A DNA stretch of 64,000 bases. Source: Nitrospira japonica. Its GTDB lineage: Bacteria; Nitrospirota; Nitrospiria; Nitrospirales; Nitrospiraceae. Position numbers and translations under genes: made by a program. Below are positions 1 to 64,000 of this stretch, one piece after another (position 1 is the first letter of the stretch; every line of letters starts with the position of its first letter). The stretch spans positions 746,876-810,875 of the forward strand of contig NZ_LT828648.1 in NCBI RefSeq assembly GCF_900169565.1. The letters are read 5' to 3'. The notes beneath the pieces were generated by a model, which was not told where the DNA came from, did not search any database, and saw nothing but the letters and a program-made list of their open reading frames with translations.

Positions 1-1283
1 TAGCCGTTCTCGCCCACTTCGAGCCACTGACCCGGATGGGACAGGGCCGCGTGCGCGGCATGGCTCCGAAGCTCGAGCAGTTGCTGCTGCGACGCGAACA
101 CGAGCGGAATCGGTCCGTACTGGTCCACCAGACGAGCGAGGACATTTTCGTTCAGTGCGGAACGTCCGTCGTTGGTCGGGCCGCTGTCGGCGTGCACCAG
201 GACGTTGTAGCCTCGGTCGCTGATCAAATAACAGTTGCGCGGCATCCCGAGGTCGCACGGATCTTCTCCGTAAAACGGAACGGAAACGACGGCCCCTCCT
301 TCGAACGACCAGGCCTCGCCGTGGGCCAACTCGACGACGTGAGCGAACCCCAACTCCCGAAGCAACGATTGGTAGTCATAGAAAAACCGTTTGCGGTTGC
401 GCCGGCTCGGCACGATGATGGGCGTTTCCTTTGGAACGTGCAGGAGCGTGCGAGGGTCCACATGGTCGTCATGGTCGTGAGTCAGAAACACGGCGGCGGG
501 CTTGGGCAGCAGCGCACCCCACGGAGACGGCACGGACGATTCCGCATACCAAGGCAACAGCCACGGGTCGAAGAGGAGGACCTGTTCCTGTTGCCGATAC
601 AATAAGGCGGCATGGCCGAGGTGGACCGTGTCCTGATCCTGCACGGCGTCGAACCACCGCTGTCGCACCACGGACTGGGGCGAACTGGCAAGACATTCGT
701 ATTGATGCAACGCCTCCATCAATCGAATGAGCACGACCTGCGCCTCCCGCGGTGAGGTCGTGACCACCGTCTTGACTTCCTCCACTTGTCGCGTACCGTC
801 CAGCATGCCCAGGACCTTTCCGATCACGGGACCGAGTGGACGCTGGTCGAAGCCGATCGGAATGGCCTGGCGCTTCACGGAATGAAAGATCCGCAGCCCC
901 CCGTTGGTCACCGTGGAGGACCGGGCCGGATCGTTCGGGAAATCCCAGTGAAAGCTCCCGTCGGGCTTGCGCCCGCAGGCGATATGCCGCTGCAGGTACG
1001 GCCGCGCGGCGACGAGTTCCGCATAGGCGTCCTCCAATCGCCGGCGACGAGCCGGATCGTCCAGGGGGGCCCGTTTGGAGAATACGTCGCTGATGGCGGT
1101 ATCGATGGAGCTGGCCAGCAGGCCATGGGCTTCGTGAAGGCTCGCAATGACGTCGGGGGCCGCGCCGCCGACGAAGGGAAAAGGACCGGGTGCTTCGCCG
1201 CTTTCCAATTGAACCCACACCCACGGCACCAGGCGAAGATATTGCTGCCTTGGATAATGGTCCCAGATCTTCATGGATGCCAT
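1..1283 (-). CDS. MBL-fold metal-dependent hydrolase (3' end outside window)
   Basis: The reading frame is open from an ATG at 1283 (alternative ATG at 1274) through the left edge, so the C-terminus is missing. About 200 N-terminal residues precede a metallo-beta-lactamase core. The core holds the metal-binding signature THDHDDHVD, which fits HxHxDH, and further on a VHADSG segment that could supply later metal ligands. This resembles UlaG-type hydrolases, which bind two metals and cleave ester or phosphodiester-like bonds, but the substrate cannot be read from sequence. The long N-terminal extension is not recognised. It lies 54 bases downstream of the VOC gene on the same strand, so the two may be co-transcribed. 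No strong ribosome binding site is visible. Confidence 0.8.
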   Translation of the reverse strand, partial: MASMKIWDHYPRQQYLRLVPWVWVQLESGEAPGPFPFVGGAAPDVIASLHEAHGLLASSIDTAISDVFSKRAPLDDPARRRRLEDAYAELVAARPYLQRHIACGRKPDGSFHWDFPNDPARSSTVTNGGLRIFHSVKRQAIPIGFDQRPLGPVIGKVLGMLDGTRQVEEVKTVVTTSPREAQVVLIRLMEALHQYECLASSPQSVVRQRWFDAVQDQDTVHLGHAALLYRQQEQVLLFDPWLLPWYAESSVPSPWGALLPKPAAVFLTHDHDDHVDPRTLLHVPKETPIIVPSRRNRKRFFYDYQSLLRELGFAHVVELAHGEAWSFEGGAVVSVPFYGEDPCDLGMPRNCYLISDRGYNVLVHADSGPTNDGRSALNENVLARLVDQYGPIPLVFASQQQLLELRSHAAHAALSHPGQWLEVGENG

Positions 1284-1337
1284 GTGCGGAGCGGCAGGGA
1301 TACAGACGAACCGACCTGCCTCGGCAGGCCGCTTCCG

Positions 1338-1775
1338 TCAGTCATGGCTGACCCATCGCAGCCTGCTGATGGTCGGCTCGTACAGCGCTTGGATGACGTT
1401 GCCGTCGGGATCGGAGAAGTAAAATGAGTAGCTGCCGTCCCGGTGCTGCTTCGGCTCCTTGGCGATGGCTCCCCCCAATGACACGATCTTCGGCGCCACC
1501 GCGGCATACATGCGATCGACCGCTTGGGGACTCTCCACGATCACGCCCAGATGATCCAACAGCTGCCGGGTCGCCGCGGCATAGGCCTGGAGCTCCCCCG
1601 GACTGATTTGATGCAATGCCAAGTTGTCCGCCCCCGAACTGAAATACACGTTGTCGGCATCCGGCTCCCACACCACGCTCATCCCCAACACTTGTTCATA
1701 AAACGCCCGGGAGCGTTTCAAGTTGGTGACGCGGAGCGCCACATGCCGTAAGCCACGATGCGCGGGAACATCCAT
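1338..1775 (-). CDS. VOC (glyoxalase/bleomycin-resistance/dioxygenase) family protein
   Basis: About 145 residues forming one vicinal-oxygen-chelate module pair. The first half begins with LRHVALRVTNLKRSRAFYE, where the His is a typical first metal ligand. The second half ends with FYFSDPDGNVIQALYE, the hallmark DPDGN turn plus a Glu ligand. Family members bind a divalent metal and act on small molecules (isomerases, dioxygenases, thiol transfer); the substrate here is unknown. I chose the ATG at 1775, just before the conserved start of the fold. An upstream TTG at 1823 would add 16 residues. The gene is divergent from the SUMF1-like gene at 1920. Confidence 0.85.
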   Translation of the reverse strand: MDVPAHRGLRHVALRVTNLKRSRAFYEQVLGMSVVWEPDADNVYFSSGADNLALHQISPGELQAYAAATRQLLDHLGVIVESPQAVDRMYAAVAPKIVSLGGAIAKEPKQHRDGSYSFYFSDPDGNVIQALYEPTISRLRWVSHD

Positions 1776-1869
1776 ACCGGTCTCGCTGCCCGTTATACTA
1801 GGTAACACCCGCTCCGCCGTCAATTCGATTTTCGCGTTTGCTGATCCGCTGCGAACGGCCGGATGGCTG

Positions 1870-1878
1870 TGCTACGAT
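1870..1878 (+). promoter_or_regulatory. Candidate extended -10 promoter for the SUMF1-like gene
   Basis: TGC followed by TACGAT fits an extended -10 element. It is placed about 42 bases before the ATG at 1920. No convincing -35 box is present, as is common with extended -10 promoters. Confidence 0.3.
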
Positions 1879-1919
1879 GCGTGCATCAGTCATCCCAATT
1901 CATGAAGGAGAATTGCATA

Positions 1920-2735
1920 ATGTGGGGCTCGCTTTCGCTGCTGATCGCCGCCATCGTCTTGGGTCTGCCTCCCGCAATCCGTGCCGCCGACGCAGTGCCG
2001 CCCGGAAGCGACGGAGCTCCGATGGTGAAGGTTCCGGCCGGACCCTTCCCGATGGGCGTGCCTCCCGGCGATCGGGACGGAGGCCGGGACGAATATCCCC
2101 GCCATGAGGTCTCTCTGGATACCTATGAGATCGACCTGTACGAGGTGACGAATGCCCGATATCAGGCGTTCGTAAAGTCCACGGCCCACCGCGTGCCGCA
2201 GAATCCCAACAATCCCACAAGGAATCTCTGGCAAGGCGAGACGGTGTCCGATACGCTGGCCGACCGGCCGGTCGTGAACGTAGACTGGGCCGATGCGGAT
2301 GCCTATTGCCGGTGGGCGGGCAAACGATTGCCTACGGAAGCCGAATGGGAAAAGGCGGCCAAGGGCAACACCGATCATCGCTTTCCCTGGGGCAACGTCG
2401 AGCCCACCAACAAGCATTTGAACTTCAACCAGAAGTGGATAGGCGAAAAGACACTCATGCCGGTCGGGAGTTATGAGGCGGGAAAGAGTCCTTACGGTGC
2501 CTACGACATGGCGGGAAACGTTTGGGAGTGGGTCCACGACTGGTACGACCCCCGGTACTACGAGAAGAGTCCCGGCAAGAATCCCAAAGGGCCCGACAGC
2601 GGAACCAAGCGGGTGCTTCGCGGGTCCGGATGGCAGAATGAAACCCCGACCGTCCGCATTTTTACCCGCGTCGAGAGCGATCCGACCGTCCGGAACGAAT
2701 CGACCGGCTTTCGCTGCGCAAGGGATGCGAAATAA
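1920..2735 (+). CDS. Secreted SUMF1/NirV-like protein (formylglycine-generating-enzyme fold, no catalytic Cys pair)
   Basis: 271 residues from an ATG preceded by GAAGGAG at a 9-base spacing; upstream in-frame starts lack such a site. A signal peptide (WGSLSLLIAAIVLGLP, cut near AxA) precedes a full SUMF1 domain. Landmarks are VPAGPFPMG, EVTNARYQAF, RLPTEAEWEKAAKG, YDMAGNVWEWVHDWY and the terminal TGFRCARD. Genuine formylglycine-generating enzymes carry a Cys pair in the RGGSF..C..C region. Here that segment reads RGSGWQNETPTVRI with no Cys, so oxidation of a sulfatase Cys is unlikely. NirV, a protein of this fold, is encoded next to nirK in some denitrifiers, and nirK lies 7 kb away. A second paralogue lies at 18154-19092. 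Role unproven. Confidence 0.85.
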   Translation: MWGSLSLLIAAIVLGLPPAIRAADAVPPGSDGAPMVKVPAGPFPMGVPPGDRDGGRDEYPRHEVSLDTYEIDLYEVTNARYQAFVKSTAHRVPQNPNNPTRNLWQGETVSDTLADRPVVNVDWADADAYCRWAGKRLPTEAEWEKAAKGNTDHRFPWGNVEPTNKHLNFNQKWIGEKTLMPVGSYEAGKSPYGAYDMAGNVWEWVHDWYDPRYYEKSPGKNPKGPDSGTKRVLRGSGWQNETPTVRIFTRVESDPTVRNESTGFRCARDAK

Positions 2736-2780
2736 TCGTTTGCGCTGAGGATCTCTCCGCCGGCATGGTACAAGAAGGCC

Positions 2781-4049
2781 ATGACCCGATCCGACCAGGC
2801 TGAACGGCTCCGGACCAAGAGCCGGCAATTGGCCGTAGGCGTGCTCAAACTCTTGGGCGCACTTCCGAGAACCCCCGACATCCTCGCGCTCGAGCCATCG
2901 ATCGTGAAAGCGGTCACTTCATTGGCCGCAGGTTGCCGGGCGCTCGTTCGGTCTGCTTCACAAACCGAGGAAGCGGTCGGGCGGCTCGATGCGACCAACG
3001 AGGCCGACGACTGCCTGTTTTGGCTGGACTTGCTCGTAGCGACCGCGCCGGAACACGAGGCGGCCATCCGTCCGTGGCTCGAAGAACTGGCGGACCTGAC
3101 GGCGCTGCTGTCGACCGACGTGAAGCTGGAGGAAACGTTCTCCGTTGAACCCTCTCCCGACCGGCAATCAGCCTCCGATCCGGTCGAGCATGGAACGCAG
3201 GAGGGGGAAGCGACCGGACGCCCGCTGCGCATGTTGTCGTTTGAGAGCCGGATGGCCAAAGACATGGCCCGATTGATCGAGCACGCCGGCGGCACACCGT
3301 TGGTCGCCCCCGCCCTTCGCGAAATCTCCATTCCGCTCCAGGAAAACGGTGCCGTATTTCGGTTCGGCGTCAAACTGATGCTTCATCAGATCGACATTGT
3401 GATCCTGCTCACCGGCGTCGGCACCAGGGCGCTGCTCGAAACCCTGCAAATCCGCTATCCCCTCGCGCAGCTCATCGAGGCGCTGAAGCACACGATGATC
3501 GTCACGCGAGGACCGAAACCGTTGGCCGCCCTGAAACATGTCGGATTGGAAGCCAATCTCACCGTGCCGGAACCGAATACCTGGCAGGACGTCGTGGCCA
3601 CACTCGACTATTACAGGCCCGTGCAGGGATTGCGGGTCGCCGTGCAGGAATACGGCGTGTCCAATCCGGATCTGATCAACGATCTCAAAACCAGAGGAGC
3701 GGAAGTCTTCGTCGTACCGCTCTACCGATGGGCGATGCCGATCGACACGACACCCATGACGGGCGCAATCGAAGACGTCTTACGCGGTGCAATTGACGTG
3801 CTGCTGGTCACGAACGCGGCCCAGATCGACCACGTCATGCAATTGGTGGAACGCGACGGAAAAACCGAGGCCTTCCGCATCGCCTGCCGCCGGCTGGTGA
3901 TCGCCTCGATCGGCCCCACGGCCAGCGAGCGATTGCGGCATTACGACCTTCCCGTCGACATGGAACCTTCCCACCCAAAGATGGGCATCCTCGTGAAGGA
4001 AGCCGCCGCACTGGCGCCGACCCTGCTCCAACGCAAACGCTGCGCGTAG
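2781..4049 (+). CDS. hemD: Uroporphyrinogen-III synthase (HemD) fused to an N-terminal four-helix-bundle domain
   Basis: 422 residues. Residues 1-115 resemble the small four-helix-bundle (23S rRNA intervening-sequence) family: AVGVLKLLGALPRT, then SIVKAVTSLAAGCRALVRSAS and DCLFWLDLLVA. A short variable linker follows. From about residue 150 the protein is a HemD fold with two Rossmann-like lobes: LRMLSFESRMAKDMARLIEHAGG, VILLTGVGTRALLETL, then LRVAVQEYG and VLLVTNAAQIDHVMQL, and the last strand RLVIASIGPTASERL. HemD closes hydroxymethylbilane to uroporphyrinogen III for haem, haem d1 and corrin synthesis. Catalysis leaves few invariant residues, so activity cannot be judged by eye. The fusion is unusual. 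It starts 45 bases after the SUMF1-like gene and may share its transcript. Confidence 0.8.
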   Translation: MTRSDQAERLRTKSRQLAVGVLKLLGALPRTPDILALEPSIVKAVTSLAAGCRALVRSASQTEEAVGRLDATNEADDCLFWLDLLVATAPEHEAAIRPWLEELADLTALLSTDVKLEETFSVEPSPDRQSASDPVEHGTQEGEATGRPLRMLSFESRMAKDMARLIEHAGGTPLVAPALREISIPLQENGAVFRFGVKLMLHQIDIVILLTGVGTRALLETLQIRYPLAQLIEALKHTMIVTRGPKPLAALKHVGLEANLTVPEPNTWQDVVATLDYYRPVQGLRVAVQEYGVSNPDLINDLKTRGAEVFVVPLYRWAMPIDTTPMTGAIEDVLRGAIDVLLVTNAAQIDHVMQLVERDGKTEAFRIACRRLVIASIGPTASERLRHYDLPVDMEPSHPKMGILVKEAAALAPTLLQRKRCA

Positions 4050-4121
4050 CGCCCAGAAGATCGGGCACGAGGGAAACCCGGGCCACGGGTTTCCCTCATG
4101 TCGATCGCGCCGGCTAACCGA

Positions 4122-7100
4122 CTAGCGCATCACGGAAGACACAGGACCGATCCGAGGCGGAGTCTCGGCGTCGGCCTGCTTCACCCCCGGGCGAACGCCC
4201 GAAAGGGCCTTGATGCGTTGGTCGCCAGCCGGGAGCACACGCAGATAGCCCCATTGTCCTGACTGCGAATAGGGCAACCGCTGATTGCTCCACACATAAT
4301 CGCCCGGCATCCGGAATGGGCCTCCGGCGCTGGGGAGGAAGGCATCCAGGGTTTCAGACCCGGAGAACTCCACCACGCTGATCATGTCGGCTCCGCGCAT
4401 GAAGGGCTCGATCGGCCACTCATGGCGTTCGACGCTGAACATGCCGTTCTGCTCGTTGCTCGCCCCGAACACGTGGATCCGCACGGAATCTCCCGCGTGG
4501 GCCTCGATGATCGGGGTCGCGGGGTCTTCGGGTTTGTCCACCACGCAAGGCTGGAAGACCTTGCCCAGGCTGCACCCGGTGTCCTGGCGGAACTTATAGG
4601 GTTCCGCGCGGTAGTTGACGGCGGTCAGGCCCGCGGTGTTCTGCACGTAGGGCATGAAGCTCGTCCCGATGATGTTGTCCTCGTCCTGGAAGAACAGGGC
4701 GACGTCGCGGTAGTTGACGCGATTCTCATACCCCTGAATGGTCCGGTCGACGATGACGTCGGCCACCCAGCTGTTCTTGGTCGAGATATCCAGACCGGTC
4801 TTGGGATCCCGATACTGGGCTCCCCTCGGACCGATCACGACCGCGCCATAGAGCCCGTTCCGCGGATGAAGCATCACGTTGCCCCAATCCCACACCAGCG
4901 AAGCGGTTTCTCCCAGGAACGGATCCGCATAATAGGTGTACGTGCGGCTCTCTCCCGGCGCCACCGTCTGCTCGCCAGGATTGTTGCCGACGTTCGCCCC
5001 GAGCGAATCCTTGGGGTCGAAGGCCAATCCGATGGCGGAGAACGAAGCGCGTCCTTCCTTCATCTTGTTGGTCAGCTTGATCTTGAGACAGTCACCCACG
5101 TTGCCGCGCAACGTCAGCGGCATCGGCTGCACGCCGCCGCTTACCTTGGCGACTTCCTCTTCCAGCGCGTAGATCTTCGCGTTCGGATTCACCATTTGGA
5201 TCGTCCGCTCGAAGTCGACTTCGATCGCATCAGGCGCCTTCGGATTCAGCTTCATCGAGGGATAATCCATCGCCACGACATTGAAGCTCTTCACCGGGGC
5301 GTCCGCCGGACAGATGGGGAGCGGCTGCGGAATGTTGTTCCTGCGGCTGTAGCCGGCAGGCAGCTTCTGCAGATCTGCCGCTTCCTTGTCCAGCACCCGC
5401 ATGATGCCCCACGCACCTTCCGAGAACTTCGAGGTGCGACCGTTGAAGTGGATGTAGTCTCCCGGTTGGAGCCGCGGTCCGCCGGCCTGCGGCACCACGA
5501 GATCGTAGCGCTCCGCAATGCCGATGTGGATCGAGTTCTTCCGGTTCGCATCGCCGGCATAACGTTCGGTCAGATAGGTATGGCCGGACAGCGTCCATAC
5601 CATCGTTTCGTTCGCCATGGTCTGAAGCAGCCGGAACACGACCGTGTCGCCCAGATATGCCCGCACCATCGGCGTGTACGGATCGCCGTGGACGGCGCTG
5701 CTGAACAGCTTGGACGAGTCCGGATTTGCTACCAGGCGGCTGGACACCGGCTCCGCCTTGAAATTCAACCCTCCGCCCGTCGTATGCGTTCCGCCGTTGA
5801 GGAACGGCATCGGCGTCATCGGGATCTTTTCCGGCATCGGGAACGACACGGTCTTGCCGGCTTCGAGGGCCACCTCGATGGGCTGCCCGGGAGGATTGCC
5901 GGCCGTGACGATGTTCACCGTATGCGGCACGGTGTCATTCAACTGCACGATCAACTCGCGGAAGCTGCCGTTGACTCCGTAACCCACCGGCTCGATGGTC
6001 CGGATGTCGGCCAACGGTCCGCTCCGGATCGGCTTGCCCGTCTTCGGATCATGGTAGGTCGAACCCACCGGTTCGATGACGATCGTCCCGAATCCCCCGT
6101 GCGGCCAGGTCACCCGACCCAACGCGTGGTCGTGCCAGAAGACCGTTCCCACGTCGGAATCCACCCAGAAGCGCTGACGGACGAATTCGACCGTCACGAT
6201 ATCGTTCACCGGATGATCGTTCTTCAAGGGCCTGTACAACGTGATCTGGTTCCCCTTGATGGATTTCACCCGTCCGATTTCGTTGCCTCCGACATTGTCC
6301 GCACCGATCAGCAGCTCCGCGTTCGTGTGGTACTGCGCGGCGTTCTTGAGCGTGATCACCCGCTCGCCTTTCTTGGCGGCCTTGGTGAACGTCGTGTTCA
6401 TCGGCAGCGGGAGGCCTTTGTTGACTTTTTTCTGCAGCATCGTGAACGGACGCACCGACTGCTCATACGAGAAGCCGGTGATCACGCCGTCCGAGGACTG
6501 GTTGTCGAACTGAAGGAAATGCCAATGCGTGTTGATCTTCGACGAATGGAAATTGATGTGGTCGTCGTCCTCCCACTCACTGGTCAGCATCCAATCGATA
6601 CAGTCGTAAATATTCGCCCGCACGACGAGCGGATACTTGATGGCGCTCTTCCGGACCTGGGCCTCTTCCTCGTGCAGCACGTAGATCAGGCCGTCCTTGT
6701 CTTCGATCGCCGGCGTATCGCCCTGCTTGTCGGCCAGGGTCATCGGCGTTTGGATGAAATGCACGTTGTACTTCTTGGAGCCCGCGTTCTCCGGGCACAT
6801 GCTCCAGCGCCCGTTCTCTCCCGGCTTCGCCGGATAAGAACTGGGCAATCCGTCGTCATCGAGGTGGATCATGTCCAACCAGGGGGACGGATTGTGGTTC
6901 TGCGAGAACGGCACGCGCCGGCCGAAGTGCGGCTTCAGGTGAGGCCACGCGACTTTACCGGTCGCGCTCTCGAACAGAATCGGCACGCGCTTTCCGGGAG
7001 TGGCGGACTTATACCGCGGATTCTCCACGGTATTTTCACGCTCGGTCATCGCCCGCTCGCCCTGCCAGGCCCAATCCAGCACGCTGGCATCGTACGAGCT

Positions 7101-8960
7101 GGTCTGCGCCCGCTCGTCGGTCTTGTGGCCCGGCTGCCCCTGGGGAGGCAACTGCATGGTGACCCAATCCTTCACGTTGACGACGGCAGGCGAAGCCTTC
7201 CAATCCGTCTTCCCATTCTTGACGATGGTGAACTCCTTGCCGAACCAGTCCACCGTGCGACCGACGAGCTGATCCGACGTCACGCCGGGCTGAATACGAC
7301 CCGTGCGGTCCGGGAGTTCCCGAAGGGCCGGCATCACGTCATTGTGGACTTCGCCCTGTTGCAGGGTGTTGTACACGCGCCAATACCCCCACATGCCGGC
7401 GATATAGTGGTGCGCGACGTGGCAGTGGAACAGAAAATCACCGGCCAGCTGCTGGCAGAGGCCCGATCCGCACTCCGTTTCCAGATCCATCGTCTCGGAG
7501 GGACCGATTACTTCCACGTCGACCCGGTCGGACTTGGTGCGGATCACGGGATACTTGACCGGGCCGTTTTTGGCGGCGTGCCACAAGGGCATTTCGTCGA
7601 TTGCGCGCGGGCTCCGCGGCCAGCGGATCGAACCGCCGTGCGGATGATGGGAGTGAAATACCTCCGATCCGCCGTGTACGAGGCGGAACTTCGCCGGATC
7701 TCCCAGATAGCTGCGCGGCACGGTGGTGGCTGGATCACCGAACGTATAGGCGCTGTAGGCCATGGATTCGTCTTCGAATCCGAAATATTCGTGCTGCGTC
7801 TGCATGTTGTCGACGCCGAACGGCTCGCTGCGATAGTTGAGTGCGCGGGCGACCGGCCGGTAGACGTCGGTCAACGGATCGCGCTGGGGGAGAAAATCGC
7901 CCTTCTTGTTCAGCGGTCTGAACGCTTCATCGCCGACTTCGTGATACATCAGGACGAATTCACGGAAATCCGGTCCCGCACCGTTCTTGATGATCGCCTG
8001 CCATCCGCTGGTCATCGGGGTCGGAGTGCCGCTGCCGATCGGATCCAGGTACTCGGATCCCTTCGGTTCGACCACGAACGTTCCGAACAAGCCCATCACC
8101 GTCAATTCGCGATCGTTGCTGTAGGAGTGGAACTGCCGTCCGCCTTCCTGCTGCGTCGGCGGAATGTACCATTCGAATTCGACGGTCTTGCCCTGCGGAG
8201 CCACGCTGTCGGGGTTGGTCGTGGTTGCGGGCTGTCCGGTCGACGCGACGATCATGCTGGAGCCGTGGATGTTGAGACTGACCTCCTCGCCGCCATCGAG
8301 CTGATTGCGCAGCGTCATCTTGACGCAGTCGCCCTGGTTGCCACGGATCACCAGCGGCTGAATCCACTGGCTCTGCAAGCCGTTCTTGACCGCGCCCGGG
8401 TCGTAACCTTCTTTTTCGCGGGCCGCGCGATTGGTGGTCTCCTCTTCCCGTACTTTGTCGATGTTCTCGGTGAGGACGTACATGTACCCGGGATAATAAT
8501 CGAGCCACATGTTGAGCGAAATCTCGACGTTGATCGCCGAAATATCATACTTCCTGACCGGGGCGGATGCGGGGCAGCGCCCGCCCGTCGCGGACACCGG
8601 CTCGGCACCGGAATCGGACATGAGGAGCACGTCCTGATTGCCCGCGCCGTATTGATGCATCATATTGACGTTGTTGAAATAGCCGCTGGTGCGCTGCGCC
8701 TCGGCGTCCCGCTCCATCTGCTCCATGACCCGATGATGCTGGCGCTCCATCATCGCCGCGCGGTCCGGCCGGCCTTCCATCGAATCCTCGACGATCGTCT
8801 GCCCCTTCAGCCGTTGAGTCCACGCGACGGGCGTCGCCGACTCGACCTCCTGATGGGCCTCGTGGGTGGATTCGGCCACCGCCTCGTTACCCATTAGCAT
8901 GAGGGTCACTGCACATAGAATTCTCGCCCACGAACGATCCTGCTTACCTCTCCTCTGCAT
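4122..8960 (-). CDS. Giant periplasmic multicopper oxidase with six cupredoxin-like domains in permuted order
   Basis: 1612 residues. The ATG at 8960 follows GAGAGGGG; an in-frame start at 8990 lacks a site. A Sec signal ends near NEAVAES. Three tandem two-domain units can be traced (about residues 130-530, 565-1190 and 1218-1580). Unit 1 domain 2 carries HSHHPHGG (HxxHxH, near 436) and HCHVAHHYIAGM (HCHxxxHxxxxM, near 512), i.e. type 1 copper and half of the trinuclear site. The two remaining HxH motifs, THWHF (near 812) and FWHDHALGR (near 942), lie in unit 2 domain 1. Unit 3 has lost its histidines. A complete oxidase site therefore forms only between domains 2 and 3. The substrate (metal, nitrite, phenolic) is unknown. 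It sits 61 bases downstream of nirK, probably in one operon. Confidence 0.9.
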   Translation of the reverse strand: MQRRGKQDRSWARILCAVTLMLMGNEAVAESTHEAHQEVESATPVAWTQRLKGQTIVEDSMEGRPDRAAMMERQHHRVMEQMERDAEAQRTSGYFNNVNMMHQYGAGNQDVLLMSDSGAEPVSATGGRCPASAPVRKYDISAINVEISLNMWLDYYPGYMYVLTENIDKVREEETTNRAAREKEGYDPGAVKNGLQSQWIQPLVIRGNQGDCVKMTLRNQLDGGEEVSLNIHGSSMIVASTGQPATTTNPDSVAPQGKTVEFEWYIPPTQQEGGRQFHSYSNDRELTVMGLFGTFVVEPKGSEYLDPIGSGTPTPMTSGWQAIIKNGAGPDFREFVLMYHEVGDEAFRPLNKKGDFLPQRDPLTDVYRPVARALNYRSEPFGVDNMQTQHEYFGFEDESMAYSAYTFGDPATTVPRSYLGDPAKFRLVHGGSEVFHSHHPHGGSIRWPRSPRAIDEMPLWHAAKNGPVKYPVIRTKSDRVDVEVIGPSETMDLETECGSGLCQQLAGDFLFHCHVAHHYIAGMWGYWRVYNTLQQGEVHNDVMPALRELPDRTGRIQPGVTSDQLVGRTVDWFGKEFTIVKNGKTDWKASPAVVNVKDWVTMQLPPQGQPGHKTDERAQTSSYDASVLDWAWQGERAMTERENTVENPRYKSATPGKRVPILFESATGKVAWPHLKPHFGRRVPFSQNHNPSPWLDMIHLDDDGLPSSYPAKPGENGRWSMCPENAGSKKYNVHFIQTPMTLADKQGDTPAIEDKDGLIYVLHEEEAQVRKSAIKYPLVVRANIYDCIDWMLTSEWEDDDHINFHSSKINTHWHFLQFDNQSSDGVITGFSYEQSVRPFTMLQKKVNKGLPLPMNTTFTKAAKKGERVITLKNAAQYHTNAELLIGADNVGGNEIGRVKSIKGNQITLYRPLKNDHPVNDIVTVEFVRQRFWVDSDVGTVFWHDHALGRVTWPHGGFGTIVIEPVGSTYHDPKTGKPIRSGPLADIRTIEPVGYGVNGSFRELIVQLNDTVPHTVNIVTAGNPPGQPIEVALEAGKTVSFPMPEKIPMTPMPFLNGGTHTTGGGLNFKAEPVSSRLVANPDSSKLFSSAVHGDPYTPMVRAYLGDTVVFRLLQTMANETMVWTLSGHTYLTERYAGDANRKNSIHIGIAERYDLVVPQAGGPRLQPGDYIHFNGRTSKFSEGAWGIMRVLDKEAADLQKLPAGYSRRNNIPQPLPICPADAPVKSFNVVAMDYPSMKLNPKAPDAIEVDFERTIQMVNPNAKIYALEEEVAKVSGGVQPMPLTLRGNVGDCLKIKLTNKMKEGRASFSAIGLAFDPKDSLGANVGNNPGEQTVAPGESRTYTYYADPFLGETASLVWDWGNVMLHPRNGLYGAVVIGPRGAQYRDPKTGLDISTKNSWVADVIVDRTIQGYENRVNYRDVALFFQDEDNIIGTSFMPYVQNTAGLTAVNYRAEPYKFRQDTGCSLGKVFQPCVVDKPEDPATPIIEAHAGDSVRIHVFGASNEQNGMFSVERHEWPIEPFMRGADMISVVEFSGSETLDAFLPSAGGPFRMPGDYVWSNQRLPYSQSGQWGYLRVLPAGDQRIKALSGVRPGVKQADAETPPRIGPVSSVMR

Positions 8961-9021
8961 TATGGTTCCCCTCTCAAGAGTGTGGATCACACATCTGGCC
9001 CAAATGGCCTACAATTCCGGT

Positions 9022-9996
9022 CTACCGGTCGGCTGCGCCCGTCCAGGCCACGTCGCGGTCCTGTGGCGGCGGCAGAGCCTCGAAGCTGGTCTTTGATGTC
9101 TCCTCGTTGGACACATGAATGAGGCCCAGCGCCCCGGTTAACGCGTCCTGCAAGGAATGCGTTACCATCGGGTACATGCCCTCTTCAGGAAGCACGAGAT
9201 CGAAGGTCGCACCTCCGCCCGGCGGCAGCGTGTACGTCTGGATGCCATGCTCGATATTCTTGGGATTGCCGCTGGCATACACGCGATCGAACACGGCGCC
9301 GATGACGTGAAACGCCGAAAAATGATTCGGCCCGGCATTGACGACGTGGAGGCGGATCAACTCACCCGGCTTCGCCCGGAGCGGCTCGTCGAGGTATTTG
9401 TTCGCACGGCCGTTGAACACGACGAGCTTCGGCTTGCCAGCCATCATCGTATCGACGTCGTGCGGGGTCGGATAAATCTCACTCTGGACGATGACATACT
9501 CACGGTCCGCTTTCACGACAGGCGTTCGCGGTTCCACGATCACCGCGCCGAACATCCCGTTGGCGATGTGCTGGATCATCGGATCGGTGCCGCAGTGGTA
9601 GTAGAACTCTCCGGGATAATCGGCCTTCCATCGAAAGCTGGACTCCGATCCGGTGGGCACCCCTTGAAAATGCAGGTTCCACGGGGTCTTGGCCGCGTGG
9701 AAATCGATCGAGTGGACGCGGTCGGCCTCGTTCTTCAGCGTAAAATCGACGACGTCGCCCTCCTTGATCCGGATCACGGGACCGGGGAACGTATCGTTGA
9801 AGGTCCAGGCTTCACGCTGGTCGTCTTTGGCCACTTCGATCTTCGTGACGCTCGCGCGCAATTGGACGGCGACCTCACCCGCGTCACTCGTCTGCGCGCA
9901 GAACAGCCCGACCGCCGACCACGCCAGGAGAGACGTGACGGAGGAGAGGCCCTGCCCTTGCCGAAATGACGGGCCGCGGAACCTTGTGTCGCTCAT
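9022..9996 (-). CDS. nirK: Copper-containing nitrite reductase, periplasmic
   Basis: 324 residues with a signal peptide up to about residue 39. Two cupredoxin domains. All expected ligands are present: His95, Asp98 and His100 in VHSIDFHAA; the type 1 site His134-Cys135, His143 and Met148 in HCGTDPMIQHIANGM; His230 in AFHVIG; and His280 in VTHSLQDA. The enzyme reduces nitrite to nitric oxide. It is found in many Nitrospira, where its physiological role is unsettled. The ATG has AGGGAG five bases upstream. A sigma-54-type promoter lies about 85 bases upstream, the gene for an enhancer-binding regulator lies next to that, and the multicopper oxidase follows downstream. The protein is slightly short for the family, but no active-site residue is missing. 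Confidence 0.95.
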   Translation of the reverse strand: MSDTRFRGPSFRQGQGLSSVTSLLAWSAVGLFCAQTSDAGEVAVQLRASVTKIEVAKDDQREAWTFNDTFPGPVIRIKEGDVVDFTLKNEADRVHSIDFHAAKTPWNLHFQGVPTGSESSFRWKADYPGEFYYHCGTDPMIQHIANGMFGAVIVEPRTPVVKADREYVIVQSEIYPTPHDVDTMMAGKPKLVVFNGRANKYLDEPLRAKPGELIRLHVVNAGPNHFSAFHVIGAVFDRVYASGNPKNIEHGIQTYTLPPGGGATFDLVLPEEGMYPMVTHSLQDALTGALGLIHVSNEETSKTSFEALPPPQDRDVAWTGAADR

Positions 9997-10080
9997 GACG
10001 CTCCCTGTTCGTGATCAGTGACGGATCGCTCGACCGAGGTCGGCGGAGGTCGAACCAAACACCATCGGGGCAGAATGCGA

Positions 10081-10096
10081 AGCAACAGATGTGCCG
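10081..10096 (-). promoter_or_regulatory. Sigma-54 (-24/-12) promoter of nirK
   Basis: On the minus strand the sequence reads CGGCACATCTGTTGCT, against consensus TGGCACNNNNNTTGCW. The invariant GG and GC dinucleotides are exactly 10 bases apart and only the first base deviates. Transcription would begin near 10070, leaving a leader of about 75 bases before nirK. The adjacent gene encodes a sigma-54 activator. Confidence 0.7.
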
Positions 10097-10190
10097 AAGG
10101 TCCCGTGGAGAGAGTGATCCAAAAGACCTAATAATATTCAATGGAAGGAGAGACGGTTGTCAGCGGTAGGATCGCAATCGAGGAATTGAT

Positions 10191-10226
10191 CCGCGATATT
10201 TAGCAGTTGCTCGTGATATGTCGTGA
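10191..10226 (-). promoter_or_regulatory. TCGYGA repeat cluster upstream of nirK (candidate enhancer sites)
   Basis: CCGCGA at 10191, TCGTGA at 10211 and TCGTGA at 10221 are spaced 20 and 10 bases apart, i.e. on one face of the helix. They lie 95-145 bases upstream of the nirK -24/-12 promoter, where sigma-54 activators usually bind. The 16-base unit at 10211-10226 shares 12 consecutive bases (GATATGTCGTGA) with the cluster upstream of nxrA. Confidence 0.5.
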
Positions 10227-10237
10227 ATATTACCGGG

Positions 10238-11764
10238 TCAGACTACCGGAAAATTCACGGGCCGCTTGAGCCCGAGTTTCTTCATACGGCTTCGCAACGT
10301 ACTGGGATTCATCCCGAGTTGAGCCGCGGCCCCGTAGGTTCCGTAGATCCGCCAATGTACCGATTCCAGCACGTGCTGAATATGGCGACGCTCGACGTCG
10401 ATCAGGTTGGACGTCGATTCGGCCACTGCGTTTCCACCCACCAGGGCCTGAGGTTCGATGGTCAGGACCGGCGACTGGGCCAGGATGACGGCCCGCTCGA
10501 TCACGTTCTGCAGTTCGCGCACGTTGCCCGGCCAGGAGTAGTTGGTGAGCCGCGACATGGATTCCTCGCTCAGCTCCAGCATCGGGCGTTTCAATTTCGC
10601 CCGATAAGCTTCAAGAAAATGCCGGGCCAGGAGCGGGATGTCTTCACGCCGTTCCCGCAGCGGAGGCAAAGCGATGGGAAATACGTGAAGGCGATAATAC
10701 AGGTCCTGTCGGAACCGTCCTTCGTTGACGGCCGACACGAGATCGGAATTCGTCGCGGCGACGATGCGGACGTCGACGGGAATGGGGCGCGTGCCGCCGA
10801 CGCGGTCCACCAGCCCGTCCTCCAGGACACGGAGCAGCTTCGCCTGGGCTTCAAGCGGCATCTCGCCGATTTCGTCCAGGAACAGCGTGCCGCCGTTGGC
10901 CAATTCAAAACGGCCCGCACGCCGTTGGTCCGCCCCGGTGAATGCGCCGCGCTCGTGGCCGAACAACTCGCTTTCGACCAATCCCATCGGCAGCGCCGCG
11001 CAATTGACGCGGACGAACGGTTTATCGCGACGGGCGCTCAACTCATGGATGGCCCGCGCCATCAGTTCTTTTCCGGTGCCGGTTTCACCGGTGACCAACA
11101 CGGTGGTGCCGGTCGGTCCGACGGCCTCCGCCTGCGTCAAGGCGGTCCGGAACGCCGCGCTCAGCCCCACCATTGCGCCGAAGTTGTGCGTGAGCTTCAA
11201 CTCCTCAACCAGATATTCATTTTCGCGTGCCAGCTGATGCCGCAACCGATCGATCTGTTCGTAGGCTTGAACGTGACCGATCGCATAGGCGATTTGCGTC
11301 GCCACGAGTTGAAGGAATTCCAGATCGGTCGGGTCGGGATCTCCGCACTCCACGCTGCCGATGTTCAATGTTCCGATGCAGTCGCTGCCCACCATGAGCG
11401 GGGAGTTGATCATACGGCCCAATCCCTCGCGCACGTAGTATTCGTCCTCGAGAAACAGCCGTTGCCGACGGAGATCCGGTCGGACGTGAATCGTCCGATT
11501 CTCATAGACCCACCCCACGGCGCTGCCGACCTTGGGAATGACCGCGTCACGCGGCAGCTCCCGGTGCGGCAGGGTCGTTTCCACCGCGTAAAACCTGAAT
11601 GAATCGCTGTCTGAGTTGTAGAGGGTGACGCCGGCGCGCTCCCATGGAAGGACTTTTCGGATTTGCTCGGTGATCGCGCGCCAGAGGCTGTCGGTATCGC
11701 GCTGGGAGTTCAGAACATTGGTGACGGCCAGTAAGGCGCGATAGCTTTCATCGTCGTTCCGCAT
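10238..11764 (-). CDS. Sigma-54-dependent transcriptional regulator (GAF - AAA+ - Fis HTH)
   Basis: 508 residues. An N-terminal GAF sensor domain (about 8-168) is followed by a short coiled linker. The AAA+ domain has Walker A GETGTGKE (226-233), the sigma-54 contact loop GAFTGA (273-278), Walker B TLFLDE (293-298), and FRQDLYYRL (351-359). A Fis-type helix-turn-helix lies near residues 460-500 ([18 protein letters not shown]). This FhlA/NorR-like layout activates sigma-54 RNA polymerase in response to a ligand bound by GAF; which ligand is unknown. It is encoded between the nxr operon and nirK, both on the same strand. The ATG follows GGAGGAACGAGG. Given the neighbouring sigma-54 promoters it is the likely activator of nirK and perhaps of nxr. 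Confidence 0.93.
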
Positions 11765-11787
11765 CCTCGTTCCTCCACCAAATGGAA

Positions 11788-11805
11788 AGGCTCCCTTCGG
11801 AGCCT
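11788..11805 (-). terminator. Intrinsic terminator after the CHASE3 gene
   Basis: On the minus strand AGGCTCC-GAAG-GGAGCCT forms a 7-bp stem with a tetraloop, followed by TTTCCATTT. It sits between the CHASE3 gene and the start of the regulator gene, separating the nxr transcript from the regulator. Confidence 0.55.
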
Positions 11806-11947
11806 CGTTTGACAGGATACGCGAGCCCTTCCCTCAATCGCAAGCCGAGGCTCATCGACTGCATCATGCCGTGCGCTTCCGCACATGACGCGCGCTGCCG
11901 CCGCTTGTCCGAAAATCCGCGACGCCGCGGAATCGTGCCGATCCCGT

Positions 11948-12592
11948 TCACGTTTCGACACGACGGGGAACGGCAAAGGCGGCCGACACGACCTTCATGA
12001 GGAGGAGCCCGACCAGTACGGCGCCGGCCTGAGCGGCGATAAGTTGCCACATCGCCTGCTTCCAATACCCGTCTTGGGCCTCATCCGTCTCTCGGAATTC
12101 ACGCTCGATCTTGGAGTCCAAATCGTCGAAGACATTGGCAATCGTTTTCGCCAGCGCCACTCCGTCACCGCCACGAACGTAGTTGAGGACTTCTTGTTCC
12201 TGGCCCGACCCGATCTTGAACGTCAGCTGGCGCTTCGTCTCGATCAACTCGGCGAGCCGTCGTTTGAGCACCTGGACGCTTCCCTTAAGCGACGGAGTCT
12301 TCTCCGTCAATTCGGTCAACCGGTCCAGCGCCGGGGGAATTTCCGCCTCGGCCGCCACCACCGGCACCAGGAACACGCTCTGGCGCATTAATGCGTACCC
12401 GCGAAACCCGCTGTCGATATCGGTGGCCAATCGCCGAAGCTGCAGGACTTGCACCGTGATGGCGTTGCGGAGTTCCTGCGCGTCGGACACTTCGTGCCAC
12501 TGCTTGAGAATGTAGATTTGCTCCGCTCCAAAAAACAGAAGGAGAAGGACGCCCGTGCACAGGTATGCCCATACTTTGTTCCGTTGTCGCAC
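11948..12592 (-). CDS. Orphan CHASE3-domain membrane protein downstream of nxrB
   Basis: 214 residues from a GTG at 12592, which has GGAAGGA 8 bases upstream. The longest open frame would start at 12706, but it would read into the hairpin behind nxrB. An N-terminal membrane helix (VWAYLCTGVLLLLFFG) is followed by an extracytoplasmic all-helical domain with the CHASE3 hallmark DIDSGFRGYALMRQ, and then by a second membrane helix (LIAAQAGAVLVGLLL) and a short tail. CHASE3 normally senses an unknown signal for histidine kinases, chemoreceptors or cyclases, but no output domain follows here. It is encoded directly after nxrB. It could be a partner that reports periplasmic state, or a truncated receptor. 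Confidence 0.75.
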   Translation of the reverse strand: MRQRNKVWAYLCTGVLLLLFFGAEQIYILKQWHEVSDAQELRNAITVQVLQLRRLATDIDSGFRGYALMRQSVFLVPVVAAEAEIPPALDRLTELTEKTPSLKGSVQVLKRRLAELIETKRQLTFKIGSGQEQEVLNYVRGGDGVALAKTIANVFDDLDSKIEREFRETDEAQDGYWKQAMWQLIAAQAGAVLVGLLLMKVVSAAFAVPRRVET

Positions 12593-12684
12593 CGCTCGCT
12601 TCCTTCCAATTTCGACGCTCCGCACCGGCTCGAGGCCGTTCGAGCCGATGCCGAGAATGATGAGGGAACAGCCTGCAGATACAC

Positions 12685-12719
12685 GAAGGGCAGAGTATTG
12701 AATCAATACTCTGCCCTTC
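12685..12719 (-). terminator. Long perfect hairpin downstream of nxrB
   Basis: A 17-base arm and its exact reverse complement are separated by one base (GAAGGGCAGAGTATTGA and TCAATACTCTGCCCTTC). It lies 48 bases beyond the nxrB stop codon. There is no U-tract on the minus side, so it may act as a 3'-end stabiliser or attenuator between nxrB and the CHASE3 gene rather than as a full terminator. Confidence 0.5.
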
Positions 12720-12731
12720 CGCGCTCGACCG

Positions 12732-12753
12732 CCCGCGGCCCCGAGGCCGCGGG
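12732..12753 (-). terminator. GC-rich hairpin just after the nxrB stop codon
   Basis: CCCGCGGCC-CCGA-GGCCGCGGG forms a perfect 9-bp GC stem with a 4-base loop, 14 bases beyond the nxrB stop codon. Together with the next hairpin it makes a tandem structure at the nxrB 3' end. No U-run is seen. Confidence 0.45.
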
Positions 12754-12767
12754 CTCGCCGGGCCGGC

Positions 12768-14057
12768 CTACAGCCAGTTCACCCGTTCCGCGGGTCTGAT
12801 GTAGATCGGCTCTTCGACCTGAATGCGCGCCACTTCCTTCCCCGACTTGTTGAAGCCCAGCACGGTATCGTTGTACATCTCGAACCGCTTCCCGTGAATC
12901 TGGGTCTCAAACACCTTCGGGCCCGGAATGACGTCATACCGGAAGACGATCTGCTGACTGGCGCGCCACAGCTGCAGCACCGCCAACAACTCCCGGCTCG
13001 GCACCAGATACTTCTCAATGGCATTGTCCACGCCCGGACCGAACATCTGCCGGGCATAGCCCCGCGGGCTGTGCCGCGGCGGAATGTAATAGCCATTGGG
13101 CTCCGTGCCCCACTGCGGATACAGAGGCAACGCCACCTGCTCCACCCGAATGGTGTAGTACAGGGGGTGCCACCGGTCCTCCGCCCACAGGCCGTCCTCG
13201 CCGATGCGCACCAGGCTCTGCATGCGGATCTTCCCCACGCACGCCGCCATACAGCGCGTTTCCATCGGCTCGCCGCCCGTCAGCGGATCCTTCCCCTCGA
13301 TCCGCGGATAGCACGCAATGCACTTCTCCGACACCCGGGTCGTCCCCCGGTACATCGGCTTCTTGAACGGGCACTGCTCCACGCACTTCTTGTACCCGCG
13401 GCAGCGGTTCTGGTCGATCAACACAATGCCGTCTTCCGGCCGTTTATAGATCGCCTTGCGCGGGCAGGCGGCCAAACAGCCCGGATACGTGCAGTGGTTG
13501 CAGATCCGTTGCAGGTAGAAGAAGAACGTCTCATGCTCCGGCAGCGAGCTGCCGGACAGCCGCCACGGTTCATCGCGCGAGAACCCCGACCGATCGATCC
13601 CCTCCACCAAGGAGCGCATCGACGTGGCCGTGTCCTCGTAGATGTTCACGAAGCGCCATTCCTGGTCCGTCGGAATGTACCCGATCGCCGCCTGGCCCAC
13701 CTTGGCCCCCGCGTCGAAAATGGTCATCCCTTCGAACACCCCGTAGGGCGCATGGTGCTTGCGGCCCACCCGCACGTTCCACACCTGCCCCCCCGGGTTC
13801 ACTTGCTCGATCAACTGCGTGATCTTCACGTCGTAGAACTGGGGATACCCGCCGTACGGCTTCGTCTCCACGTTGTTCCACCACATGTATTCCTGGCCCT
13901 TCGAAAACAGCCAGGTCGACTTGTCCGCCATCGAACACGTCTGACACGCCAAACACCGGTTGATATTGAACACAAAGGCAAACTGCCACTTCGGATGCCG
14001 CTCCTCATACGGATACAGCATCTTCCGTCCCAGTTGCCAGTTATAGACTTCTGGCAT
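12768..14057 (-). CDS. nxrB: Nitrite oxidoreductase beta subunit (iron-sulfur electron transfer)
   Basis: 429 residues. The four cysteine clusters of the DMSO-reductase type II beta subunit are visible: CLACQTC (35-41), CNHCTYPGCLAACP, CRGYKKCVEQCP, and CIAC with the later CMAACVGK. These bind one [3Fe-4S] and three [4Fe-4S] clusters that carry electrons from the molybdenum site of NxrA towards the membrane chain. There is no signal peptide, so export probably occurs with the Tat-targeted alpha subunit. It is encoded 78 bases after nxrA with GAAGGAGGATTCACA just before the ATG. This is the standard functional marker gene of Nitrospira. Two hairpins follow the stop codon. Confidence 0.97.
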   Translation of the reverse strand: MPEVYNWQLGRKMLYPYEERHPKWQFAFVFNINRCLACQTCSMADKSTWLFSKGQEYMWWNNVETKPYGGYPQFYDVKITQLIEQVNPGGQVWNVRVGRKHHAPYGVFEGMTIFDAGAKVGQAAIGYIPTDQEWRFVNIYEDTATSMRSLVEGIDRSGFSRDEPWRLSGSSLPEHETFFFYLQRICNHCTYPGCLAACPRKAIYKRPEDGIVLIDQNRCRGYKKCVEQCPFKKPMYRGTTRVSEKCIACYPRIEGKDPLTGGEPMETRCMAACVGKIRMQSLVRIGEDGLWAEDRWHPLYYTIRVEQVALPLYPQWGTEPNGYYIPPRHSPRGYARQMFGPGVDNAIEKYLVPSRELLAVLQLWRASQQIVFRYDVIPGPKVFETQIHGKRFEMYNDTVLGFNKSGKEVARIQVEEPIYIRPAERVNWL

Positions 14058-14135
14058 TGTGAATCCTCCTTCTCATGATCAGTTGGTTACGTGGTCTCAT
14101 AGGGCATCGCAGCTCAAGCTGCAAGTCCAGTTGCC

Positions 14136-17100
14136 TTACACCTTGATCTTGATGTGCTCACCTTTGAGCCACTTGATCATGAACTCGTTCTCCTGTCCCG
14201 GGGTAAAGCCGGTGCGCACCGGTTCCCACGGGCCGCGCGCTCCGATGCCGCCGTCTTCCGCCTTGGTGATGCGGATCAAGCATTCCTTCGGCACCGTGTT
14301 GACCGCGTGGTGGTCGATTTCGAACCCCCACTTCCATTTCAACCCGTTGGCGTGTTTGCCCGGGAGCGAGTCGGTCTGGTGCATCGGCATCAGCCACGAC
14401 CGGGTAAAGGACTGTTGGGCCCCGTACCGGAAGTTGGACTGATAGCCGGTGTCCACCGCGATGGCTCGGCCGTCCGGCCGGGTCTCGTGGCCCTTCACCG
14501 ACTTCGCCGTCGACACGTACGGGGCGTGCTTCGCCATCGTCACGTGGTACGGATAGGCGGGGTTGTACTTCGCCCGGATCATCAGACGGGCGACTTTATA
14601 GTAGGGGTCACTCGGCTTCCAGCCACGATAGGGCCGGTCCACCGGGTTGCCGTCCACATAGACGTAGTCGCCGTCGTTGATGCCGCGGTCTTTGGCCGCC
14701 TGCGGGTTGATGTGCAACTGGTGCTCGCCGACGCCCGGCGTCCGTTTGTCCATGCGGTACGGATCGCCGAAGTTCGACTCGTAAATCTGCACCCAGTCGT
14801 TCACCGACCACTGGCTGTGCACCCGGTGCCGGGTCTTGGGCGTCACGCAGTAGAACTGGTAGCCCTTCTCCCACAACGGGTTGGCGTGTTGCTTGATTTC
14901 CCCCCACGGCAGCTTGATGTTGCGCACCGTCTTGTCGTCATGGTGCTGCGCCGTGATCGGAATGCCGTAGTCGTCCGGTCGGACGTACGGGTTGGTCGTG
15001 AAGATGGCGTTCGGCAGATACGGGGTCGCCTCCGGGCCTTCCCGGTGAACGATGAAGTTTTCCCCGTACTCGATCGCCTCGGGCTCCACCCGATACGTTT
15101 CCAACCGCCCGGATCGCGTCCACTGCGGCTTGCTCTCGTTGACCTCTTCCCAGAGCGGATGGCGCGGATAGGTTCGCACCATGACCATCCAGCCCTTTTC
15201 CGACTTCAGCATCACGTCGGCGCTATAGCCGTACAACGTGCTCGACGCATCGAACACGCGCTGCGCATAGACGTCGACGCGATTTAGGTAGACGAAGTGG
15301 AAGACGTCCCGTATCTTCGTATCACCGGTCATCTCCGACAACTTGGCCGCGACCCCGGCAAAGGTATCCAGGTCGTTGCGGGTGTCGTACAACGGCCGGA
15401 TGCCGCCCTTCCAGACCTGAATCCAGGGATTCGACACCGTCGCCGTCATCTCCGGATAGGTGAATTCCATCCAGGAGTTGCAGGCAAACGCGATGTCGGC
15501 GTGGTTGACGTCCGAGGTCATCTCGATGTCTTGCGTGATGATCATCTCGATGTTCGGATCCACGTTGCGCACCATGTCATAGTGGTGCTTGGAATTGTTG
15601 AGGACGTTCACGTTGACGACCCACCGCACCTTGCTCGGGCTCGGCATGTGCGTCTTACCCGTGAACACCTTGCGTCCGTACTTCGGCGTATTGACGATCA
15701 GGGCGGTGTCGCCGTGGTTCCAATAGCCGGGCTCCTCGCCGTAGTAGTAGGTCTTGTAATGGATTTCCTTCCCGTGTGCGTTCGGATCCAGATTCGTGTG
15801 CCACGGGTCTTCCGACAGATGGACTCCCGCGCCGGCGCCTGACCACGGCGCCGCGTTCCAGATGCCCACCTTGTAGTTGCCGGACCAAGTATGACAACCC
15901 GTGCCGAACTTGCCGACGTTGCCGGTCAAAATCATAACCAGCGCCGCCGCCCGTCCCATCGACGTCATGTGGAAATAGTGACACACGCCTTCGCCGTTGT
16001 GAATCGCGGCGGGCTTGACCGTGCCACAGTCCCGCGCCCAGCGGACGATCAGGTCCTTGGGCGACCGGTTGATCTGATGCACCGTGTCCAGATCGTAATC
16101 CTGGAAGTGCACCATGTAGAGCTGATAAATCGGCGCGACGTCGACTTCGCGGCCGTTGAGCATCTTCACCCGGTAGGTCCCGGTGAGCGCCGCATCGACG
16201 CCCGTTTCCTGGTAGTGCACGCCCACTTGTTCACGATGGAGCGGCACCGCCTGCTTCTTGTTGAGGTCCCAGACCATCATGCCGCCAAGCCGCTGGATGT
16301 ATTCCGGCTTGAGGCCCTGTATGCGGCCCGAATACGAGTGGCTGAAATCGGGCAATGCATAATCCTTGACGACGTCCCGCGGATCCAAATACTGCAGGGT
16401 ATCGGTCCGCACGAGAAGCGGCATGTCGGTGAACTGCTTCAGAAAATCGATGTCGTGCAGATTCTCCTCGACGATGATCCGGCTGGCCCCGAGGAACAGG
16501 GCGCCGTCAGACTCCGGACGCACCGGAATCCAATAATCGGCGCGGTAGGCCGTCGGATTGTATTCCGGCGTGATGACCACGATGCGGCCGCCACGCTCGA
16601 TGGACTCAAGCTTCCAGTGGGCTTCCGGCATCTTGTTTTCGGTGAAGTTCTTGCCCCAGCTCGTATTGAGCTTGGAGAAGCGCATATCGGAGAGGTCAGT
16701 GTCGCAATTCTGCGTCCCGTTCCACCACGGCTGGGACGGGTCCTGGTCGCCGTGCCAGGTATAGTTGTTCCAATACCGTCCGCCCTGGGCCTGGTCCGGA
16801 CCGACTTTTCTGATCCAGGCGTCGACCAGTGGCAGAACGCTGTTATTAAAACGGGTATTGCCGTGCTTGCCCAGCAACCCGAGAATCGGCATACCGGCGC
16901 GATGCTTGAAGCACCGGACTCCGGCGCCCTTCATCATCTCGATCATTTCCGGCGCATAGCCCTGCTCGCGCAGACGCCGCGCGCCCGCTTCGCCGCTGTA
17001 GCGGGTCCCGATGACGATCAGGCCCTTGCCCGCATAGGTGAAGGCCGTATCCCAGGACACCCGAATCATATCGTCGAGGAAGCGGCTGTCGAACTTGTAC

Positions 17101-17573
17101 TTCCGCTTCGTCTCCGGCGTGAGCTCCGGGGAGCCGTCGTCCATCCACTGCTTCCAGCCCTTCCGCATCAACGGTCCCTTCAACCGATACGGCCCGTAGA
17201 CGCGGCGATGGAACGTGAATCCCTTCAAGCACATGCGCGGATTGTGCGCGAACGTCCCGCGGTTGCCGTAGAGATCTTCGTAGGTTTGATGGTCATAGTT
17301 CTGCTCCACCCGCATGACGACGCCGTTGCGGACGAACGCCCGAATGCGGCATGCATGGGTATCGTTCGGAGAGCAGACCCAGGTAAATGACGAATCGTAC
17401 CGGTACTGATCGTGATACACCCGCTCCCAGGAGCGGTCCGGATAATCGCCCAGCGGGTTCCCGACTTCGATGACCGGCTGTAAGGCCGTCAACGCCAGGA
17501 CCTTGTCCGCTACCGCCACCGCGGCCACGGTGCCCGCCGAGATCTTTAAGAATTGTCGACGTGACCAAACCAT
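14136..17573 (-). CDS. nxrA: Nitrite oxidoreductase alpha subunit (molybdenum catalytic subunit, Tat-exported)
   Basis: 1145 residues. I start at the ATG at 17573, preceded by AAGGAGG at 9 bases. The in-frame start at 17750 would run across the promoter region. The N-terminus has a perfect twin-arginine motif, SRRQFLK, then a hydrophobic stretch, giving a periplasmic enzyme. The type II DMSO reductase signature follows: CSPNDTHAC (67-75) and RMCLKG (Cys115) for the [4Fe-4S] cluster, RRVYGPYRLK, and the molybdenum-site region YWNNYTWHGDQDP...GTQNCDTDLSD. The enzyme oxidises nitrite to nitrate, the energy-yielding step of nitrite oxidation. It pairs with nxrB. No haem gamma subunit is encoded next to it. 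Leader and upstream sites are described separately. Confidence 0.97.
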   Translation of the reverse strand: MVWSRRQFLKISAGTVAAVAVADKVLALTALQPVIEVGNPLGDYPDRSWERVYHDQYRYDSSFTWVCSPNDTHACRIRAFVRNGVVMRVEQNYDHQTYEDLYGNRGTFAHNPRMCLKGFTFHRRVYGPYRLKGPLMRKGWKQWMDDGSPELTPETKRKYKFDSRFLDDMIRVSWDTAFTYAGKGLIVIGTRYSGEAGARRLREQGYAPEMIEMMKGAGVRCFKHRAGMPILGLLGKHGNTRFNNSVLPLVDAWIRKVGPDQAQGGRYWNNYTWHGDQDPSQPWWNGTQNCDTDLSDMRFSKLNTSWGKNFTENKMPEAHWKLESIERGGRIVVITPEYNPTAYRADYWIPVRPESDGALFLGASRIIVEENLHDIDFLKQFTDMPLLVRTDTLQYLDPRDVVKDYALPDFSHSYSGRIQGLKPEYIQRLGGMMVWDLNKKQAVPLHREQVGVHYQETGVDAALTGTYRVKMLNGREVDVAPIYQLYMVHFQDYDLDTVHQINRSPKDLIVRWARDCGTVKPAAIHNGEGVCHYFHMTSMGRAAALVMILTGNVGKFGTGCHTWSGNYKVGIWNAAPWSGAGAGVHLSEDPWHTNLDPNAHGKEIHYKTYYYGEEPGYWNHGDTALIVNTPKYGRKVFTGKTHMPSPSKVRWVVNVNVLNNSKHHYDMVRNVDPNIEMIITQDIEMTSDVNHADIAFACNSWMEFTYPEMTATVSNPWIQVWKGGIRPLYDTRNDLDTFAGVAAKLSEMTGDTKIRDVFHFVYLNRVDVYAQRVFDASSTLYGYSADVMLKSEKGWMVMVRTYPRHPLWEEVNESKPQWTRSGRLETYRVEPEAIEYGENFIVHREGPEATPYLPNAIFTTNPYVRPDDYGIPITAQHHDDKTVRNIKLPWGEIKQHANPLWEKGYQFYCVTPKTRHRVHSQWSVNDWVQIYESNFGDPYRMDKRTPGVGEHQLHINPQAAKDRGINDGDYVYVDGNPVDRPYRGWKPSDPYYKVARLMIRAKYNPAYPYHVTMAKHAPYVSTAKSVKGHETRPDGRAIAVDTGYQSNFRYGAQQSFTRSWLMPMHQTDSLPGKHANGLKWKWGFEIDHHAVNTVPKECLIRITKAEDGGIGARGPWEPVRTGFTPGQENEFMIKWLKGEHIKIKV

Positions 17574-17719
17574 GAGGATAGTCCTCCTTGCTGTGAAAAT
17601 AAAAAGCCCGATGATATGCGCCCCTACGTATCGAGAACCTTCTCGAACTCCACCTCCTTTCCCTCCACCGTTTTCGGACAGATCGCGCCGATTGCCGGTG
17701 GAGCCGTCGGTTTCGATAT

Positions 17720-17735
17720 GGCAACTCCCATACCA
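17720..17735 (-). promoter_or_regulatory. Possible sigma-54 promoter of nxrA
   Basis: On the minus strand TGGTATGGGAGTTGCC has GG and GC exactly 10 bases apart and keeps TGG at -24 and TTGC at -12, but it deviates at three consensus positions. Transcription would begin near 17708, giving a leader of about 135 bases. The repeat cluster 95-180 bases upstream supports it. Confidence 0.45.
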
Positions 17736-17830
17736 CCGCCTTATTCCCAAACGTGACTCACAAATTCATGATTACCCTAGGTAAATGTTGTGAACGCGCG
17801 GCGTGCGCGGCAGCGCACAGGACGGGCCAT

Positions 17831-17901
17831 GGGCGATATGTCGTGATTTCAGTCGCGACTATCGCGATGATGCGCGGTCGCGAAATATGGCGAGGTCGCG
17901 A
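17831..17901 (-). promoter_or_regulatory. TCGYGA repeat array upstream of nxrA (candidate enhancer)
   Basis: Seven six-base elements occur in 71 bases: GGGCGA 17831, TCGTGA 17841, TCGCGA 17853, 17862 and 17878, TGGCGA 17888, TCGCGA 17896. The pairs 17831/17841 and 17878/17888 have the same 10-base spacing as the pair upstream of nirK. The position relative to the putative sigma-54 promoter fits an activator-binding enhancer. Confidence 0.5.
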
Positions 17902-18073
17902 TGCCACACGACCCGATACATGAGCGTGACGCGCCGTGACCTCTAACGGAGGTCAGAGGCTGCGACGAACCGTTGAAGTGCAACGGTCGGCTAGGCGGAA
18001 GGATCAGACATGAACAGGATTCACTCGGGGAGAGGATTGATACCGGTGAGAGTGCGGCAACCCGTGCTCGACA

Positions 18074-18109
18074 GCCGATGCCGACGAAGGCTGTTTCGTC
18101 GGCATCGGC
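18074..18109 (-). terminator. Strong hairpin after the second SUMF1-like gene
   Basis: Perfect 15-bp stem (GCCGATGCCGACGAA with its complement) around a 6-base loop, 45 bases past the stop codon at 18154. There is no clear U-run. It probably insulates the nxr regulatory region from the upstream gene. Confidence 0.45.
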
Positions 18110-18153
18110 TCGGCCTCATGCGTTTCATCTCGGAAGTGCCTGCTGAAGCGCCC

Positions 18154-19092
18154 TTAGCGGAGACCGGTCTGCTGGGGCTTGCCCTCGGACATCTGGTTTG
18201 CGTCTTTGACGTCGCGCGCGCAGCGGAATCCCAGCCAATTCATCGCGGTCTTGGGTTCCGTCCCATTTCGCTGCGAGACCCGTACGCTGGGCGTGCTGTC
18301 GATCCAGCCTCCTCCGCGAAAGCCCCGCTGCGTTCCTGTATCGGGCCCTTTGGGATTACGGTCCGGCGCCGTCTTATAGTAATCCTTGTCGTACCAATCG
18401 GCGACCCACTCGGCGACATTTCCACCCATCTGGAAGGCGCCGTAGGGACTGACGGCATTATCATACTTGTCGACCGAGATGATCGGCGGATAGAGAATCA
18501 GCCGCTCCGGCCTGTCTCGGACCGGACCTGAAAGACCGGTCCTTCCGAAGTTGGCACGCGAGAGCCCCGCCATCTCGTTGCCCCAGGGATAAATCCTGCC
18601 ATCTTCGCCCCGAGCAGCCTTTTCCCATTCGGCCTCAGTTGGAAGCCGTTTGCCTGCCCATTTGCAATAGGCCTCGGCGTCGAACCAGGTCACGTGCATG
18701 ACCGGATGGTTCACCATCGTCTCCTGGAAATTGCCTCCGTCGTATTGCCAATCGATGAGGGGATCGCGATTCTCGGCAAGCACGAACTTGAGAAACTGGA
18801 CGGTCGTGACTTCGAATTTGTCGATGTCGTACGCATCCAGATGGACCTGCCGTTGAGGGAATTCCGGTTGATAAGCGTTCTTGTCGACTCTCTTGTTGCT
18901 ACCCATCAAAAATGGGCCAGCCGGAACCCGCATCATCTCATCGTGGGCAGGCAGCTTGATCCGCTCCGCCGCCAACGCTTTCCCCTCCGGCGTCCATGTT
19001 CTCGTCACATCGGCCACGTCCAATGCGAGCACACTCCCTGCGAGCCCTCCTGCCATCATGAGCACAGCGCACGAAACAGCTCCGACCCTCAC
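18154..19092 (-). CDS. Second secreted SUMF1/NirV-like protein
   Basis: 312 residues from a GTG with GGGAGG 7 bases upstream. A signal peptide ends near SVLALDVA. A SUMF1 domain follows: VPAGPFLMGSN, EVTTVQFLKF, RLPTEAEWEKAARGEDG, FQMGGNVAEWVADWYDKDYY and terminal GFRCARD. As in the paralogue at 1920-2735, the region that holds the formylglycine-generating Cys pair reads RGGGWIDSTPSVRVSQ without Cys. The gene lies directly upstream of the nxr operon on the same strand, separated by 580 bases and a hairpin. The position recalls nirV beside nirK. It may help maturation or assembly of a periplasmic redox enzyme, but that is inference. Confidence 0.85.
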   Translation of the reverse strand: MRVGAVSCAVLMMAGGLAGSVLALDVADVTRTWTPEGKALAAERIKLPAHDEMMRVPAGPFLMGSNKRVDKNAYQPEFPQRQVHLDAYDIDKFEVTTVQFLKFVLAENRDPLIDWQYDGGNFQETMVNHPVMHVTWFDAEAYCKWAGKRLPTEAEWEKAARGEDGRIYPWGNEMAGLSRANFGRTGLSGPVRDRPERLILYPPIISVDKYDNAVSPYGAFQMGGNVAEWVADWYDKDYYKTAPDRNPKGPDTGTQRGFRGGGWIDSTPSVRVSQRNGTEPKTAMNWLGFRCARDVKDANQMSEGKPQQTGLR

Positions 19093-19133
19093 GATACGAC
19101 CTCCCTGGATTTAGCACCCGCCGGCCGATCCCT

Positions 19134-19715
19134 TCATGGGGTTTGGTTGGAGAGGTCCTTGTGGAACTCTTCGAGCGGATGGAAGTTAAGCGGTAAGTTG
19201 AATAAATAGTCCGAGACCGACCTCAGCTTGACGTGCTGATATTCGACGATCCAGCTCCCGTCCTTCTTTGCCAGCTTCATGGGAAAGTGTATGTCTGTCG
19301 CGACCCATTGATAATAGTTTTCGATCCGTTCGCCGTGCTTGGTGCTCACTTCGTACAACACCGTTGGATGGCCCTCGCGCACTTCCGTGCCGATCTCCTG
19401 CCGTGAAATTTCTCCCTCCAGCTTTTCCGTCACCCGGAGGTCCTGGTCCGGATCGTACGGCACTTCCTTGAAGTGCTTCATCCTGGACAACAGCAGCCAG
19501 ACAACCTGCTTGTCCTTTCTGACGATGCTCACGTTGACGGGACCCATCGAATGGTGCTCGATGCGCCACATCTGATCGCGATAATAGATGGAAGACTTAT
19601 GGGTCCGGCCGTCGATTTTGGTGAACTGATCGGCCGTGAACTCCAATGCCGCGGCCGGCTGTCCCTGGCCGACCCATATCCCCGCGATCAATCCGGTCAC
19701 AATCCATAGCCGCAT
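19134..19715 (-). CDS. Periplasmic LolA/DUF4412-like protein
   Basis: 193 residues with a signal peptide (IVTGLIAGIWVGQGQPAAAL). The mature part alternates short beta strands: FTADQFTKIDGRTHKSSIYYRDQMWRIE, VSIVRKDKQVVWLLLSRMKHFKEVP, then a basic and acidic half ending IVEYQHVKL. This resembles the half-barrel fold shared by LolA/LolB-like and DUF4412 proteins, which handle lipids or act in the envelope; the assignment is by eye. The stop lies 41 bases before the SUMF1-like gene on the same strand, so the two probably share a transcript. The ATG follows AGGATGAGGCG. Confidence 0.6.
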   Translation of the reverse strand: MRLWIVTGLIAGIWVGQGQPAAALEFTADQFTKIDGRTHKSSIYYRDQMWRIEHHSMGPVNVSIVRKDKQVVWLLLSRMKHFKEVPYDPDQDLRVTEKLEGEISRQEIGTEVREGHPTVLYEVSTKHGERIENYYQWVATDIHFPMKLAKKDGSWIVEYQHVKLRSVSDYLFNLPLNFHPLEEFHKDLSNQTP

Positions 19716-19775
19716 CGCCTCATCCTAGCATAGCGGAGAGGCGCGCAGCCCGCGCAATCATCGCGATCGTCCGGT

Positions 19776-20777
19776 TCACCCAACCGTCAAGACCCCCGCC
19801 CCGGCGATGGTCCCCGCCTTGAGCGCCTGCAGCGCCTGATTAGCCTCTTCCAACGGAAACTCACGGCTGCGAGGCCGGATCGGAATCCTGGCCGCCTCCT
19901 GCAGCAGTTCCGCGGCATCCTGCCTGGTATTGGCCGTGACGCTTCGGATGACCCGTTCGCCGAAAAGGTCCCGGTCATAGTCCAACGGCGGAAACGCCGA
20001 CATATGAATGCCCGCCAGCGCCAACGTCCCGCCGCGCTGGAGCGCCCGCAACGCCGGCGGCACCAATTCGCCGGCCGGAGCGAATATGATCGCACCGTGC
20101 AACGATACGGGAGGCGGCTCCGCCGCGCCGCCCACCCAACGGGCCCCCAGTTCGCGGGCCAGCCGCTGATGCTCCGGCTTCAATGAACAGACATACACCT
20201 CACAGCCCCAATGGCGGGCGATCTGAATGGTGATGTGAGCCGATGCACCGAATCCATACAAACCCAGACGCTGCCCCGGCTGAACCGCGCTTAATCGCAA
20301 GGCACGGTAGCCGATGATTCCGGCGCACAAGAGCGGAGCCGCTTCCACATCGCTGAACGTTTCCGGAATCGGATAGGCGAACGAGGCAGGCACCGCGGCA
20401 TACCCGGCATATCCGCCCGGCACCTGATACCCGGTGAACCGCGCGCCGAGGCAGAGATTTTCACGTCCGCTCCGGCAAAATTCGCAGGAGCCGCATGTCC
20501 CCTGAAGCCAGGCGATGCCGACTCGTTCGCCGATCCTCCGGCTACTGACAGCGGAGCCCGCCTGTTCGATGATGCCGACCGCCTGATGCCCAGGAATCAG
20601 CGGCAGAACCGGATTCCTCAGTTCTCCCTCGATGACGTGCAGATCGGTGCGACAGATGCCGCAGCACCGGATCCGAACCAGCACATCCTGTGAGCCGATC
20701 GTCGGGAGAGGGACATCAGCACAGACGAGCGGACTGCTCTCAACGGCTGCCGTCCGATTCAGAATCATGGCCTTCAT
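19776..20777 (-). CDS. Zinc-dependent alcohol dehydrogenase (MDR family)
   Basis: 333 residues. The catalytic zinc region CGICRTDLHVIEG and PGHQAVG are present, and the structural zinc lobe GTCGSCEFCRSGRENLC has four cysteines. The nucleotide-binding domain follows at LGLYGFGASAHITIQIA; the usual GxGxxG is changed to GFGASAH, as in some NADP-dependent members. Such enzymes interconvert primary alcohols and aldehydes. It is 46 bases from the YceI gene and 60 from the DUF4412-like gene on the same strand. The substrate is not predictable. Confidence 0.88.
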   Translation of the reverse strand: MKAMILNRTAAVESSPLVCADVPLPTIGSQDVLVRIRCCGICRTDLHVIEGELRNPVLPLIPGHQAVGIIEQAGSAVSSRRIGERVGIAWLQGTCGSCEFCRSGRENLCLGARFTGYQVPGGYAGYAAVPASFAYPIPETFSDVEAAPLLCAGIIGYRALRLSAVQPGQRLGLYGFGASAHITIQIARHWGCEVYVCSLKPEHQRLARELGARWVGGAAEPPPVSLHGAIIFAPAGELVPPALRALQRGGTLALAGIHMSAFPPLDYDRDLFGERVIRSVTANTRQDAAELLQEAARIPIRPRSREFPLEEANQALQALKAGTIAGAGVLTVG

Positions 20778-20823
20778 CGCCGGCGTCGTGGAGGTGTTTG
20801 AGGAGATCAGGCCGACGGTCGCC

Positions 20824-21435
20824 TCACGACTTCTCTTTGATACACTCGATATCGAGCTTGATGAAGACCTCGTCCCCGACGACCAATCCGCCGCTGTCGA
20901 GGGTCTTATTCCATACCATGCCGTAATCCTTACGATTGACCTTTCCCTCTCCGGTAAATCCGGCGCGCTGGTTGCCCCAGGGATCCTTGGTCGCCCCGTT
21001 GAAGTTTCCGGTCAGGGTGATCTCCTTGGTCACTCCCCGTACGGTCAGATCTCCGACCGCCGTGTAGCCATCACCCGCCTTCTTGGCGCTTTTCATCCGG
21101 TAGGTGATGGCGGGATGCTTCTCGACGTCGAAGAAATCGGGATTCCGCAAATGCGCGTCGCGTTTTTCATGATTGGTATTCACGGAGGCCGCCTTGATCG
21201 TCGCTTCGATCGTCTTGACCGTCCCGGCGTCCGCATCCATCTCGATGAATCCGGTATAGTCCATGAATCGCCCCGTGGTCTTTGAAATCACCATGTGCGA
21301 AACGCGAAATTCGATCGTCGAATGTTCGGGGTCCACGTTCCACCGTGCCGTTTCGGCATGGCCGGACAAGGGAATACCGAGAAACAGCACAGTGATAAGT
21401 GCCATGGAGCGGCGCGTCAGTCTTCCACACACCAT
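20824..21435 (-). CDS. YceI family periplasmic protein
   Basis: 203 residues with a signal peptide ending near SGHAETAR. The YceI hallmark begins with WNVDPEHSTIEFRVSHMVISKTTGRF and continues with the lipocalin-like barrel strands VTKEITLTGNFNG and DYGMVWNKTLDSGGLVVGDEVFIKLDIE. Family members bind polyprenoid or quinone-like lipids in the periplasm. AGAAAGGATCAATCG precedes the ATG. It follows the TonB-like gene by 30 bases, so an operon of TonB-like, YceI and alcohol dehydrogenase is plausible. Confidence 0.9.
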   Translation of the reverse strand: MVCGRLTRRSMALITVLFLGIPLSGHAETARWNVDPEHSTIEFRVSHMVISKTTGRFMDYTGFIEMDADAGTVKTIEATIKAASVNTNHEKRDAHLRNPDFFDVEKHPAITYRMKSAKKAGDGYTAVGDLTVRGVTKEITLTGNFNGATKDPWGNQRAGFTGEGKVNRKDYGMVWNKTLDSGGLVVGDEVFIKLDIECIKEKS

Positions 21436-21465
21436 CGATTGATCCTTTCTGCTTTTAAACGACTC

Positions 21466-22458
21466 CTACTTTTTCACCCCGCCGCCCGGAGCGTCGGGCC
21501 GGCCGGCGGATTGATTCGTCACCGATTGGACGTCGCGAGGCTTCGGCTTGGCTCCAGTCCGCATTCGAACGTGGACATCCACCGCTTCATCGCCCAATTC
21601 GTTGGGAAAAGGGGGAAACGGCTGCGCGTTGATGATGGTGTAAATTCCCGCCTCGTCGATCTCACGAGCTCCGGACCCTTTCTCGATCTCGATCAACTGG
21701 GCGCGGCCGTTCGGGAACAACTGGAAATGCACTCTGACCGTTTCACCACCGGGCCCGCGCCGCATCTCGCGCACCTGCCGTGCCCAACTACGGCTCACCA
21801 GATGGCTCACATGCTGCCAGTAGGCCCGTCCCTGGCCGGGATCCGCAAACGGCATCAGATCTTCTTCGGCCAATGCCTCGCCGGTAACGGGGATCACATC
21901 CGGCTGTACTTCGTCCGCGATCAACTCGACGGCCGCCGGCTCCTCCGGTTTGGTCGGCGTCGGATCGACCGAGTCGGCCGATGGTTCTTGCTGGTTCAGC
22001 GTGACGTAGACGACCCGGCGCATGAATCGCTCGAACTTGTCCTGCCGAAAGCGTGCGAAGCTGACTTGAATCCGCGCGGACTTGGGACGAACCGACGTCC
22101 GGCTCATCGGCATGGGCTCCAGCGTGACGGTCGTCTTGAGCGTCATCGAATCTCCCTCGGGGTCGAGCGTCGCGGTTTGGGACTCGAACAGAACCGACTC
22201 GCAGATGGCCACGACGGGGACAGAGCTCTGGACGACCCCTCCAAGGGTGATGTCGAGGGTCAGTGGCTTGCCGGGTTGAAGATCGCCTCCCGAACCGGTC
22301 TGGCTGAGTTCAAAGCGGGTCCAGCGTTTGGCCGGGCCGGCTGACGGAGACGTTCCTGAGGAAGAGCCTGGATCGGCGGAGATCGCGATCCCGGGTAGGC
22401 CGCTCATGCACACTGCGGCTAGAAGGATCAGGCCCATGTGAAGCAATGTGGCCATCAT
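21466..22458 (-). CDS. Secreted protein with TonB/TolA-like C-terminal domain
   Basis: 330 residues. An N-terminal signal (LLHMGLILLAAVCMSGLPG) leads into a region of about 130 residues with repeated beta segments (LTLDITLGGVVQSSVPVVAICES). A Pro/Glu-rich spacer follows, and then a TonB-family C-terminal fold from about residue 210: YWQHVSHLVSRSWARQVREM, VRVHFQLFPNGRAQLIEIEKGSG, INAQPFPPFP. Such domains reach across the periplasm in TonB and TolA, but here the anchor is a cleavable-looking signal rather than the usual anchor with exbBD neighbours. Its partner is unknown. The ATG follows GGTAGGATGCG. Confidence 0.7.
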   Translation of the reverse strand: MMATLLHMGLILLAAVCMSGLPGIAISADPGSSSGTSPSAGPAKRWTRFELSQTGSGGDLQPGKPLTLDITLGGVVQSSVPVVAICESVLFESQTATLDPEGDSMTLKTTVTLEPMPMSRTSVRPKSARIQVSFARFRQDKFERFMRRVVYVTLNQQEPSADSVDPTPTKPEEPAAVELIADEVQPDVIPVTGEALAEEDLMPFADPGQGRAYWQHVSHLVSRSWARQVREMRRGPGGETVRVHFQLFPNGRAQLIEIEKGSGAREIDEAGIYTIINAQPFPPFPNELGDEAVDVHVRMRTGAKPKPRDVQSVTNQSAGRPDAPGGGVKK

Positions 22459-22546
22459 CGCATCCTACCCAGGGTCCGGAGCCGGCGCAACCCGTTTTTT
22501 CCGGATCGGTTAGGCATCCAGGCTCAATTGAGAGTAAGATGTTCGC

Positions 22547-23581
22547 ATGCGGGCCCTCCTCAAGCGCGAAGCGAAGCCGGGTCTCGAGTTCACGACTTGT
22601 CCGGATCCCACTCCCGGCCCAACCGATGCCGTCGTCCGTGTGCGAGCGACCTCCCTCTGCGGAACCGACGCGCATATTTACAATTGGGATCCTTGGGCGC
22701 ACAGCCGAATCCATCCCCCCCGTATCATCGGCCATGAAATGTGCGGCGAGGTAGTGGAGACCGGAGCGGACGTCACGTTGGTGGCCGTCGGAGACTACGT
22801 CGCCGCCGAATCGCACCTGACCTGTGGCCAATGCTTTCAGTGCAGGACGGGACAGGCGCACGTCTGCCGGAACTATCGGATTCTCGGGGTAGACCGGGAC
22901 GGGTCGTTTGCGGAGTATGTGGTGCTCCCCGAGAACGTTCTGTGGAAAACCGCACCGACCGTGCCGCCGGAACTCGCGTCGGTGCAGGAACCACTCGGCA
23001 ATGCCGTCGACGCCGCCCTCGTGGAAGATCTCACCGGTCACACGGTGCTGATCACCGGATGCGGGCCGACAGGACTCTTCGCGGCCGCCGTCGCGCGCAC
23101 GGCCGGGGCTGCCACGATCATCGCGTCGGATGTCAGCGAGTATCGACTGGCCCTGGCGAAACAGGTCGGTGTCGATCACGTACTCAACGCCCGAGCGGAG
23201 GTTTCGGACACGCTGGCCTCGAACATCCGGGACATCACCGCCGGCGAAGGGGTCGATGCTTCTCTCGAAATGTCTGGGGATCCGAACGCCCTTCACCTGG
23301 CGTTCGGAGCGGTGAAGAACGGGGGGCGCGTCACGCTGTTCGGAATTCCCACCGGACTGGTCACCTGCGACTTGGCAAACGAGATCATCTTCAAGGGAAT
23401 CCGCGTCCACGGCATTACGGGCCGTCGCCTGTTCAGCACGTGGTATCGGCTCGCCGGACTGTTCAAGGCCGGTCTCAATATCAAGCCGGTCATCACCCAT
23501 ACGTTTCCCCTGAGCGGATTCGCGCAGGGGTTCGACTTGATGCGTTCCGGCCAGTGCGGCAAGGTGGTATTGCTGCTGTAG
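22547..23581 (+). CDS. tdh: L-threonine 3-dehydrogenase
   Basis: 344 residues of the zinc MDR superfamily. Visible: [16 protein letters not shown] (catalytic Cys and specificity loop), [10 protein letters not shown], the structural zinc cysteines in [15 protein letters not shown], and the NAD fold at [18 protein letters not shown]. It oxidises L-threonine to 2-amino-3-ketobutyrate with NAD. It is followed after 59 bases by kbl, which cleaves that product to glycine and acetyl-CoA; this is the classical pair. Length is as expected. Confidence 0.93.
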
Positions 23582-23640
23582 CCACCGCGCCGGTCGTCGT
23601 CGGCCAACCGGATCCCGGTCGATCGGTTCCGTGGTACGCC

Positions 23641-24831
23641 ATGGCCTATTCCTCTTTTAAAGACGCCCTCGACCGTGCGCTTGCGGAGATCCGCTCGCGC
23701 GGTACCCACAAGTCCGAACGACTGCTCCTCAGCCCTCAAGGATCCGAGATTCTCGTCGCTCAAGGCCTGGTTCTCAACCTGTGCGCCAACAACTATCTCG
23801 GTCTCGCCAATCATCCGCAGATCATCGAGGCGGCGATGGACGGACTTCGAACGCACGGATACGGATTGGCGTCCGTCCGATTCATCTGCGGAACCCAGGA
23901 CCTCCATAAGCGGCTCGAGCGGGCCGTCAGCGCGTTTCTCGGTACCGACGACACCATCCTCTACGGATCCTGCTTCGACGCGAACGGAGGACTGTTCGAA
24001 GTACTCTTGGATGAGCGCGACGCCGTCATCAGCGATGCGCTCAACCATGCGAGTCTCATCGACGGCATCAGGCTCTGCAAGGCCAAACGGCTCCGCTATG
24101 CCCATTCCGACATGGAGGAACTCGAATCTCGGCTCGCGGAGGCTCAAGGCTGCCGCACGCGGCTGGTCGCCACCGACGGGGTGTTTTCAATGGACGGAGA
24201 TCTCGCCAAACTCGATCGCATCGTCGATCTGGCCGAGCGGTATGACGCGGCGGTGATTGTCGACGACAGCCACGCGACCGGCGTCGTGGGTCGCCAGGGA
24301 AAGGGGACACCCGATCATTTCGGAGTGGCCGATCGAATCGAGATCGTGACCGGCACCCTGGGGAAGGCCCTCGGAGGTGCGGCGGGGGGCTTCACATCGG
24401 GCAAAGCCGAAATCGTGGAGCTGCTTCGTCAGCGATCGCGGCCGTACCTGTTTTCCAATACGCTGCCGCCTGCCGTGGCGTCCGGCGCCTTGCGCGCGCT
24501 CGAACTCGTCGCGGCCGGCGACGACCTGCGGGCGGCATTGCGCCGCAACGCCGCCTTTTTTCGCGCCAAGCTCAGCACGCTCGGCTTCCGGCTCGTCCCG
24601 GGCGACCATCCGATCATTCCAGTCATGGTCGGCGACGCCGCACTGGCGGCGGCGCTGGCCGAGGGATTGTTGGCGGAAGGGGTGTACGTGGTCGGTTTCA
24701 GCTATCCGGTCGTGCCGGAAGGCCAGGCTCGCATTCGCGTGCAGATGTCGGCCGCCCACACGCTTGAACAGCTGGAGACAGCGGTCCACGCCTTTGCCAA
24801 CGTCGGACGGCAATTGCGGGTGATTTCATAG
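23641..24831 (+). CDS. kbl: Glycine C-acetyltransferase (2-amino-3-ketobutyrate CoA ligase)
   Basis: 396 residues of the alpha-oxoamine synthase family. Signatures: [27 protein letters not shown], the segment [37 protein letters not shown] and the PLP-lysine region [18 protein letters not shown]-dependent condensation of glycine with acetyl-CoA, or the reverse after Tdh. I chose the ATG at 23641 because homology begins there; the frame stays open upstream to 22741 only as a shadow of tdh. No clear ribosome binding site is present, so coupling to tdh is possible. Confidence 0.92.
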
Positions 24832-24859
24832 GGGGCCGACCCGCAGCATACAGACGGTT

Positions 24860-25813
24860 TTATTCCTTGATCTGTCTTGCCCGCTGCTGCAGATAGGCAT
24901 TGCGGACGGCGGTATAGAGATCGAACGTCGCCTCCTCTACCCCCTGAAACTTCTGTAGATTACGGGAACGGTCGTTGACGATCTCGCCCACGCGCGCACC
25001 AAGCTGCACGATCGTACTGGTATTGCGGTTGGGATGGGAGATAACGGAAGGCACGCCTTTGACCTCGATGATCGGCGCGAACAGCCAGTTGATGGGATTG
25101 AGGAAGATGTCCCCGACATATCCGATGAGGTCTCTCAAGGTATACGGAGCCAGGAACGGCACGACGATGTACGGTCCCGGTTTGACCCCATAGAACCCAA
25201 GAGTCTGTCCCAAGTCCTCCTCCGGCGTCACCAAATTGACGTCCTGGGCCAGATCGAAGAATCCTCCGATACCGACCGTGCTGTTCAAGATGAAGCGACC
25301 GACTTCGATACTCGCTCCCTTCACCTTTCCTTGAAAGACATTGTTGAGAAACCGGGGGACGAAGCGAAAATTGTAGAAGATGTTGCCGACACCGATCTGA
25401 ACGAGATCCGGCACGATGAAATCGTATCCCTGGGCGACCGGCTTCAGCACATACCGGTCCATCTGCCGGTTGAATTCAAAAATTTTGGTATTGACTGGTT
25501 CCCAGGGATCGTAGTCCTCCCCCGTGACTTCGTCAGACTTCGCGAACGGATCGAAGATCTCTTCGGCCGGTTCCCGGGAAGAGACCGGCGGTGACGTCTC
25601 CGCTGCAGCGCGGATGTCTCGCGAGCCATCCGCGGCGGGACCGTTCGCACTACCCAGCGTGTGATCCGGCGGCATCGCGCCCACGGCGTTCAATAGGCCG
25701 CCGTCACCGGTCAACCGGGGAGTTCCGGCGACTTCCAGTTCCGCACAACCTGACGTCACGATCAGCACGAGCCCGAGGACACAGGACACACGTCGAATGA
25801 GCACGAAATTCAC
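24860..25813 (-). CDS. mlaA: MlaA (VacJ) family outer-membrane lipoprotein
   Basis: 317 residues. A lipoprotein signal ends in VTSGC, placing the lipidated Cys near residue 23. A variable stretch of about 90 residues follows, then the MlaA core: YDPWEPVNTKIFEFNRQMDRYV, GNIFYNFRFVPRFLNNVFQ, GRFILNSTVGIGGFFDLAQ, EDLGQTLGFYGVKPGPYIVVP and TLRDLIGYVGD. MlaA forms a ring in the inner leaflet of the outer membrane and removes misplaced phospholipids, passing them to the Mla transport chain. No mlaBCDEF genes are nearby. Confidence 0.92.
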   Translation of the reverse strand: MNFVLIRRVSCVLGLVLIVTSGCAELEVAGTPRLTGDGGLLNAVGAMPPDHTLGSANGPAADGSRDIRAAAETSPPVSSREPAEEIFDPFAKSDEVTGEDYDPWEPVNTKIFEFNRQMDRYVLKPVAQGYDFIVPDLVQIGVGNIFYNFRFVPRFLNNVFQGKVKGASIEVGRFILNSTVGIGGFFDLAQDVNLVTPEEDLGQTLGFYGVKPGPYIVVPFLAPYTLRDLIGYVGDIFLNPINWLFAPIIEVKGVPSVISHPNRNTSTIVQLGARVGEIVNDRSRNLQKFQGVEEATFDLYTAVRNAYLQQRARQIKE

Positions 25814-25946
25814 CGGCCTCCTGATGACTTGTTCAAGTGATTGGACCGGCCCGTGAACGGGATCGGACCATTGGCGGCTCGCACTCTATCAAAACTCTCG
25901 CTGGTCGCCAATCACTTCTTCTGTCCTTGCCGACGGTGAAGCGGCG

Positions 25947-26711
25947 TTAGGAACGGACCGCGCTCAGTGCGAATTCGGCAAATCGGCTGAAATACGCACT
26001 GCCGCCGACCACGTAGGTATTATTATGTCCCGCGCCGGGGATGACATAGAACGATTTGGGCGGCAACGAACCGTCGAAGACTTGCCGCCCCAAGGCCAGG
26101 GGAATGATGTCGTCCCGATCCCCGTGAATGATCAGTTTCGGCAGAGACAGGCTCGGCAGCCGGTCGATCAGGCGGAATTCCGCTCCCAAAAGCCAGTGAA
26201 GCGGCAACCCCCCGTAGTGAACCTTGGCGACGGCCTCGATGGAAGGAAACGACGATTCCAGCACCAGGCCGGCCGCCGGATTCTGAGCCGCCAGATCGCC
26301 CGCAACCGCGGCACCGAGCGACCGGCCGAACAGAATCAGCCGCTCGGGACGTATCATCCTTGTTCTGGTCAGATAATCGTAGGCTCCGATGGCGTCGAGA
26401 TACAGGCCCTCCTCCGAAGGGCGGCCTTGGCTGCGGCCGTATCCCCGATAGTCGAATACAAAGACCGAGAAGGCCGACCTGAACAGCCTTGCAAGGTTGT
26501 CCAGTCGGTTGATCACGTTCCCGGCGTTCCCGTGACACCAGAGGATTACCGGGCGATCGGCGAACCCCTCCACGTACCAGCCGAACAATTTGGTCCCATC
26601 AGCCGAAGAAAACCAGACGTCTTCCAACGGGATCCCGCTCCGTTGCTGCCAGTCCCGGTCGTCCCAGGGATCGGGGTGAAAGACAAAGAAGCGATCGAGA
26701 ATGCCGCTCAT
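25947..26711 (-). CDS. Alpha/beta hydrolase (BEM46/serine aminopeptidase-like)
   Basis: 254 residues, no signal peptide cleavage site seen. Elements in order: oxyanion region ILWCHGNAGN, VFVFDYRGYGRS, nucleophile elbow FGRSLGAAVA (GxSxG), acid in HGDRDDIIPL, and catalytic His in PGAGHNNTY. Such small esterases act on lipid or acyl esters; the substrate is unknown. Same strand as mlaA but 133 bases away. Confidence 0.88.
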   Translation of the reverse strand: MSGILDRFFVFHPDPWDDRDWQQRSGIPLEDVWFSSADGTKLFGWYVEGFADRPVILWCHGNAGNVINRLDNLARLFRSAFSVFVFDYRGYGRSQGRPSEEGLYLDAIGAYDYLTRTRMIRPERLILFGRSLGAAVAGDLAAQNPAAGLVLESSFPSIEAVAKVHYGGLPLHWLLGAEFRLIDRLPSLSLPKLIIHGDRDDIIPLALGRQVFDGSLPPKSFYVIPGAGHNNTYVVGGSAYFSRFAEFALSAVRS

Positions 26712-26749
26712 CGAATTCCTCTACCGTAGGACCCGTCAGACCGTCAGAC

Positions 26750-27391
26750 CTAAAACCGCAGGCCGATGCCGGCCCCCAAATACTGGGATCGATACTCCAA
26801 AGACAGCGACTGCCAGTGGTAGTTGGCCGACAAGTATTTGTATTCGCCGAAGAGGAAGATCCGCTTCGTCACGTTGGTCTGCAGTCCCCCGAAGAACTGA
26901 TACCCGAATGTCGCCGAACTTTCAAAATCCTGATCCGAACGGCCCGGTATATTGGCCCCGCTCAGGACGCCCTGCGACAACCCTCCTCCGATGCCGATAT
27001 AGGGAATGACGGGCAGGCCGGGATACCGGAGGATGAGATTCGCCATCGAGTTGAACACCCAGAGGTTGGTGCGCCCCACCGACCCCGCGCCAGGGCCGGT
27101 CGTGAGCGGAACGGAGAGATTGCTGCTGTTGCCCATGGACTCGAGTTCGATGCCGAAGAATCCCCTTCCCATGACGGGGAATACCGCCACCTTCAGCCCG
27201 GCCCCCGCTCCGCTTCCCACACTGGTGCCGGGAGCAGGACCGGTAAGCACAAAGGCGTCGCGGTCGTACGGCCAGCTTCCCAGCGCATACAGACTGATGT
27301 ACACGTCCGTATGTGTTTCGGTTTCCGCTCGCACGGTAAATGGAAGGCTCAAGAGAGCCAAGAGGCCGAACGCCCAGATGGACCGTGCCAT
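26750..27391 (-). CDS. Outer-membrane beta-barrel protein
   Basis: 213 residues with a Sec signal (IWAFGLLALLSLPFTVRAE). The mature part shows alternating amphipathic strands: DVYISLYALGSWP, GSGAGAGLKVAVFPVMGRGFFGIELE, NLILRYPGLPVIPYIGIGGGLSQG, ATFGYQFFGGLQTNVTKRIFLFGEYKYL. It ends in the C-terminal phenylalanine typical of BAM substrates (GAGIGLRF). This resembles small OmpA-like/OmpW-like 8-strand barrels. No ligand can be named. Confidence 0.8.
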   Translation of the reverse strand: MARSIWAFGLLALLSLPFTVRAETETHTDVYISLYALGSWPYDRDAFVLTGPAPGTSVGSGAGAGLKVAVFPVMGRGFFGIELESMGNSSNLSVPLTTGPGAGSVGRTNLWVFNSMANLILRYPGLPVIPYIGIGGGLSQGVLSGANIPGRSDQDFESSATFGYQFFGGLQTNVTKRIFLFGEYKYLSANYHWQSLSLEYRSQYLGAGIGLRF

Positions 27392-27453
27392 AACAGACGT
27401 CGGAGGAAAAGGAGGCCGTGGAACCGGCCGCCTCGGCAGCTCGGGAAAAGGAA

Positions 27454-27485
27454 GGGGCCCTTAGGAGAATTCTCCCAAAGGCCCC
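27454..27485 (-). terminator. Intrinsic terminator after the TRL-like gene
   Basis: GGGGCC and GGCCCC arms enclose the perfect palindrome GGAGAATTCTCC. On the minus strand the hairpin is followed by the pyrimidine tract TTCCTTTTCCC. It lies 24 bases after the stop of the gene at 27509. Confidence 0.6.
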
Positions 27486-27508
27486 GACATCCGAATCAAC
27501 GGGTCAAA

Positions 27509-27838
27509 TCAGCTGCCCTTCACGATCGTGCAGTAATCGGCCACGATTCCGAGGATGTTCTTCGCGGTGTGGTCGACGTGGGAGACCGTGGTGATTCCTC
27601 CGGCTGCCTTGGCGGCCGTCAAGCTGGCGTCACCGGTGGCAACCCACCCCAGGATGGTCTGGGCGCAAGCCTTTCCTTCCTTCGTGGCTGCGGTGGCCGT
27701 CGTCGCCATGAAGCCGTACTTGACTTCGGTGAAGATGATACCGGTCACCGGCGACGCAACCGGCATACAACCGGCCAGGCTCAAACCGAATGCCGTGACG
27801 AACGCGGCGGACAAGAGCACATATGCCTTCTTCTTCAT
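27509..27838 (-). CDS. TRL-like small lipoprotein
   Basis: 109 residues from an ATG preceded by AAAGGAGG. The frame continues upstream to 28075, but that part overlaps the neighbouring gene and lacks a start signal. A lipoprotein signal with LSLAGC (Cys near residue 24) is followed by PVTGIIFTEVKYGF, a Thr/Ala-rich segment TATAATKEGKACAQTILGWVATGDASLTAAKAAGG and a His-containing end. The pattern (KxGxACAxxxLGxxxxGDASxxAAxxxGxI) matches the TRL family of small, probably surface, proteins. Function unknown. Confidence 0.75.
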   Translation of the reverse strand: MKKKAYVLLSAAFVTAFGLSLAGCMPVASPVTGIIFTEVKYGFMATTATAATKEGKACAQTILGWVATGDASLTAAKAAGGITTVSHVDHTAKNILGIVADYCTIVKGS

Positions 27839-27998
27839 AGGTCCTCCTTTGAAAGGAAAGTTGAGTAATGAGTGACGCCCCGAGGAAACCTCGTCGTGGA
27901 AATCACCGAGCGCGAGTATATTCGGAGTTGTCTCCAGTGTCAATTTTTTCAAACCCCTGGAGGGTCTTCGCCTTCGGCCGCTCCCCGGTCGAACCTCT

Positions 27999-30020
27999 TC
28001 AGAAAAATCCCTGAACCGAGAAGACCACGTCGTTGTCCTGATCGCGATGACGATATTCCAAACGCAAGGCGACATTCTGCGAGAGCGTGACCCGCTGCCC
28101 CACGAACCACCGCACGTCGTCGGATTTGTCGCCGAGGGGATATTTGTAATAACTACCCGACGCCATGATCTTCCATCGCTCGGTCAGATCGGCCAGCAAT
28201 CCCGCCGTTCCGCCTCCTCCCGCTCGATACCGATCGTCATAGGCCACGCTGTAGTTGGCCTCGACTTCCGCGAATGCAAAAAACACTTCCCGGCGAAGCC
28301 ACTTGGATTCCAGCGCTCCTCCGATCCCTCCGTTCACCACGCCGTTGCTGCAAAGTTGGCATCCGTTGTACTTGATCGTGTTCATCCCGAGATCGAACTT
28401 CCACGACGGTGAATGAAAGACCGAGTCGATCGGTGACAATGACACGATGTTCGCCAGCGTGAAGCGCTCGATCCTCGCCTGGTCGGCCCGGTTGTAATAG
28501 CGGGCGGTGACGGACGCCAGTTCGATCTGTGCGTCCGGCGTATAGCCCGGCTCCGGATCGAGCAAGTCATGATAGCCCGCACGCACTGACAGTTCTTCGA
28601 ACGTGTCGTTGTTGCGCCATCCGCCTCCGATGGAGGCCCGCGAGGTCTTGTGCCCCAGTTCGGGCTGAGTGGCGAAGGGTACGACGGGAAACTCCGGAGA
28701 TGGAATACGCAAGCGGCTCCTCGCCGCCAAGATCTCCCGGTTACGCTCCTTCAGTTCAGGAATCGCCTTGTCGGTCGTATCCATACGATAGCGAAGATAA
28801 TCGGACGCAAGGTCGAGGAGGAACGCCTGTTGCGCGGCCGGCAATCCGGCATATGCCGGATCGGCCATGGCGTCCGGATCGCCGGCGAGACGCTGCGCCA
28901 GGGCGCGCTGGCCCGAGGGAAGCGACTCGCGCTTTCGCCTGACCACGTTGCTCCGTGAAGGCCGATACGTCACGTTGGTGACCCGGCCTGGATCGGCGGC
29001 GATCAGCCGCACCGTATCGGCCGGAACCGTCCAGACAAAGAAGGAATCGGTCAAATGCAACGACGGGTCGGCGTACTCCAGGAGCCACAAGAGCTGATAG
29101 GAACAATTTTCTTTCAGAAAGAAGTAGTCGAAATAGGCGTTGCCCATTTCCCACGCGTGTTCGAGTAGCCGATGGACCTGCCGATCCGAGAAGTTCAGGC
29201 GATATTCCCATATGTCGCGATTCTCGATGTCCCGGTATTCCCGCACCTTCAGATAATAGGGCGGCGTCATGAAATAACCCTTGAACCCCCCGAACAGCCC
29301 TTTGATGGGGTACATCCATCCGGCATCCCGCGGCACTTCGGCCGCGTAGTTGATCGTATAGGCCAGGATTCTGGTTTGGTCCGTCTGCCCTCTCTGGTCC
29401 ACGCGGAGAAACGTGTGGCCGAAGGACGAGGCGGGATTGTTGACGAACGCGGACGCGAAAATCAGGGTGATGGATTGCGGGTTGAGTTCCGCGAGCCATG
29501 CATCGAAACGCGTGCAGGTTTCAGGGGACAACCGCGCGGCGTCGAACGCCAGTTTGTCCTGTAGCCAGCGGTATCGGGCGATGAACGCGCACTGAGCCGG
29601 CTGCTTCGAACGTCCTACGGCCTCCGACGAGAAGAACTGGCGCAGGGTCGCTTCCAGCTCGGCTCGCGGCTCGGTCTTCCCGGCCTCGGACAGGAAGAAT
29701 CCCGGATCGTCCTGCTCGCTGGCGAATCCACCGAAGAGTCCCGGCCGATAGTGCAGGAGGAGGTGCCATTCGCGTTCTTCGAACAGTTTTGCCGAGACGG
29801 CCCGTGCGATGAGTTCGTCGGCGTACGACGGATCCGACCGTTCCGCCGCACCGGCCGGCCATGACGACCACGCGAGAAAAAGAGAGAGGATGAGCGCGCA
29901 AGGTGCGGCTCCCCATGGCAGGCGGGACGCCCGTTTCGAAGCCGGCGCCCCGCAGTGCCGGACGGTGTCGTTACTTGGCCGCGACGGTGGTCGATGCCGG
30001 AGACGATGCCGCGGCCTCAT
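27999..30020 (-). CDS. DUF4105 (Lnb-type) envelope protein with C-terminal beta-barrel
   Basis: 673 residues. The ATG at 30020 overlaps the end of the upstream DUF3015 gene by 50 bases; no later in-frame start precedes the signal segment (CALILSLFLAWSSWPAGAA). The N-terminal half carries the DUF4105 signature: IFASAFVNNPASSFGHTFLRV, TINYAAEVP, FGGFKGYFMTPPYYLKVREY and LKENCSYQLLWLLEY. This pattern (conserved His and Cys) suggests a papain-like/NlpC-like hydrolase fold. From about residue 470 to the end, alternating strands and a terminal Phe (VVFSVQGFF) suggest an outer-membrane barrel. The substrate is unknown. Confidence 0.8.
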   Translation of the reverse strand: MRPRHRLRHRPPSRPSNDTVRHCGAPASKRASRLPWGAAPCALILSLFLAWSSWPAGAAERSDPSYADELIARAVSAKLFEEREWHLLLHYRPGLFGGFASEQDDPGFFLSEAGKTEPRAELEATLRQFFSSEAVGRSKQPAQCAFIARYRWLQDKLAFDAARLSPETCTRFDAWLAELNPQSITLIFASAFVNNPASSFGHTFLRVDQRGQTDQTRILAYTINYAAEVPRDAGWMYPIKGLFGGFKGYFMTPPYYLKVREYRDIENRDIWEYRLNFSDRQVHRLLEHAWEMGNAYFDYFFLKENCSYQLLWLLEYADPSLHLTDSFFVWTVPADTVRLIAADPGRVTNVTYRPSRSNVVRRKRESLPSGQRALAQRLAGDPDAMADPAYAGLPAAQQAFLLDLASDYLRYRMDTTDKAIPELKERNREILAARSRLRIPSPEFPVVPFATQPELGHKTSRASIGGGWRNNDTFEELSVRAGYHDLLDPEPGYTPDAQIELASVTARYYNRADQARIERFTLANIVSLSPIDSVFHSPSWKFDLGMNTIKYNGCQLCSNGVVNGGIGGALESKWLRREVFFAFAEVEANYSVAYDDRYRAGGGGTAGLLADLTERWKIMASGSYYKYPLGDKSDDVRWFVGQRVTLSQNVALRLEYRHRDQDNDVVFSVQGFF

Positions 30021-30498
30021 TCAGAGCTTTTACCATGGCAACGGGAGAGGCTTCACCAGCATTCACGAGCGACAGATACCGCTCCTGGGTCACGGCGAAG
30101 AACTCGGGCTGCTTATCTTCGGATACACCCATCAGCGCGGCCATCGAGGCAAGATGCTCCCCGCCGCCTTGAGCCATCTCTTGTGTGAGGTTCTCGAAAT
30201 TCAGGCCTGCAAACATGTTGGCCTTGTGTTCGGCCCAGAACTTCCCGCTGTTCTTGCATCCCATGGTCTGGCTCGTGATTCCAAAAGCCTGAAAGGGAAC
30301 GATCGTATTGTTGGTCGTGGAAATGAGGATTTGGACACCCCATTTGTCGGTGTTGGGAGAGTCTCGCCAGAGATCCTTTCCGAGTCCGCACCCGGGACCG
30401 AGATCCGAGATCCCCTTGGCCTGTGCCGTATCGATCATGCCGGACAGTTCCGCCGTCACAAAGAAGGCGATCAAGAGCACCCATATCTTGCGGGACAT
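29971..30498 (-). CDS. DUF3015 family periplasmic protein (copy 1)
   Basis: 175 residues, ATG with AAGGAGG 5 bases upstream. The signal peptide ends near DTAQAKG. Core: GPGCGLGKDLWRDS, ILISTTNNTIVPFQAFGITSQTMGCKNSG, FENLTQEMAQGGGEHLASMAALMGV, which is the DUF3015 pattern with three conserved Cys. Function unknown. A paralogue lies immediately upstream (30590-31111) and the DUF4105 gene downstream overlaps it, so the three form one operon. Confidence 0.85.
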   Translation of the reverse strand: MSRKIWVLLIAFFVTAELSGMIDTAQAKGISDLGPGCGLGKDLWRDSPNTDKWGVQILISTTNNTIVPFQAFGITSQTMGCKNSGKFWAEHKANMFAGLNFENLTQEMAQGGGEHLASMAALMGVSEDKQPEFFAVTQERYLSLVNAGEASPVAMVKALNEAAASSPASTTVAAK

Positions 30499-30589
30499 AC
30501 TCCCTCCTTCACATCAGAATTGTTGATCGATTCCCCTACCTCTCCGCGGCAAAGCGTACTCCACAAGCGCGGCGCGACGCCGCACTTTC

Positions 30590-31111
30590 TTATTCCCTCG
30601 TCGCGGATGCGGCCAGCATGCGTCGCTGCGACAGGTCGTGACGGACGGCCACCAACCGTTCCAGGAGAAGAGCCGGCTCCCCATGCGCCGCGAAAAAAGC
30701 CTCGCGTTGGACGAGAGAGAAAAAAATCGATTCTTCCTCCTGAGTGACTCCCAACAGGGCGGCCAGCGAGGCAAGGTGCTCGCCGCCTCCTCGAGCCATA
30801 TCGTCCATGACATTCGCATAGTTGATGTCGATGAAGAGGCCGGCCTTCTGGCTGTCCCAAATGGTGCCGTCATTGCTGCAGCCCGACGTGCCGGACGTAA
30901 TCGCGAAGGTGTAGCTACCGGTGACATTCGTGGATGCCATGAACAGCTGGGGCGCGATCTGCTTCTTGCCTTTCCAATCTTCCCACAATTGCCTTCCCAA
31001 CCCGCATCCGGGTCCTGTGTCGGGATTGGTGGTAGCGGAATAGGCGATGGTCGCCGGCCAAAAGCTTGCACTGAGAAGAAATGCGATTGTGCCTTTGAAC
31101 AGAGGGGTCAC
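30590..31111 (-). CDS. DUF3015 family periplasmic protein (copy 2)
   Basis: 173 residues from a GTG at 31111 with AAAGGAGG 5 bases upstream. The open frame reaches 31366 but without a start signal and across the phosphoesterase gene. Signal peptide LFKGTIAFLLSASFWPATIAYSA. Same DUF3015 layout as copy 1: GPGCGLGRQLWEDWKGKK, YTFAITSGTSGCSNDG, YANVMDDMARGGGEHLASLAALLGV. The two copies are clearly diverged tandem duplicates. Function unknown. Confidence 0.83.
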   Translation of the reverse strand: MTPLFKGTIAFLLSASFWPATIAYSATTNPDTGPGCGLGRQLWEDWKGKKQIAPQLFMASTNVTGSYTFAITSGTSGCSNDGTIWDSQKAGLFIDINYANVMDDMARGGGEHLASLAALLGVTQEEESIFFSLVQREAFFAAHGEPALLLERLVAVRHDLSQRRMLAASATRE

Positions 31112-31134
31112 GCTTGCCTCCTTTTGCTTCGACT

Positions 31135-31716
31135 CTACCCGCGCGCTCGGATCGAACGGCCATGTGATTGGACGACGTGATTCGACCGGAGGCCCCCTGC
31201 CCCTCGTCCCTCGGCGGAGGGCGGGCGTTCCGCCCGACCGGCCAACGGGACGTGCACGACCTCTCGACCGTCGTTTCGGATCGTCAGCAGGCCGAGGGAC
31301 CGCGGCAAACTGAATCGTCTCGGACCTGCCGACCCCGGATTGAACAACAGCAGGCGCCCGATCCATTCAATGCACGGCTTGTGCGTGTGGCCGAAGATGC
31401 AGATATCCGGCTCCACACGATCCAGAAAACGCCGCGCGTCCCGCCGTATCTTCCCGCCCTCATAGATGACGTGCCGCACGGCGATCCGGTATCCGGCAAG
31501 GTCGATCACTGTTTCCGCAGGAAATTTTCCGGCTTGTCCCCTGTCCACGTTTCCGGACACTGCGACGACCGGCGCGATCCGCTGCAGTTCATCGATCACG
31601 GCTATGTCCCCGATGTCGCCCGCATGGATGATGCGATCGACTCCCTGAAAATGCCTTCGAAGAGCCGGGTCGAAGAGGCCGTGCGTGTCGGCTATGATCC
31701 CCACGTGAACGTCCAT
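31135..31716 (-). CDS. YfcE/MJ0936-type metallophosphoesterase
   Basis: 193 residues from the ATG at 31716, preceded by AAGGAG. Calcineurin-like motifs in order: GIIADTHG, IIHAGDIGD, VSGNVDRG, and the paired-histidine block FGHTHKP, then LLLFNPGSAGPRRF. Members are Mn-dependent phosphodiesterases, usually with unknown physiological substrate. The C-terminal 30 residues are low-complexity and charged. It starts 8 bases after the M48 gene ends on the same strand, so the two are likely coupled. Confidence 0.88.
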   Translation of the reverse strand: MDVHVGIIADTHGLFDPALRRHFQGVDRIIHAGDIGDIAVIDELQRIAPVVAVSGNVDRGQAGKFPAETVIDLAGYRIAVRHVIYEGGKIRRDARRFLDRVEPDICIFGHTHKPCIEWIGRLLLFNPGSAGPRRFSLPRSLGLLTIRNDGREVVHVPLAGRAERPPSAEGRGAGGLRSNHVVQSHGRSIRARG

Positions 31717-31724
31717 GAGGCTCC

Positions 31725-32852
31725 TTACCGTGAGACGCTCAGTGAACCCTGCACCTGTTTCCAATCGAAAGTAAAGGGTTCGACGGTCTGCTTCGGCAGA
31801 GTCGCCATCTCCGCCTTCAGCCGCTCGACGCGCGCGGCACTCATCGGATGCGTCGACAGCATTTCGATCGGATCGCCCTGCTGTTCGGCCATGCGCTCAA
31901 AGAATCGCACGAGCCCGTTCGAATCGATCTTGGCCTTCCGGAGCAGTCGCAGGCCGGTCACGTCGGCTTCGGTCTCCTGCGCGCGGCCGAACTTGAGCGT
32001 GAGGAGTTCTCCGCTGATCTGTCTCGTCAAACCGATCAGGCCCTGCTGGTCGCCCAGCAGGATCGACAGCACCGCCGTCAATCCGATCTGCTTCACAACC
32101 CGCTCCAACCCGTGACGCTGGAGGACGTGATTGAATTCATGACTGAGGACACCGGCGACCTCCTCTCCGCTCTCCGCTTTCTGAAGGAGGCCCGTGAATA
32201 CCACCACATAACCACCCGGGAGCGCGAACGCGTTGACGACATCGCTCCTGACGACGGTCACTTCGAAACGGTACGGGTCGTCGGATATCTGATCCGTCAA
32301 GCGGCGGGTCATTTCCCTGACTGCGTCGACGGCCGGTCCCTCCTTCACCACCGTCTGGCGTCCGAGAAAATCTTGATATGCGGCCTCGCCAAGTTTCTGC
32401 TCCCATTCCACCGGGATACGGGCGACCGCCAGATTCACGGCGAGATCCGAACCGAACCATACAGCCGTTCCAAGAGATACCGCCAGCACACTCGCGGCGA
32501 ACCAGGAGATCCGCCGCCTATGTCGTTTCCGCCGAACCGCGGTAGCCGTCGCTTCCAGATTTTCGGTCACAGCAGTCGGCGCGGCGGCTCGAAGAGCGTG
32601 AATGACGGCAGGGTCGTTCAGATACAACACGCGCGCATCCGCCTCGGATCCGTACCGGATAATGAGTTGATCGTGATTGAGCCCGCCCGCCGAGAGGGAC
32701 AGCCTGTCGAACGGCACCGTGTCCGCATCGTCCTGCGCATCGGTTGATCGGTCTTCGAACCGGACTGCAATGCCGATGGAAATCACCTCGACGCGGCACG
32801 GCAAACCCGTGGCGGGATAGTCGGATCCGAAGCAGAGGGCATTGGGATTCAT
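31725..32852 (-). CDS. M48 family metallopeptidase with membrane anchor
   Basis: 375 residues. An N-terminal region with beta character (PCRVEVISIGIAVRFED, DRLSLSAGG) leads to one membrane helix (ISWFAASVLAVSLGTAVWFG), then an extracytoplasmic M48 protease with zinc motif LSHEFNHVLQRHG (HExxH) and the downstream Glu in AQETEADVTGLRLL. YggG/BepA-like enzymes degrade misfolded envelope proteins. The start at 32852 was chosen because the upstream 73 codons are arginine-rich and overlap the AIM24 gene. The N-terminal module matches the YggG/Loip layout only loosely. Confidence 0.85.
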   Translation of the reverse strand: MNPNALCFGSDYPATGLPCRVEVISIGIAVRFEDRSTDAQDDADTVPFDRLSLSAGGLNHDQLIIRYGSEADARVLYLNDPAVIHALRAAAPTAVTENLEATATAVRRKRHRRRISWFAASVLAVSLGTAVWFGSDLAVNLAVARIPVEWEQKLGEAAYQDFLGRQTVVKEGPAVDAVREMTRRLTDQISDDPYRFEVTVVRSDVVNAFALPGGYVVVFTGLLQKAESGEEVAGVLSHEFNHVLQRHGLERVVKQIGLTAVLSILLGDQQGLIGLTRQISGELLTLKFGRAQETEADVTGLRLLRKAKIDSNGLVRFFERMAEQQGDPIEMLSTHPMSAARVERLKAEMATLPKQTVEPFTFDWKQVQGSLSVSR

Positions 32853-32893
32853 GACGGGTGTCCGGGTCAGGAGGCGAAGACGAATCGATCCTC

Positions 32894-33577
32894 CTACTCG
32901 GAAACGGGGATAAACTGCCTGAGCCAATGGCCGAACCCCCCGGGATTTCGGCTTTGGATGTAAACGACGCCGGGTCCCTGGAATCGGCAGACAAACCCTT
33001 CTCCCGACGTGAAACTCGCGACCCACCCGGCGGCAGCCCGTTCGACATGGTAGGAAGTCGTCGCGGACCAAGCGACCAAATGGCTGTTATCGACGATGTA
33101 TTCCTGATCGGGCTTCAGCTCGATTCGATGAATCGCGCCAAAGCTGTTCAACACCAAGGTCCCCTTGCCGCTGAGTTTGAGGATAAAGAACCCCTCACCG
33201 CCAAGCAGGCCGCGGCTGAGGCTTTGCATCTGGCTGTCGATCTTCACCGTTTCGGCGCCGGCGAGAAATCCGTCTTTCTGCACGATATATTCATTGAGCC
33301 CGTCGAGCTCGATCACCACGATGTCCCCGGGCACCGTCGGCGCCAGCAGGACTTCGCCCGCGCCTCGGGTGGCTCGCAGCGTCTGAAAAAAGAATTTCTC
33401 TCCCGTCAGAAACTTGCGCGACAGGGCCCCCAGGAATCCTCCCTCCATCTTGCTTTCGACGTCGATCGTCGGAGAGGACGCCACCATCGCGCCTGATTCG
33501 GCCTTGATGGTTTCACCCGCCGACAATTCGACGCGGACCATCGGAAATGCCCCCGGATAGAGAATCTCGCTTTTCAT
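32894..33577 (-). CDS. AIM24 family protein (TIGR00266-like)
   Basis: 227 residues from an ATG with AGAGGCGCAAGAC upstream. Repeated beta-hairpins typical of the AIM24/YxjC fold: MVRVELSAGETIKAESGAMVA, EVLLAPTVPGDIVVIELDG, LVLNSFGAIHRIELKPDQEYIVDNSHLVAW and GVVYIQSRNP. These homotrimeric, TRAP-like proteins have no settled bacterial function. The gene lies 41 bases upstream of the M48 gene on the same strand. Confidence 0.88.
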   Translation of the reverse strand: MKSEILYPGAFPMVRVELSAGETIKAESGAMVASSPTIDVESKMEGGFLGALSRKFLTGEKFFFQTLRATRGAGEVLLAPTVPGDIVVIELDGLNEYIVQKDGFLAGAETVKIDSQMQSLSRGLLGGEGFFILKLSGKGTLVLNSFGAIHRIELKPDQEYIVDNSHLVAWSATTSYHVERAAAGWVASFTSGEGFVCRFQGPGVVYIQSRNPGGFGHWLRQFIPVSE

Positions 33578-33614
33578 GTCTTGCGCCTCTTTGTATTCCC
33601 GTAACCTTGTTCCG

Positions 33615-35093
33615 CTAACCCGCCACCCAGCCGTACAGTCTGTGACTGGGCAACGGGCCTTCCTCAAGATAACTCATTCTCATTCGTCCCAGATAATCGC
33701 GAGGGACGTCCAGCCGAGTGGCCGTCACGTCGACGTCGAACACCCGTGCCGCATTCAATCCGAAGATCTTGGCTTTCACGTCACGGGTCAACGGCTGATA
33801 GCGATACCGCTCGATGAATTCGTCGGGCATCTGAAATCGCCGGAACGCTTCGATCTGCCACTGGGGCGATCCGGACCAAATTGAATCCGTTCCCCACAGG
33901 ACATGATCGACCCCGAACGCCTCGACGATTTGTCCGATGAGATGAGCGCATGTTCCGGGATGAGCCGTCACCAACTGCGCGAACGTCGAACCAAGTTCCA
34001 TGTAAATATTGGTCAGTCCCGGCTCATGCTTCTTCATACTGCAAAATTCCGTCGTCCATGGAATCTCACCCGACCGGGCAAAGACGTCGTCGATCCCGGC
34101 CACGGTTTTGAAACCGGAGTGATAGACCAAAAACGTGATGTCGGGAAAATCTTTGGCCGCCTTGATGAGATCCTTCGGATGGTTGTAGTCCGGCACGGGA
34201 CCCAGCGGGAGGCCTTTGTGGACGCAGACCCGTTTGACGTTCAGCTTTCTCGCCTGTTCGAGCATCGGATATGCGACCGCCTCGTCGTCCATCCACCATC
34301 CACGTTCGAATCCCTTCGGGCAGGCTCCGGTGTAGCATTTCCAGGCTTCGACTCCCAACGTTTCGGCCTGCATGGCCATGAAGTCGAGGTCGGCCGAGCC
34401 CAACTGCGGAGTCGCCAGTCCGTGGGCGAGCATTCGGCGCGAGCCGGCCAGCCGGTTGATTTCGTCGCGGATGTGCGCCATTTCCCTCGGAGGAACGACC
34501 GCGGCCTGGGGATAGGGACCGGGGGGCGTGCTGATCAAGCCGATCGACGTCTCACTGTCGAGAAACACTTCCTTCACGAAGTTTCGCCATGACAGATCGT
34601 CAATTGTTCCGCGGTCTCCGGTCAAGGCGGGATTGACGCCGGTCTCGCGAACTCGCCGTCTCAGTGCGATCAATGCCTGCTTTGATACCGCGCCCTTCCG
34701 TTGACTCTCTGCATCGCTCGGATCGTACTCCGAGCTGACATAGTGATTCTGCACGTCGAAGATAAAATATGGATCGCCCCGTTGCTCGGCAAAAGCCGAC
34801 GGCTCGAACAGCTCCACAGGTCCGATTCCGAAAAATCGGCCGAACACTCCGTTCATCGCCAACAGCACGGCGGCGAGGCCGCCCGTACCTCGAAGAAACT
34901 CGCGCCTGGAGACGCCGAGACGCTGGGCTGCCCGGTCAGCCAGGCGCTGGGCCCGGTATTCGACATGGCGTTGGTGGAGAGTCTGAGGAACGGGAAGGAA
35001 TTCTCCGTTGGATACGTTGCGTGTGGGAATCGGCGTCTCAGACAACGATCCCTTGATGACTGGGCCCGATGTTCCGGTGCGCTGCGGCGGCAT
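33615..35093 (-). CDS. Amidohydrolase-2 family protein with twin-arginine motif
   Basis: 492 residues. A twin-arginine motif (SRREFLRG) followed by GGLAAVLLAMNGVFG lies near residues 61-85, unusually far from the ATG at 35093, so the true start may be later. The amidohydrolase TIM barrel follows: FIFDVQNHYVS (metal His), WKCYTG, VCVHKGLPLG, ITFLVYHSGF and DHVLWGTDSIWSG (catalytic Asp). The family hydrolyses or decarboxylates carboxylated substrates. The target is unknown. The upstream Met is supported by GAGGAACACG. Confidence 0.85.
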   Translation of the reverse strand: MPPQRTGTSGPVIKGSLSETPIPTRNVSNGEFLPVPQTLHQRHVEYRAQRLADRAAQRLGVSRREFLRGTGGLAAVLLAMNGVFGRFFGIGPVELFEPSAFAEQRGDPYFIFDVQNHYVSSEYDPSDAESQRKGAVSKQALIALRRRVRETGVNPALTGDRGTIDDLSWRNFVKEVFLDSETSIGLISTPPGPYPQAAVVPPREMAHIRDEINRLAGSRRMLAHGLATPQLGSADLDFMAMQAETLGVEAWKCYTGACPKGFERGWWMDDEAVAYPMLEQARKLNVKRVCVHKGLPLGPVPDYNHPKDLIKAAKDFPDITFLVYHSGFKTVAGIDDVFARSGEIPWTTEFCSMKKHEPGLTNIYMELGSTFAQLVTAHPGTCAHLIGQIVEAFGVDHVLWGTDSIWSGSPQWQIEAFRRFQMPDEFIERYRYQPLTRDVKAKIFGLNAARVFDVDVTATRLDVPRDYLGRMRMSYLEEGPLPSHRLYGWVAG

Positions 35094-35184
35094 CGTGTTC
35101 CTCGTAAGGCGAGTGGACTGTCAGATTTTGTGGAATACCGAGCAGGGTGTCAAGCCGACTTGCGCTGAAGAATGATAGGCGATG

Positions 35185-38100
35185 TTACCGGGAAGCCCGT
35201 TTGGACTCGCCCGCGGGTTGCAGAGATGAAATGGCAACGACCACGTCCTGCGCGGGATCCCCCCCCTGATCCCTTCCGTCTCGACCCACACTGTACAAGA
35301 GCCGCCTCTCTTGATTGACCAGCATGGGGAATCCGGTAAACGGGTCATAATACGCCTGTCCGGCCTTGGCAAGACGCGTCATGACGTCTCCTTCCTGAGG
35401 CCCCCGGCGAACCCAGACTTGGAGGCTGGCCAGCCGCAATTGCGCATCGGTTTCCACCATACGGCCGACGTACGGTTCCCAGGAGGGCAATGGGTCGATT
35501 CCGACGATGTGCTCGAGGGGGTTGGCCCAGTAATCAACGATGCTCGTGGCGGAAGTTCTGACAAACTGCGAACGCTTGGGAAGATTCACGTACCGTCCCT
35601 CGGCAACGGCTTTATTGGCAGCTTCATAGTAGTCCGCATAGGCGTTCGCGCGCCGCTGCACCGGCAGAGGCATGGCAGCCGCCATCGACAGGTAGAGCGG
35701 ATGGTCCTCCTGGGCATACTGCTCCAGGTCGGCCGGAACGCGTCCTGTGGCCCACACAAACTGGCTTTGCATCGGCCATCGAACGGACAATTCCAGTTGA
35801 TCGAGCGGGCGCACGATCTTCGACAGGCGGTTGATCACCGTCGCATCCGCCTCGGGACGGGTCAAGACCGACGAGGCCAGCCTCACGTCATCCTGCACCG
35901 CCCCGACGGCCAACATCTTCATCATGAGCGTCTTGGATTGCCCCAATACCGTTCGCCATGACTCCATGTCTTTCTCCAGTCTCGTCACCCCCGATCCGAC
36001 ATCCTGATTGAAGCCCTCCATGAGATACAATCGGTGGGTCAGAAGAATGTGCGCACAGTTGGGACTGAGGATCTGCCCGAATCCCCAATCGTCAAAGGGC
36101 ATCCCCATGAATTGTTGATATCGAGAGAGTGCCGTGGCCTCTTTGGCCAGAAGCGATCGGAATACATCCGACCCTGCCTTCGCTTGAGCGACCGGATTGG
36201 CGCTCTTGAACCAGCCGCCGACGACACTTGACGGCGAGGAGCCACCGGAAGCCGAGGGCGTGACATCCTGCTCCGACGCACAGACTTGGGATTGGAAGAC
36301 ATCTTGTTCGCCCGGCTTACGCTCATATCCGGCTTTCAGCGGATCACCGTCTGATGGAGTATCGAATCCCAGGAGCAGAAGAAACCCGTTATTCTTGGGG
36401 TCGGTGATCGTCCGCTGCGGACCCGCCGTGAGCGCCTGATAGCGCGGCGTTGGGGCCTCTTCCATCGCGATCCATGAGACGGCGAGCAGTCCCACGCCGA
36501 GCGCAAGGACGACTACACCGAATATCCCGAGGCTGAGGCACAACACGGCGAAAGCTCTGGTCGTCGAAAAGCTGGAACCGATGAGGGATACCACGGTGAA
36601 CCGAAGTCGGCTCAAGCGGGCGGACCAACGCGGCCCGGATCTCGGTGGAGTTGTCCGTTCCATCGTGTGGATGGGCTGGCTTTGACCGGTGCTTCCGAAG
36701 AGCGCATCAACAGCGGCCGCAACCGGTGAGCGGCCCGGTTCTTCAACGGAGGGGACCGATTCGGACCGAAGCAGCGGGGTCACTGGTGTCTGGTCCACTG
36801 ACGGCTCAAGGACGATCGCGTCACTGGCTTGCGCCCACTCCGGTCTCATGTCTTGGGGCGGCGGGACTACTTCTTCCACGACAGGTGCCGGAAGGACGGC
36901 GGCCACGGCTTCATCCGATCCAGGGGCTTCCCATCCCCGCGATAACTCGGAAACCGGTTCGATGAGTGATTCCGCCTCCGCCGCGGCTCGCGGAGGTTCG
37001 GTCACAACGGCCGGCGGAGCTTCCCATTTCTTCTTTTCGATGGTCGGACGATGATGTTGGACCGCGACCTCTCCGGTGCTCCATCGGGGGTCCATGTCGC
37101 TTGAGGGCATCATGGACTCGCTCGTCACATCCGTGATGGGAGCATCCGGCGCCGTGCTATTGAGGAGCGCGTCCGGAACAGGAGCCGGATCGGAAGCATC
37201 AGGACTTGTTTCATTGCCGGAGGCAAGTCGGAATTCCGGGGGAGTCATTGACGGAGCGGCATCGGATTGGGCCGGGTCCAACGGAACACGACTCATATCT
37301 TGCGCCTCTACGATCGGATCGCCGATTGCCGCAGAGGATGCAAGGGAGTCCGTATCCATCGAACTTAGAGTCCGAAGTTCCTCGACCGGACGAGATTCGT
37401 CACGCTCCGGACTCGACGGGAAGCTCGTCGACGGGGTCTCAAGGGGCTCCGGATCCGTGCTCGGCCAAAGTGCATCGCTCGACGGCGGCAAGGGATGAGG
37501 TGCCGGTTCGATCGAAAACTCCGGCGGTGGCTCGGGCACGGAAAGTTCGACTGCATGGCCACCGGCATGCGACGCTGGCGGCTCCTCGGAACTCTCCGAC
37601 GATTCGCGCTGCTGCAACAGTGGCAGACTGTCCGGCATGGAGGGCGACGTCAATTCGGATTCTTTCGCCATATCCGGAGTGCTGGGCGCCGTCGTGCCGG
37701 CTGCAATCTTCCAGGCGGAATCGAAGATGGCATTCCAGGAAAAAGACAGGGGGGACGATGGCGTCGGAGTGGGCGAAGATTCAGTTTTGGATTCGGCTGG
37801 TTGAACGGTCGTCTCGGCTGCTGCCAAGTCTCGTTGCTCGATGGGATCACGATACTCATCAGAAGGAGGAAGCAAAACCGATGACGATTCGATGGGTACG
37901 GCCGGCGGCAAGGCCGGTTCGGATTCTGGAAGCACCGGCTCGTCGAACGATGACTCCGTCACGACCAGCTCGTCGGCAACAGGGGGAGGTTCCGGCTCGA
38001 CAATTTGAAGACCCGCATCCGCCACGTGCTCCCAAGGCATCCGTGACAGCAACGTCTCAGGCTCGGGCATGGACGCATCGATCGAAGCCGCCGAATCTGT

Positions 38101-39153
38101 GAGATCGTAAACGGACTCCGGAGCGGAGAGGCTTGCCTGGGCAAATCCATGATCCGACTCATCGAGAGGTGCCATCGGGAGCGATGACGCTTCAGGCAGC
38201 CGGTCCGACGTCGTCAGTGATTCGTCGACGACTGCCTCATCCGCGGCGAGGTCGTCCATTGGCGTCACGCTCCAGCCGGAAGCGATGTCCGGGGTCTGAA
38301 TTGGAACCGCGACTGGTGCAGGCGGCGATAATTCGCTCTCGGCGATGTGCTCACCCACATCAGCCACGCGAGGCTCAGGGATTGAGGCAGCCGGATGATC
38401 GTCGAGAACCGGAGGATCAAACGGCGATCCTGCGGCTGAAGAAGCCGGCGCGACAGGCTCCTCCAGGTGTTCCCACGGCATGACTTCCACTGAAGAATCC
38501 GTTCTATCCGAGAAGGTCGCCGTCTCGACCCGCGAGATCTCTTCTCCGCCGCGCGGCGGCTCGACTTCACGAGGCTGCCGTCGAAATTCGCCGGTCTGGA
38601 TGTCAAATGAGGAGGCGAACTGAAACGCCACGAGGCTGGCCGGGGCCAGCTCCCTGATTCTTCCATAGAGCTGTGAGGGTTTCTGGGGGTGGTCAGGATC
38701 GGGATCTTCCAAGAGAATTTCGACTGCTTTGCCCAGTTCGGCCACGGCCGCCATGGCATCCCCTTTCTCCTCGTACACGTGCGCGAGGAGTTCAAGAAAG
38801 GGTATGCATCGAGGACCCGCGGCGAGATATTCCCTTAGAAGCGATTCCGCCAACCAGTAATCCTGTCGGCCGATCGCCTCGTTCGCCAAGGATTCGAACG
38901 CTTCTCTCGCCGTCACCAGGCTGCCCAGTCGGAGGTGCAACGTGGCAAAGAGTCGGCGCGCCTCCATATTCTGAGGATCGAGCGCCAGCAGTTCCTTGAG
39001 CGAGGCGGACGACCGGCCGTACTTGCCGGCGTTCATGTGGGTGATGGCTTCTTCGAGGAGAGCGCTTTTCTTGCTATACCCGACGACGCCCTTGATCCCC
39101 TTAGCCGCGGGTTTCTTATCGGTTTTGTGTGACGTTCGTTTGTCGGTCCGCAC
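35185..39153 (-). CDS. Large TPR - disordered linker - transmembrane protein of unknown function
   Basis: 1322 residues. Residues 30-150 form TPR-like helix pairs (ARRLFATLHLRLGSLVTAREAFESLA). Residues 190-840 are a Pro/Ser/Glu-rich, strongly acidic, presumably disordered linker. Spaced aromatic patches stand out in it: MPWEHLEEP (near 225), MPWEHVADA (near 372), FSWNAIFDSAW (near 471), KKWEAPP (near 709), RGWEAPG (near 740), PEWAQASD (near 772). One membrane helix (about 867-893) leads to a C-terminal extracytoplasmic domain of about 420 residues that I do not recognise. With the N-terminus inside, the TPR part is cytoplasmic. The layout recalls FimV-type polar or secretion scaffolds in mirror image. 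It is divergent from a secretin gene. Confidence 0.8.
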   Translation of the reverse strand: MRTDKRTSHKTDKKPAAKGIKGVVGYSKKSALLEEAITHMNAGKYGRSSASLKELLALDPQNMEARRLFATLHLRLGSLVTAREAFESLANEAIGRQDYWLAESLLREYLAAGPRCIPFLELLAHVYEEKGDAMAAVAELGKAVEILLEDPDPDHPQKPSQLYGRIRELAPASLVAFQFASSFDIQTGEFRRQPREVEPPRGGEEISRVETATFSDRTDSSVEVMPWEHLEEPVAPASSAAGSPFDPPVLDDHPAASIPEPRVADVGEHIAESELSPPAPVAVPIQTPDIASGWSVTPMDDLAADEAVVDESLTTSDRLPEASSLPMAPLDESDHGFAQASLSAPESVYDLTDSAASIDASMPEPETLLSRMPWEHVADAGLQIVEPEPPPVADELVVTESSFDEPVLPESEPALPPAVPIESSSVLLPPSDEYRDPIEQRDLAAAETTVQPAESKTESSPTPTPSSPLSFSWNAIFDSAWKIAAGTTAPSTPDMAKESELTSPSMPDSLPLLQQRESSESSEEPPASHAGGHAVELSVPEPPPEFSIEPAPHPLPPSSDALWPSTDPEPLETPSTSFPSSPERDESRPVEELRTLSSMDTDSLASSAAIGDPIVEAQDMSRVPLDPAQSDAAPSMTPPEFRLASGNETSPDASDPAPVPDALLNSTAPDAPITDVTSESMMPSSDMDPRWSTGEVAVQHHRPTIEKKKWEAPPAVVTEPPRAAAEAESLIEPVSELSRGWEAPGSDEAVAAVLPAPVVEEVVPPPQDMRPEWAQASDAIVLEPSVDQTPVTPLLRSESVPSVEEPGRSPVAAAVDALFGSTGQSQPIHTMERTTPPRSGPRWSARLSRLRFTVVSLIGSSFSTTRAFAVLCLSLGIFGVVVLALGVGLLAVSWIAMEEAPTPRYQALTAGPQRTITDPKNNGFLLLLGFDTPSDGDPLKAGYERKPGEQDVFQSQVCASEQDVTPSASGGSSPSSVVGGWFKSANPVAQAKAGSDVFRSLLAKEATALSRYQQFMGMPFDDWGFGQILSPNCAHILLTHRLYLMEGFNQDVGSGVTRLEKDMESWRTVLGQSKTLMMKMLAVGAVQDDVRLASSVLTRPEADATVINRLSKIVRPLDQLELSVRWPMQSQFVWATGRVPADLEQYAQEDHPLYLSMAAAMPLPVQRRANAYADYYEAANKAVAEGRYVNLPKRSQFVRTSATSIVDYWANPLEHIVGIDPLPSWEPYVGRMVETDAQLRLASLQVWVRRGPQEGDVMTRLAKAGQAYYDPFTGFPMLVNQERRLLYSVGRDGRDQGGDPAQDVVVAISSLQPAGESKRASR

Positions 39154-39575
39154 GTTTCAACCTTAGCAGATGATGGCTTGCGCGCAGCGGTTCTTGCGTG
39201 TGATCGGGCCGCCGCTCGATCACGCAATGGGAACATGCCCGTTGGGAGTGTGGAACCGGATTGGCTTGTGCAATCCTGATGCCATTGTGGTGCGAATATC
39301 AGCAAGGATGTGCCTTTAATTCCAGTCAGTTAGGCTGGTCATGTTCTCGCGGTTTCTCATTTTTCTTCCAAAAATGCACATCTCAGTCGAGAATGACCGA
39401 GAATCGTTAGACCCTTAGCCATGCAGGTGGCACCCTTCGCACCACGCGGTACTCGTGAACAGTTCTGCCAAAGACGCACCGTTGATGGTTGTGTCACACG
39501 GATACATATGGTAGCGTCATACGATTAACCGCTTCCTGAGTGCCATGCTTGAACTGGGTCAATTGCGAGAAACCT
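39154..39575. other. Divergent intergenic region between the TPR protein and the secretin
   Basis: About 420 bases without a gene. It contains the sigma-54-like site at 39269-39284 (minus), an inverted repeat GTGATCG/CGATCAC near 39211-39239, and a 17-base sequence (39300-39316) that recurs at 48682-48698. Confidence 0.5.
39269..39284 (-). promoter_or_regulatory. Sigma-54-like promoter of the TPR protein
   Basis: The minus strand reads TGGCATCAGGATTGCA against TGGCACNNNNNTTGCW: 10 of 11 consensus positions, with exact GG-N10-GC spacing. The expected start near 39257 leaves a 100-base leader before the ATG at 39153. Confidence 0.55.
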
Positions 39576-41177
39576 ATGCGATTCCGCGTTTTTTCATGGT
39601 TTACGGTCTTGCGAGGAGCCATCGCTCTCGCGCCGTTGTTCACGTGCGACACCTTCCTGCCACCTACCGCTAGCGCAGAGACCGCGCCATCTTCCTCCGG
39701 CCGAGTCAGTCTGGATTTCAACGAAGTCGAATTACCCGTGTTCGTACGGTTTATCAGCGAACTCACGGGAAAGAATTTCGTTCTCGACGATAACGTCAAG
39801 AAGGCGGGCGGTAAAATCACCGTCTTCTCTCCGACCAAGGTGAACCAGGAACAAGCGTACAACCTCTTTGTTTCCGCCTTGGAGGTCAGCCGGCTGGCTG
39901 TCGTTCCAAAAGGCTCCGTCTATCAGATTGTCCCGATGGGAGAATTGCCGCCCGAGCGAGGCGTCTTCGTCTACAGGCTGAAGCATGCCAATGCGACGGA
40001 CCTGGCCGCTGTGTTGACCAACCTGGTAGCCCGATCTCAAACGGTAGCTCAAATCGCGCCGGGCACCAGACCGCCCATCAGACCGTTGACGGAATTTGAG
40101 GCGCCGGTCCAGGTCTTCGCGGACAAGGCGACCAATGCGATCATCATCAGTTCGACCAAGGCTGCTTACAGCAAGCTTCAATCGGTTATCCGTGACTTGG
40201 ACAGCCGGCGCAAACAAGTCTTTGTGGAAGCCGTGATCCTTGAGGTCCAGGTCGACCGTCTCAAACAGATCGGAACCGATCCTGTTCAATTGATCGGCGT
40301 GGGAAAAAGCGGAAACGTTCAAGGCATCGTCGGAGTCAACACGGCTCCGGAGAACCTCTCCTCGATCGCGCAAACCATTCTAGGCTTGGGCGCAGACGCA
40401 TCGACCGGGGGAGCGGTGTCGGTATTGAACTCCATCAACGTTCGGGCGTTTCTGCAGGTGCTCATGAACCTCACCGACACGAACATCCTGTCCACGCCGC
40501 AGGTGCTGGCCGCGGATAATCAGAAGGCCAAGATTGTTGTCGGAGAAAATCGGCCTTTTCCCACAGGGCAGGCACAAGGCATCACGGGCGGCACCCTCGT
40601 CACGATCGAACGCAAAGACGTCGGCGTCACGCTGGAGTTGACCCCACAAGTGCTGGAAGACGACATGATCCGCCTGGAGATCAAGCAGGAGATCACGGCC
40701 ATCGCGGAAAACGTGGCCCAGACGATCGGAAGCGGCACCTCGAGCGTACCCGTCGGACCCACCACCACCAAGCGCTCCATGGAAACGACGACGGTGGCCA
40801 AAGATCAACAGACCCTGGTCGTCGGAGGACTCGTACGGGACAATATCGTCATCAGCGAGCGGAAGATACCGATGCTCGGCGACATTCCCTATCTGGGCTG
40901 GCTGTTCAAATTTCAGAGCCGCGCGACCGAAAAACTCAACTTGCTGGTCTTTCTGACACCCACCCTCGTCAGAGATGAAGTCGATATGGTCGACCTGAAT
41001 GCGAGGAAGGCGACCGAACTCAGCACGTTCCAGCGTGAGAACCGGATCGAGGAACCGACGAGATTGAAGCAGGAAGTCCTGGAGAAACTCGAACGTCAGG
41101 GCATACCGACTCGACCGCTTCCTCCCTCCTCCGGCAATTCCCACACGGGTGATGCGCCGCCTGTAAGACCCGAGTGA
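39576..41177 (+). CDS. gspD: Secretin (GspD/PilQ type) outer-membrane pore, orphan
   Basis: 533 residues from the ATG at 39576 (upstream in-frame start at 39540 is possible). The signal peptide ends near TASAE. N0-like domain: VSLDFNEVELPVFVRFISELTGKNFVLD. N-domain: VFVYRLKHANATDLAAVL and ADKATNAIIISST. The secretin barrel runs from VFVEAVILEVQVDRLKQIG to the signature ERKIPMLGDIPYLGWLFKF and LNLLVFLTPTLV. Fewer N-domains are present than in full GspD. Secretins form multimeric exit pores for type II secretion or type IV pili. No gspE, gspF or pseudopilin genes are in the window, so the partner system is elsewhere or the divergent TPR protein is part of it. Confidence 0.88.
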   Translation: MRFRVFSWFTVLRGAIALAPLFTCDTFLPPTASAETAPSSSGRVSLDFNEVELPVFVRFISELTGKNFVLDDNVKKAGGKITVFSPTKVNQEQAYNLFVSALEVSRLAVVPKGSVYQIVPMGELPPERGVFVYRLKHANATDLAAVLTNLVARSQTVAQIAPGTRPPIRPLTEFEAPVQVFADKATNAIIISSTKAAYSKLQSVIRDLDSRRKQVFVEAVILEVQVDRLKQIGTDPVQLIGVGKSGNVQGIVGVNTAPENLSSIAQTILGLGADASTGGAVSVLNSINVRAFLQVLMNLTDTNILSTPQVLAADNQKAKIVVGENRPFPTGQAQGITGGTLVTIERKDVGVTLELTPQVLEDDMIRLEIKQEITAIAENVAQTIGSGTSSVPVGPTTTKRSMETTTVAKDQQTLVVGGLVRDNIVISERKIPMLGDIPYLGWLFKFQSRATEKLNLLVFLTPTLVRDEVDMVDLNARKATELSTFQRENRIEEPTRLKQEVLEKLERQGIPTRPLPPSSGNSHTGDAPPVRPE

Positions 41178-41251
41178 TGCACCCGGAGCCCTGCCCTCCT
41201 TTCTTCCGAAGTTGAACCTCTCGTATCGGCGCGCCATCATTGGAGACGAAG

Positions 41252-41551
41252 ATGCGAGAAGCTGAATCGTCAAGGATCGCGGCAATCCAGGGATATCTTG
41301 TCCGCAAGTTTCCCGGATGGACGGTCGATCATCATCAGGAAACGACGGACACGAAGCTGGAAGTGTTCACGATCATTGGCGGTCCGACGAGCCAGACTTT
41401 CAAGGTCAAGTTCGCGGGGGACTTCCTCGAGGAATGTGACCCCCCGCAGATCGAACAGATCCTGGAACAATGGCAGGTCGGTGATTTTCTCAAGCTCTCC
41501 GGATTCTGGCCCATCTTGGTCACACGAGCCGGGCTCCACAGTCTGCGGTGA
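41252..41551 (+). CDS. Hypothetical protein, 99 aa
   Basis: ATG at 41252 with GGAGACG just upstream. The sequence begins MREAESSRIAAIQGYLVRKFPGW and continues with beta-rich segments (TDTKLEVFTIIGGP, TFKVKFAGDFLE), and ends IEQILEQWQVGDFLKLSGFWPILVTRAGL. It reads like a compact cytoplasmic alpha/beta protein; I do not recognise the family. It lies between the secretin and the nuclease on the same strand. Confidence 0.6.
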   Translation: MREAESSRIAAIQGYLVRKFPGWTVDHHQETTDTKLEVFTIIGGPTSQTFKVKFAGDFLEECDPPQIEQILEQWQVGDFLKLSGFWPILVTRAGLHSLR

Positions 41552-41627
41552 TCGATCGCCCCTCTTGATTAGACTCTTGAGAACAGGTAGCTTCCTTCGT
41601 GCTCTGCGAAAGCGGGAGGGAGAAGTG

Positions 41628-42710
41628 ATGCAGCTATTTCTCCTCTGGATTATGGCGCTGCTTGTCTGGCCCCATGATGCCTCGGCATGGGAAAGTCTCG
41701 GGCACGAGGCAATTGCCGACGCCGCGCAAGAGCATCTTTCGCCTGAGACGGCGAAATCCATCGCGCAGATCCTCGGCCATGGCGCCACGCTCCCCCCACA
41801 TGCCTTGGCCAAAGCCTCTACCTGGCCGGACCAGATACGGGACCTCCAACGACACGGAACTGCCGCATCCAAACTGGACGAGCACGGGGTGAAAGAAGCC
41901 CAGGCGTTCAATGCTGCGTTTCCCGACAATGCCCAATGGCATTTCGTCAATCTGCCGCTGGGGAGTGCACATTATCCCGATGACGCGGATCTCGACGATC
42001 TCCTCACGCCGTTTACGAGTCCTCATGACGTCGTGCAGATGCTCAATGTGTGTATTGAAACACTTGAAACGGTCGGCGAAGTGACTCCCTGGACAAAGAC
42101 CCAGGCGCTTCGCTGGCTCATCCATCTCGTTGGGGACGTCCATCAGCCCCTTCATGTTGCGACCGGTTATTATCGAACCACGCATCAGGATCTGCCGAAC
42201 CCTGTCCTGATTGAGAATCCTCATGATGCCGGCCGAGTCGGCGTGCTCGGTGATCGCGGCGGGAACGATTTGCTGTTCAGCGATTCAGCGAGGGACAACC
42301 TGCACGCATTATGGGATAGCTGTCTCGTCAAGGCCTTGGCCGGCATCGGCGCCTGCGGAAAGGCCCCTACCGCGGAGGATGCTGCACGACTCGTTCACCG
42401 CATTATCCAACGCATGAAGTTGGCCTCCTCCTTCGACTATCGTTCATCGGGTGAGCATTTCAGCTGGGCGGCACATTGGGCAACGGATTCACTCAAGACG
42501 GCACGCGAGTCGAAGGCATATGCGTTTGTGCGCCGAAATGGGATCGTGCGAGACAGTCATATGGCGGACGCGTCGATCCGCATGACGATTGACGCTCCTC
42601 CCACGAAAACCGAATACAGCACGAACCATGAGCCTGTCGTCGAGACCCAATTGACGAAGGCGGCCGTGCGACTGGCCGACCTCTTGAATCATCTCGCCTG
42701 GAAGCCCTAA
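41628..42710 (+). CDS. S1/P1-type zinc nuclease, secreted
   Basis: 360 residues; ATG with GGGAGGGAGAAGTG upstream. The signal peptide (LFLLWIMALLVWPHDASA) is cut just before WESLGHEAIA, giving the N-terminal Trp that binds zinc in this family. Other ligands: WHFVNLP, WLIHLVGDVHQPLHV, LGDRGGNDL and NLHALWDS. These three-zinc enzymes cleave single-stranded DNA or RNA and remove 3' phosphates, so a role in nucleotide scavenging or extracellular DNA turnover is likely. Family length matches. About 40 residues after the core are extra. Confidence 0.92.
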   Translation: MQLFLLWIMALLVWPHDASAWESLGHEAIADAAQEHLSPETAKSIAQILGHGATLPPHALAKASTWPDQIRDLQRHGTAASKLDEHGVKEAQAFNAAFPDNAQWHFVNLPLGSAHYPDDADLDDLLTPFTSPHDVVQMLNVCIETLETVGEVTPWTKTQALRWLIHLVGDVHQPLHVATGYYRTTHQDLPNPVLIENPHDAGRVGVLGDRGGNDLLFSDSARDNLHALWDSCLVKALAGIGACGKAPTAEDAARLVHRIIQRMKLASSFDYRSSGEHFSWAAHWATDSLKTARESKAYAFVRRNGIVRDSHMADASIRMTIDAPPTKTEYSTNHEPVVETQLTKAAVRLADLLNHLAWKP

Positions 42711-43235
42711 ACGGTCCTCCCTCCAAGAATAATGGGGACTATCCGGAGATCATGCCGCTCGGGCTTGCAGTCGAGCGTCGTACCGGATCCATTCAGGATG
42801 GCACCCGCGTGACAGCGGAACTCAACAAAAGTGGGAGCGTGATCGATCTGCACCCCGCATCGGGTCCCGGATCCAAACAGTGATGTGCTGACGAGGGGGA
42901 CAGAGCCACTTCCATCCCCCTCGGCCTCCAACCCCTCCTTTGTAAAGCCAAGCAGAGCATCCGCAGACGCACGACGCAGATTGACGGGAAGTCGACGGCG
43001 CTGTCCCGGTAAAGACAACGTCTCTTAAACTCTCAGATCTATACGTGCATGCCAGTTTGTGAAGAAGAGGCCAATTTGTGTCGAAAACTCGGCTCCAATT
43101 TGCCGATCTGTCCCGTACCTGACAGATCGGAATACCCATTGTTTTTAAGAAGATCGGATACACTGTGCCATCACCGTCGACCTGCCCCATTTTCCAGACA
43201 GAACAGCCAGACTCTGCTAAATTTAAACGGTGTGA
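42711..43235. other. Non-coding gap after the S1/P1 nuclease
   Basis: No credible gene. The one long minus-strand frame here has no start signal, no domain and a mixed composition. The inverted repeat at 43103-43130 is the only structure seen. Confidence 0.5.
43103..43130. repeat. 10-bp inverted repeat
   Basis: CCGATCTGTC and GACAGATCGG surround an 8-base loop. A T-rich stretch (TTGTTTTT) follows about 10 bases later on the plus strand. It could be an operator or a weak terminator. Confidence 0.4.
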
Positions 43236-43253
43236 TTGATCGAGACCCGACTC

Positions 43254-43568
43254 ATGCCCCACCGTAGGCTGAAAATCACGATGCTCCTGAGTGTGCTCGT
43301 GCTGTGCATCGCGCCGTATCTGTTTCAAGTCCTGACCTCCGATGCCTTCCAGCTTTCTCCCGTTCCTTATGTGGTCATAGTTGACGTCGAACCATCCGAC
43401 CCGACACACGACCAGTACTGGAATACTGTAGATCCGAGCTTTGCACACAGTGCTCTCCTCGAATACCGGCACCCTGGCAGTACAGTGGGCGGTGAACGGC
43501 ACGTCCCTTTTTTCTTCTTCGCCCGCTTGGGCGGCACTGTCATTTCCCGCCCCCCTCCACTCGCCTAG
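43254..43568 (+). CDS. Possible small exported protein, doubtful
   Basis: From an ATG at 43254 the frame begins PHRRLKITMLLSVLVLCIAPYLF, a credible signal or anchor, then SDAFQLSPVPYVVIVDVEPSD. After about residue 60 it turns low-complexity, and an overlapping frame at 43441-43662 looks equally protein-like (DLNFTAPSLNGWFIHNSA). A frameshifted or decayed small secreted protein is one reading. No ribosome binding site is visible. Confidence 0.3.
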   Translation: MPHRRLKITMLLSVLVLCIAPYLFQVLTSDAFQLSPVPYVVIVDVEPSDPTHDQYWNTVDPSFAHSALLEYRHPGSTVGGERHVPFFFFARLGGTVISRPPPLA

Positions 43569-43702
43569 CACCTTACGTTCCACGCAGCCACGGCACATGG
43601 CGGTGGACCTGAATTTCACCGCTCCATCCCTGAACGGATGGTTCATACATAACTCAGCATGAATCTGGAACGCGCGGACAACGCTCCGGTAGGAGGTATT
43701 CG

Positions 43703-44125
43703 GTGAGTACAAGATCAAGATCTTCTGAGTCGACTGTTCATCTCAAGAAAACGCATGCGTTGCTGGATCGACGCGATGCGGAACGCGCACCACTCAATTA
43801 TCGAGTCACATACACCACAGACAATGGGTCACAGGTCGCCAGCGGAGAAGGGATTGTGCGTGAACTGTCCAAAACTGGCTGCAAAATCCTCAGCACGGAT
43901 CCTCTCTCTGTCGGTGTCAGACTCACTCTGTTTCTCGATTTTCAAGATGGTAAATCCCCGTTGTGTCTCGTCGGGGCAAAAGTCTGCTGGGTAGAGGGCA
44001 ACCACTTTGGCGTCAAATTCCCCACCGCGACCCCGGAGGAACGCCAACGACTGCAACACGTAATATTGAAACATCTGACGCGCTCAGGGTCGCCTCAACA
44101 ACGGACAGCCTTTCGCATCACATGA
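43703..44125 (+). CDS. PilZ domain protein
   Basis: 140 residues from a GTG with AGGAGG 7 bases upstream. A short basic N-terminus holds the RxxxR element (DRRDAERAPLNYRVTY), and the second PilZ motif is present as VRELSKTGCKI (consensus D/NxSxxG). PilZ domains bind cyclic di-GMP and act on motility, secretion or exopolysaccharide. A stand-alone receiver gene follows 42 bases later, which suggests a small signalling pair. Confidence 0.85.
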   Translation: MSTRSRSSESTVHLKKTHALLDRRDAERAPLNYRVTYTTDNGSQVASGEGIVRELSKTGCKILSTDPLSVGVRLTLFLDFQDGKSPLCLVGAKVCWVEGNHFGVKFPTATPEERQRLQHVILKHLTRSGSPQQRTAFRIT

Positions 44126-44167
44126 TCGCCACTAAGAATTGACCGCCAGCGGAGCCGAGACGGCCAT

Positions 44168-44545
44168 ATGACCAAGATTCTCGTCATCGATGATGATTCT
44201 CGAGACCGAGAGCTGCTCGCCACTGTCTTGGAGGAGCGGGGCTATGAAGTCATTTTGGCAGATAGTGGAGGAACCGGGTTGATGTTGTGCCACCGGCGAG
44301 ATCCTGATGCGGTCGTGCTGGATCTTCACATGCCTGGAATAGACGGTCATCACCTACTGCGCCAATTGCAAACACTGCATCCGTCCCTACCGGTCGTCGT
44401 TTTCAGTGGGTGCGGCCCGGGCGAGGTGGAACAAGACGTCTTGAACCACGGCGCCACGGCCTTTATCCAAAAGGCCTTTTCGCTGGATCAATTCGGGTTG
44501 GCCTTGCAAGAGGTCCTGCCGGCCCCCAGCAAACGTGACAGCTGA
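44168..44545 (+). CDS. Stand-alone response regulator receiver
   Basis: 125 residues, a complete CheY-like receiver. The acidic pocket is in LVIDDDSRD, the phosphoryl Asp in AVVLDLHMPGIDG (near residue 52), the Thr/Ser switch in VVFSG, and the conserved Lys in FIQKAF. No output domain, so it signals by protein contact. It follows the PilZ gene. The cognate kinase is not adjacent. Confidence 0.9.
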   Translation: MTKILVIDDDSRDRELLATVLEERGYEVILADSGGTGLMLCHRRDPDAVVLDLHMPGIDGHHLLRQLQTLHPSLPVVVFSGCGPGEVEQDVLNHGATAFIQKAFSLDQFGLALQEVLPAPSKRDS

Positions 44546-44771
44546 ACCATCGCCATGCGGCAGCCGCGCCTTCCTCTCCCTGGGCTCCATCTAACGCCTA
44601 GCCCGATACTGATCTAGGTTCGAGCAATGGCTCCTCTACATGTCCGTACCTCCTATCATGTCTCAACACGTGGCCGCCAGCGTACGCATGAATGATTGGT
44701 TATATTAAAGTGCTCGGGAAACTGAAAAAGAACCCCTAGTTCCTCTTGGATCATGGACGATCGGCAGCCGC

Positions 44772-45552
44772 ATGATTGAATCATCATTTTGTTTCCTTCC
44801 CGGCGTGGGGCCACGGAGCGAACCTCGATTGTGGGAAGACGGCATCACCACGTGGGCTGCATTCCTGGCACGCGACTCAATTCAGGGAATTGGTCGGACC
44901 CGTAAGGCGCTCTATAATGACTCGCTGTCTCAGGCCCAGGATCACCGAGCCATAGAGGATGCGCGATACTTTGGAGCGGCGCTCCATCAGCGTGATCATT
45001 GGCGACTGTATGATTGGCTGCGTTCCCGCGCCCTTTATCTCGACATTGAAACCGATTCGTTTGGTCAGATTACGGTCGTTGGTTTGTATGGACGAGGCCA
45101 ATTTACCGCATTGGTCCGTGGCGAATCGTTGGACCGCCGGCGTCTCTTCGACGAATTCCTCCACTACGATCTGCTGGTGACGTTCTGTGGCGGCACCTTT
45201 GACCTGCCGAAGTTGTTAGCGTCGTATCCCAGTCTCCCGCTCGATCATCCGCATATCGATCTCTGCTTTCTGGGTAAACGGTTGGGCTACCGTGGCGGCC
45301 TCAAAAGCCATTGAGGCACAGCTGGGGATCAGCCGAGCCAGTACGGTACAAGGACTCGATGGGAGCGATGCGGTTGTACTCTGGAATCGCTGGAGGCACC
45401 GCCGCGACTCTGACGCCAGAGAGCGACTCGTGGCATACAATCGAGCTGATTGTGTGAATTTGGAGCCGTTGGCGGAGAGGTTCTACGCGTCTATGGCGGG
45501 CCTAGTACTGAGAGATGTCTTGCTGAAACATAGCGGAGGAAGCGCTCCCTGA
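44772..45552 (+). pseudogene. YprB-like RNase H-fold exonuclease, frameshifted
   Basis: Two overlapping frames together make one protein of about 260 residues. The first (44772-45314) has an N-terminal helix-hairpin-helix-like part (FLPGVGPRSEPRLWEDGITTW) and the DEDD exonuclease start ALYLDIETDSFG, then VTFCGGTFDLPKL. It breaks at GLK within an AAAA run at 45303-45306. The second frame (to 45552) continues AIEAQLGIS and LVAYNRADCVNLEPLAE, the last catalytic block. Removing one A restores the whole protein. It is either a real mutation or a homopolymer sequencing error. RNase H-like exonucleases of this type are uncharacterised. Confidence 0.75.
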
Positions 45553-45685
45553 ACTACCCCCCTCTTCAACGGTAAGCTCTGTGGGTGATTGGGCAAATTG
45601 CCTTCGCGAGGACACCTTGTCCTGCGACATCGCAAGCGTCTCCACCATAATCTTAAGAATCCAGACTTTTATCGGACTCCCCCAC

Positions 45686-45701
45686 TGGCTCTGTCCTTGC
45701 A
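45686..45701 (+). promoter_or_regulatory. Sigma-54-like promoter of the CsbD-like gene
   Basis: TGGCTCTGTCCTTGCA differs from TGGCACNNNNNTTGCW at one consensus position, with exact GG-N10-GC spacing. The start expected near 45712 leaves a leader of about 95 bases before the ATG at 45808. Confidence 0.55.
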
Positions 45702-45807
45702 CTACCTGGTCGCCAACGTCCTACCTGGACGACATTCACACGGACGCCGGTAACTATTTTCATGAGGGTAGAGCTCCGGAAATGTCTCATTAGATGAAAG
45801 GAGAATT

Positions 45808-46077
45808 ATGCGTACATTGATGTGTGCATTCGCATTGGTCGCTTCACTGGGAGTGGCCATTCCCACGATGGCTGGAGAAACATCCGCCACGATGGAGAAG
45901 ATGAAGGGGGAAACAAAAGCGCTCGGCGAAGAGGCCAAGGGGCAAACGAAGGGTGCGGTGGAGGACCTCAAGGGAAACAAGACGAAAGCAGAAATGGAGC
46001 GGGCGAAAGGGTCGGCGAAAGGTGACATGGAACGGGCCAAAGGAAAAGTCAATGAAACGATCGAGAAATCCAAGTAG
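45808..46077 (+). CDS. Small periplasmic CsbD-like stress protein
   Basis: 89 residues, ATG with AAAGGAG 5-6 bases upstream. Signal peptide LMCAFALVASLGVAIPTMA. The mature part is a highly charged helix with repeated K-G units (MKGETKALGEEAKGQTKGAVEDLKG, ERAKGSAKGDMERAKGKVNE), similar in pattern to CsbD and to LEA-like hydrophilins. Such proteins accumulate under stress. Unlike most CsbD proteins it is exported. A sigma-54-like promoter and a strong terminator frame it as a single-gene transcript. Confidence 0.75.
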   Translation: MRTLMCAFALVASLGVAIPTMAGETSATMEKMKGETKALGEEAKGQTKGAVEDLKGNKTKAEMERAKGSAKGDMERAKGKVNETIEKSK

Positions 46078-46098
46078 TGCGATGGGGTGAGTGACGCA

Positions 46099-46123
46099 CC
46101 GGTCAGAGACACTCTCTGACCGG
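46099..46123 (+). terminator. Intrinsic terminator of the CsbD-like gene
   Basis: CCGGTCAGAGA-CAC-TCTCTGACCGG forms a perfect 11-bp stem, followed by GTTCCCTCCTTAATT. It lies 22 bases beyond the stop codon. Confidence 0.65.
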
Positions 46124-46422
46124 GTTCCCTCCTTAATTAAGTGAGTTTCTTCCCGCCTCATTTCCTTCAGGAACGAATCGTGAGGGGCATGAGGGCCTCG
46201 CAGGGGGAGGTCTATTCCAGGTGGAGCCAGAGATCCAAGCCCCAGTGACATGACAACCTGTCTATCAAGGACACTTTGTCTATGACATGTTCCCGGCAGT
46301 GATGCATAACTGTCCGGTGAATCACCGATTGCGAGTCTGCATCGTTGGCGCCGCCCTTGCAGATTGCCTCGCCCAGCGGTTCATCTTGCTGGCGTTAAGA
46401 AGTGAAGAGGGGGTGCGCACGG

Positions 46423-47277
46423 ATGGCACGGAAACTCGAAACCGCACATATCTCCTTCGGTCTGGTGACTATCCCGGTCGGGATCTACTCGGCTATCGAC
46501 GAACAGGACATTCACTTCAATCAACTCCACGCGCCCTGTGGCAGCCGGATCAAGCAACAGCGATTCTGCCCCGTCTGTAATCGAGACGTCGGCTATGATG
46601 AACTGGTAAAGGGTTACGAAGTGGAGAAGGAGCACTATATCCGCATCACGCAGGAGGAACTCGATACGCTCCAAGCCGCCGAATCCGATGCCATGCAAAT
46701 TTTGGAGTTCGTACCGCTCACGGCCGTCGATCCCATTTATTTCGAAAGCACCTACTACCTCGGGTCCGAAAAGCATGGAGAGAAGGCCTATCAGCTCCTG
46801 ACTCAGGCCATGGAACAGATGGAGCGGGTCGCCCTGGCGAAATTCGTCTGGCGAGGCAAAGATAGCCTCTATGTGATCCGCGCCGTCCAAGGCCGTCTCC
46901 TTCTACATCGGATGCATTACCAGGACGAAATCCGCGAGTTCGAACATGCGCCCAAAAGCGATCAGAAGCCCGGCGCCGGCGAGCTGAAGCTGGCCACTCA
47001 ACTGATCGAATCGATTTCCAACGACACGTTTGATGCGCCGGCCTACCATGACGAATATCGGAAACGGGTGATCGAGTTGATCGAGGAGAAGGCGAAAGGA
47101 AAGACGCTCAAGGTCTCGCCCAATTCCGCGCCACACGCGACCGAGGTGGTGGATCTGATGCAGCGACTCAAGGAGAGCGTGGCGCAGTCGGTGCAGAAAA
47201 AGACGGCTCGATCACGCGCCTTGCCGGCCCAGGGGGCTCGGACCTCCGTCAAAAAGGCCGCCGCCGGGAGACGATGA
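46423..47277 (+). CDS. ku: Ku protein for non-homologous end joining
   Basis: 284 residues from the ATG at 46423 (an upstream in-frame start at 46402 is less likely). Bacterial Ku core: ISFGLVTIPVGIYSAIDEQDIHFNQLH, CPVCNRDVGYDELVKGYE, VDPIYFESTYYLGSE and LATQLIESISNDTFDAPAYHDEYR. The tail is basic and Lys/Arg/Ala-rich, a DNA-binding extension. Ku homodimers ring DNA ends and recruit LigD. No ligD is in the window. The stop overlaps the next start (ATGA). Confidence 0.95.
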   Translation: MARKLETAHISFGLVTIPVGIYSAIDEQDIHFNQLHAPCGSRIKQQRFCPVCNRDVGYDELVKGYEVEKEHYIRITQEELDTLQAAESDAMQILEFVPLTAVDPIYFESTYYLGSEKHGEKAYQLLTQAMEQMERVALAKFVWRGKDSLYVIRAVQGRLLLHRMHYQDEIREFEHAPKSDQKPGAGELKLATQLIESISNDTFDAPAYHDEYRKRVIELIEEKAKGKTLKVSPNSAPHATEVVDLMQRLKESVAQSVQKKTARSRALPAQGARTSVKKAAAGRR

Positions 47278-48095
47278 GCGGCGACTATTCGCCAGCCGAC
47301 CTCTGCCGCATCCTGGGTCTCACTGATGCTCAACTGCGGGCGTGCCTGCGCACCGCCCTCCTCCCTGGGCCTCGAACCACACCGCCCTGCACCTATTCAT
47401 TTCAAAACCTCGTCCTCCTCCGGACGGCCAAGGGTCTGACCGAGGCGGGCGTCTCCAGCCGGCACATCAGAAAGGTGCTCGAGCGCCTCCTGCCTCAACT
47501 CGGCGAGGGGCAGGCCCTCACGAGCTTGAAAATCTATGCCTCCGGCAAGCGGGTCGTCGTCTGGGATGGTGAGTCCCGCTGGCAACCGGATTCCGGTCAA
47601 TTTGTCCTGAACTTCGACACGGCGCAGATGCTGCCGCCCGTACCGTTGCCCGCCCGACACGACGTCCAGTCCTCACCCTCGGAGGCGGCTCGCCGCTGGT
47701 TTGATCGTGCGATCGCCCTCGAACCAGATTCCCCGGAGGAAGCGTATCGGGCTTATGAGGAGGCGCTTCGCTTGTACCCGGGGTTGGTTGACGCGCAGAT
47801 CAATCTTGGACTGCTGCACCATAACGCGGGGCATCTAGCCGAAGCCGAGGGCTGGTATCGTCGCGCGCTCGAACAAGACCCTACGCGGGCGCTGACCCAC
47901 TTTAACTTAGGCGTGGTCCTTGAAGATCAACAGAAGCGAAAGGACGCCTTGGCGGCATATGAAGAGGCAGTCAGACTGGCACCGGAGTTTCGCGAGGCGC
48001 ATTGCAATCTGGCCCAGCTCTACGAAACTCTTGGTCGTCAGCGGGATGCCTTGCGACATTATGCCACGGCCAAACGGCTTCCCGAGAGCCAATGA
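47274..48095 (+). CDS. MerR-like HTH plus TPR protein translationally coupled to Ku
   Basis: 273 residues. The ATG overlaps the Ku stop codon. Residues 1-75 look like a MerR-type winged helix (YSPADLCRILGLTDAQLRACLRTALLP, TYSFQNLVLLRTAKGLTEAGVSSRHI). A beta-rich spacer with LKIYASGKRVVVWDGESRW follows. From about residue 135 three TPR units (PEEAYRAYEEALRLYPGLVDAQINLGLLH, TRALTHFNLGVVLEDQQKRKDALAAYEEA) reach the end. Transcription factor or adaptor; the coupling with Ku suggests a role in end joining or its control. Confidence 0.8.
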   Translation: MSGDYSPADLCRILGLTDAQLRACLRTALLPGPRTTPPCTYSFQNLVLLRTAKGLTEAGVSSRHIRKVLERLLPQLGEGQALTSLKIYASGKRVVVWDGESRWQPDSGQFVLNFDTAQMLPPVPLPARHDVQSSPSEAARRWFDRAIALEPDSPEEAYRAYEEALRLYPGLVDAQINLGLLHHNAGHLAEAEGWYRRALEQDPTRALTHFNLGVVLEDQQKRKDALAAYEEAVRLAPEFREAHCNLAQLYETLGRQRDALRHYATAKRLPESQ

Positions 48096-48248
48096 CTCTA
48101 TGGCTTGAGCGATCGGACTCATTCTCACGAGTAGCCGATAGACTGACCGGGATAGTAGCGTGGCTGTCCGCAGGCTGGATGTTTCTCTCAGCCTGCGGCG
48201 ACTATTTGTCCATCGGGGGTGCTGATAGCCGATTAGGTGGGTGGCCGT

Positions 48249-48416
48249 TTACGCTGCCAGCGGAAGCCTTCCGCGAGTCTCTGCGGGAGTTGTTGGAATG
48301 GTATAGCGTGACTCAAGACTCAAACGCCGTTTCTCGGCTTCACTCTCTCCGGCCAGGCTATGCGCGAGAACCCAAATCAACGTCGTCATTGTCACCAGTC
48401 CGATCATCAGCACCAT
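48249..48416 (-). CDS. Small single-span membrane protein, 55 aa
   Basis: ATG at 48416 with GGAGGAG five bases upstream, a strong start signal. One membrane helix (VLMIGLVTMTTLIWVLAHSLAG) is followed by a charged tail ESEAEKRRLSLESRYTIP. Small accessory subunits of membrane complexes look like this; no family is recognised. The upstream extension of the frame to 48500 is less likely because it lacks a start signal. Confidence 0.5.
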   Translation of the reverse strand: MVLMIGLVTMTTLIWVLAHSLAGESEAEKRRLSLESRYTIPTTPAETRGRLPLAA

Positions 48417-49000
48417 GTATGCTCCTCCGATTAGTGTATGGTCCAAAAGCCCTAGCTGGCCATGAGTCTCTGTATGGAAAAGTTGCAATGGGGGTGCCAT
48501 CGAACCCGGATGTCTGTGTAACGCAGAGTCAATGCGGAATTAATGCGGAAGACACATAGAATCCAATTCACACGCGCAAGACGACCCTTTCAAGACCAAA
48601 GATTGCACTGCACCCCGACACATGGATGAAATTCCGTGCGCAGTGCCGACCACTTTCTGCCGCCATGCGCTCAATATTGCGCAGCAAGGATGTGCCTTGC
48701 GGCCATGATTCGTTCCGAACGACTTGAAGCAGTGGGCCAGCATGCCTAGAATTATCTGCCGGGGATGCACGATCGGCCTATGAACCAGCCGGCGTTCCTA
48801 GCGTCGGTGGCGCGGTCTCCACTCTCGGGTCTTGAGCCGCTCGTAGTAATGCTGAAGCACGAGCTGTTCAGGTGCTTGGCTCTCTCTTCGAGCATGCTCT
48901 CACACACCTGTACCTGATTTGTCACTGCCGCCAGACCCATTTTCCTTTCCTGAATCGGATTGTTACTGCGAAAAGGTATTAAGGGATTGATCATGTAGGC
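48417..49000. other. Decayed intergenic stretch
   Basis: No convincing gene. On the minus strand an ATG at 48940 with AGGAAAGGAAA upstream opens a frame (GLAAVTNQVQVCESMLEE) that turns unlikely after about 20 codons. A second frame then gives EQLVLQHYYERLKTREWRPRHRR and a stop, so a small frameshifted gene is possible. The 17-base sequence shared with 39300-39316 lies at 48682-48698. Confidence 0.35.
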
Positions 49001-49564
49001 TCAAGAGTTCGCGGATGCCCTTAGTTTTTCCGGGTGTACGTGATGGGTATTGCCGAAGCGATTTTTCAGCGTCTCGACGATTACGGCGTCCCACCTTGCC
49101 GGAAGCACCGTTTCAGCCACACTGTGCCCATGCCGAACTGCCAGCCAACCCGACAAGCCTAACGCCAACGCAGTGGCCAACACGTTCGGCCAAGCGTTCA
49201 AGTCCCATTGCAGGGGAGACATGTATTCCCATGTACTGAAAGGATACCAGTACGTGAGGCCCCACCCATGCCCACTGCCGAAGAAATCACAGAGCAAATG
49301 CAGGTGAAAGGCGGTTAAGGCCATGAGGGCGACGCGAAGTCGGTCTTTCGCCAACCTGGCTGTCATGACAGCGACGAGTGCAGCCCCCATAACGCCATGA
49401 GTAAGCACATGATGCCACTGCCCGTAGGCATCGACACCTGCCAAGAGTGACAGTCCATCGAGGTCGGGGGCTACCCCGGCGTAGGCAACTAAGACACGGT
49501 CTCGACGTTCCGAGAGATGTTGGCCGACCAACCAGGACACAATCAGATGACTAGACGGGTGCAT
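49001..49564 (-). CDS. Membrane-bound metal-dependent hydrolase (DUF457/YdjM-like)
   Basis: 187 residues from the ATG at 49564. Pattern of the LexA-regulated YdjM-like membrane hydrolases: HPSSHLIVSWLVG with the first His, AYAGVAPDLDGLSLL, HHVLTHGVMGAALVAVM, and LHLLCDFFGSGHGW with further His and Asp ligands. Several membrane helices. These proteins resemble membrane zinc phospholipases but lack a proven substrate. The longer frame to 49867 has no signal and is arginine/serine-rich. Confidence 0.8.
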   Translation of the reverse strand: MHPSSHLIVSWLVGQHLSERRDRVLVAYAGVAPDLDGLSLLAGVDAYGQWHHVLTHGVMGAALVAVMTARLAKDRLRVALMALTAFHLHLLCDFFGSGHGWGLTYWYPFSTWEYMSPLQWDLNAWPNVLATALALGLSGWLAVRHGHSVAETVLPARWDAVIVETLKNRFGNTHHVHPEKLRASANS

Positions 49565-50086
49565 AGGGTAACGTCGATGGGCTTTGGATGAAGTGTAGCA
49601 GAGGTTAGATGGGTCTTTTCCTGCACTGGTGGCATCATCGAAGGAAAGGCGCCAGGAAGCCAAGCTAAGTACCTGCGTTCTTGACGATCGCGACCCATCG
49701 GAGCATCCTGACGCTACATATCTAACACTTTGCCGACGGCCTATTGGACGACGGCCACCGTTATTGTGAGAAAGGCAGTCGAGTATGGCAAATTCTGCCA
49801 AGAAGTCTGTTCGCAACCAAATTCCGGCCCTGCCGCTGAACTCAATTGAACTCAATTGGCAATGCAAGGCGAGCTTCGTGCGATGCGATGCTGCGACTAG
49901 AGCACCTGTGGCCGTTCAGACGGACTGAGAGCTTCTATGGCTGATGTGCTTGCACTGGGCAGGCTCACCCTCCTGCAATTAAGACAAAGTGCTGTCAAAA
50001 TCGAAAACTCTTGGGCTTCGCTCCAATGGAACGAGCAATACGCAAAGCAAGGGCATTACCGCCGAGACGTTCCTCTTGCCTCCATC
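49565..50086. other. Gene-free stretch with a short tandem duplication
   Basis: No gene supported. A short plus-strand frame from 49784 (about 47 codons, ANSAKKSVRNQIPALPL) has a weak start. GAACTCAATT occurs twice in tandem at 49838-49857. Confidence 0.35.
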
Positions 50087-50619
50087 TCAATAGTCTACCG
50101 GCCGGCTTCTTTTCTTGTGCAGCCTTCGATCCTCCCATGATGGTATGGGTTGCGGATCCGCCCAGAGCCCTGACCGTGCGTCGCGTGCAGACTGTTCTAA
50201 TTCCTATAAGGCCAAGTCCTTGGGCGCAAACTTCCGATACCACCAGCACCAGCTATCCTTCACGAGTTCGTTGTTGACGTTTGAGCCATCAGGCAACAGC
50301 ACATTGGCAATGATGCGGCCGTATTTGTCCATGCCATGAGTGCGTACCGTGACCTCTTTTCCGAACACGAGCGCTGATGCAGCCTGCTTGGCCCTGTCCC
50401 GTACGCCTGGCCTTTTTCGGGACAATCGATCCCACGCAGTCTGATTCGCTCCGCTTGCTGACGGTGCATGACTTCGATGGTGTCGCCGTCGAGGACGAAG
50501 ACAACAAAGAAGAGAGGCTCACCAGCTGCAGAAGGACCCGCCAAAACCCAGGACGGAAAGAATCCAAACCAACCATATGCCCTGTCATTCCCCTCAGGTT
50601 TCCCCAGGAATAGGATCAT
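50087..50619 (-). pseudogene. Broken thermonuclease (SNase homologue)
   Basis: The parts of one staphylococcal-nuclease-like protein are split over two frames. The first frame has a signal-like start and FVLDGDTIEVMH, then IRLRGIDCPEKGQAYG, with the catalytic Arg and Glu. A missing base in the GGG run at 50398-50400 shifts the frame. The second frame continues AKQAASALVFGKEVTV and GMDKYGRIIANVLLPDG with the last catalytic Arg. It then meets an in-frame TAG at 50204-50206, after which the frame still reads ELEQSARDARSGLWADPQPIPSWE to a natural TGA at 50087. Two independent lesions make a true pseudogene more likely than sequencing error. Confidence 0.8.
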
Positions 50620-50850
50620 CTAATTGTGTTTGGACGCTTCGTGGATCACTTCAACAAGATTCCTCATGAGCGGATCGCCAGTTCTCGCCGCCACTGTTTC
50701 ATAACCTTCAGTTCGTACCAAGCGAGAATAAAAGTCGATCATCCCACTCAATTCCTTGGGGCCCAATTCGTCGTATCCGTGTTTCATTCCAACGTTGCGA
50801 CCATACGCAAAGCTTGCAGCCGCGAAAATGATGATTGCTATCCATTCCAT
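50620..50850 (-). CDS. Small membrane-anchored protein, 76 aa
   Basis: An N-terminal hydrophobic helix (WIAIIIFAAASFAYGRNVG) is followed by a soluble part (YDELGPKELSGMIDFYSRLVRTEGYETVAARTG). Composition is protein-like, but the ribosome binding site is poor and no family is recognised. It ends one base upstream of the thermonuclease remnant. Confidence 0.45.
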   Translation of the reverse strand: MEWIAIIIFAAASFAYGRNVGMKHGYDELGPKELSGMIDFYSRLVRTEGYETVAARTGDPLMRNLVEVIHEASKHN

Positions 50851-51104
50851 GTTTTCTTATTCACCGTCCGGATCATTACGCACTCTTCAAGAGTCTCGCG
50901 TTTGCTCAATACTTCGCGAAGATACTTACCACTTCCCAACATGCCACCATGCCACAAGCCGGCGAGATAGCAAAAGAGGCAAACGATGAGGCCACTTCCG
51001 ACTGCTAGTAGCAATCCCACTGCTTTGACCCCATACGCTATGGACGCTGTCTTGTCATGCGCACTGGATAATTGCGTGCGGTATTCAGACCGTTGACCGG
51101 GCAC
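50838..51104 (-). CDS. Possible small membrane protein, doubtful
   Basis: 88 codons with one strong membrane helix (GLLLAVGSGLIVCLFCYLAGLWHGG) preceded by a polar helix. It overlaps the next gene by 13 bases. The start codon is not ATG and lacks a binding site, so the exact limits are uncertain. Confidence 0.35.
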   Translation of the reverse strand: MPGQRSEYRTQLSSAHDKTASIAYGVKAVGLLLAVGSGLIVCLFCYLAGLWHGGMLGSGKYLREVLSKRETLEECVMIRTVNKKTWNG

Positions 51105-51258
51105 CGCAACAATGGCAATTCAGATGTCACAAGAGAGGATCCCGCTGTACGCAGATGCCGTAGGTCGGCGCGTATTTGAGCGATGCCGAACGTAGTTGCT
51201 GGCTGAGGCGCATCACTGCGCCCATTTCACTCCCGAAGACCCAACAGCAGCGTAGCCA

Positions 51259-51609
51259 TTATGGCTTTGATCTCGTGGGGGACGGCTTGGATACACGATC
51301 ACATTTCGCAGCCAACACAAAGTCGCTCTCCGTGAGGCCTTTCACCTTGTGCGACCAGATTTCGATCTTACACTTCCCCCAGGCGACATAGAGGTCGGGG
51401 TGGTGTTTCTCTGCCTCGGCGATCACTCCGATCTTGTTGGCAAACGCGAGTGCCTTTGCAAAATTCATAAATACATATTGGCTCTGCAAGCGACCGTTTC
51501 GGTTAATACGCCACCCGCGTGCTAAGTGCTTCAACACGCCCCGGGCTTGTCTCATCGTCAGCGTCGGTACTGTCACGCTATCGTTGCATTTCTTATTGGC
51601 GAGTTTCAC
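51259..51609 (-). CDS. phhB: Pterin-4a-carbinolamine dehydratase
   Basis: 116 residues from a GTG at 51609 with AAGGA upstream; the frame continues to 51654. The family core is intact: FAKALAFANKIGVIAEAEKHHPDLYVAWGKCKIEIWSHKVKGLTESDFVLA, holding the EAEKHHPD active-site histidines and the later W, H and GLT-D. The enzyme dehydrates 4a-hydroxytetrahydrobiopterin. In organisms without aromatic hydroxylases it is linked to pterin or molybdopterin metabolism. No phenylalanine hydroxylase gene is nearby. Confidence 0.9.
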   Translation of the reverse strand: MKLANKKCNDSVTVPTLTMRQARGVLKHLARGWRINRNGRLQSQYVFMNFAKALAFANKIGVIAEAEKHHPDLYVAWGKCKIEIWSHKVKGLTESDFVLAAKCDRVSKPSPTRSKP

Positions 51610-51904
51610 GGCATTGTCCTTTTCTTGTAGATGAGCCAGGATGGATGAGCACACAGAGCTAAAAGATTGAAACCCGACCCTTTCAATCTTTCGCGTGTCC
51701 TCCCCATCACGCTCATCTGCAGGGCCAACTTACCGCCGTCGCTTTCTTGCCGTTATATGGGTGCTATTTCGCCTTCGTGCCAAAAGACAGAGAACGCTCA
51801 GTTGACGGCGCGTGCGCTCTTTAACGCTAACCGTCACATCAGTGTCTTCCTGCTGATGCCGCTGAAGGCATGGTCGTGCCGGCGATTCTTATGAGCCTAG
51901 ATCG

Positions 51905-54175
51905 TTAGGTATGAGCGGAGGGAAATTCTAGACTCGAGATCGCTTTGTACAGTTCGTCCGCCGCCGCTTCTTTCGTGAGTAAACAGCGGGCGCCAGCCTG
52001 TTTCATGGCATTCTGGTTATGGGGATCGGTCCCATTCACCGAAAGTCCGATGACCGCGATTCCCGGGAACTCGGCAACAATACGGGAGGTGGCCTCAATG
52101 CCATCCATACCGGGCATATTAATGTCCATGATCACGACGGCCGGCTGCTGCTCGCGAACGAGTCCGATCGCCGTTTCCCCATCGCTCGCTTCGCCGACTA
52201 AGGTCACATCAGAATAGGCTTCAAGGATCGTCCGGAGGCCTTGCCGAACCATGACATGATCGTCCACCAAGAGGACGGTGATCTTTTCCGCTTTAGGTGA
52301 GCGAGGACGTCGAGCGCTTGCTGGTGGAACTAACTCGGACCTCAGCTCAGGAAACGGAACTTTGACTAATGGCAACGTCAAGACGGCGGTCGTGCCGAGC
52401 TTCGGAGCCGACGTGATGACCAGTGCACCGCCAAGCGCGGCCATGCGTTCGCGAATACTCAGAAGTCCAAACCTTGAGGAAGGCAATGCCGCGTCAGTGC
52501 TCGAACTGGCCATCATGGGATCGAAGCCTAGGCCTTCATCGGACACTTCGATTTCGAGCCCGTCTACATCCCATTCCATGCGGACACGGGCCGCATCGGT
52601 GCCAGCATGCTTCCGCACATTTATCAATAGCTCTCGGACCGACTGGAACAAAAGAATCGCTTGATCTTCGGGGAGGGCCAATTCCTCTTCGGCGAGAATC
52701 ACCGTAATCTCCATATCATACCGACGCATATATTCGGCAAGCCATTTGAGACTAGCCGCAAGACCGTGCTCCCGTAGAATTGGAGGACTGAGTTCCGTGA
52801 CCAAGCTGCGCGTATACTGAAGAGCATTCATGAGCACCTCGTCAGTCGCATTGAGGACCGCCAGGCAGGCCGTATTGTCCATCGACAGGCGTTTGCCCTG
52901 CGCGAGCTTCAATTTGCCGAGGACTAACAGTTGTTGCAGGTGGTCATGCAGTTCGGCCGCGAGCTTTTTCCGCTCCCGTTGTTCGGCCAGATTCAGTTGA
53001 GTCGCCAGGCTTCGAAGTTGATCCCGCGACCGCTCCAACTCTACGGTACGCTGCGAGACGAGCCGCTCGAGCTTGCTCAAATCTCGCACAATTTTCGAGG
53101 CACCAATCACCTGTCCCGACTCATCCCTCACCGGCGAGATGCTGAGCGAGACCGGAATGAGCTGGCCATCCTTGCGTCGTCGAATGGTTTCGTAGTGCTC
53201 GATGCGCCGGCCCTCCCGGATCGCACCTAAAATGAATGCCTCTTCATGGTGACGATCGGGGGGAATGATCAGAAGAATTGACTGGCTGATCATTTCGATA
53301 GCGGTATAGCCAAACACTCGTTCAGCCGCCGGATTCCAACTCGTGACGATACCGTCTAGGGTCTTGCTTACGATGGGGTCGTCGGACGAGGTGACGATGG
53401 CGGCGAGGTAGGCGTTAGCCCGAGCAGACTGCTGTTGTTTGGTAATATTGCGCGCCACTTTCGACGCCCCCACGATCGTGCCATCCACGATGACGGGAGA
53501 CACGGTGAGCGCCACATCGACGAAGGTGCCGTCCTTACGGCGCCGAACCGTGTGATAATGCTCGAGCCGTTTCCCCGAGCGAATGGCGTCCAAGATGTGA
53601 TCCTCCTCGGACTGCCGATCATCGGGTATGAGTCGTCGTATGGACTGTCCCAGCATCTCGGTGGCGGTATAACCAAAGAGTCGTTCGGCGCCGTGGTTCC
53701 ACGTCGTCACCAAGCCGGTAAGAGTCTTGGTGATAATCGCATCATCGGAACTTGTAACGACGGCGGCCAAATATGCCTGCGTATGCGCGGCTCGCTCTTC
53801 GGTCGTCACCTGTCGTTCAATCGAGGACAGACCGATAATCTGACCGCTTGCATCGCACACCGGAGACATGGTTAGTAGAACCGATATTTCACTGCCATCG
53901 TTTCGCCGGCGGACCATATGATAATGCTCAATCCGTTCACCGCGAAGTAACGTCGCCACGACCCGTTGATATTCATCGAGGTGTTCTTCCGGAACCAGAC
54001 GCAGGATGGACTGGCCGATCATCTCTTCGGCGCCGTATCCATACTGACGCTCGGCCTCCGTGTGCCAGCTCGTGATGTTGCCAGTTACCGTTATGAGAAT
54101 GATGGGATCTCCGGTAGACGCGGTGGAGAGCAAGACCCCACGATCTGAGGTCTGTGGAGCGGATTCGTTGGGCAT
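51905..54175 (-). CDS. Hybrid sensor histidine kinase: three PAS, HisKA_3, HATPase, receiver
   Basis: 756 residues, start at the ATG at 54175. Three closely similar PAS repeats (each with ITSWH/TTWN/TSWNPAAERVFGYTAxEM and the HYHxVRRRKDG stretch) lie in residues 15-370. A NarX/DesK-type dimerisation domain follows with the phosphoryl His in RKKLAAELHDHLQQLL. The ATPase lobe is seen at ELLINVRKHA, DEGLGFDP and FGLLSIRERM. A C-terminal receiver (VLLVDDHVMVRQGL, VVIMDINMPGMDG, CLLTKEA) resembles NarL-type receivers but lacks the DNA-binding helix-turn-helix. It is soluble, so it senses an internal signal. The partner regulator is not adjacent. Confidence 0.9.
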   Translation of the reverse strand: MPNESAPQTSDRGVLLSTASTGDPIILITVTGNITSWHTEAERQYGYGAEEMIGQSILRLVPEEHLDEYQRVVATLLRGERIEHYHMVRRRNDGSEISVLLTMSPVCDASGQIIGLSSIERQVTTEERAAHTQAYLAAVVTSSDDAIITKTLTGLVTTWNHGAERLFGYTATEMLGQSIRRLIPDDRQSEEDHILDAIRSGKRLEHYHTVRRRKDGTFVDVALTVSPVIVDGTIVGASKVARNITKQQQSARANAYLAAIVTSSDDPIVSKTLDGIVTSWNPAAERVFGYTAIEMISQSILLIIPPDRHHEEAFILGAIREGRRIEHYETIRRRKDGQLIPVSLSISPVRDESGQVIGASKIVRDLSKLERLVSQRTVELERSRDQLRSLATQLNLAEQRERKKLAAELHDHLQQLLVLGKLKLAQGKRLSMDNTACLAVLNATDEVLMNALQYTRSLVTELSPPILREHGLAASLKWLAEYMRRYDMEITVILAEEELALPEDQAILLFQSVRELLINVRKHAGTDAARVRMEWDVDGLEIEVSDEGLGFDPMMASSSTDAALPSSRFGLLSIRERMAALGGALVITSAPKLGTTAVLTLPLVKVPFPELRSELVPPASARRPRSPKAEKITVLLVDDHVMVRQGLRTILEAYSDVTLVGEASDGETAIGLVREQQPAVVIMDINMPGMDGIEATSRIVAEFPGIAVIGLSVNGTDPHNQNAMKQAGARCLLTKEAAADELYKAISSLEFPSAHT

Positions 54176-54593
54176 GTGAGGGGATTCCAAACAGTGTCTA
54201 CTAAAGACCCAACATATCAGCTTCGCGTGGGTCTCTCAGCTAGGGACATTCCGAGTCTCTTTATCCAAGATGCACCGCTTTTTATTTTGATGTCTAGCGA
54301 CCAACCTGCTTCGCCCACCACCTCAATGCCGGGATAGGCCGTCAGGATGTGGCGAAAGCTATCGGAGGAGGCGAAGAGAATCGACCGAGGCCCCGGCGAG
54401 ACAGATCAGGTCCAGTAATGCAGATCGTCAAGGAGCTGTCGGCCAGCTTTCGTGATCTGCACCATGTCCCTTCTAGTATCCAAATCTATGAAAACTCGCT
54501 GAAGTGAAGTCGTCCATTGAGACGGCCTTGCCGCAATCGCTTCCAGGCATGGGATGGAAAAAGAAGGTCCTCGCAAAAATGCAGGGCCGCGGC
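54176..54593. other. Gene-poor gap upstream of the hybrid kinase
   Basis: Nothing certain. A minus-strand frame 54406-54597 overlaps the ComEA-like gene's stop and ends DMVQITKAGRQLLDDLHYW, which resembles the end of a winged-helix protein. Its first half is not protein-like. Probably a gene remnant. Confidence 0.35.
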
Positions 54594-54899
54594 TCATTTT
54601 TGCTTCGCGATGATTTTGTACTTGATCTGCTCGTACGTTGCCCGCGGAAGGATCTGCTTTTGAACTAATTCATCTTTACGGGTATAAGGCCGGCCTTTAA
54701 TGATCTTCTCGGAGTAAGCATCACCGATACCAGGCAGTGCTTTAAGCTGCTCGGCCGTCGCCGTGTTGATATCGAGCAGATCAGCCTCGGCCGCCCCTTT
54801 TTCTGCAGCAGCAGTGGCATAAGGAGGGAGAGCAATTGGCACGAGAGGAAGGAGCAGGAGCACGAACACAACAAGCGTCGAAACGAGTCTGGCCTTCAT
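54594..54899 (-). CDS. Secreted helix-hairpin-helix (ComEA-like) protein
   Basis: 101 residues. A signal or anchor sequence ([21 protein letters not shown]) precedes a helix-hairpin-helix domain: [33 protein letters not shown] and [22 protein letters not shown]. This matches the ComEA C-terminal DNA-binding motif. It could bind DNA in the periplasm during uptake, though no comEC gene is nearby. It stands alone in the gene-poor segment. Confidence 0.85.
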
Positions 54900-55152
54900 A
54901 TGTCACTCCCTAAAGCATGACACGTGGAGAAGCGATTCGACATGAAGCAACCATGCCGTTAGCGTCTATACGAAAGTCAGAAGGAAAAAGCGTAGGCTCC
55001 TGAGTGGACAATGTCAAATAGGCACAACCTATCCAGACCGATCCCGGTTACTTCCCCTTCCATAGCGCATTGATGGAATGCGCCCAGTGGGATATTGTCA
55101 TGGGGATCCGACACGCTGCCAATGGATTTTCGCAGCTGAGGCATCAGCGCCC

Positions 55153-55300
55153 ATGATCGAACTGATAATTTTTGATTGTGATGGCGTGCTCATCGATAGC
55201 GAAATTATCGCGAAGCGAATCGAATCAGAAGAACTCGCTCGATTCGGGTGCACAATCACCAGTGAAGAGATCATGGACCGCTTTATGGGCTCAATCGACA
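55153..55300 (+). pseudogene. HAD-family phosphatase fragment
   Basis: A fragment of about 50 residues: IELIIFDCDGVLIDSEIIAKRIESEELARFG, i.e. HAD motif I (DxDGxxxDS) and the start of the cap. It then runs out of frame into the integrase remnant. Only the N-terminus survives, so the gene was cut by the insertion or rearrangement. Confidence 0.65.
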
Positions 55301-55723
55301 ACTGGAAGCTGCCGCACCCGACCAACCACAGCCCGCTCCCTGGGTCTTCTGTGATGGACAGGGAACGCCGCTGCATCAGAACGCGGTGCGTCTTCAGTTC
55401 TTTCGGCTCTTGAAGGGGGCTGGCGTGCGACAGGTCCGCTTCCATGACTTGCGCCACACCTTTGCGTCTTTACTGCTGCAGAACGGAGAGAGCCCGGTCT
55501 ATGTGAAGGATCAGATGGGGCACAGCTCAATCCAAGTCACGGTAGACCTGTACGGCCATCTCATCCCAGGCGGGAACCAGCAGGCCGTCGATCCACTGGA
55601 TACCCCGATGGAATACGCCACCTGCAAGCCCGAGTCTGCAACCTCGGCGCAACCAGCGCAGACCAACCATGGGCCTGTCTCGTCAGATCGTATGCGTAAT
55701 CCAGCAGTTAGGAGAGGGGCGTA
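55300..55723 (+). pseudogene. Tyrosine-recombinase (phage integrase) C-terminal remnant
   Basis: The frame from about 55300 reads DQPQPAPWVFCDGQGTPLHQ, then the catalytic box RFHDLRHTFASLLLQNGE, and HSSIQVTVDLYGHLIPG, with R-H-R and His of the active site. The N-terminal domain and an intact catalytic Tyr context upstream are missing, and the frame continues into tRNA-His. It is a remnant of an integrative element that inserted at the tRNA 3' end. Confidence 0.75.
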
Positions 55724-55801
55724 TGGGGTGGATGACGGGTTTCGAACCCGCGACCTCCGGATCCACAATCCGGCGCTCTAACCAACTGAGCTACACCCAC
55801 C
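55724..55801 (-). tRNA. tRNA-His (anticodon GTG)
   Basis: The minus strand folds as a full cloverleaf. The acceptor pairs GTGGGTG with CATCCAC, the D-arm contains AGCTCAGTTGGTTAGAGC, the anticodon loop is TTGTGGA (GTG) and the T-arm holds GGTTCGAA. C73 and an encoded CCA follow at 55727-55724. A G at 55801 provides the extra 5' residue (G-1) of histidine tRNAs. The integrase remnant ends at its 3' end. Confidence 0.93.
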
Positions 55802-55883
55802 GTACGGGGTCGGCACAGACAAGAATTTCAACAGCGGAACCCGATCTTAACAAAGACGGACAAAATCACGCAACCGTCCCCGT

Positions 55884-56597
55884 TCAACTCCGTCGATCGA
55901 ACGCAGCCTGCATCTCTGCCAGGATGGCGCTTGCGGCGGCGGCGGGATCCGATGCCGCCCTGATCGGTCGCCCGACCACCAGATAATCGGCACCGGCGGC
56001 AATGGTCTGAGACGGAGTCGTCGCGCGGGCATGGTCGTCGGTGTCTTTGCCCGCCGGGCGGACACCGGGGGTGACGATCAGAAACCGGGGCCCGACCTTC
56101 GGACGGAGCACGCCCGGTTCTTCTCCCGACGCCACGACGCCATCGCATCCCGTTTCGGAAGCAAGCAGCGCCCGGGCCGTCACGAGGTCCTGAACCGAAT
56201 GTTGTATTCCCATCTCCCTCAAATCATGCGTGTCAAAATTGGTCAGCACCGTGACGGCCAGGAGCTTTAAACTTGAATTGCCCCGTCCCTTCACCGCGGC
56301 GGCCAGTGCCTTCCGGTTGGCATGAACGGTCAGGAATTCGACTCCCATGGCGGCCACCCGTTCTGTCGCCCGACGGACGGTCTCTTCGATATCGAGGAAT
56401 TTGAGATCGAGAAAGACTCGTTTCCCTCGCTCGATCAACCGCTGGACCATGCTCGGACCTGCGGCCGTATAGAGCTCTAATCCGACCTTCACGAAGGTGA
56501 TCTGATTCTGAACCTGGTCCATGAGTCGCTCCGCTTCGGCTGCGGACGGCACGTCGAGCGCCAGGATCAGTCTGTCATGTGCAAGGATTTTCGACAC
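55884..56597 (-). CDS. pyrF: Orotidine 5'-phosphate decarboxylase
   Basis: 237 residues from a GTG at 56597, which follows GAGGAGGGACCT; the TTG at 56618 is less likely. Motifs: LILALDVPSAAEAE, TFVKVGLELYTAAGP, the catalytic VFLDLKFLDIEETV (DxKxxDI), VHANRKAL, and phosphate-binding FLIVTPGVRP and YLVVGRPI. Last step of UMP synthesis. Divergent from rpsT. Confidence 0.95.
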   Translation of the reverse strand: MSKILAHDRLILALDVPSAAEAERLMDQVQNQITFVKVGLELYTAAGPSMVQRLIERGKRVFLDLKFLDIEETVRRATERVAAMGVEFLTVHANRKALAAAVKGRGNSSLKLLAVTVLTNFDTHDLREMGIQHSVQDLVTARALLASETGCDGVVASGEEPGVLRPKVGPRFLIVTPGVRPAGKDTDDHARATTPSQTIAAGADYLVVGRPIRAASDPAAAASAILAEMQAAFDRRS

Positions 56598-56627
56598 AGG
56601 TCCCTCCTCTGCAGCCAACGTACGCTC

Positions 56628-56657
56628 TTGACCATGCGGCGAGTCTTATGGTACAAA
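56628..56657 (+). promoter_or_regulatory. Likely housekeeping promoter of rpsT
   Basis: TTGACC and TACAAA at an 18-base spacing fit a sigma-70-type promoter. The start would fall about 20 bases upstream of the ribosome binding site. Confidence 0.45.
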
Positions 56658-56685
56658 TCCGCTCTTTTTAAAAGGAGTGCACGTC

Positions 56686-56964
56686 ATGCCGGTGATCCAC
56701 AAATCGACCATTCGCCGAGCGCGGCAAGCCGAAAAACGGCGCGCGCGGAACCATGCCGCCCTGAGCATCGTGAAAGGACTCGTGAAGAAAGTCCAGACCG
56801 CCGTGGCCGAGAAGAAGGCTGAGGACGCCAAATCCTCGTTGCGGGCAGCCGAAGCAGCCCTCAGCAAGGCGGTGACCAAGGGCATATTGAAAGCCAACAC
56901 CGCCTCCAGACGAATTTCACGTCTCACGATCCGCGTCAACGCCCTGGGCGCGACCCGCGCGTAA
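56686..56964 (+). CDS. rpsT: 30S ribosomal protein S20
   Basis: 92 residues from an ATG with AAAAGGAG 8 bases upstream; the in-frame GTG at 56677 is rejected. Typical S20: highly basic (STIRRARQAEKRRARNHAAL), helical repeats KKVQTAVAEKKAEDAKSSLRAAEAALSKAVTKGI and terminal NTASRRISRLTIRVN. The 3' end overlaps holA (opposite strand) by 29 bases. Confidence 0.95.
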   Translation: MPVIHKSTIRRARQAEKRRARNHAALSIVKGLVKKVQTAVAEKKAEDAKSSLRAAEAALSKAVTKGILKANTASRRISRLTIRVNALGATRA

Positions 56965-58054
56965 CCGTTCGCACGTTCGAAACCGGTTTAGTCCGGCTTC
57001 TCTGAGCGAATGCGACCGGTTCCCGCCCCGACACGGTCGGTGGGGCATTCTCTCGCTCCCGACCGCAGAGTTCGAACATCAGTTGATCCATGATCCGTTC
57101 CGGTCGACCTGCGCTCCCGCCTTTGAGCGCGTGGTCTGTCTGCTGAAATCGCCGAAACGCATCCGTAAGATGCTGCTCGGAGAACCGTTCGAGGAACGAG
57201 CGGACGCCTGACGGATCCATCCGAAACATTCGCGCCACTTCCCCCTGCCGCCCGCCCTGTCGCATGAGGTCTTTGGATTTCCAGAGACGCCGGTACTGCC
57301 AGACCAGCGCGCCAAGAATCTTGAGCGGAGCTTCTCCCGATTCCAAGTTCCTCGCCAAGATGGCCAACGCGCGGCCTCGATCTCCCGCGCCGATTGCCGC
57401 GGTCAGATCGAATACGGAGGCACCCGGCTCCGTCCCCCTCATCACGGTCACATCCGCCGCCGTCACCGAACGGTTGGATGGCACATACGATGCGAGCTTT
57501 TCCAATTCACGCCGGGCGGCATAGAGGGATTCCGCGCACGACTCCTTGAGAAGCTCGATGGCTTCTTCCTCCAGCTTGACGCCGAGCCGCGCCGCTTCGG
57601 CCTTGAGCCAGGACAGGTACTGTGATTCCTTGGGAGGAGAGCAATCCACGGCGACGGCGCTCTTTATCAACGCCTGCGTGAATTTCAGCCTGCGGTCCAG
57701 CTTCGGCGCGACGAACACCAGGGTCGTGGAATCGTTCGGGCTCTCGAAATAGGGAAGCAAGGCGTCGCCCTCCCTTGCCGGAAGCTTGTCGGCGCCTTTC
57801 ACGACGACCAGACGGCGGGAAGCGAAGACCGCAGATTCGGATGCGCAGGCGACAATCTCCGCTCCGTCCGCTTCATCTCCATAGAACTGGTTGCTGTTGA
57901 ACACATCGCCTTGTTCACCGACCACTGCGGCTTTTAGACAGGCCACGGCCTCGTCCCTCAGCAAGTCGTCCTCGCCGATCACCGCATAAATCGAAGCGGG
58001 AGTCGTCTGCTGAAGATGCGACGGAACTTGTGCCGGTGAGAGCGATGGCGGCAT
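56936..58054 (-). CDS. holA: DNA polymerase III delta subunit
   Basis: 372 residues. HolA layout: YAVIGEDDLLRDEAVACL, DVFNSNQFYGDE, SRRLVVVKGADKLPAREGDALLPYF, TTLVFVAPKLDRR, and C-terminal helices AIGAGDRGRALAILARNL, ALVWQYRRLWKSKDL. The delta subunit opens the beta clamp during loading. Together with leuS and lptE upstream it forms an operon that is common in bacteria. The last 40 residues are extra, basic and variable. Confidence 0.92.
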   Translation of the reverse strand: MPPSLSPAQVPSHLQQTTPASIYAVIGEDDLLRDEAVACLKAAVVGEQGDVFNSNQFYGDEADGAEIVACASESAVFASRRLVVVKGADKLPAREGDALLPYFESPNDSTTLVFVAPKLDRRLKFTQALIKSAVAVDCSPPKESQYLSWLKAEAARLGVKLEEEAIELLKESCAESLYAARRELEKLASYVPSNRSVTAADVTVMRGTEPGASVFDLTAAIGAGDRGRALAILARNLESGEAPLKILGALVWQYRRLWKSKDLMRQGGRQGEVARMFRMDPSGVRSFLERFSEQHLTDAFRRFQQTDHALKGGSAGRPERIMDQLMFELCGRERENAPPTVSGREPVAFAQRSRTKPVSNVRTVTRGSRPGR

Positions 58055-58065
58055 GACGATAGTCC

Positions 58066-58731
58066 TTACGGCGCCTTCGATTCAAGTTTGGACGCCGCTT
58101 TGGTCAGCTGTCCGGACTCGAGTTGAAGGAGGAACCGCGAGGCCAGATCTTCGGCCAAAAATTGACCCGCCTGTTCAAGGGCGCGGTTTTGAAGCACGCG
58201 GTTGAACTGCAGATCCGTGGTGATGAAAAATTCCGACGCGCCTTTTGCCACTTGCACCCAGAGGACGCGCTTCGTCCTCGTCTCTTCGACCTTGACCGCC
58301 ACCACCACTTCCGTTCGGCTTTCAAACGTGGTCGTCTGATCGAAGCTCAGCGTCGGGACGATGACCGAGAGGATTTGTCCCGTCATCATGAGGTCCGCGG
58401 CTTCCGAGTCAGACACGACCTGCGCCCCGCTGCCCGACGCAAATTCATGCCTGATGTAATTGGTAAACCGCGATTCCAAATTCGGCTCGAAGCTTTTGTT
58501 CTCCAGCGTCCGGATCACCAGCCGAGGCGGGGGAACCGAGGAGGCGGCGACCGGCGAACCTCCGATCGTGGGGCCGGGGCCTTCCACCCGGAACTGGTAT
58601 CCGCAGGCCACCGGCAGCACGGCCATCGACAATGCCAGGCCGGTGCGCAGCACCAGCGAGTCGGCGACGGAGACGCGGGCCGGGCTGCGCCGTGAGGCGC
58701 CGGCAGGCGATTGTGCGGGTGGGCAGTTCAT
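58066..58731 (-). CDS. lptE: LPS-assembly lipoprotein LptE
   Basis: 221 residues; the ATG at 58731 overlaps the leuS stop by one base. A lipobox (LPVAC, Cys near residue 43) is followed by the typical GYQFRVEG start, then LVIRTLENKSFEPNLESRFTNYIRHEFA, DLMMTGQILSVIVPTLSFD and VLWVQVAKGASEF. LptE plugs the LptD barrel and helps place LPS in the outer membrane. Upstream parts of the frame to 59298 are the leuS shadow. Confidence 0.88.
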   Translation of the reverse strand: MNCPPAQSPAGASRRSPARVSVADSLVLRTGLALSMAVLPVACGYQFRVEGPGPTIGGSPVAASSVPPPRLVIRTLENKSFEPNLESRFTNYIRHEFASGSGAQVVSDSEAADLMMTGQILSVIVPTLSFDQTTTFESRTEVVVAVKVEETRTKRVLWVQVAKGASEFFITTDLQFNRVLQNRALEQAGQFLAEDLASRFLLQLESGQLTKAASKLESKAP

Positions 58732-61166
58732 CAGACGACGAAATTGATCAACTTTTTCTCGACGTACACGACTTTCTTCAGTTCCTTTCCGTCCAACCAT
58801 TCGGCCGCCCGTGCCCTGGCCAACCCCTCCACGCTCTCGCGCGTGGAGTCGAGAGGCACCTCGATCTTGCCGCGAAGCTTGCCGTTGATCTGAATCGGAA
58901 TGGTCACCGTGTCGCTGGCGATGAGCGCCGGATCGAACGCCGGCCAAGCCCGCTGCGATACGCTCGGCGCATGACCGAGCAGCGCCCACAACTCTTCGGA
59001 CAGATGGGGGGCGAACGGAGAAAGCAAGAGGATGAAGGGTTCGATCACGGCCCGAGGCCGCCGCTCGGCCTTCGTCATCTCGTTGGTGAACACCATCATC
59101 TGCGAGATCGCCGTATTGAATCGGAGCGCTTCGATGTCTTCGGTCACCTTCTTGATCGTCTGATGCAAGACCCGCTGCTGTTCCATCCCGGGAGGTTCGT
59201 CGGTTATGACTTCGGAAACCCGTCCCTCTTCGGTGATCATGAGTCGCCAGACCCGTTCGAGAAAGCGCGTGACCCCTTCCACTCCCCGGGTACTCCACGG
59301 CTTCATCGCTTCCAGAGGCCCCATGAACATTTCGTAGAGGCGCACCGCATCGGCGCCGAACTTATCGATGATTTCATCGGGGTTCACCACGTTGCCGCGC
59401 GACTTGGACATCTTCTGATTGTCCTCACCGAGGACGATGCCCTGATGAACCAGCTTCTTGAATGGCTCCGGCGTGCTGACGACGCCGATGTCGTACAGCA
59501 CCTTGTGCCAGAAGCGGGAATATAGGAGATGCAGGACGGCGTGCTCGCTGCCGCCGACATAGAGGTCGACGGGCATCCAATACTTTTCCTTGGCCGGGTC
59601 CACGAGGTGCTTCTCATTCTCCGGATCGATGAACCGAAGATAGTACCAGCAGGATCCCGCCCATTGCGGCATGGTATTAGTTTCCCGCGTGGCCGGCTTG
59701 CCGCTCGCCGGATCGGTGGTATCGAGCCAGCTCTCCAGATTGGCCAGCGGACTTTCCCCCGTTCCCGACGGTTTGAAATTCTTCGTTTCGGGCAGCCGTA
59801 GCGGCAGCTGTTCCTCGGAAATCGGTTGGGGCGTCCCGTCCACCCACACAATCGGGAAGGGCTCGCCCCAGTAACGCTGGCGGGCGAAGAGCCAGTCCCG
59901 CAACTTGTAGTTGACCGCCTTCCGGCCTTGGCCGCGCGATTCCAGCCACGCGGTGATCTTTGGGATGGCCTCGACCGGCGATAACCCATCAATCGAACAC
60001 GAACCGTCCGGTGCGGTCGAGTTGACGACCCGCCCGGCCTCGGTGTCGACATAGGCCGCTTGTTCGACGTTTCCACCGGCAATGACCTCGCGAATCGGGA
60101 GCTCATACGTCCTGGCAAAGGCCCAGTCGCGCGCGTCATGGCCCGGCACGGCCATGATCGCACCCGTTCCATAGCCCATCAAGACATAGTCCGCGATCCA
60201 AATCGGCAGAGGCTCTCCGTTGACCGGATTGACGGCATAACTTCCGGTGAAGACGCCGGTCTTATCCTTCTGCAGGTCCTGACGCTGCAAATCGCTCTTC
60301 TTGGCCGCGGCCTCCCGATAGAGGGTGACGTGGTCGCGCTGTTGTGCAGTCGTCACGGCTCCGACCAAGGGATGCTCCGGAGACAGCACGAGGTAGGTGG
60401 CTCCAAACAACGTGTCGGGTCTGGTAGTGAACACACGAAGCGCGCCGTTTGCCCCTGCCAGGCGGAATTCCACTTCCGCGCCGATCGAACGGCCGATCCA
60501 ATTTTTCTGCATTTCGAGCGTGCTGGCCGGCCATTCCACCAACCGGAGATCATCGAGCAATCGATCGGCATAGGCGGTGATCTTCAGCACCCACTGACGC
60601 ATGGGCCGCCGCACGACGTCGAACCCTCCGACCTCGCTCTTTCCGTCGACGATTTCCTCGTTCGCCAGCACGGTGCCGAGAGCCGGGCACCAATTGACCG
60701 GGACTTCCGCCACATAGGCGAGGCCGCGCGAGAACAGTTGGAGAAAGATCCACTGCGTCCAACGATAATAGTCGGGATCGGTCGTGCTGAGTTCCCGCTC
60801 CCAATCGTAGGAGAGGCCGATCCGCTTCATCTGCCGCTTGAACGTCGCGATGTTTTCGGCCGTCGTAATGGCCGGATGGATACCCGTCTTGACGGCATAT
60901 TGCTCGGCAGGCAAGCCGAACGCGTCCCATCCCATCGGATGCAACACGTTGAAGCCTCTCATTCGCTTATAGCGGGAGACGATGTCGGTCGCCGTGTAGC
61001 CTTCGAGATGGCCGACGTGAAGTCCCGATCCCGAGGGATAGGGGAACATGTCCAAACAGTAGTATTTCGGTTTGGACGGGTCGTCCGTCGCACGGAAGGG
61101 TCGATGCGCCTCCCAATACGCCTGCCACTTCGCCTCAATAGCGTGATGATCGTACGTCTTGCTCAT
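58731..61166 (-). CDS. leuS: Leucyl-tRNA synthetase
   Basis: 811 residues from the ATG at 61166 ([17 protein letters not shown]). Class I signatures: [22 protein letters not shown] (HIGH-type HVGH), editing domain with [46 protein letters not shown], and KMSKS in [15 protein letters not shown]. The C-terminal tail ends [13 protein letters not shown]. Charges tRNA-Leu. First gene of the leuS-lptE-holA operon. Confidence 0.97.
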
Positions 61167-61372
61167 GTGCGTTGGATGAACCGGCCGCTGGGGACCACAA
61201 TCAAAGAGGAGGACTCTAACACAGACCAGCCGGTGCAACAAGAATCCAGACAGGCGAAAGGTGCGGAGAGCGGCGGCGCCGGTGAGAGTTTGATTCGGCC
61301 TGACCGCCCACTAGCCTCCTGAAGATGCACAGCGTATTCTTCGACCCACGTGAGCCGCCGTACGGAGGGAGA

Positions 61373-61993
61373 ATGGGACTGTATTCGAGCTACGTTTTCC
61401 CGCACCTCATGGATTGGCTGATGCGGGGCAAGGAGTTTCAGCGTCTTAGAGACGATCTCCTGACCGTCGTTCGCGGGGACGTGCTGGAAATCGGGTTCGG
61501 TTCAGGCCTCAATCTGGCTCACTATCCGCCCACCGTCCATCACCTGACGGCCGTGGATCCGGCTCGTTTTCTTCCCGACATCGTCGCTCGACGGACGGCT
61601 GCCGTCGCTTTTCCGGTGGAGATTCACCACCACGCTGCGGAAACATTGTCCTTTGCCGATCAGCGGTTCGACTGGGTGGTCAGCACCTGGACGCTCTGCA
61701 GCATCGCGGATCCGGTGCAGGCGCTGACGGAGGTCCGACGGGTGCTCAAACCCGATGGCCGATTCGTCTTTCTGGAGCACGGACGCTGCCAAGACGAGCG
61801 CGTCGCAGCCTGGCAAGACCGGCTCAATCCGATCCAGAACGTGCTCGGGTGCGGCTGCCACCTGAATCGCCGGATCGACCGGCTCGTCGAGCACGGCGGT
61901 CTTCGGCTTATGCAACTGGACCGGTTCCCCATGGCGGACGTGCCTCAGCTCGTGGGAGCGATGTATCGAGGCTGGGCGGAACCGATCCCCTGA
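61373..61993 (+). CDS. Class I SAM-dependent methyltransferase
   Basis: 206 residues from an ATG with GGAGGGAGA upstream. Motif I VLEIGFGSGLNLAHY, motif II HLTAVDPARF, and the Methyltransf_11 core FDWVVSTWTLCSIADPVQALTEVRRVLKPDGRFVFLEHG. Ends with ALERF-like LMQLDRFPMADVPQLVGAMYRGWA. Resembles UbiE/phospholipid methyltransferase relatives; the substrate is unknown. Converges with the HAD gene. Confidence 0.88.
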   Translation: MGLYSSYVFPHLMDWLMRGKEFQRLRDDLLTVVRGDVLEIGFGSGLNLAHYPPTVHHLTAVDPARFLPDIVARRTAAVAFPVEIHHHAAETLSFADQRFDWVVSTWTLCSIADPVQALTEVRRVLKPDGRFVFLEHGRCQDERVAAWQDRLNPIQNVLGCGCHLNRRIDRLVEHGGLRLMQLDRFPMADVPQLVGAMYRGWAEPIP

Positions 61994-62000
61994 GACGCGT

Positions 62001-62705
62001 TCAGCGAAAGGCGGGTTCCGGTCCATTGAGGAGGGACGAGAGATCCTCGACCGATCGAAATGAGGCCGAAAATGCCGGCGGCGATTGTGAGCTGGACTTT
62101 GCGCTGTGGAGCAGATGGGCGATGCCGAATTGTTTTGCCGCCGCCAAACATCGTTCATCGTCGTCGATGAACAGGGCCTTAGCGGGATCAAACCCCACCA
62201 ACTCCAGACAGGCCGGCCAATATTGCGGACGCATCTTCAGGTAGCCGACTTCAAACGCGTCCACGATGCGGTCGACCTGCCGTTCGAGTCCGGTCTTGGC
62301 CGTCTTGATCGCGACGCCGGCCGGATGGGCGTTCGTGAGGACGGTTAGCCGTTTCTTGTGATGCCGCACGGCAGACAGGAACGCCGTCGCACCTGGCAGG
62401 AACCCGATCATGTGATCCAATTCCCTATGCATGGCGACGACGTCGATCCCGACCCGCGTCGTCCAGTATTGCAGATCGGTCCAGGCCAGTTCGTCTTCCA
62501 CCGAACGATACATGGCCATCAATCGCGCCCGCGATTCTCCGAGGGACAGTCGCTCGCGCAGCGCGTACCGGCGGGGTAATTCTTCCTCGAAAAAGAAATT
62601 GTCGAAGTGACGATCCAGCAGGGTTCCGTCCATGTCGACCAGGACGTCGTCGATCTGGGACCAATCAAGCCTCGGTGGCGCCTCGGCCGATGAAAGCGTG
62701 TCCAT
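62001..62705 (-). CDS. HAD-IA hydrolase (YrfG/GMP-IMP nucleotidase-like)
   Basis: 234 residues, start at 62705. Motif I VLVDMDGTLLDRHFDNFFFEEELPRRYA, motif II LTVLTNAHPAG, motif III lysine in EVGYLKMRPQYW, motif IV ALFIDDDERCLAAA. The wording LLDxxFDNxxWxExxP is characteristic of YrfG-type purine 5'-nucleotidases. Upstream 46 codons were excluded as arginine/serine-rich. Divergent from der. Confidence 0.88.
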   Translation of the reverse strand: MDTLSSAEAPPRLDWSQIDDVLVDMDGTLLDRHFDNFFFEEELPRRYALRERLSLGESRARLMAMYRSVEDELAWTDLQYWTTRVGIDVVAMHRELDHMIGFLPGATAFLSAVRHHKKRLTVLTNAHPAGVAIKTAKTGLERQVDRIVDAFEVGYLKMRPQYWPACLELVGFDPAKALFIDDDERCLAAAKQFGIAHLLHSAKSSSQSPPAFSASFRSVEDLSSLLNGPEPAFR

Positions 62706-62831
62706 CGACCGGAGTATAGACGAGGCCGGGCGGGAAAACGACCCGCGACCGTCGCGTCCGAAAGCGGGGGCTGTTGTCTTTGAGAAAATTCCTGTGTTAG
62801 GGTCCGAGTGGCCTGCATACGCCTGATCTCC

Positions 62832-64000
62832 ATGTCGTCGCAACCCACACTCAATTCTCTGATGTCACCGATGCCGCTGGTCGCCATCATCGGCCGGCCG
62901 AATGTCGGCAAGTCGACGCTCTTCAACCGGATCCTTGGGAGCCGAACCGCCATCGTCGACGACGTTCCGGGAGTGACCAGGGATCGAAACTATGCGGACA
63001 CCAACTACCGGAATCGTCCTTTTCGGCTGATCGACACCGGCGGGCTTGAGCCCGCGGCGTCGGACGGAATGCTCGCCCTCATCAGGCGACAATCGGAGCT
63101 GGCCATCGCCGAAGCGGACGTGCTGATCCTTCTCATGGACGGACGAGCCGGCCTGATGCCGCAGGATCAGGAAGTGATCCGGCTCCTTCGCGGCACCACC
63201 AAGCCCTTGTTCGTGGCCATCAACAAGATCGATACGCCCAAGACCGAAGTCCTGGTCGCGGACTTCTATCAGCTCGGGATCGACTCGTTGTTCCCGATCT
63301 CGGCCGAGCACGGCATCGGCGTGGCCGATCTGCTGGATGCCCTGTATCCATTGTTATCCGATCAGCAGGACCCCGAGGAACAGAATCCGGTGCCGCGCGT
63401 GGCTGTCGTGGGCAGACCGAATGTCGGCAAATCCACGCTCGTCAACGCGGTGTTGGGAGAGGAGCGGGTCGTGGTGAGCGACGTTCCCGGAACCACCAGG
63501 GACGCCGTCGATTCGCTGGCGACGTACGAGGGGCGTCAGTATCTGTTCACGGATACCGCCGGCATCCGGCGCCGGGGGAAAGTCGATCGCGGGATCGAAG
63601 GCTACAGCGTGGCTCGTTCGTTGCGAGCCATAGGCCGATCCGATGTGGCAGTCCTCCTCCTCGACGGCGAAGAAGGCATTACCGAACAGGATACCAAGAT
63701 CTCCGGGCTCGTCATCCGGCAGGGGCGCGCTTGCCTGATGCTGGTAAACAAATGGGATTTACATGAGGGGGACGCGCAGGCGCGTCAGCGATTCGAACGG
63801 GACCTCAAACGGCGCTTTCCGTTCCTCACCTGGGCACCCGTCCTTTTCGGTGCCGCCGTCAAACCCGGTTCGTTACGGCACCTGTTCCCCACCATCGACG
63901 ATGTCTACGCGTCCTTCACCAGGCGCATACCGACCGGCGAGCTCAATCAACTGCTTCAGACGATTCTTGCCACCCATCCGCTTCCGAGCCGTAAAGGGAA
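62832..64000 (+). CDS. der: Ribosome-assembly GTPase Der (3' end outside window)
   Basis: 389 codons are visible. Two tandem GTPase domains: G1 GRPNVGKSTLFN with DTGG and NKID, then G1 GRPNVGKSTLVN with DTAG and NKWD. The terminal KH-like domain begins near ELNQLLQTILATHP and is cut by the edge. Der acts in 50S subunit maturation. Start at the ATG at 62832; later ATGs at 62862 and 62871 are possible. Confidence 0.96.
   Translation, partial: MSSQPTLNSLMSPMPLVAIIGRPNVGKSTLFNRILGSRTAIVDDVPGVTRDRNYADTNYRNRPFRLIDTGGLEPAASDGMLALIRRQSELAIAEADVLILLMDGRAGLMPQDQEVIRLLRGTTKPLFVAINKIDTPKTEVLVADFYQLGIDSLFPISAEHGIGVADLLDALYPLLSDQQDPEEQNPVPRVAVVGRPNVGKSTLVNAVLGEERVVVSDVPGTTRDAVDSLATYEGRQYLFTDTAGIRRRGKVDRGIEGYSVARSLRAIGRSDVAVLLLDGEEGITEQDTKISGLVIRQGRACLMLVNKWDLHEGDAQARQRFERDLKRRFPFLTWAPVLFGAAVKPGSLRHLFPTIDDVYASFTRRIPTGELNQLLQTILATHPLPSRKG

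Follow-up and report, generated by a model that had tools for sequence, protein, structure and literature searches.

A multicopper oxidase of the MnxG-like six-domain type, with its copper motifs in domains 2 and 3, beside the nitrite oxidoreductase genes of Nitrospira japonica

The oxidase gene and its cassette

The window analysed is a stretch of 64,000 nucleotides of the 4.08 Mb Nitrospira japonica genome (contig NZ_LT828648.1, positions 746,876 to 810,875), and all positions below are counted from its first letter. The genes and elements considered here are the following.

4122 to 8960, minus strand: gene of a MnxG-like six-domain multicopper oxidase, 1612 aa from the ATG at 8960 (assigned from reading frame, motifs and homology)
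8874 to 8960, minus strand: probable Sec signal peptide MQRRGKQDRSWARILCAVTLMLMGNEAVA of the oxidase, judged by eye from the sequence
9022 to 9996, minus strand: NirK-type copper nitrite reductase, directly upstream of the oxidase on the same strand, with a 61-base gap
10081 to 10096, minus strand: sigma-54-type -24/-12 element CGGCACATCTGTTGCT, 84 bases upstream of nirK
10238 to 11764, minus strand: GAF-AAA-Fis sigma-54 activator (NifA-like)
11948 to 12706, minus strand: CHASE3-domain protein, a member of the conserved cassette
12768 to 14057, minus strand: NxrB, nitrite oxidoreductase (NXR) beta subunit
14136 to 17750, minus strand: NxrA, nitrite oxidoreductase alpha subunit, whose true start is probably internal

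The oxidase frame extends over 4122 to 8990 on the minus strand if begun at the GTG at 8990, which would give a product of 1622 aa. The ATG at 8960 is preferred as the start, since GAGAGGGGAACCATA in front of it makes a good ribosome site and the better of the two, so that the limits 4122 and 8960 proposed in the first-pass annotation are retained. Residue numbers in this text are counted from the GTG start (1622 aa). The product is probably exported and periplasmic. An antisense frame of 1491 aa (4422 to 8897, plus strand) runs opposite the oxidase and is probably a GC-rich shadow frame.

The succession of nxrA, the gene for the CHASE3-like protein, the activator, the oxidase, hemD and the FGE gene also occurs in genomes G003 and G006. 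N. moscoviensis has its nxrAB, activator, oxidase, hemD and FGE genes grouped together. The cassette includes nirK in G003, N. moscoviensis and UBA5699; in G006, it is the same NXR-activator-oxidase-hemD-FGE cassette without nirK (L117 compared with L118, L035 and L050). Since G006, a close relative, keeps the cassette without it, nirK is either a separable insert or was lost, and it would thus be a lineage-specific member of the cassette. Of the NirK copies in the genomes sampled, those reaching 80% identity are confined to G000, G001 and G003, the others being about 50% identical. A NirK match at E<=1e-60 is present in 33 of 61 genomes, and most oxidase loci are without nirK. The adjacency of oxidase and nirK pointed out initially is therefore correct for this genome, but limited to certain lineages.

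A sigma-54-type site such as the one upstream of nirK is expected in 0.8% of random 244-base single-strand draws. In three other lineages CGGCACATCTGTTGCT is kept as an invariant block between diverged flanks. In addition, the N. defluvii-like clade devoid of nirK has TGGAACGRGAGTTGCT ahead of the oxidase itself, at a distance of 219-256 bases and near another sigma-54 activator. The oxidase is probably cotranscribed with nirK, and these sequence features suggest that it is probably placed under sigma-54 control via the neighbouring activator. NifA-like and other sigma-54 regulators have been described at the nxr loci of N. moscoviensis (PMC6606698). The sigma-54-type element and the lineage-specific pairing with nirK appear to be the new points here, and they are modest ones.

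In an operon of this kind, NirK, which reduces nitrite to NO, and the O2-reducing copper oxidase would be switched on together. It is improbable, however, that a sigma-54-controlled operon of these two genes beside NXR couples the nitrite oxidation machinery to Mn or NO oxidation in this lineage. Ceruloplasmin is known to oxidise NO, and the common strand, the 61-base spacing and the single shared sigma-54-type element would agree with an oxidase that turns NO into nitrite or otherwise handles the NO made by NirK, the two genes forming an NO-balancing pair. This proposal is nonetheless very unlikely, given that G006 and most other oxidase loci do without nirK, that many genomes with the oxidase have no NirK match at the above threshold, and that NO sensing by the GAF domain of the regulator is only putative.

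Domain architecture and copper motifs

The internal organization of the oxidase, as obtained by profile comparison for the repeats and from the repeat alignment and AlphaFold for the insert, is as follows.

7296 to 8597, minus strand: repeat 1, domains 1-2, residues 132-565
5346 to 6818, minus strand: repeat 2, domains 3-4, residues 725-1215
4191 to 5333, minus strand: repeat 3, domains 5-6, residues 1220-1600, without copper motifs
6177 to 6395, minus strand: beta-rich insert of domain 3, about 70 aa, residues about 866-938

The three copies of the two-domain unit (E=9.5e-20, 1.9e-26 and 3e-29) are in register, each starting with a CPxxAxxKxY-like sequence and having a second conserved Cys. 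Together with a match to MnxG over several stretches, they bear out the initial description of six cupredoxin domains in a single chain. The domain 3 insert, without counterpart in repeat 3, was folded with good confidence in AlphaFold; it sits between the two HxH motifs and is conserved in Nitrospirota. In genomes G038, G041, G052, G054, G056 and relatives (family f3), the match to one paralogue is broken into two segments near residue 912, and its frames of about 1720-1770 aa suggest a longer domain 3 insert.

The copper motifs are listed below with the ligand roles predicted from knowledge of the family.

7635 to 7655, minus strand: HSHHPHG (HxxHxH) from residue 446, domain 2; H446 putative type 1 ligand, H449 and H451 putative trinuclear ligands
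7392 to 7427, minus strand: HCHVAHHYIAGM (HCHxxxHxxxxM) from residue 522, domain 2; H522 and H524 putative trinuclear ligands, C523, H528 and M533 putative type 1 ligands
6516 to 6530, minus strand: THWHF from residue 821, domain 3; H822 and H824 putative trinuclear ligands
6126 to 6140, minus strand: FWHDH from residue 951, domain 3; H953 and H955 putative trinuclear ligands

These motifs make up a complete type 1 and trinuclear ligand set, as first read from the sequence, with HxxHxH and HCHxxxHxxxxM in domain 2 and the two HxH in domain 3. The set is not a product of chance, because every H-x-H of the 1622-residue protein (five occurrences) falls inside the motifs. Each of the twelve ligands is present in 101-103 of the 103 full-length homologues, as read from alignment columns: H449, H451, H822, H824, H953 and H955 in every one, H446 in 102, and H522, C523, H524, H528 and M533 in 101, the remaining two rows having X. 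Domain 2 is the best conserved region of the protein (mean 0.92). Loss of ligands from all the remaining domains had also been claimed; this applies to domains 4, 5 and 6, where no motif is left, whereas each of the two H-x-H positions of domain 1 still has one vestigial His (H242 in 96/103, H288 in 103/103). Domain 6 has no HCH motif and neither H-x-H motif of domain 1 is complete, and the ceruloplasmin-type trinuclear site at the 6/1 interface is not present in the Nitrospira oxidase.

The top PDB match of the oxidase is MnxG (9bxa; E=3.3e-83 with phmmer, 3.6e-105 with a profile), where HVFHYH and HCH are followed by HIH and HDH, that is, in the same order. The Ala at the type 1 His position of 9bxa is accounted for by the entry being the H340A variant. 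Moreover, the ligands align in the same order in distant relatives from Streptomyces, Priestia, Rubrobacter and Haladaptatus plasmids, except that Phe replaces the axial Met in Rubrobacter. This motif order was thus present in every distant relative checked. In all analysed bacterial six-domain oxidases, and in algal Fox1, the trinuclear site lies in domains 2/3, and in the bacterial enzymes the mononuclear site lies in domain 2 (PMC3600357, 2013). On sequence grounds, the Nitrospira protein is a MnxG-like bacterial six-domain multicopper oxidase, and its domain 2/3 copper layout is the already published norm of bacterial and archaeal MnxG-like oxidases. It is not MnxG in the strict NCBIfam sense, because its score of 132.7 is far below the cut-off of 3100 bits of the equivalog NF041487 (copper_ox_MnxG).

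AlphaFold models of domains 1-4 and domains 3-6, computed with a shallow alignment of 34 Nitrospirota sequences, reached pLDDT values of 50.7 and 59.6, respectively. Most of domain 2 was at about 20-30, and domains 2 and 4 were unfolded, with distances not measurable. A fold search with these low-confidence models returned 9bxa first, followed by a factor V-type chain and ceruloplasmins, which lends weak support to the fold. Homology to MnxG and family knowledge indicate that the ligands of domains 2 and 3 would meet at the interface.

Origin of the motif order

The first-pass annotation had viewed the protein as a ceruloplasmin-like oxidase with a circularly permuted copper site. What stands of this reading is the six-domain fold and the copper set split over domains 2 and 3; a special rotation event is not supported, since the order is standard across the family and triplication followed by site loss suffices. 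Because the oxidase is a triplicate of a two-domain unit, its three even/odd interfaces are equivalent, and the loss of two of the three equivalent interface sites explains the motif order without rotation. Ceruloplasmin would have retained the 6/1 interface and the MnxG-like family the 2/3 interface, and the vestigial His of domain 1 fit the loss of a former 6/1 site. This corresponds to the differential-loss scheme already published in PMC3600357.

A true circular permutation, in which an ancestor with the ceruloplasmin order was rotated to D5-D6-D1-D2-D3-D4 and the site moved to domains 2/3, would yield the motif order observed, and the fold is indeed of the ceruloplasmin type. Such an event is nevertheless highly unlikely. 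The whole family has this order, in two domains of life, as does algal Fox1 (PMC3600357), and the vestigial His of domain 1 occupy two H-x-H positions, as expected if every interface once had a site. The three repeats are in register, although register alone would be compatible with rotation by a whole repeat, and neither an intermediate nor a boundary scar was seen. Among publications combining "circularly permuted" and "multicopper oxidase", none dealt with such an oxidase according to title and abstract.

The four motifs fall into two sets separated by 300 residues, as they might if two separate two-domain enzymes had been joined by an assembly or annotation error. This has a negligible probability and is refuted by the homologues: a single open frame of about 1600 codons, without stops, is kept in dozens of independent genomes, and neither half holds a complete copper site. 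The oxidase is a single enzyme, as originally taken, and differential loss is the preferred account of its motif order.

Occurrence, probable function and known relatives

Of 61 near relatives, 59 have the oxidase. A sample of the phylum gave matches in 102 of 246 genomes, 101 of those belonging to the same class; as judged from these matches, it is conserved throughout class Nitrospiria. Three copies are present in this genome (100, 72 and 66% identity), and two N. defluvii loci (L078, L110) are 74-82% identical to the oxidase. Strict coupling between oxidase and NXR was considered and is not supported, with the oxidase in 59/61 genomes, a NxrA match in 41/61 (counts to be taken with caution, as nxr copies assemble badly) and one genome with NxrA and no oxidase. 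The near-universal presence in Nitrospiria, with or without detected NxrA, may reflect a housekeeping role other than Mn oxidation. At L115:6279-8232 (minus strand) and in 53 loci, the 72% paralogue is followed by two tandem CarboxypepD_reg proteins and then a HEAT-repeat protein. The tandem proteins carry a cupredoxin-like MQCGFHAYM motif and are possibly electron partners of the oxidase.

In multicopper oxidases, the type 1 copper oxidises the substrate, a Cys-His bridge leads to the trinuclear cluster, and this cluster turns O2 into water. By family analogy, substrate electrons would enter the Nitrospira enzyme one at a time at the type 1 copper (H446, C523, H528, M533). The Cys523-His522/His524 bridge would carry them to the trinuclear cluster formed by H449, H451, H522 and H524 of domain 2 with H822, H824, H953 and H955 of domain 3, and O2 would be reduced to water there. 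Overall, the protein is very probably a periplasmic MnxG-like six-domain O2-reducing oxidase, built from a triplicated unit and having copper only at the domain 2/3 interface.

The tentatively proposed substrate is a low-valent metal, Mn(II) being the likeliest, with a probability somewhat short of even. Mn(II) would rank first through the kinship with MnxG, followed by Fe(II) or Cu(I), NO being a minor candidate. Ceruloplasmin is a ferroxidase, and multicopper oxidases with such sites often take part in copper or iron homeostasis. A CueO- or ferroxidase-like oxidation of periplasmic Cu(I) or Fe(II) would also agree with the copC-type genes that adjoin distant relatives, but is rather unlikely here, as copper-export or iron-uptake genes were not recognised beside the oxidase and the closest characterised relative is MnxG. 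Bacillus MnxG requires MnxE and MnxF (PMC5622069); neither is among the annotations near the oxidase gene, to which this check was confined. If Mn(II) oxidation were correct, almost all Nitrospira would combine nitrification with manganese oxidation, with a bearing on oxidative stress handling and on manganese removal in drinking-water filters (PMC12070406). Nitrospira MAGs with MnxG occur where manganese is oxidised, and Mn oxidation in sand filters has been suggested (PMC12070406). A Mn(III)-based defence against ROS/superoxide is proposed for a MnxG-like oxidase in the passages of PMC3578206 devoted to it. The structural interest is smaller, the domain 2/3 copper site being a known bacterial family layout.

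A close published counterpart comes from Nitrospina gracilis and Nitrospira defluvii (Lucker 2013, PMC3578206), a putative periplasmic multicopper oxidase described as MnxG-like, as conserved in Nitrospira and as part of the NXR gene cluster. The Nitrospira japonica oxidase shares the kinship and the location, and the relevant passages of that account do not take in the motif order, the sigma-54-type element or the nirK pairing. Bacillus MnxG (9bxa; PMC5622069) has the same six cupredoxin domains, motif order and type 1 site in domain 2, but is only about 20% identical and shorter (1217-1227 aa versus 1612), the Nitrospira oxidase being extended at its N-terminus and having in addition a long linker behind domain 2 and the domain 3 insert. 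Ceruloplasmin, hephaestin and factor V/VIII share the six-domain ring fold with a trinuclear site at an even/odd domain interface; ceruloplasmin differs in having this site between domains 6 and 1, in its additional type 1 sites and in an identity of about 10%, and no ceruloplasmin was retrieved from the PDB by sequence profile at E<=0.1. Finally, two-domain laccases (SLAC, Ssl1) have a similar domain 2 motif stretch, and each repeat of the oxidase resembles their two-domain unit. These laccases are short separate chains, three of which come together in a trimer with three sites, whereas the Nitrospira oxidase is one chain with one site.

Follow-up and report, generated by a model that had tools for sequence, protein, structure and literature searches.

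The window, a stretch of 64,000 bp (G000:C1:746876-810875), belongs to a genome of 4.08 Mb, which is a single contig and carries three copies of nxrA. On the minus strand, the order of genes is nxrA, nxrB, a CHASE3-only membrane protein, a sigma-54 activator (EBP), nirK and a multicopper oxidase. The genes and regulatory features are as follows:

17831-17901, minus strand: putative enhancer (UAS) array of nxrA (spacing of its module identical in three genomes)
17735-17720, minus strand: predicted sigma-54 -24/-12 promoter of nxrAB, TGGTATGGGAGTTGCC (sequence scan)
14139-17573, minus strand: nxrA, nitrite oxidoreductase alpha subunit with TAT signal, molybdopterin oxidoreductase (Pfam; 87-95% identity to Nitrospira nxrA copies)
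12768-14057, minus strand: nxrB, iron-sulfur beta subunit (Pfam)
11948-12706, minus strand: CHASE3-only membrane protein, conserved in position (Pfam; orthologues)
10238-11764, minus strand: sigma-54 activator, GAF - AAA+ (GAFTGA) - Fis-type HTH, proposed binder of both arrays (Pfam, alignment, AlphaFold model, tree)
10191-10226, minus strand: putative enhancer (UAS) array of nirK, TCACGA-N4-TCACGA-N14-TCGCGG
10096-10081, minus strand: predicted sigma-54 -24/-12 promoter of nirK, CGGCACATCTGTTGCT (similar element in orthologous loci L044-L047)
9022-9996, minus strand: nirK-type copper nitrite reductase, first gene after the second promoter (Pfam; TIGR02376 match under the cut-off)
4122-8990, minus strand: large multicopper oxidase of 1622 aa, immediately behind nirK

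Because only 31 bp separate nirK from the multicopper oxidase, the two genes probably form one operon. The close nirK subtype (at least 80%) is confined to this genome (G000) and to G001, G002 and G054. The CHASE3 protein between nxrB and the activator is devoid of an output domain; it occupies the same place in relatives and evolves fast (36-73% identity). Just past nxrB, a perfect long inverted repeat (GAAGGGCAGAGTATTGA / TCAATACTCTGCCCTTC, 12685-12721) overlaps the listed start of the CHASE3 ORF and is a possible terminator or attenuator that parts nxrAB from the regulator.

The activator contains an AAA+ sigma-54 interaction domain (PF00158, E 1e-71), whose GAFTGA and Walker motifs are intact and conserved in the alignment, and a C-terminal Fis-type HTH (PF02954 at 456-497). 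Three C-terminal helices (454-468, 479-483 and 487-497) were delimited from an AlphaFold model with a pTM of 0.47, which was used for helix boundaries only. The recognition helix spans 487-497 and carries the motif N486-P487-S488-T489 (NPST). For signal sensing by the GAF domain, the alignment shows C129 and H93 to be invariant, which makes them candidate residues. Assignments of the protein as NorR (376 bits vs an NCBIfam cut-off of 476, NF003451), NifA (408 vs 529, TIGR01817) or FhlA (395 vs 830, NF011958) were rejected. A contig search with the activator returned chiefly distant EBPs, close Nitrospira being almost absent. The genome encodes RpoN once (PF04552, 191.7 bits, G000:C1:2233013-2233495).

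Upstream of nxrA, the initial annotation had described seven TCGYGA-like elements in 71 bases. We recovered all seven, namely five exact TCGYGA/TCRCGA hexamers (at 17841, 17853, 17862, 17878 and 17896) and two degenerate ones on the minus strand (TCGCCC at 17836-17831 and TCGCCA at 17893-17888). Relative to the start of the sigma-54 element, the half-sites lie at -166, -158, -148, -132, -123, -111 and -101, and the core module reads TCGCGA-N3-TCGCGA-N6-TCACGA-N4-TCGC. Chance occurrence was assessed by dinucleotide shuffling of the whole window (200 times) and by shuffling of the nxrA intergenic region (5000 times). Four hexamers per 71 bases arose once in the former and five, the observed number of exact ones, never; the latter reached a maximum of three. 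Moreover, three TCGCGA inside 78 bp occur at just three places in 4.08 Mb, one being the nxrA array and the other two lying within long ORFs devoid of a sigma-54 site. Taken singly, TCGYGA is not enriched in the window (124 observed vs 144 expected), and the special feature of the array is its clustering and not the abundance of the hexamer. The array is thus non-random. No Rfam feature was found in the array region; in a sigma-70 scan, the region was no richer in promoter-like sites than shuffled sequence, and on the strand of nxrA and nirK there was none ahead of either gene.

The three phased elements that had been noted upstream of nirK are likewise present. In forward reading, they are CCGCGA at 10191 and TCGTGA at 10211 and 10221, spaced by 20 and 10 bp and located at -100, -120 and -130, respectively, from the sigma-54 element. 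A 12-mer, GATATGTCGTGA, is indeed identical in both regions (10215-10226 and 17835-17846), but such a match arises in ~2% of shuffles and is weak as evidence. As to the motif itself, the array is real, but its true unit is not the single TCGYGA; we refine it to a pair, YCGCGA-N4-TCGCGR, with half-sites every 10 bp. The strict dyad YCGCGR-N4-YCGCGR occurs at background level in the own genome (16 vs 14 in the control), where the other N4 dyads sit in long ORFs. Thus, the dyad alone is not diagnostic there, and what is diagnostic is clustering together with a sigma-54 element.

Both -24/-12 elements, as predicted by sequence only, are placed downstream of their arrays, with the half-sites ~100-166 bp upstream of them. 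The nxrA element is a fair, imperfect match at 9/12 scored positions, and lone 9/12 matches are common. A whole-genome search with YGGYAYNNNNGTTGC returned 19 sigma-54-like sites, the nxrAB and nirK promoters included. Over 260 bp of upstream sequence, at least four half-sites were counted for these two alone and 0-1 for each of the remaining 17. The array therefore accompanies a sigma-54-like promoter at only these two places of the 4.08 Mb genome. Judging from the GAFTGA and Walker motifs, the Fis HTH, the -24/-12 promoters, the upstream sites and RpoN, the locus would qualify as a sigma-54 EBP system with a UAS.

We then turned to orthologous loci. G002 and G054 have the same gene order, nxrA-nxrB-CHASE3-EBP-nirK-oxidase; G005 has it minus nirK, and G001 has the part from CHASE3 onward. 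In G000, G001, G002, G005 and G054, the nirK/oxidase promoter combines a sigma-54 element with TCGCGA-type half-sites 10 bp apart at -90 to -141 (nirK of G001: -120/-110/-100/-90; nirK of G054: -119/-109/-99/-89; oxidase promoter of G005: -130/-120/-110/-100). The oxidase directly follows the array-bearing promoter, without nirK, in G005 and G058. Upstream of nxrA, the module -132/-123/-111/-101 is common to G000, G005 and G002, with the consensus TCGCGR-N3-TCGYGA-N6-TCRCG-N5-TCGC at equal distance to the sigma-54 element, which reads TGGTATGRGAGTTGCC in G005 and G002. Measured from the promoter, the half-sites of the nirK, oxidase and nxrA arrays fall on matching helical positions. Across these three genomes, 18 of 24 half-site columns upstream of nxrA are invariant, vs 51 of 171 elsewhere (p 3e-5).

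The motif search in relatives that the initial annotation had proposed thus found the array kept at nirK/oxidase (G001, G002, G005, G054) and at nxrA (G002, G005), but not at nxrA of G054. In that N. moscoviensis-like genome, the array stands at nirK only, and the adjacent nxrA is preceded by another EBP. Orthologues in G012, G062, G090, G091 and G122 have no array beside the activator; some of them have lost nirK, and some contigs end. The proposed linking of nitrite oxidation and nitrite reduction genes accordingly holds for two genomes, G000 and G002, but not for G005, where nirK is gone and the array serves the nxrA and multicopper oxidase promoters, nor for G054. Since nxrA of G054 is without an array, the link is a feature of this clade and not of all Nitrospira. 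Scanning 175 genomes of the family for three phased YCGCGR half-sites gave nine places, vs two for the reversed pattern used as control. At six of the nine, a sigma-54 element lies at a distance of 99-141 bp, and five of the six correspond to promoters reported here (EBP-linked, nirK or nxrA). In G043, a TCGCGA array of three phased half-sites (L329, G043:C1:1425469) has a sigma-54 element 133 bp downstream, stands away from the EBP genes examined and is a candidate for an additional regulon member there.

To relate operator to regulator, we collected the downstream regions of related EBPs (50-100% identity; 104 distinct regions) and sorted them solely by the residues with which the recognition helix begins. 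Regions of NPST EBPs contain TCGCGA-class N4 pairs in 25 of 33 cases and the CCACGA dyad in none. APST EBPs show the reverse: CCACG-N6-CGTGG (CCACGA-N4-TCGTGG) is present in 22/22 and TCGCGA pairs in 0/22. Neither operator class was found for NPET EBPs (0/27), and PPST EBPs have mixed operators. Shuffled sequences gave 0.1/33 for TCGCGA pairs and 0.005/22 for the CCACGA dyad. Operator class and helix class are associated with Fisher p values of 5e-9 to 8e-16, which overstate independence as the sequences are related by descent. Operator and DNA-reading residues thus change together, which ties the motif to the regulator.

In the NPST set, half-sites are separated by gaps of 4 (45 pairs), 14 (27) and 24 (22), with every other gap at 0-3; the three gaps correspond to exact repeats of 10, 20 and 30 bp. 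From the N4 pairs of this set to the sigma-54 element downstream of them, the distance is 99-164 bp, and such pairs are present in 24/26 regions with a called sigma-54 promoter vs 1/7 without (p 2e-4). The NPST class falls in two separate clades of the EBP tree. In G053, the EBP is followed by a zinc-ribbon-like ORF and nxrA, with phased TCGCGA arrays at both promoters, and in G153, also NPST, the EBP directly precedes nxrA. The APST dyad often stands before another nxrA copy; at eleven nxrA loci checked, it is followed, still ahead of nxrA, by a TGGCAYG-like sigma-54 element at 139-145 bp, with a second dyad in some cases at 107-111 bp.

Apart from two exceptions, the 27 NPET EBPs (L060, L061, L067, L069 and others) are without a downstream sigma-54 element, and their targets lie elsewhere. 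Downstream of the PPST EBPs L076 and L077 (G115 and G107), there are CCGCGA-N4 sites, a sigma-54 element and genes of efflux type (by eye EmrB/TolC/EmrA-like). As for the other two nxrA copies of the genome, at G000:C1:880635-884063 (L002, L324) and G000:C1:2097333-2100764 (L003, L323), neither TCGCGA pairs nor CCACGA dyads occur over 700 bp of upstream sequence. Both have a receiver-type EBP-like gene nearby (473 and 489 aa, identified by eye), and nxrA copy 3 additionally has a histidine-kinase-like ORF in its vicinity and TGGCAATCTCTTTGCT, a sigma-54-like element, at -152. The nxrAB copies thus seem to be wired each to its own regulator.

In all likelihood, the repeat array is the UAS of the sigma-54 activator (GAF-AAA+-Fis) whose gene lies at 10238-11764, between nxrAB and nirK. 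The initial annotation had proposed this protein as the most simple single regulator, and it appears the best one, given the placement of the promoters, the retention of the array in orthologues, the operator class that follows the helix and the specificity for two places. From the computed array, phasing, promoters, conservation, operator-helix co-variation and genome-wide specificity, we infer binding, looping, activation and a signal in the following manner. An activator dimer would set its two recognition helices in successive major grooves of YCGCGA-N4-TCGCGR, whose half-site centres are 10 bp apart. Several half-sites on one helical face could then gather the activator ~100-166 bp upstream, and looping of the DNA would let the AAA+ ring remodel RNA polymerase-sigma-54 at both -24/-12 promoters, that of nxrAB and that of nirK-multicopper oxidase. 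In this way, a signal sensed by the GAF domain, for which nitrite, NO or redox state are guesses, may raise one of the three nxrAB operons together with the nirK operon; nxrA and nirK are probably switched by one signal.

Alternatively, the array might chiefly regulate nirK-oxidase, the nxrA array of this clade being a recent and functionally minor duplication of sites. The arrayless nxrA near the orthologous EBP in G054 and the use of other EBPs by nxrA copies elsewhere fit such a history. We nevertheless consider it unlikely, as the four-half-site module with its 3-6-4 spacers was kept at nxrA in three species while the flanks diverged, and the independent nxrA promoters of G053 and G153 also bear TCGCGA-class sites. 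A different transcription factor (an activator, repressor or NO/nitrite sensor) could also bind the array at the same two promoters while the EBP binds elsewhere. TCGCGA is self-complementary, like the sites of many dimeric repressors, and the orthologues L057 and L312 have a sigma-54 promoter without a clean N4 pair. Such a factor is quite improbable, however, when the operator class shifts with the recognition helix of the EBP and the array, in many genomes, adjoins EBP genes from two clades and keeps a distance to sigma-54 elements that is typical of EBPs. A functionless cluster of a GC-rich hexamer, arisen by chance or through simple sequence expansion, would agree with the lack of enrichment of single TCGYGA in the window and with the p of ~0.02 for the shared 12-mer. 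The shuffle tests and the conserved spacing oppose it, and the cross-genome gap spectrum (45/27/22 at 4/14/24 vs 0-3 elsewhere) makes it very unlikely, to the point that we give it next to no weight.

The UAS reading can be extended to a specificity code that insulates near-identical nxrAB copies, in which NPST EBPs would read TCGCGA-type half-sites and APST EBPs CCACGA-N4-TCGTGG, with an own signal per NXR copy, and in which the activator would occupy TCGCGA arrays as a continuous 10-bp-phased row of protomers and not as separate dimers. We regard this combined proposal as tentative and, on balance, somewhat doubtful.

Sigma-54 regulators adjoining nxrAB, their expression and the differential use of nxrAB copies are already reported in earlier studies (PMC6606698, PMC7522533). 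According to one of them, the orthologous regulator in N. moscoviensis shows low transcription during nitrite oxidation, which counts against the activator reading (PMC6606698). In the open-access literature searched, no operator, promoter or target assignment for nxrAB-adjacent sigma-54 regulators was found; the operator and promoter detail is likely, although not certainly, novel. For nirK and one nxrAB copy, our analysis predicts the promoters, the enhancer sites and the cognate regulator, and it assigns a second operator class to another nxrAB copy in many genomes. It bears on the choice among near-identical NXR copies and the retention of nirK in Nitrospira (PMC6606698), and makes the question of NXR copy choice directly testable in organisms without genetics.

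Among known systems, NITMOv2_4539 and its homologues beside nxrAB (PMC6606698, PMC7522533) share the neighbourhood (nxrA-nxrB-CHASE3-EBP-nirK in G054) and most likely the orthologous group with the present activator. EBP operators of Desulfovibrio (PMC4641369) resemble the arrays in lying upstream of sigma-54 promoters co-localised with EBP genes, with three half-sites for DVU2956, but belong to another phylum and other motifs, TCGCGA being absent from the text of that paper. Looping and AAA+ activation of RNA polymerase-sigma-54 are known for EBPs (PMC7175178). FhlA/NifA/NorR-type EBPs share the GAF - AAA+ (GAFTGA) - Fis HTH order, the -24/-12 promoter and multiple upstream sites ~100-170 bp away, whereas here the operator is YCGCGA-N4-TCGCGR in 10-bp phase and the targets are genes of nitrite oxidation and reduction. 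In kind, this is an ordinary EBP-UAS-sigma-54 system; what is new are its targets and the two-operator code.
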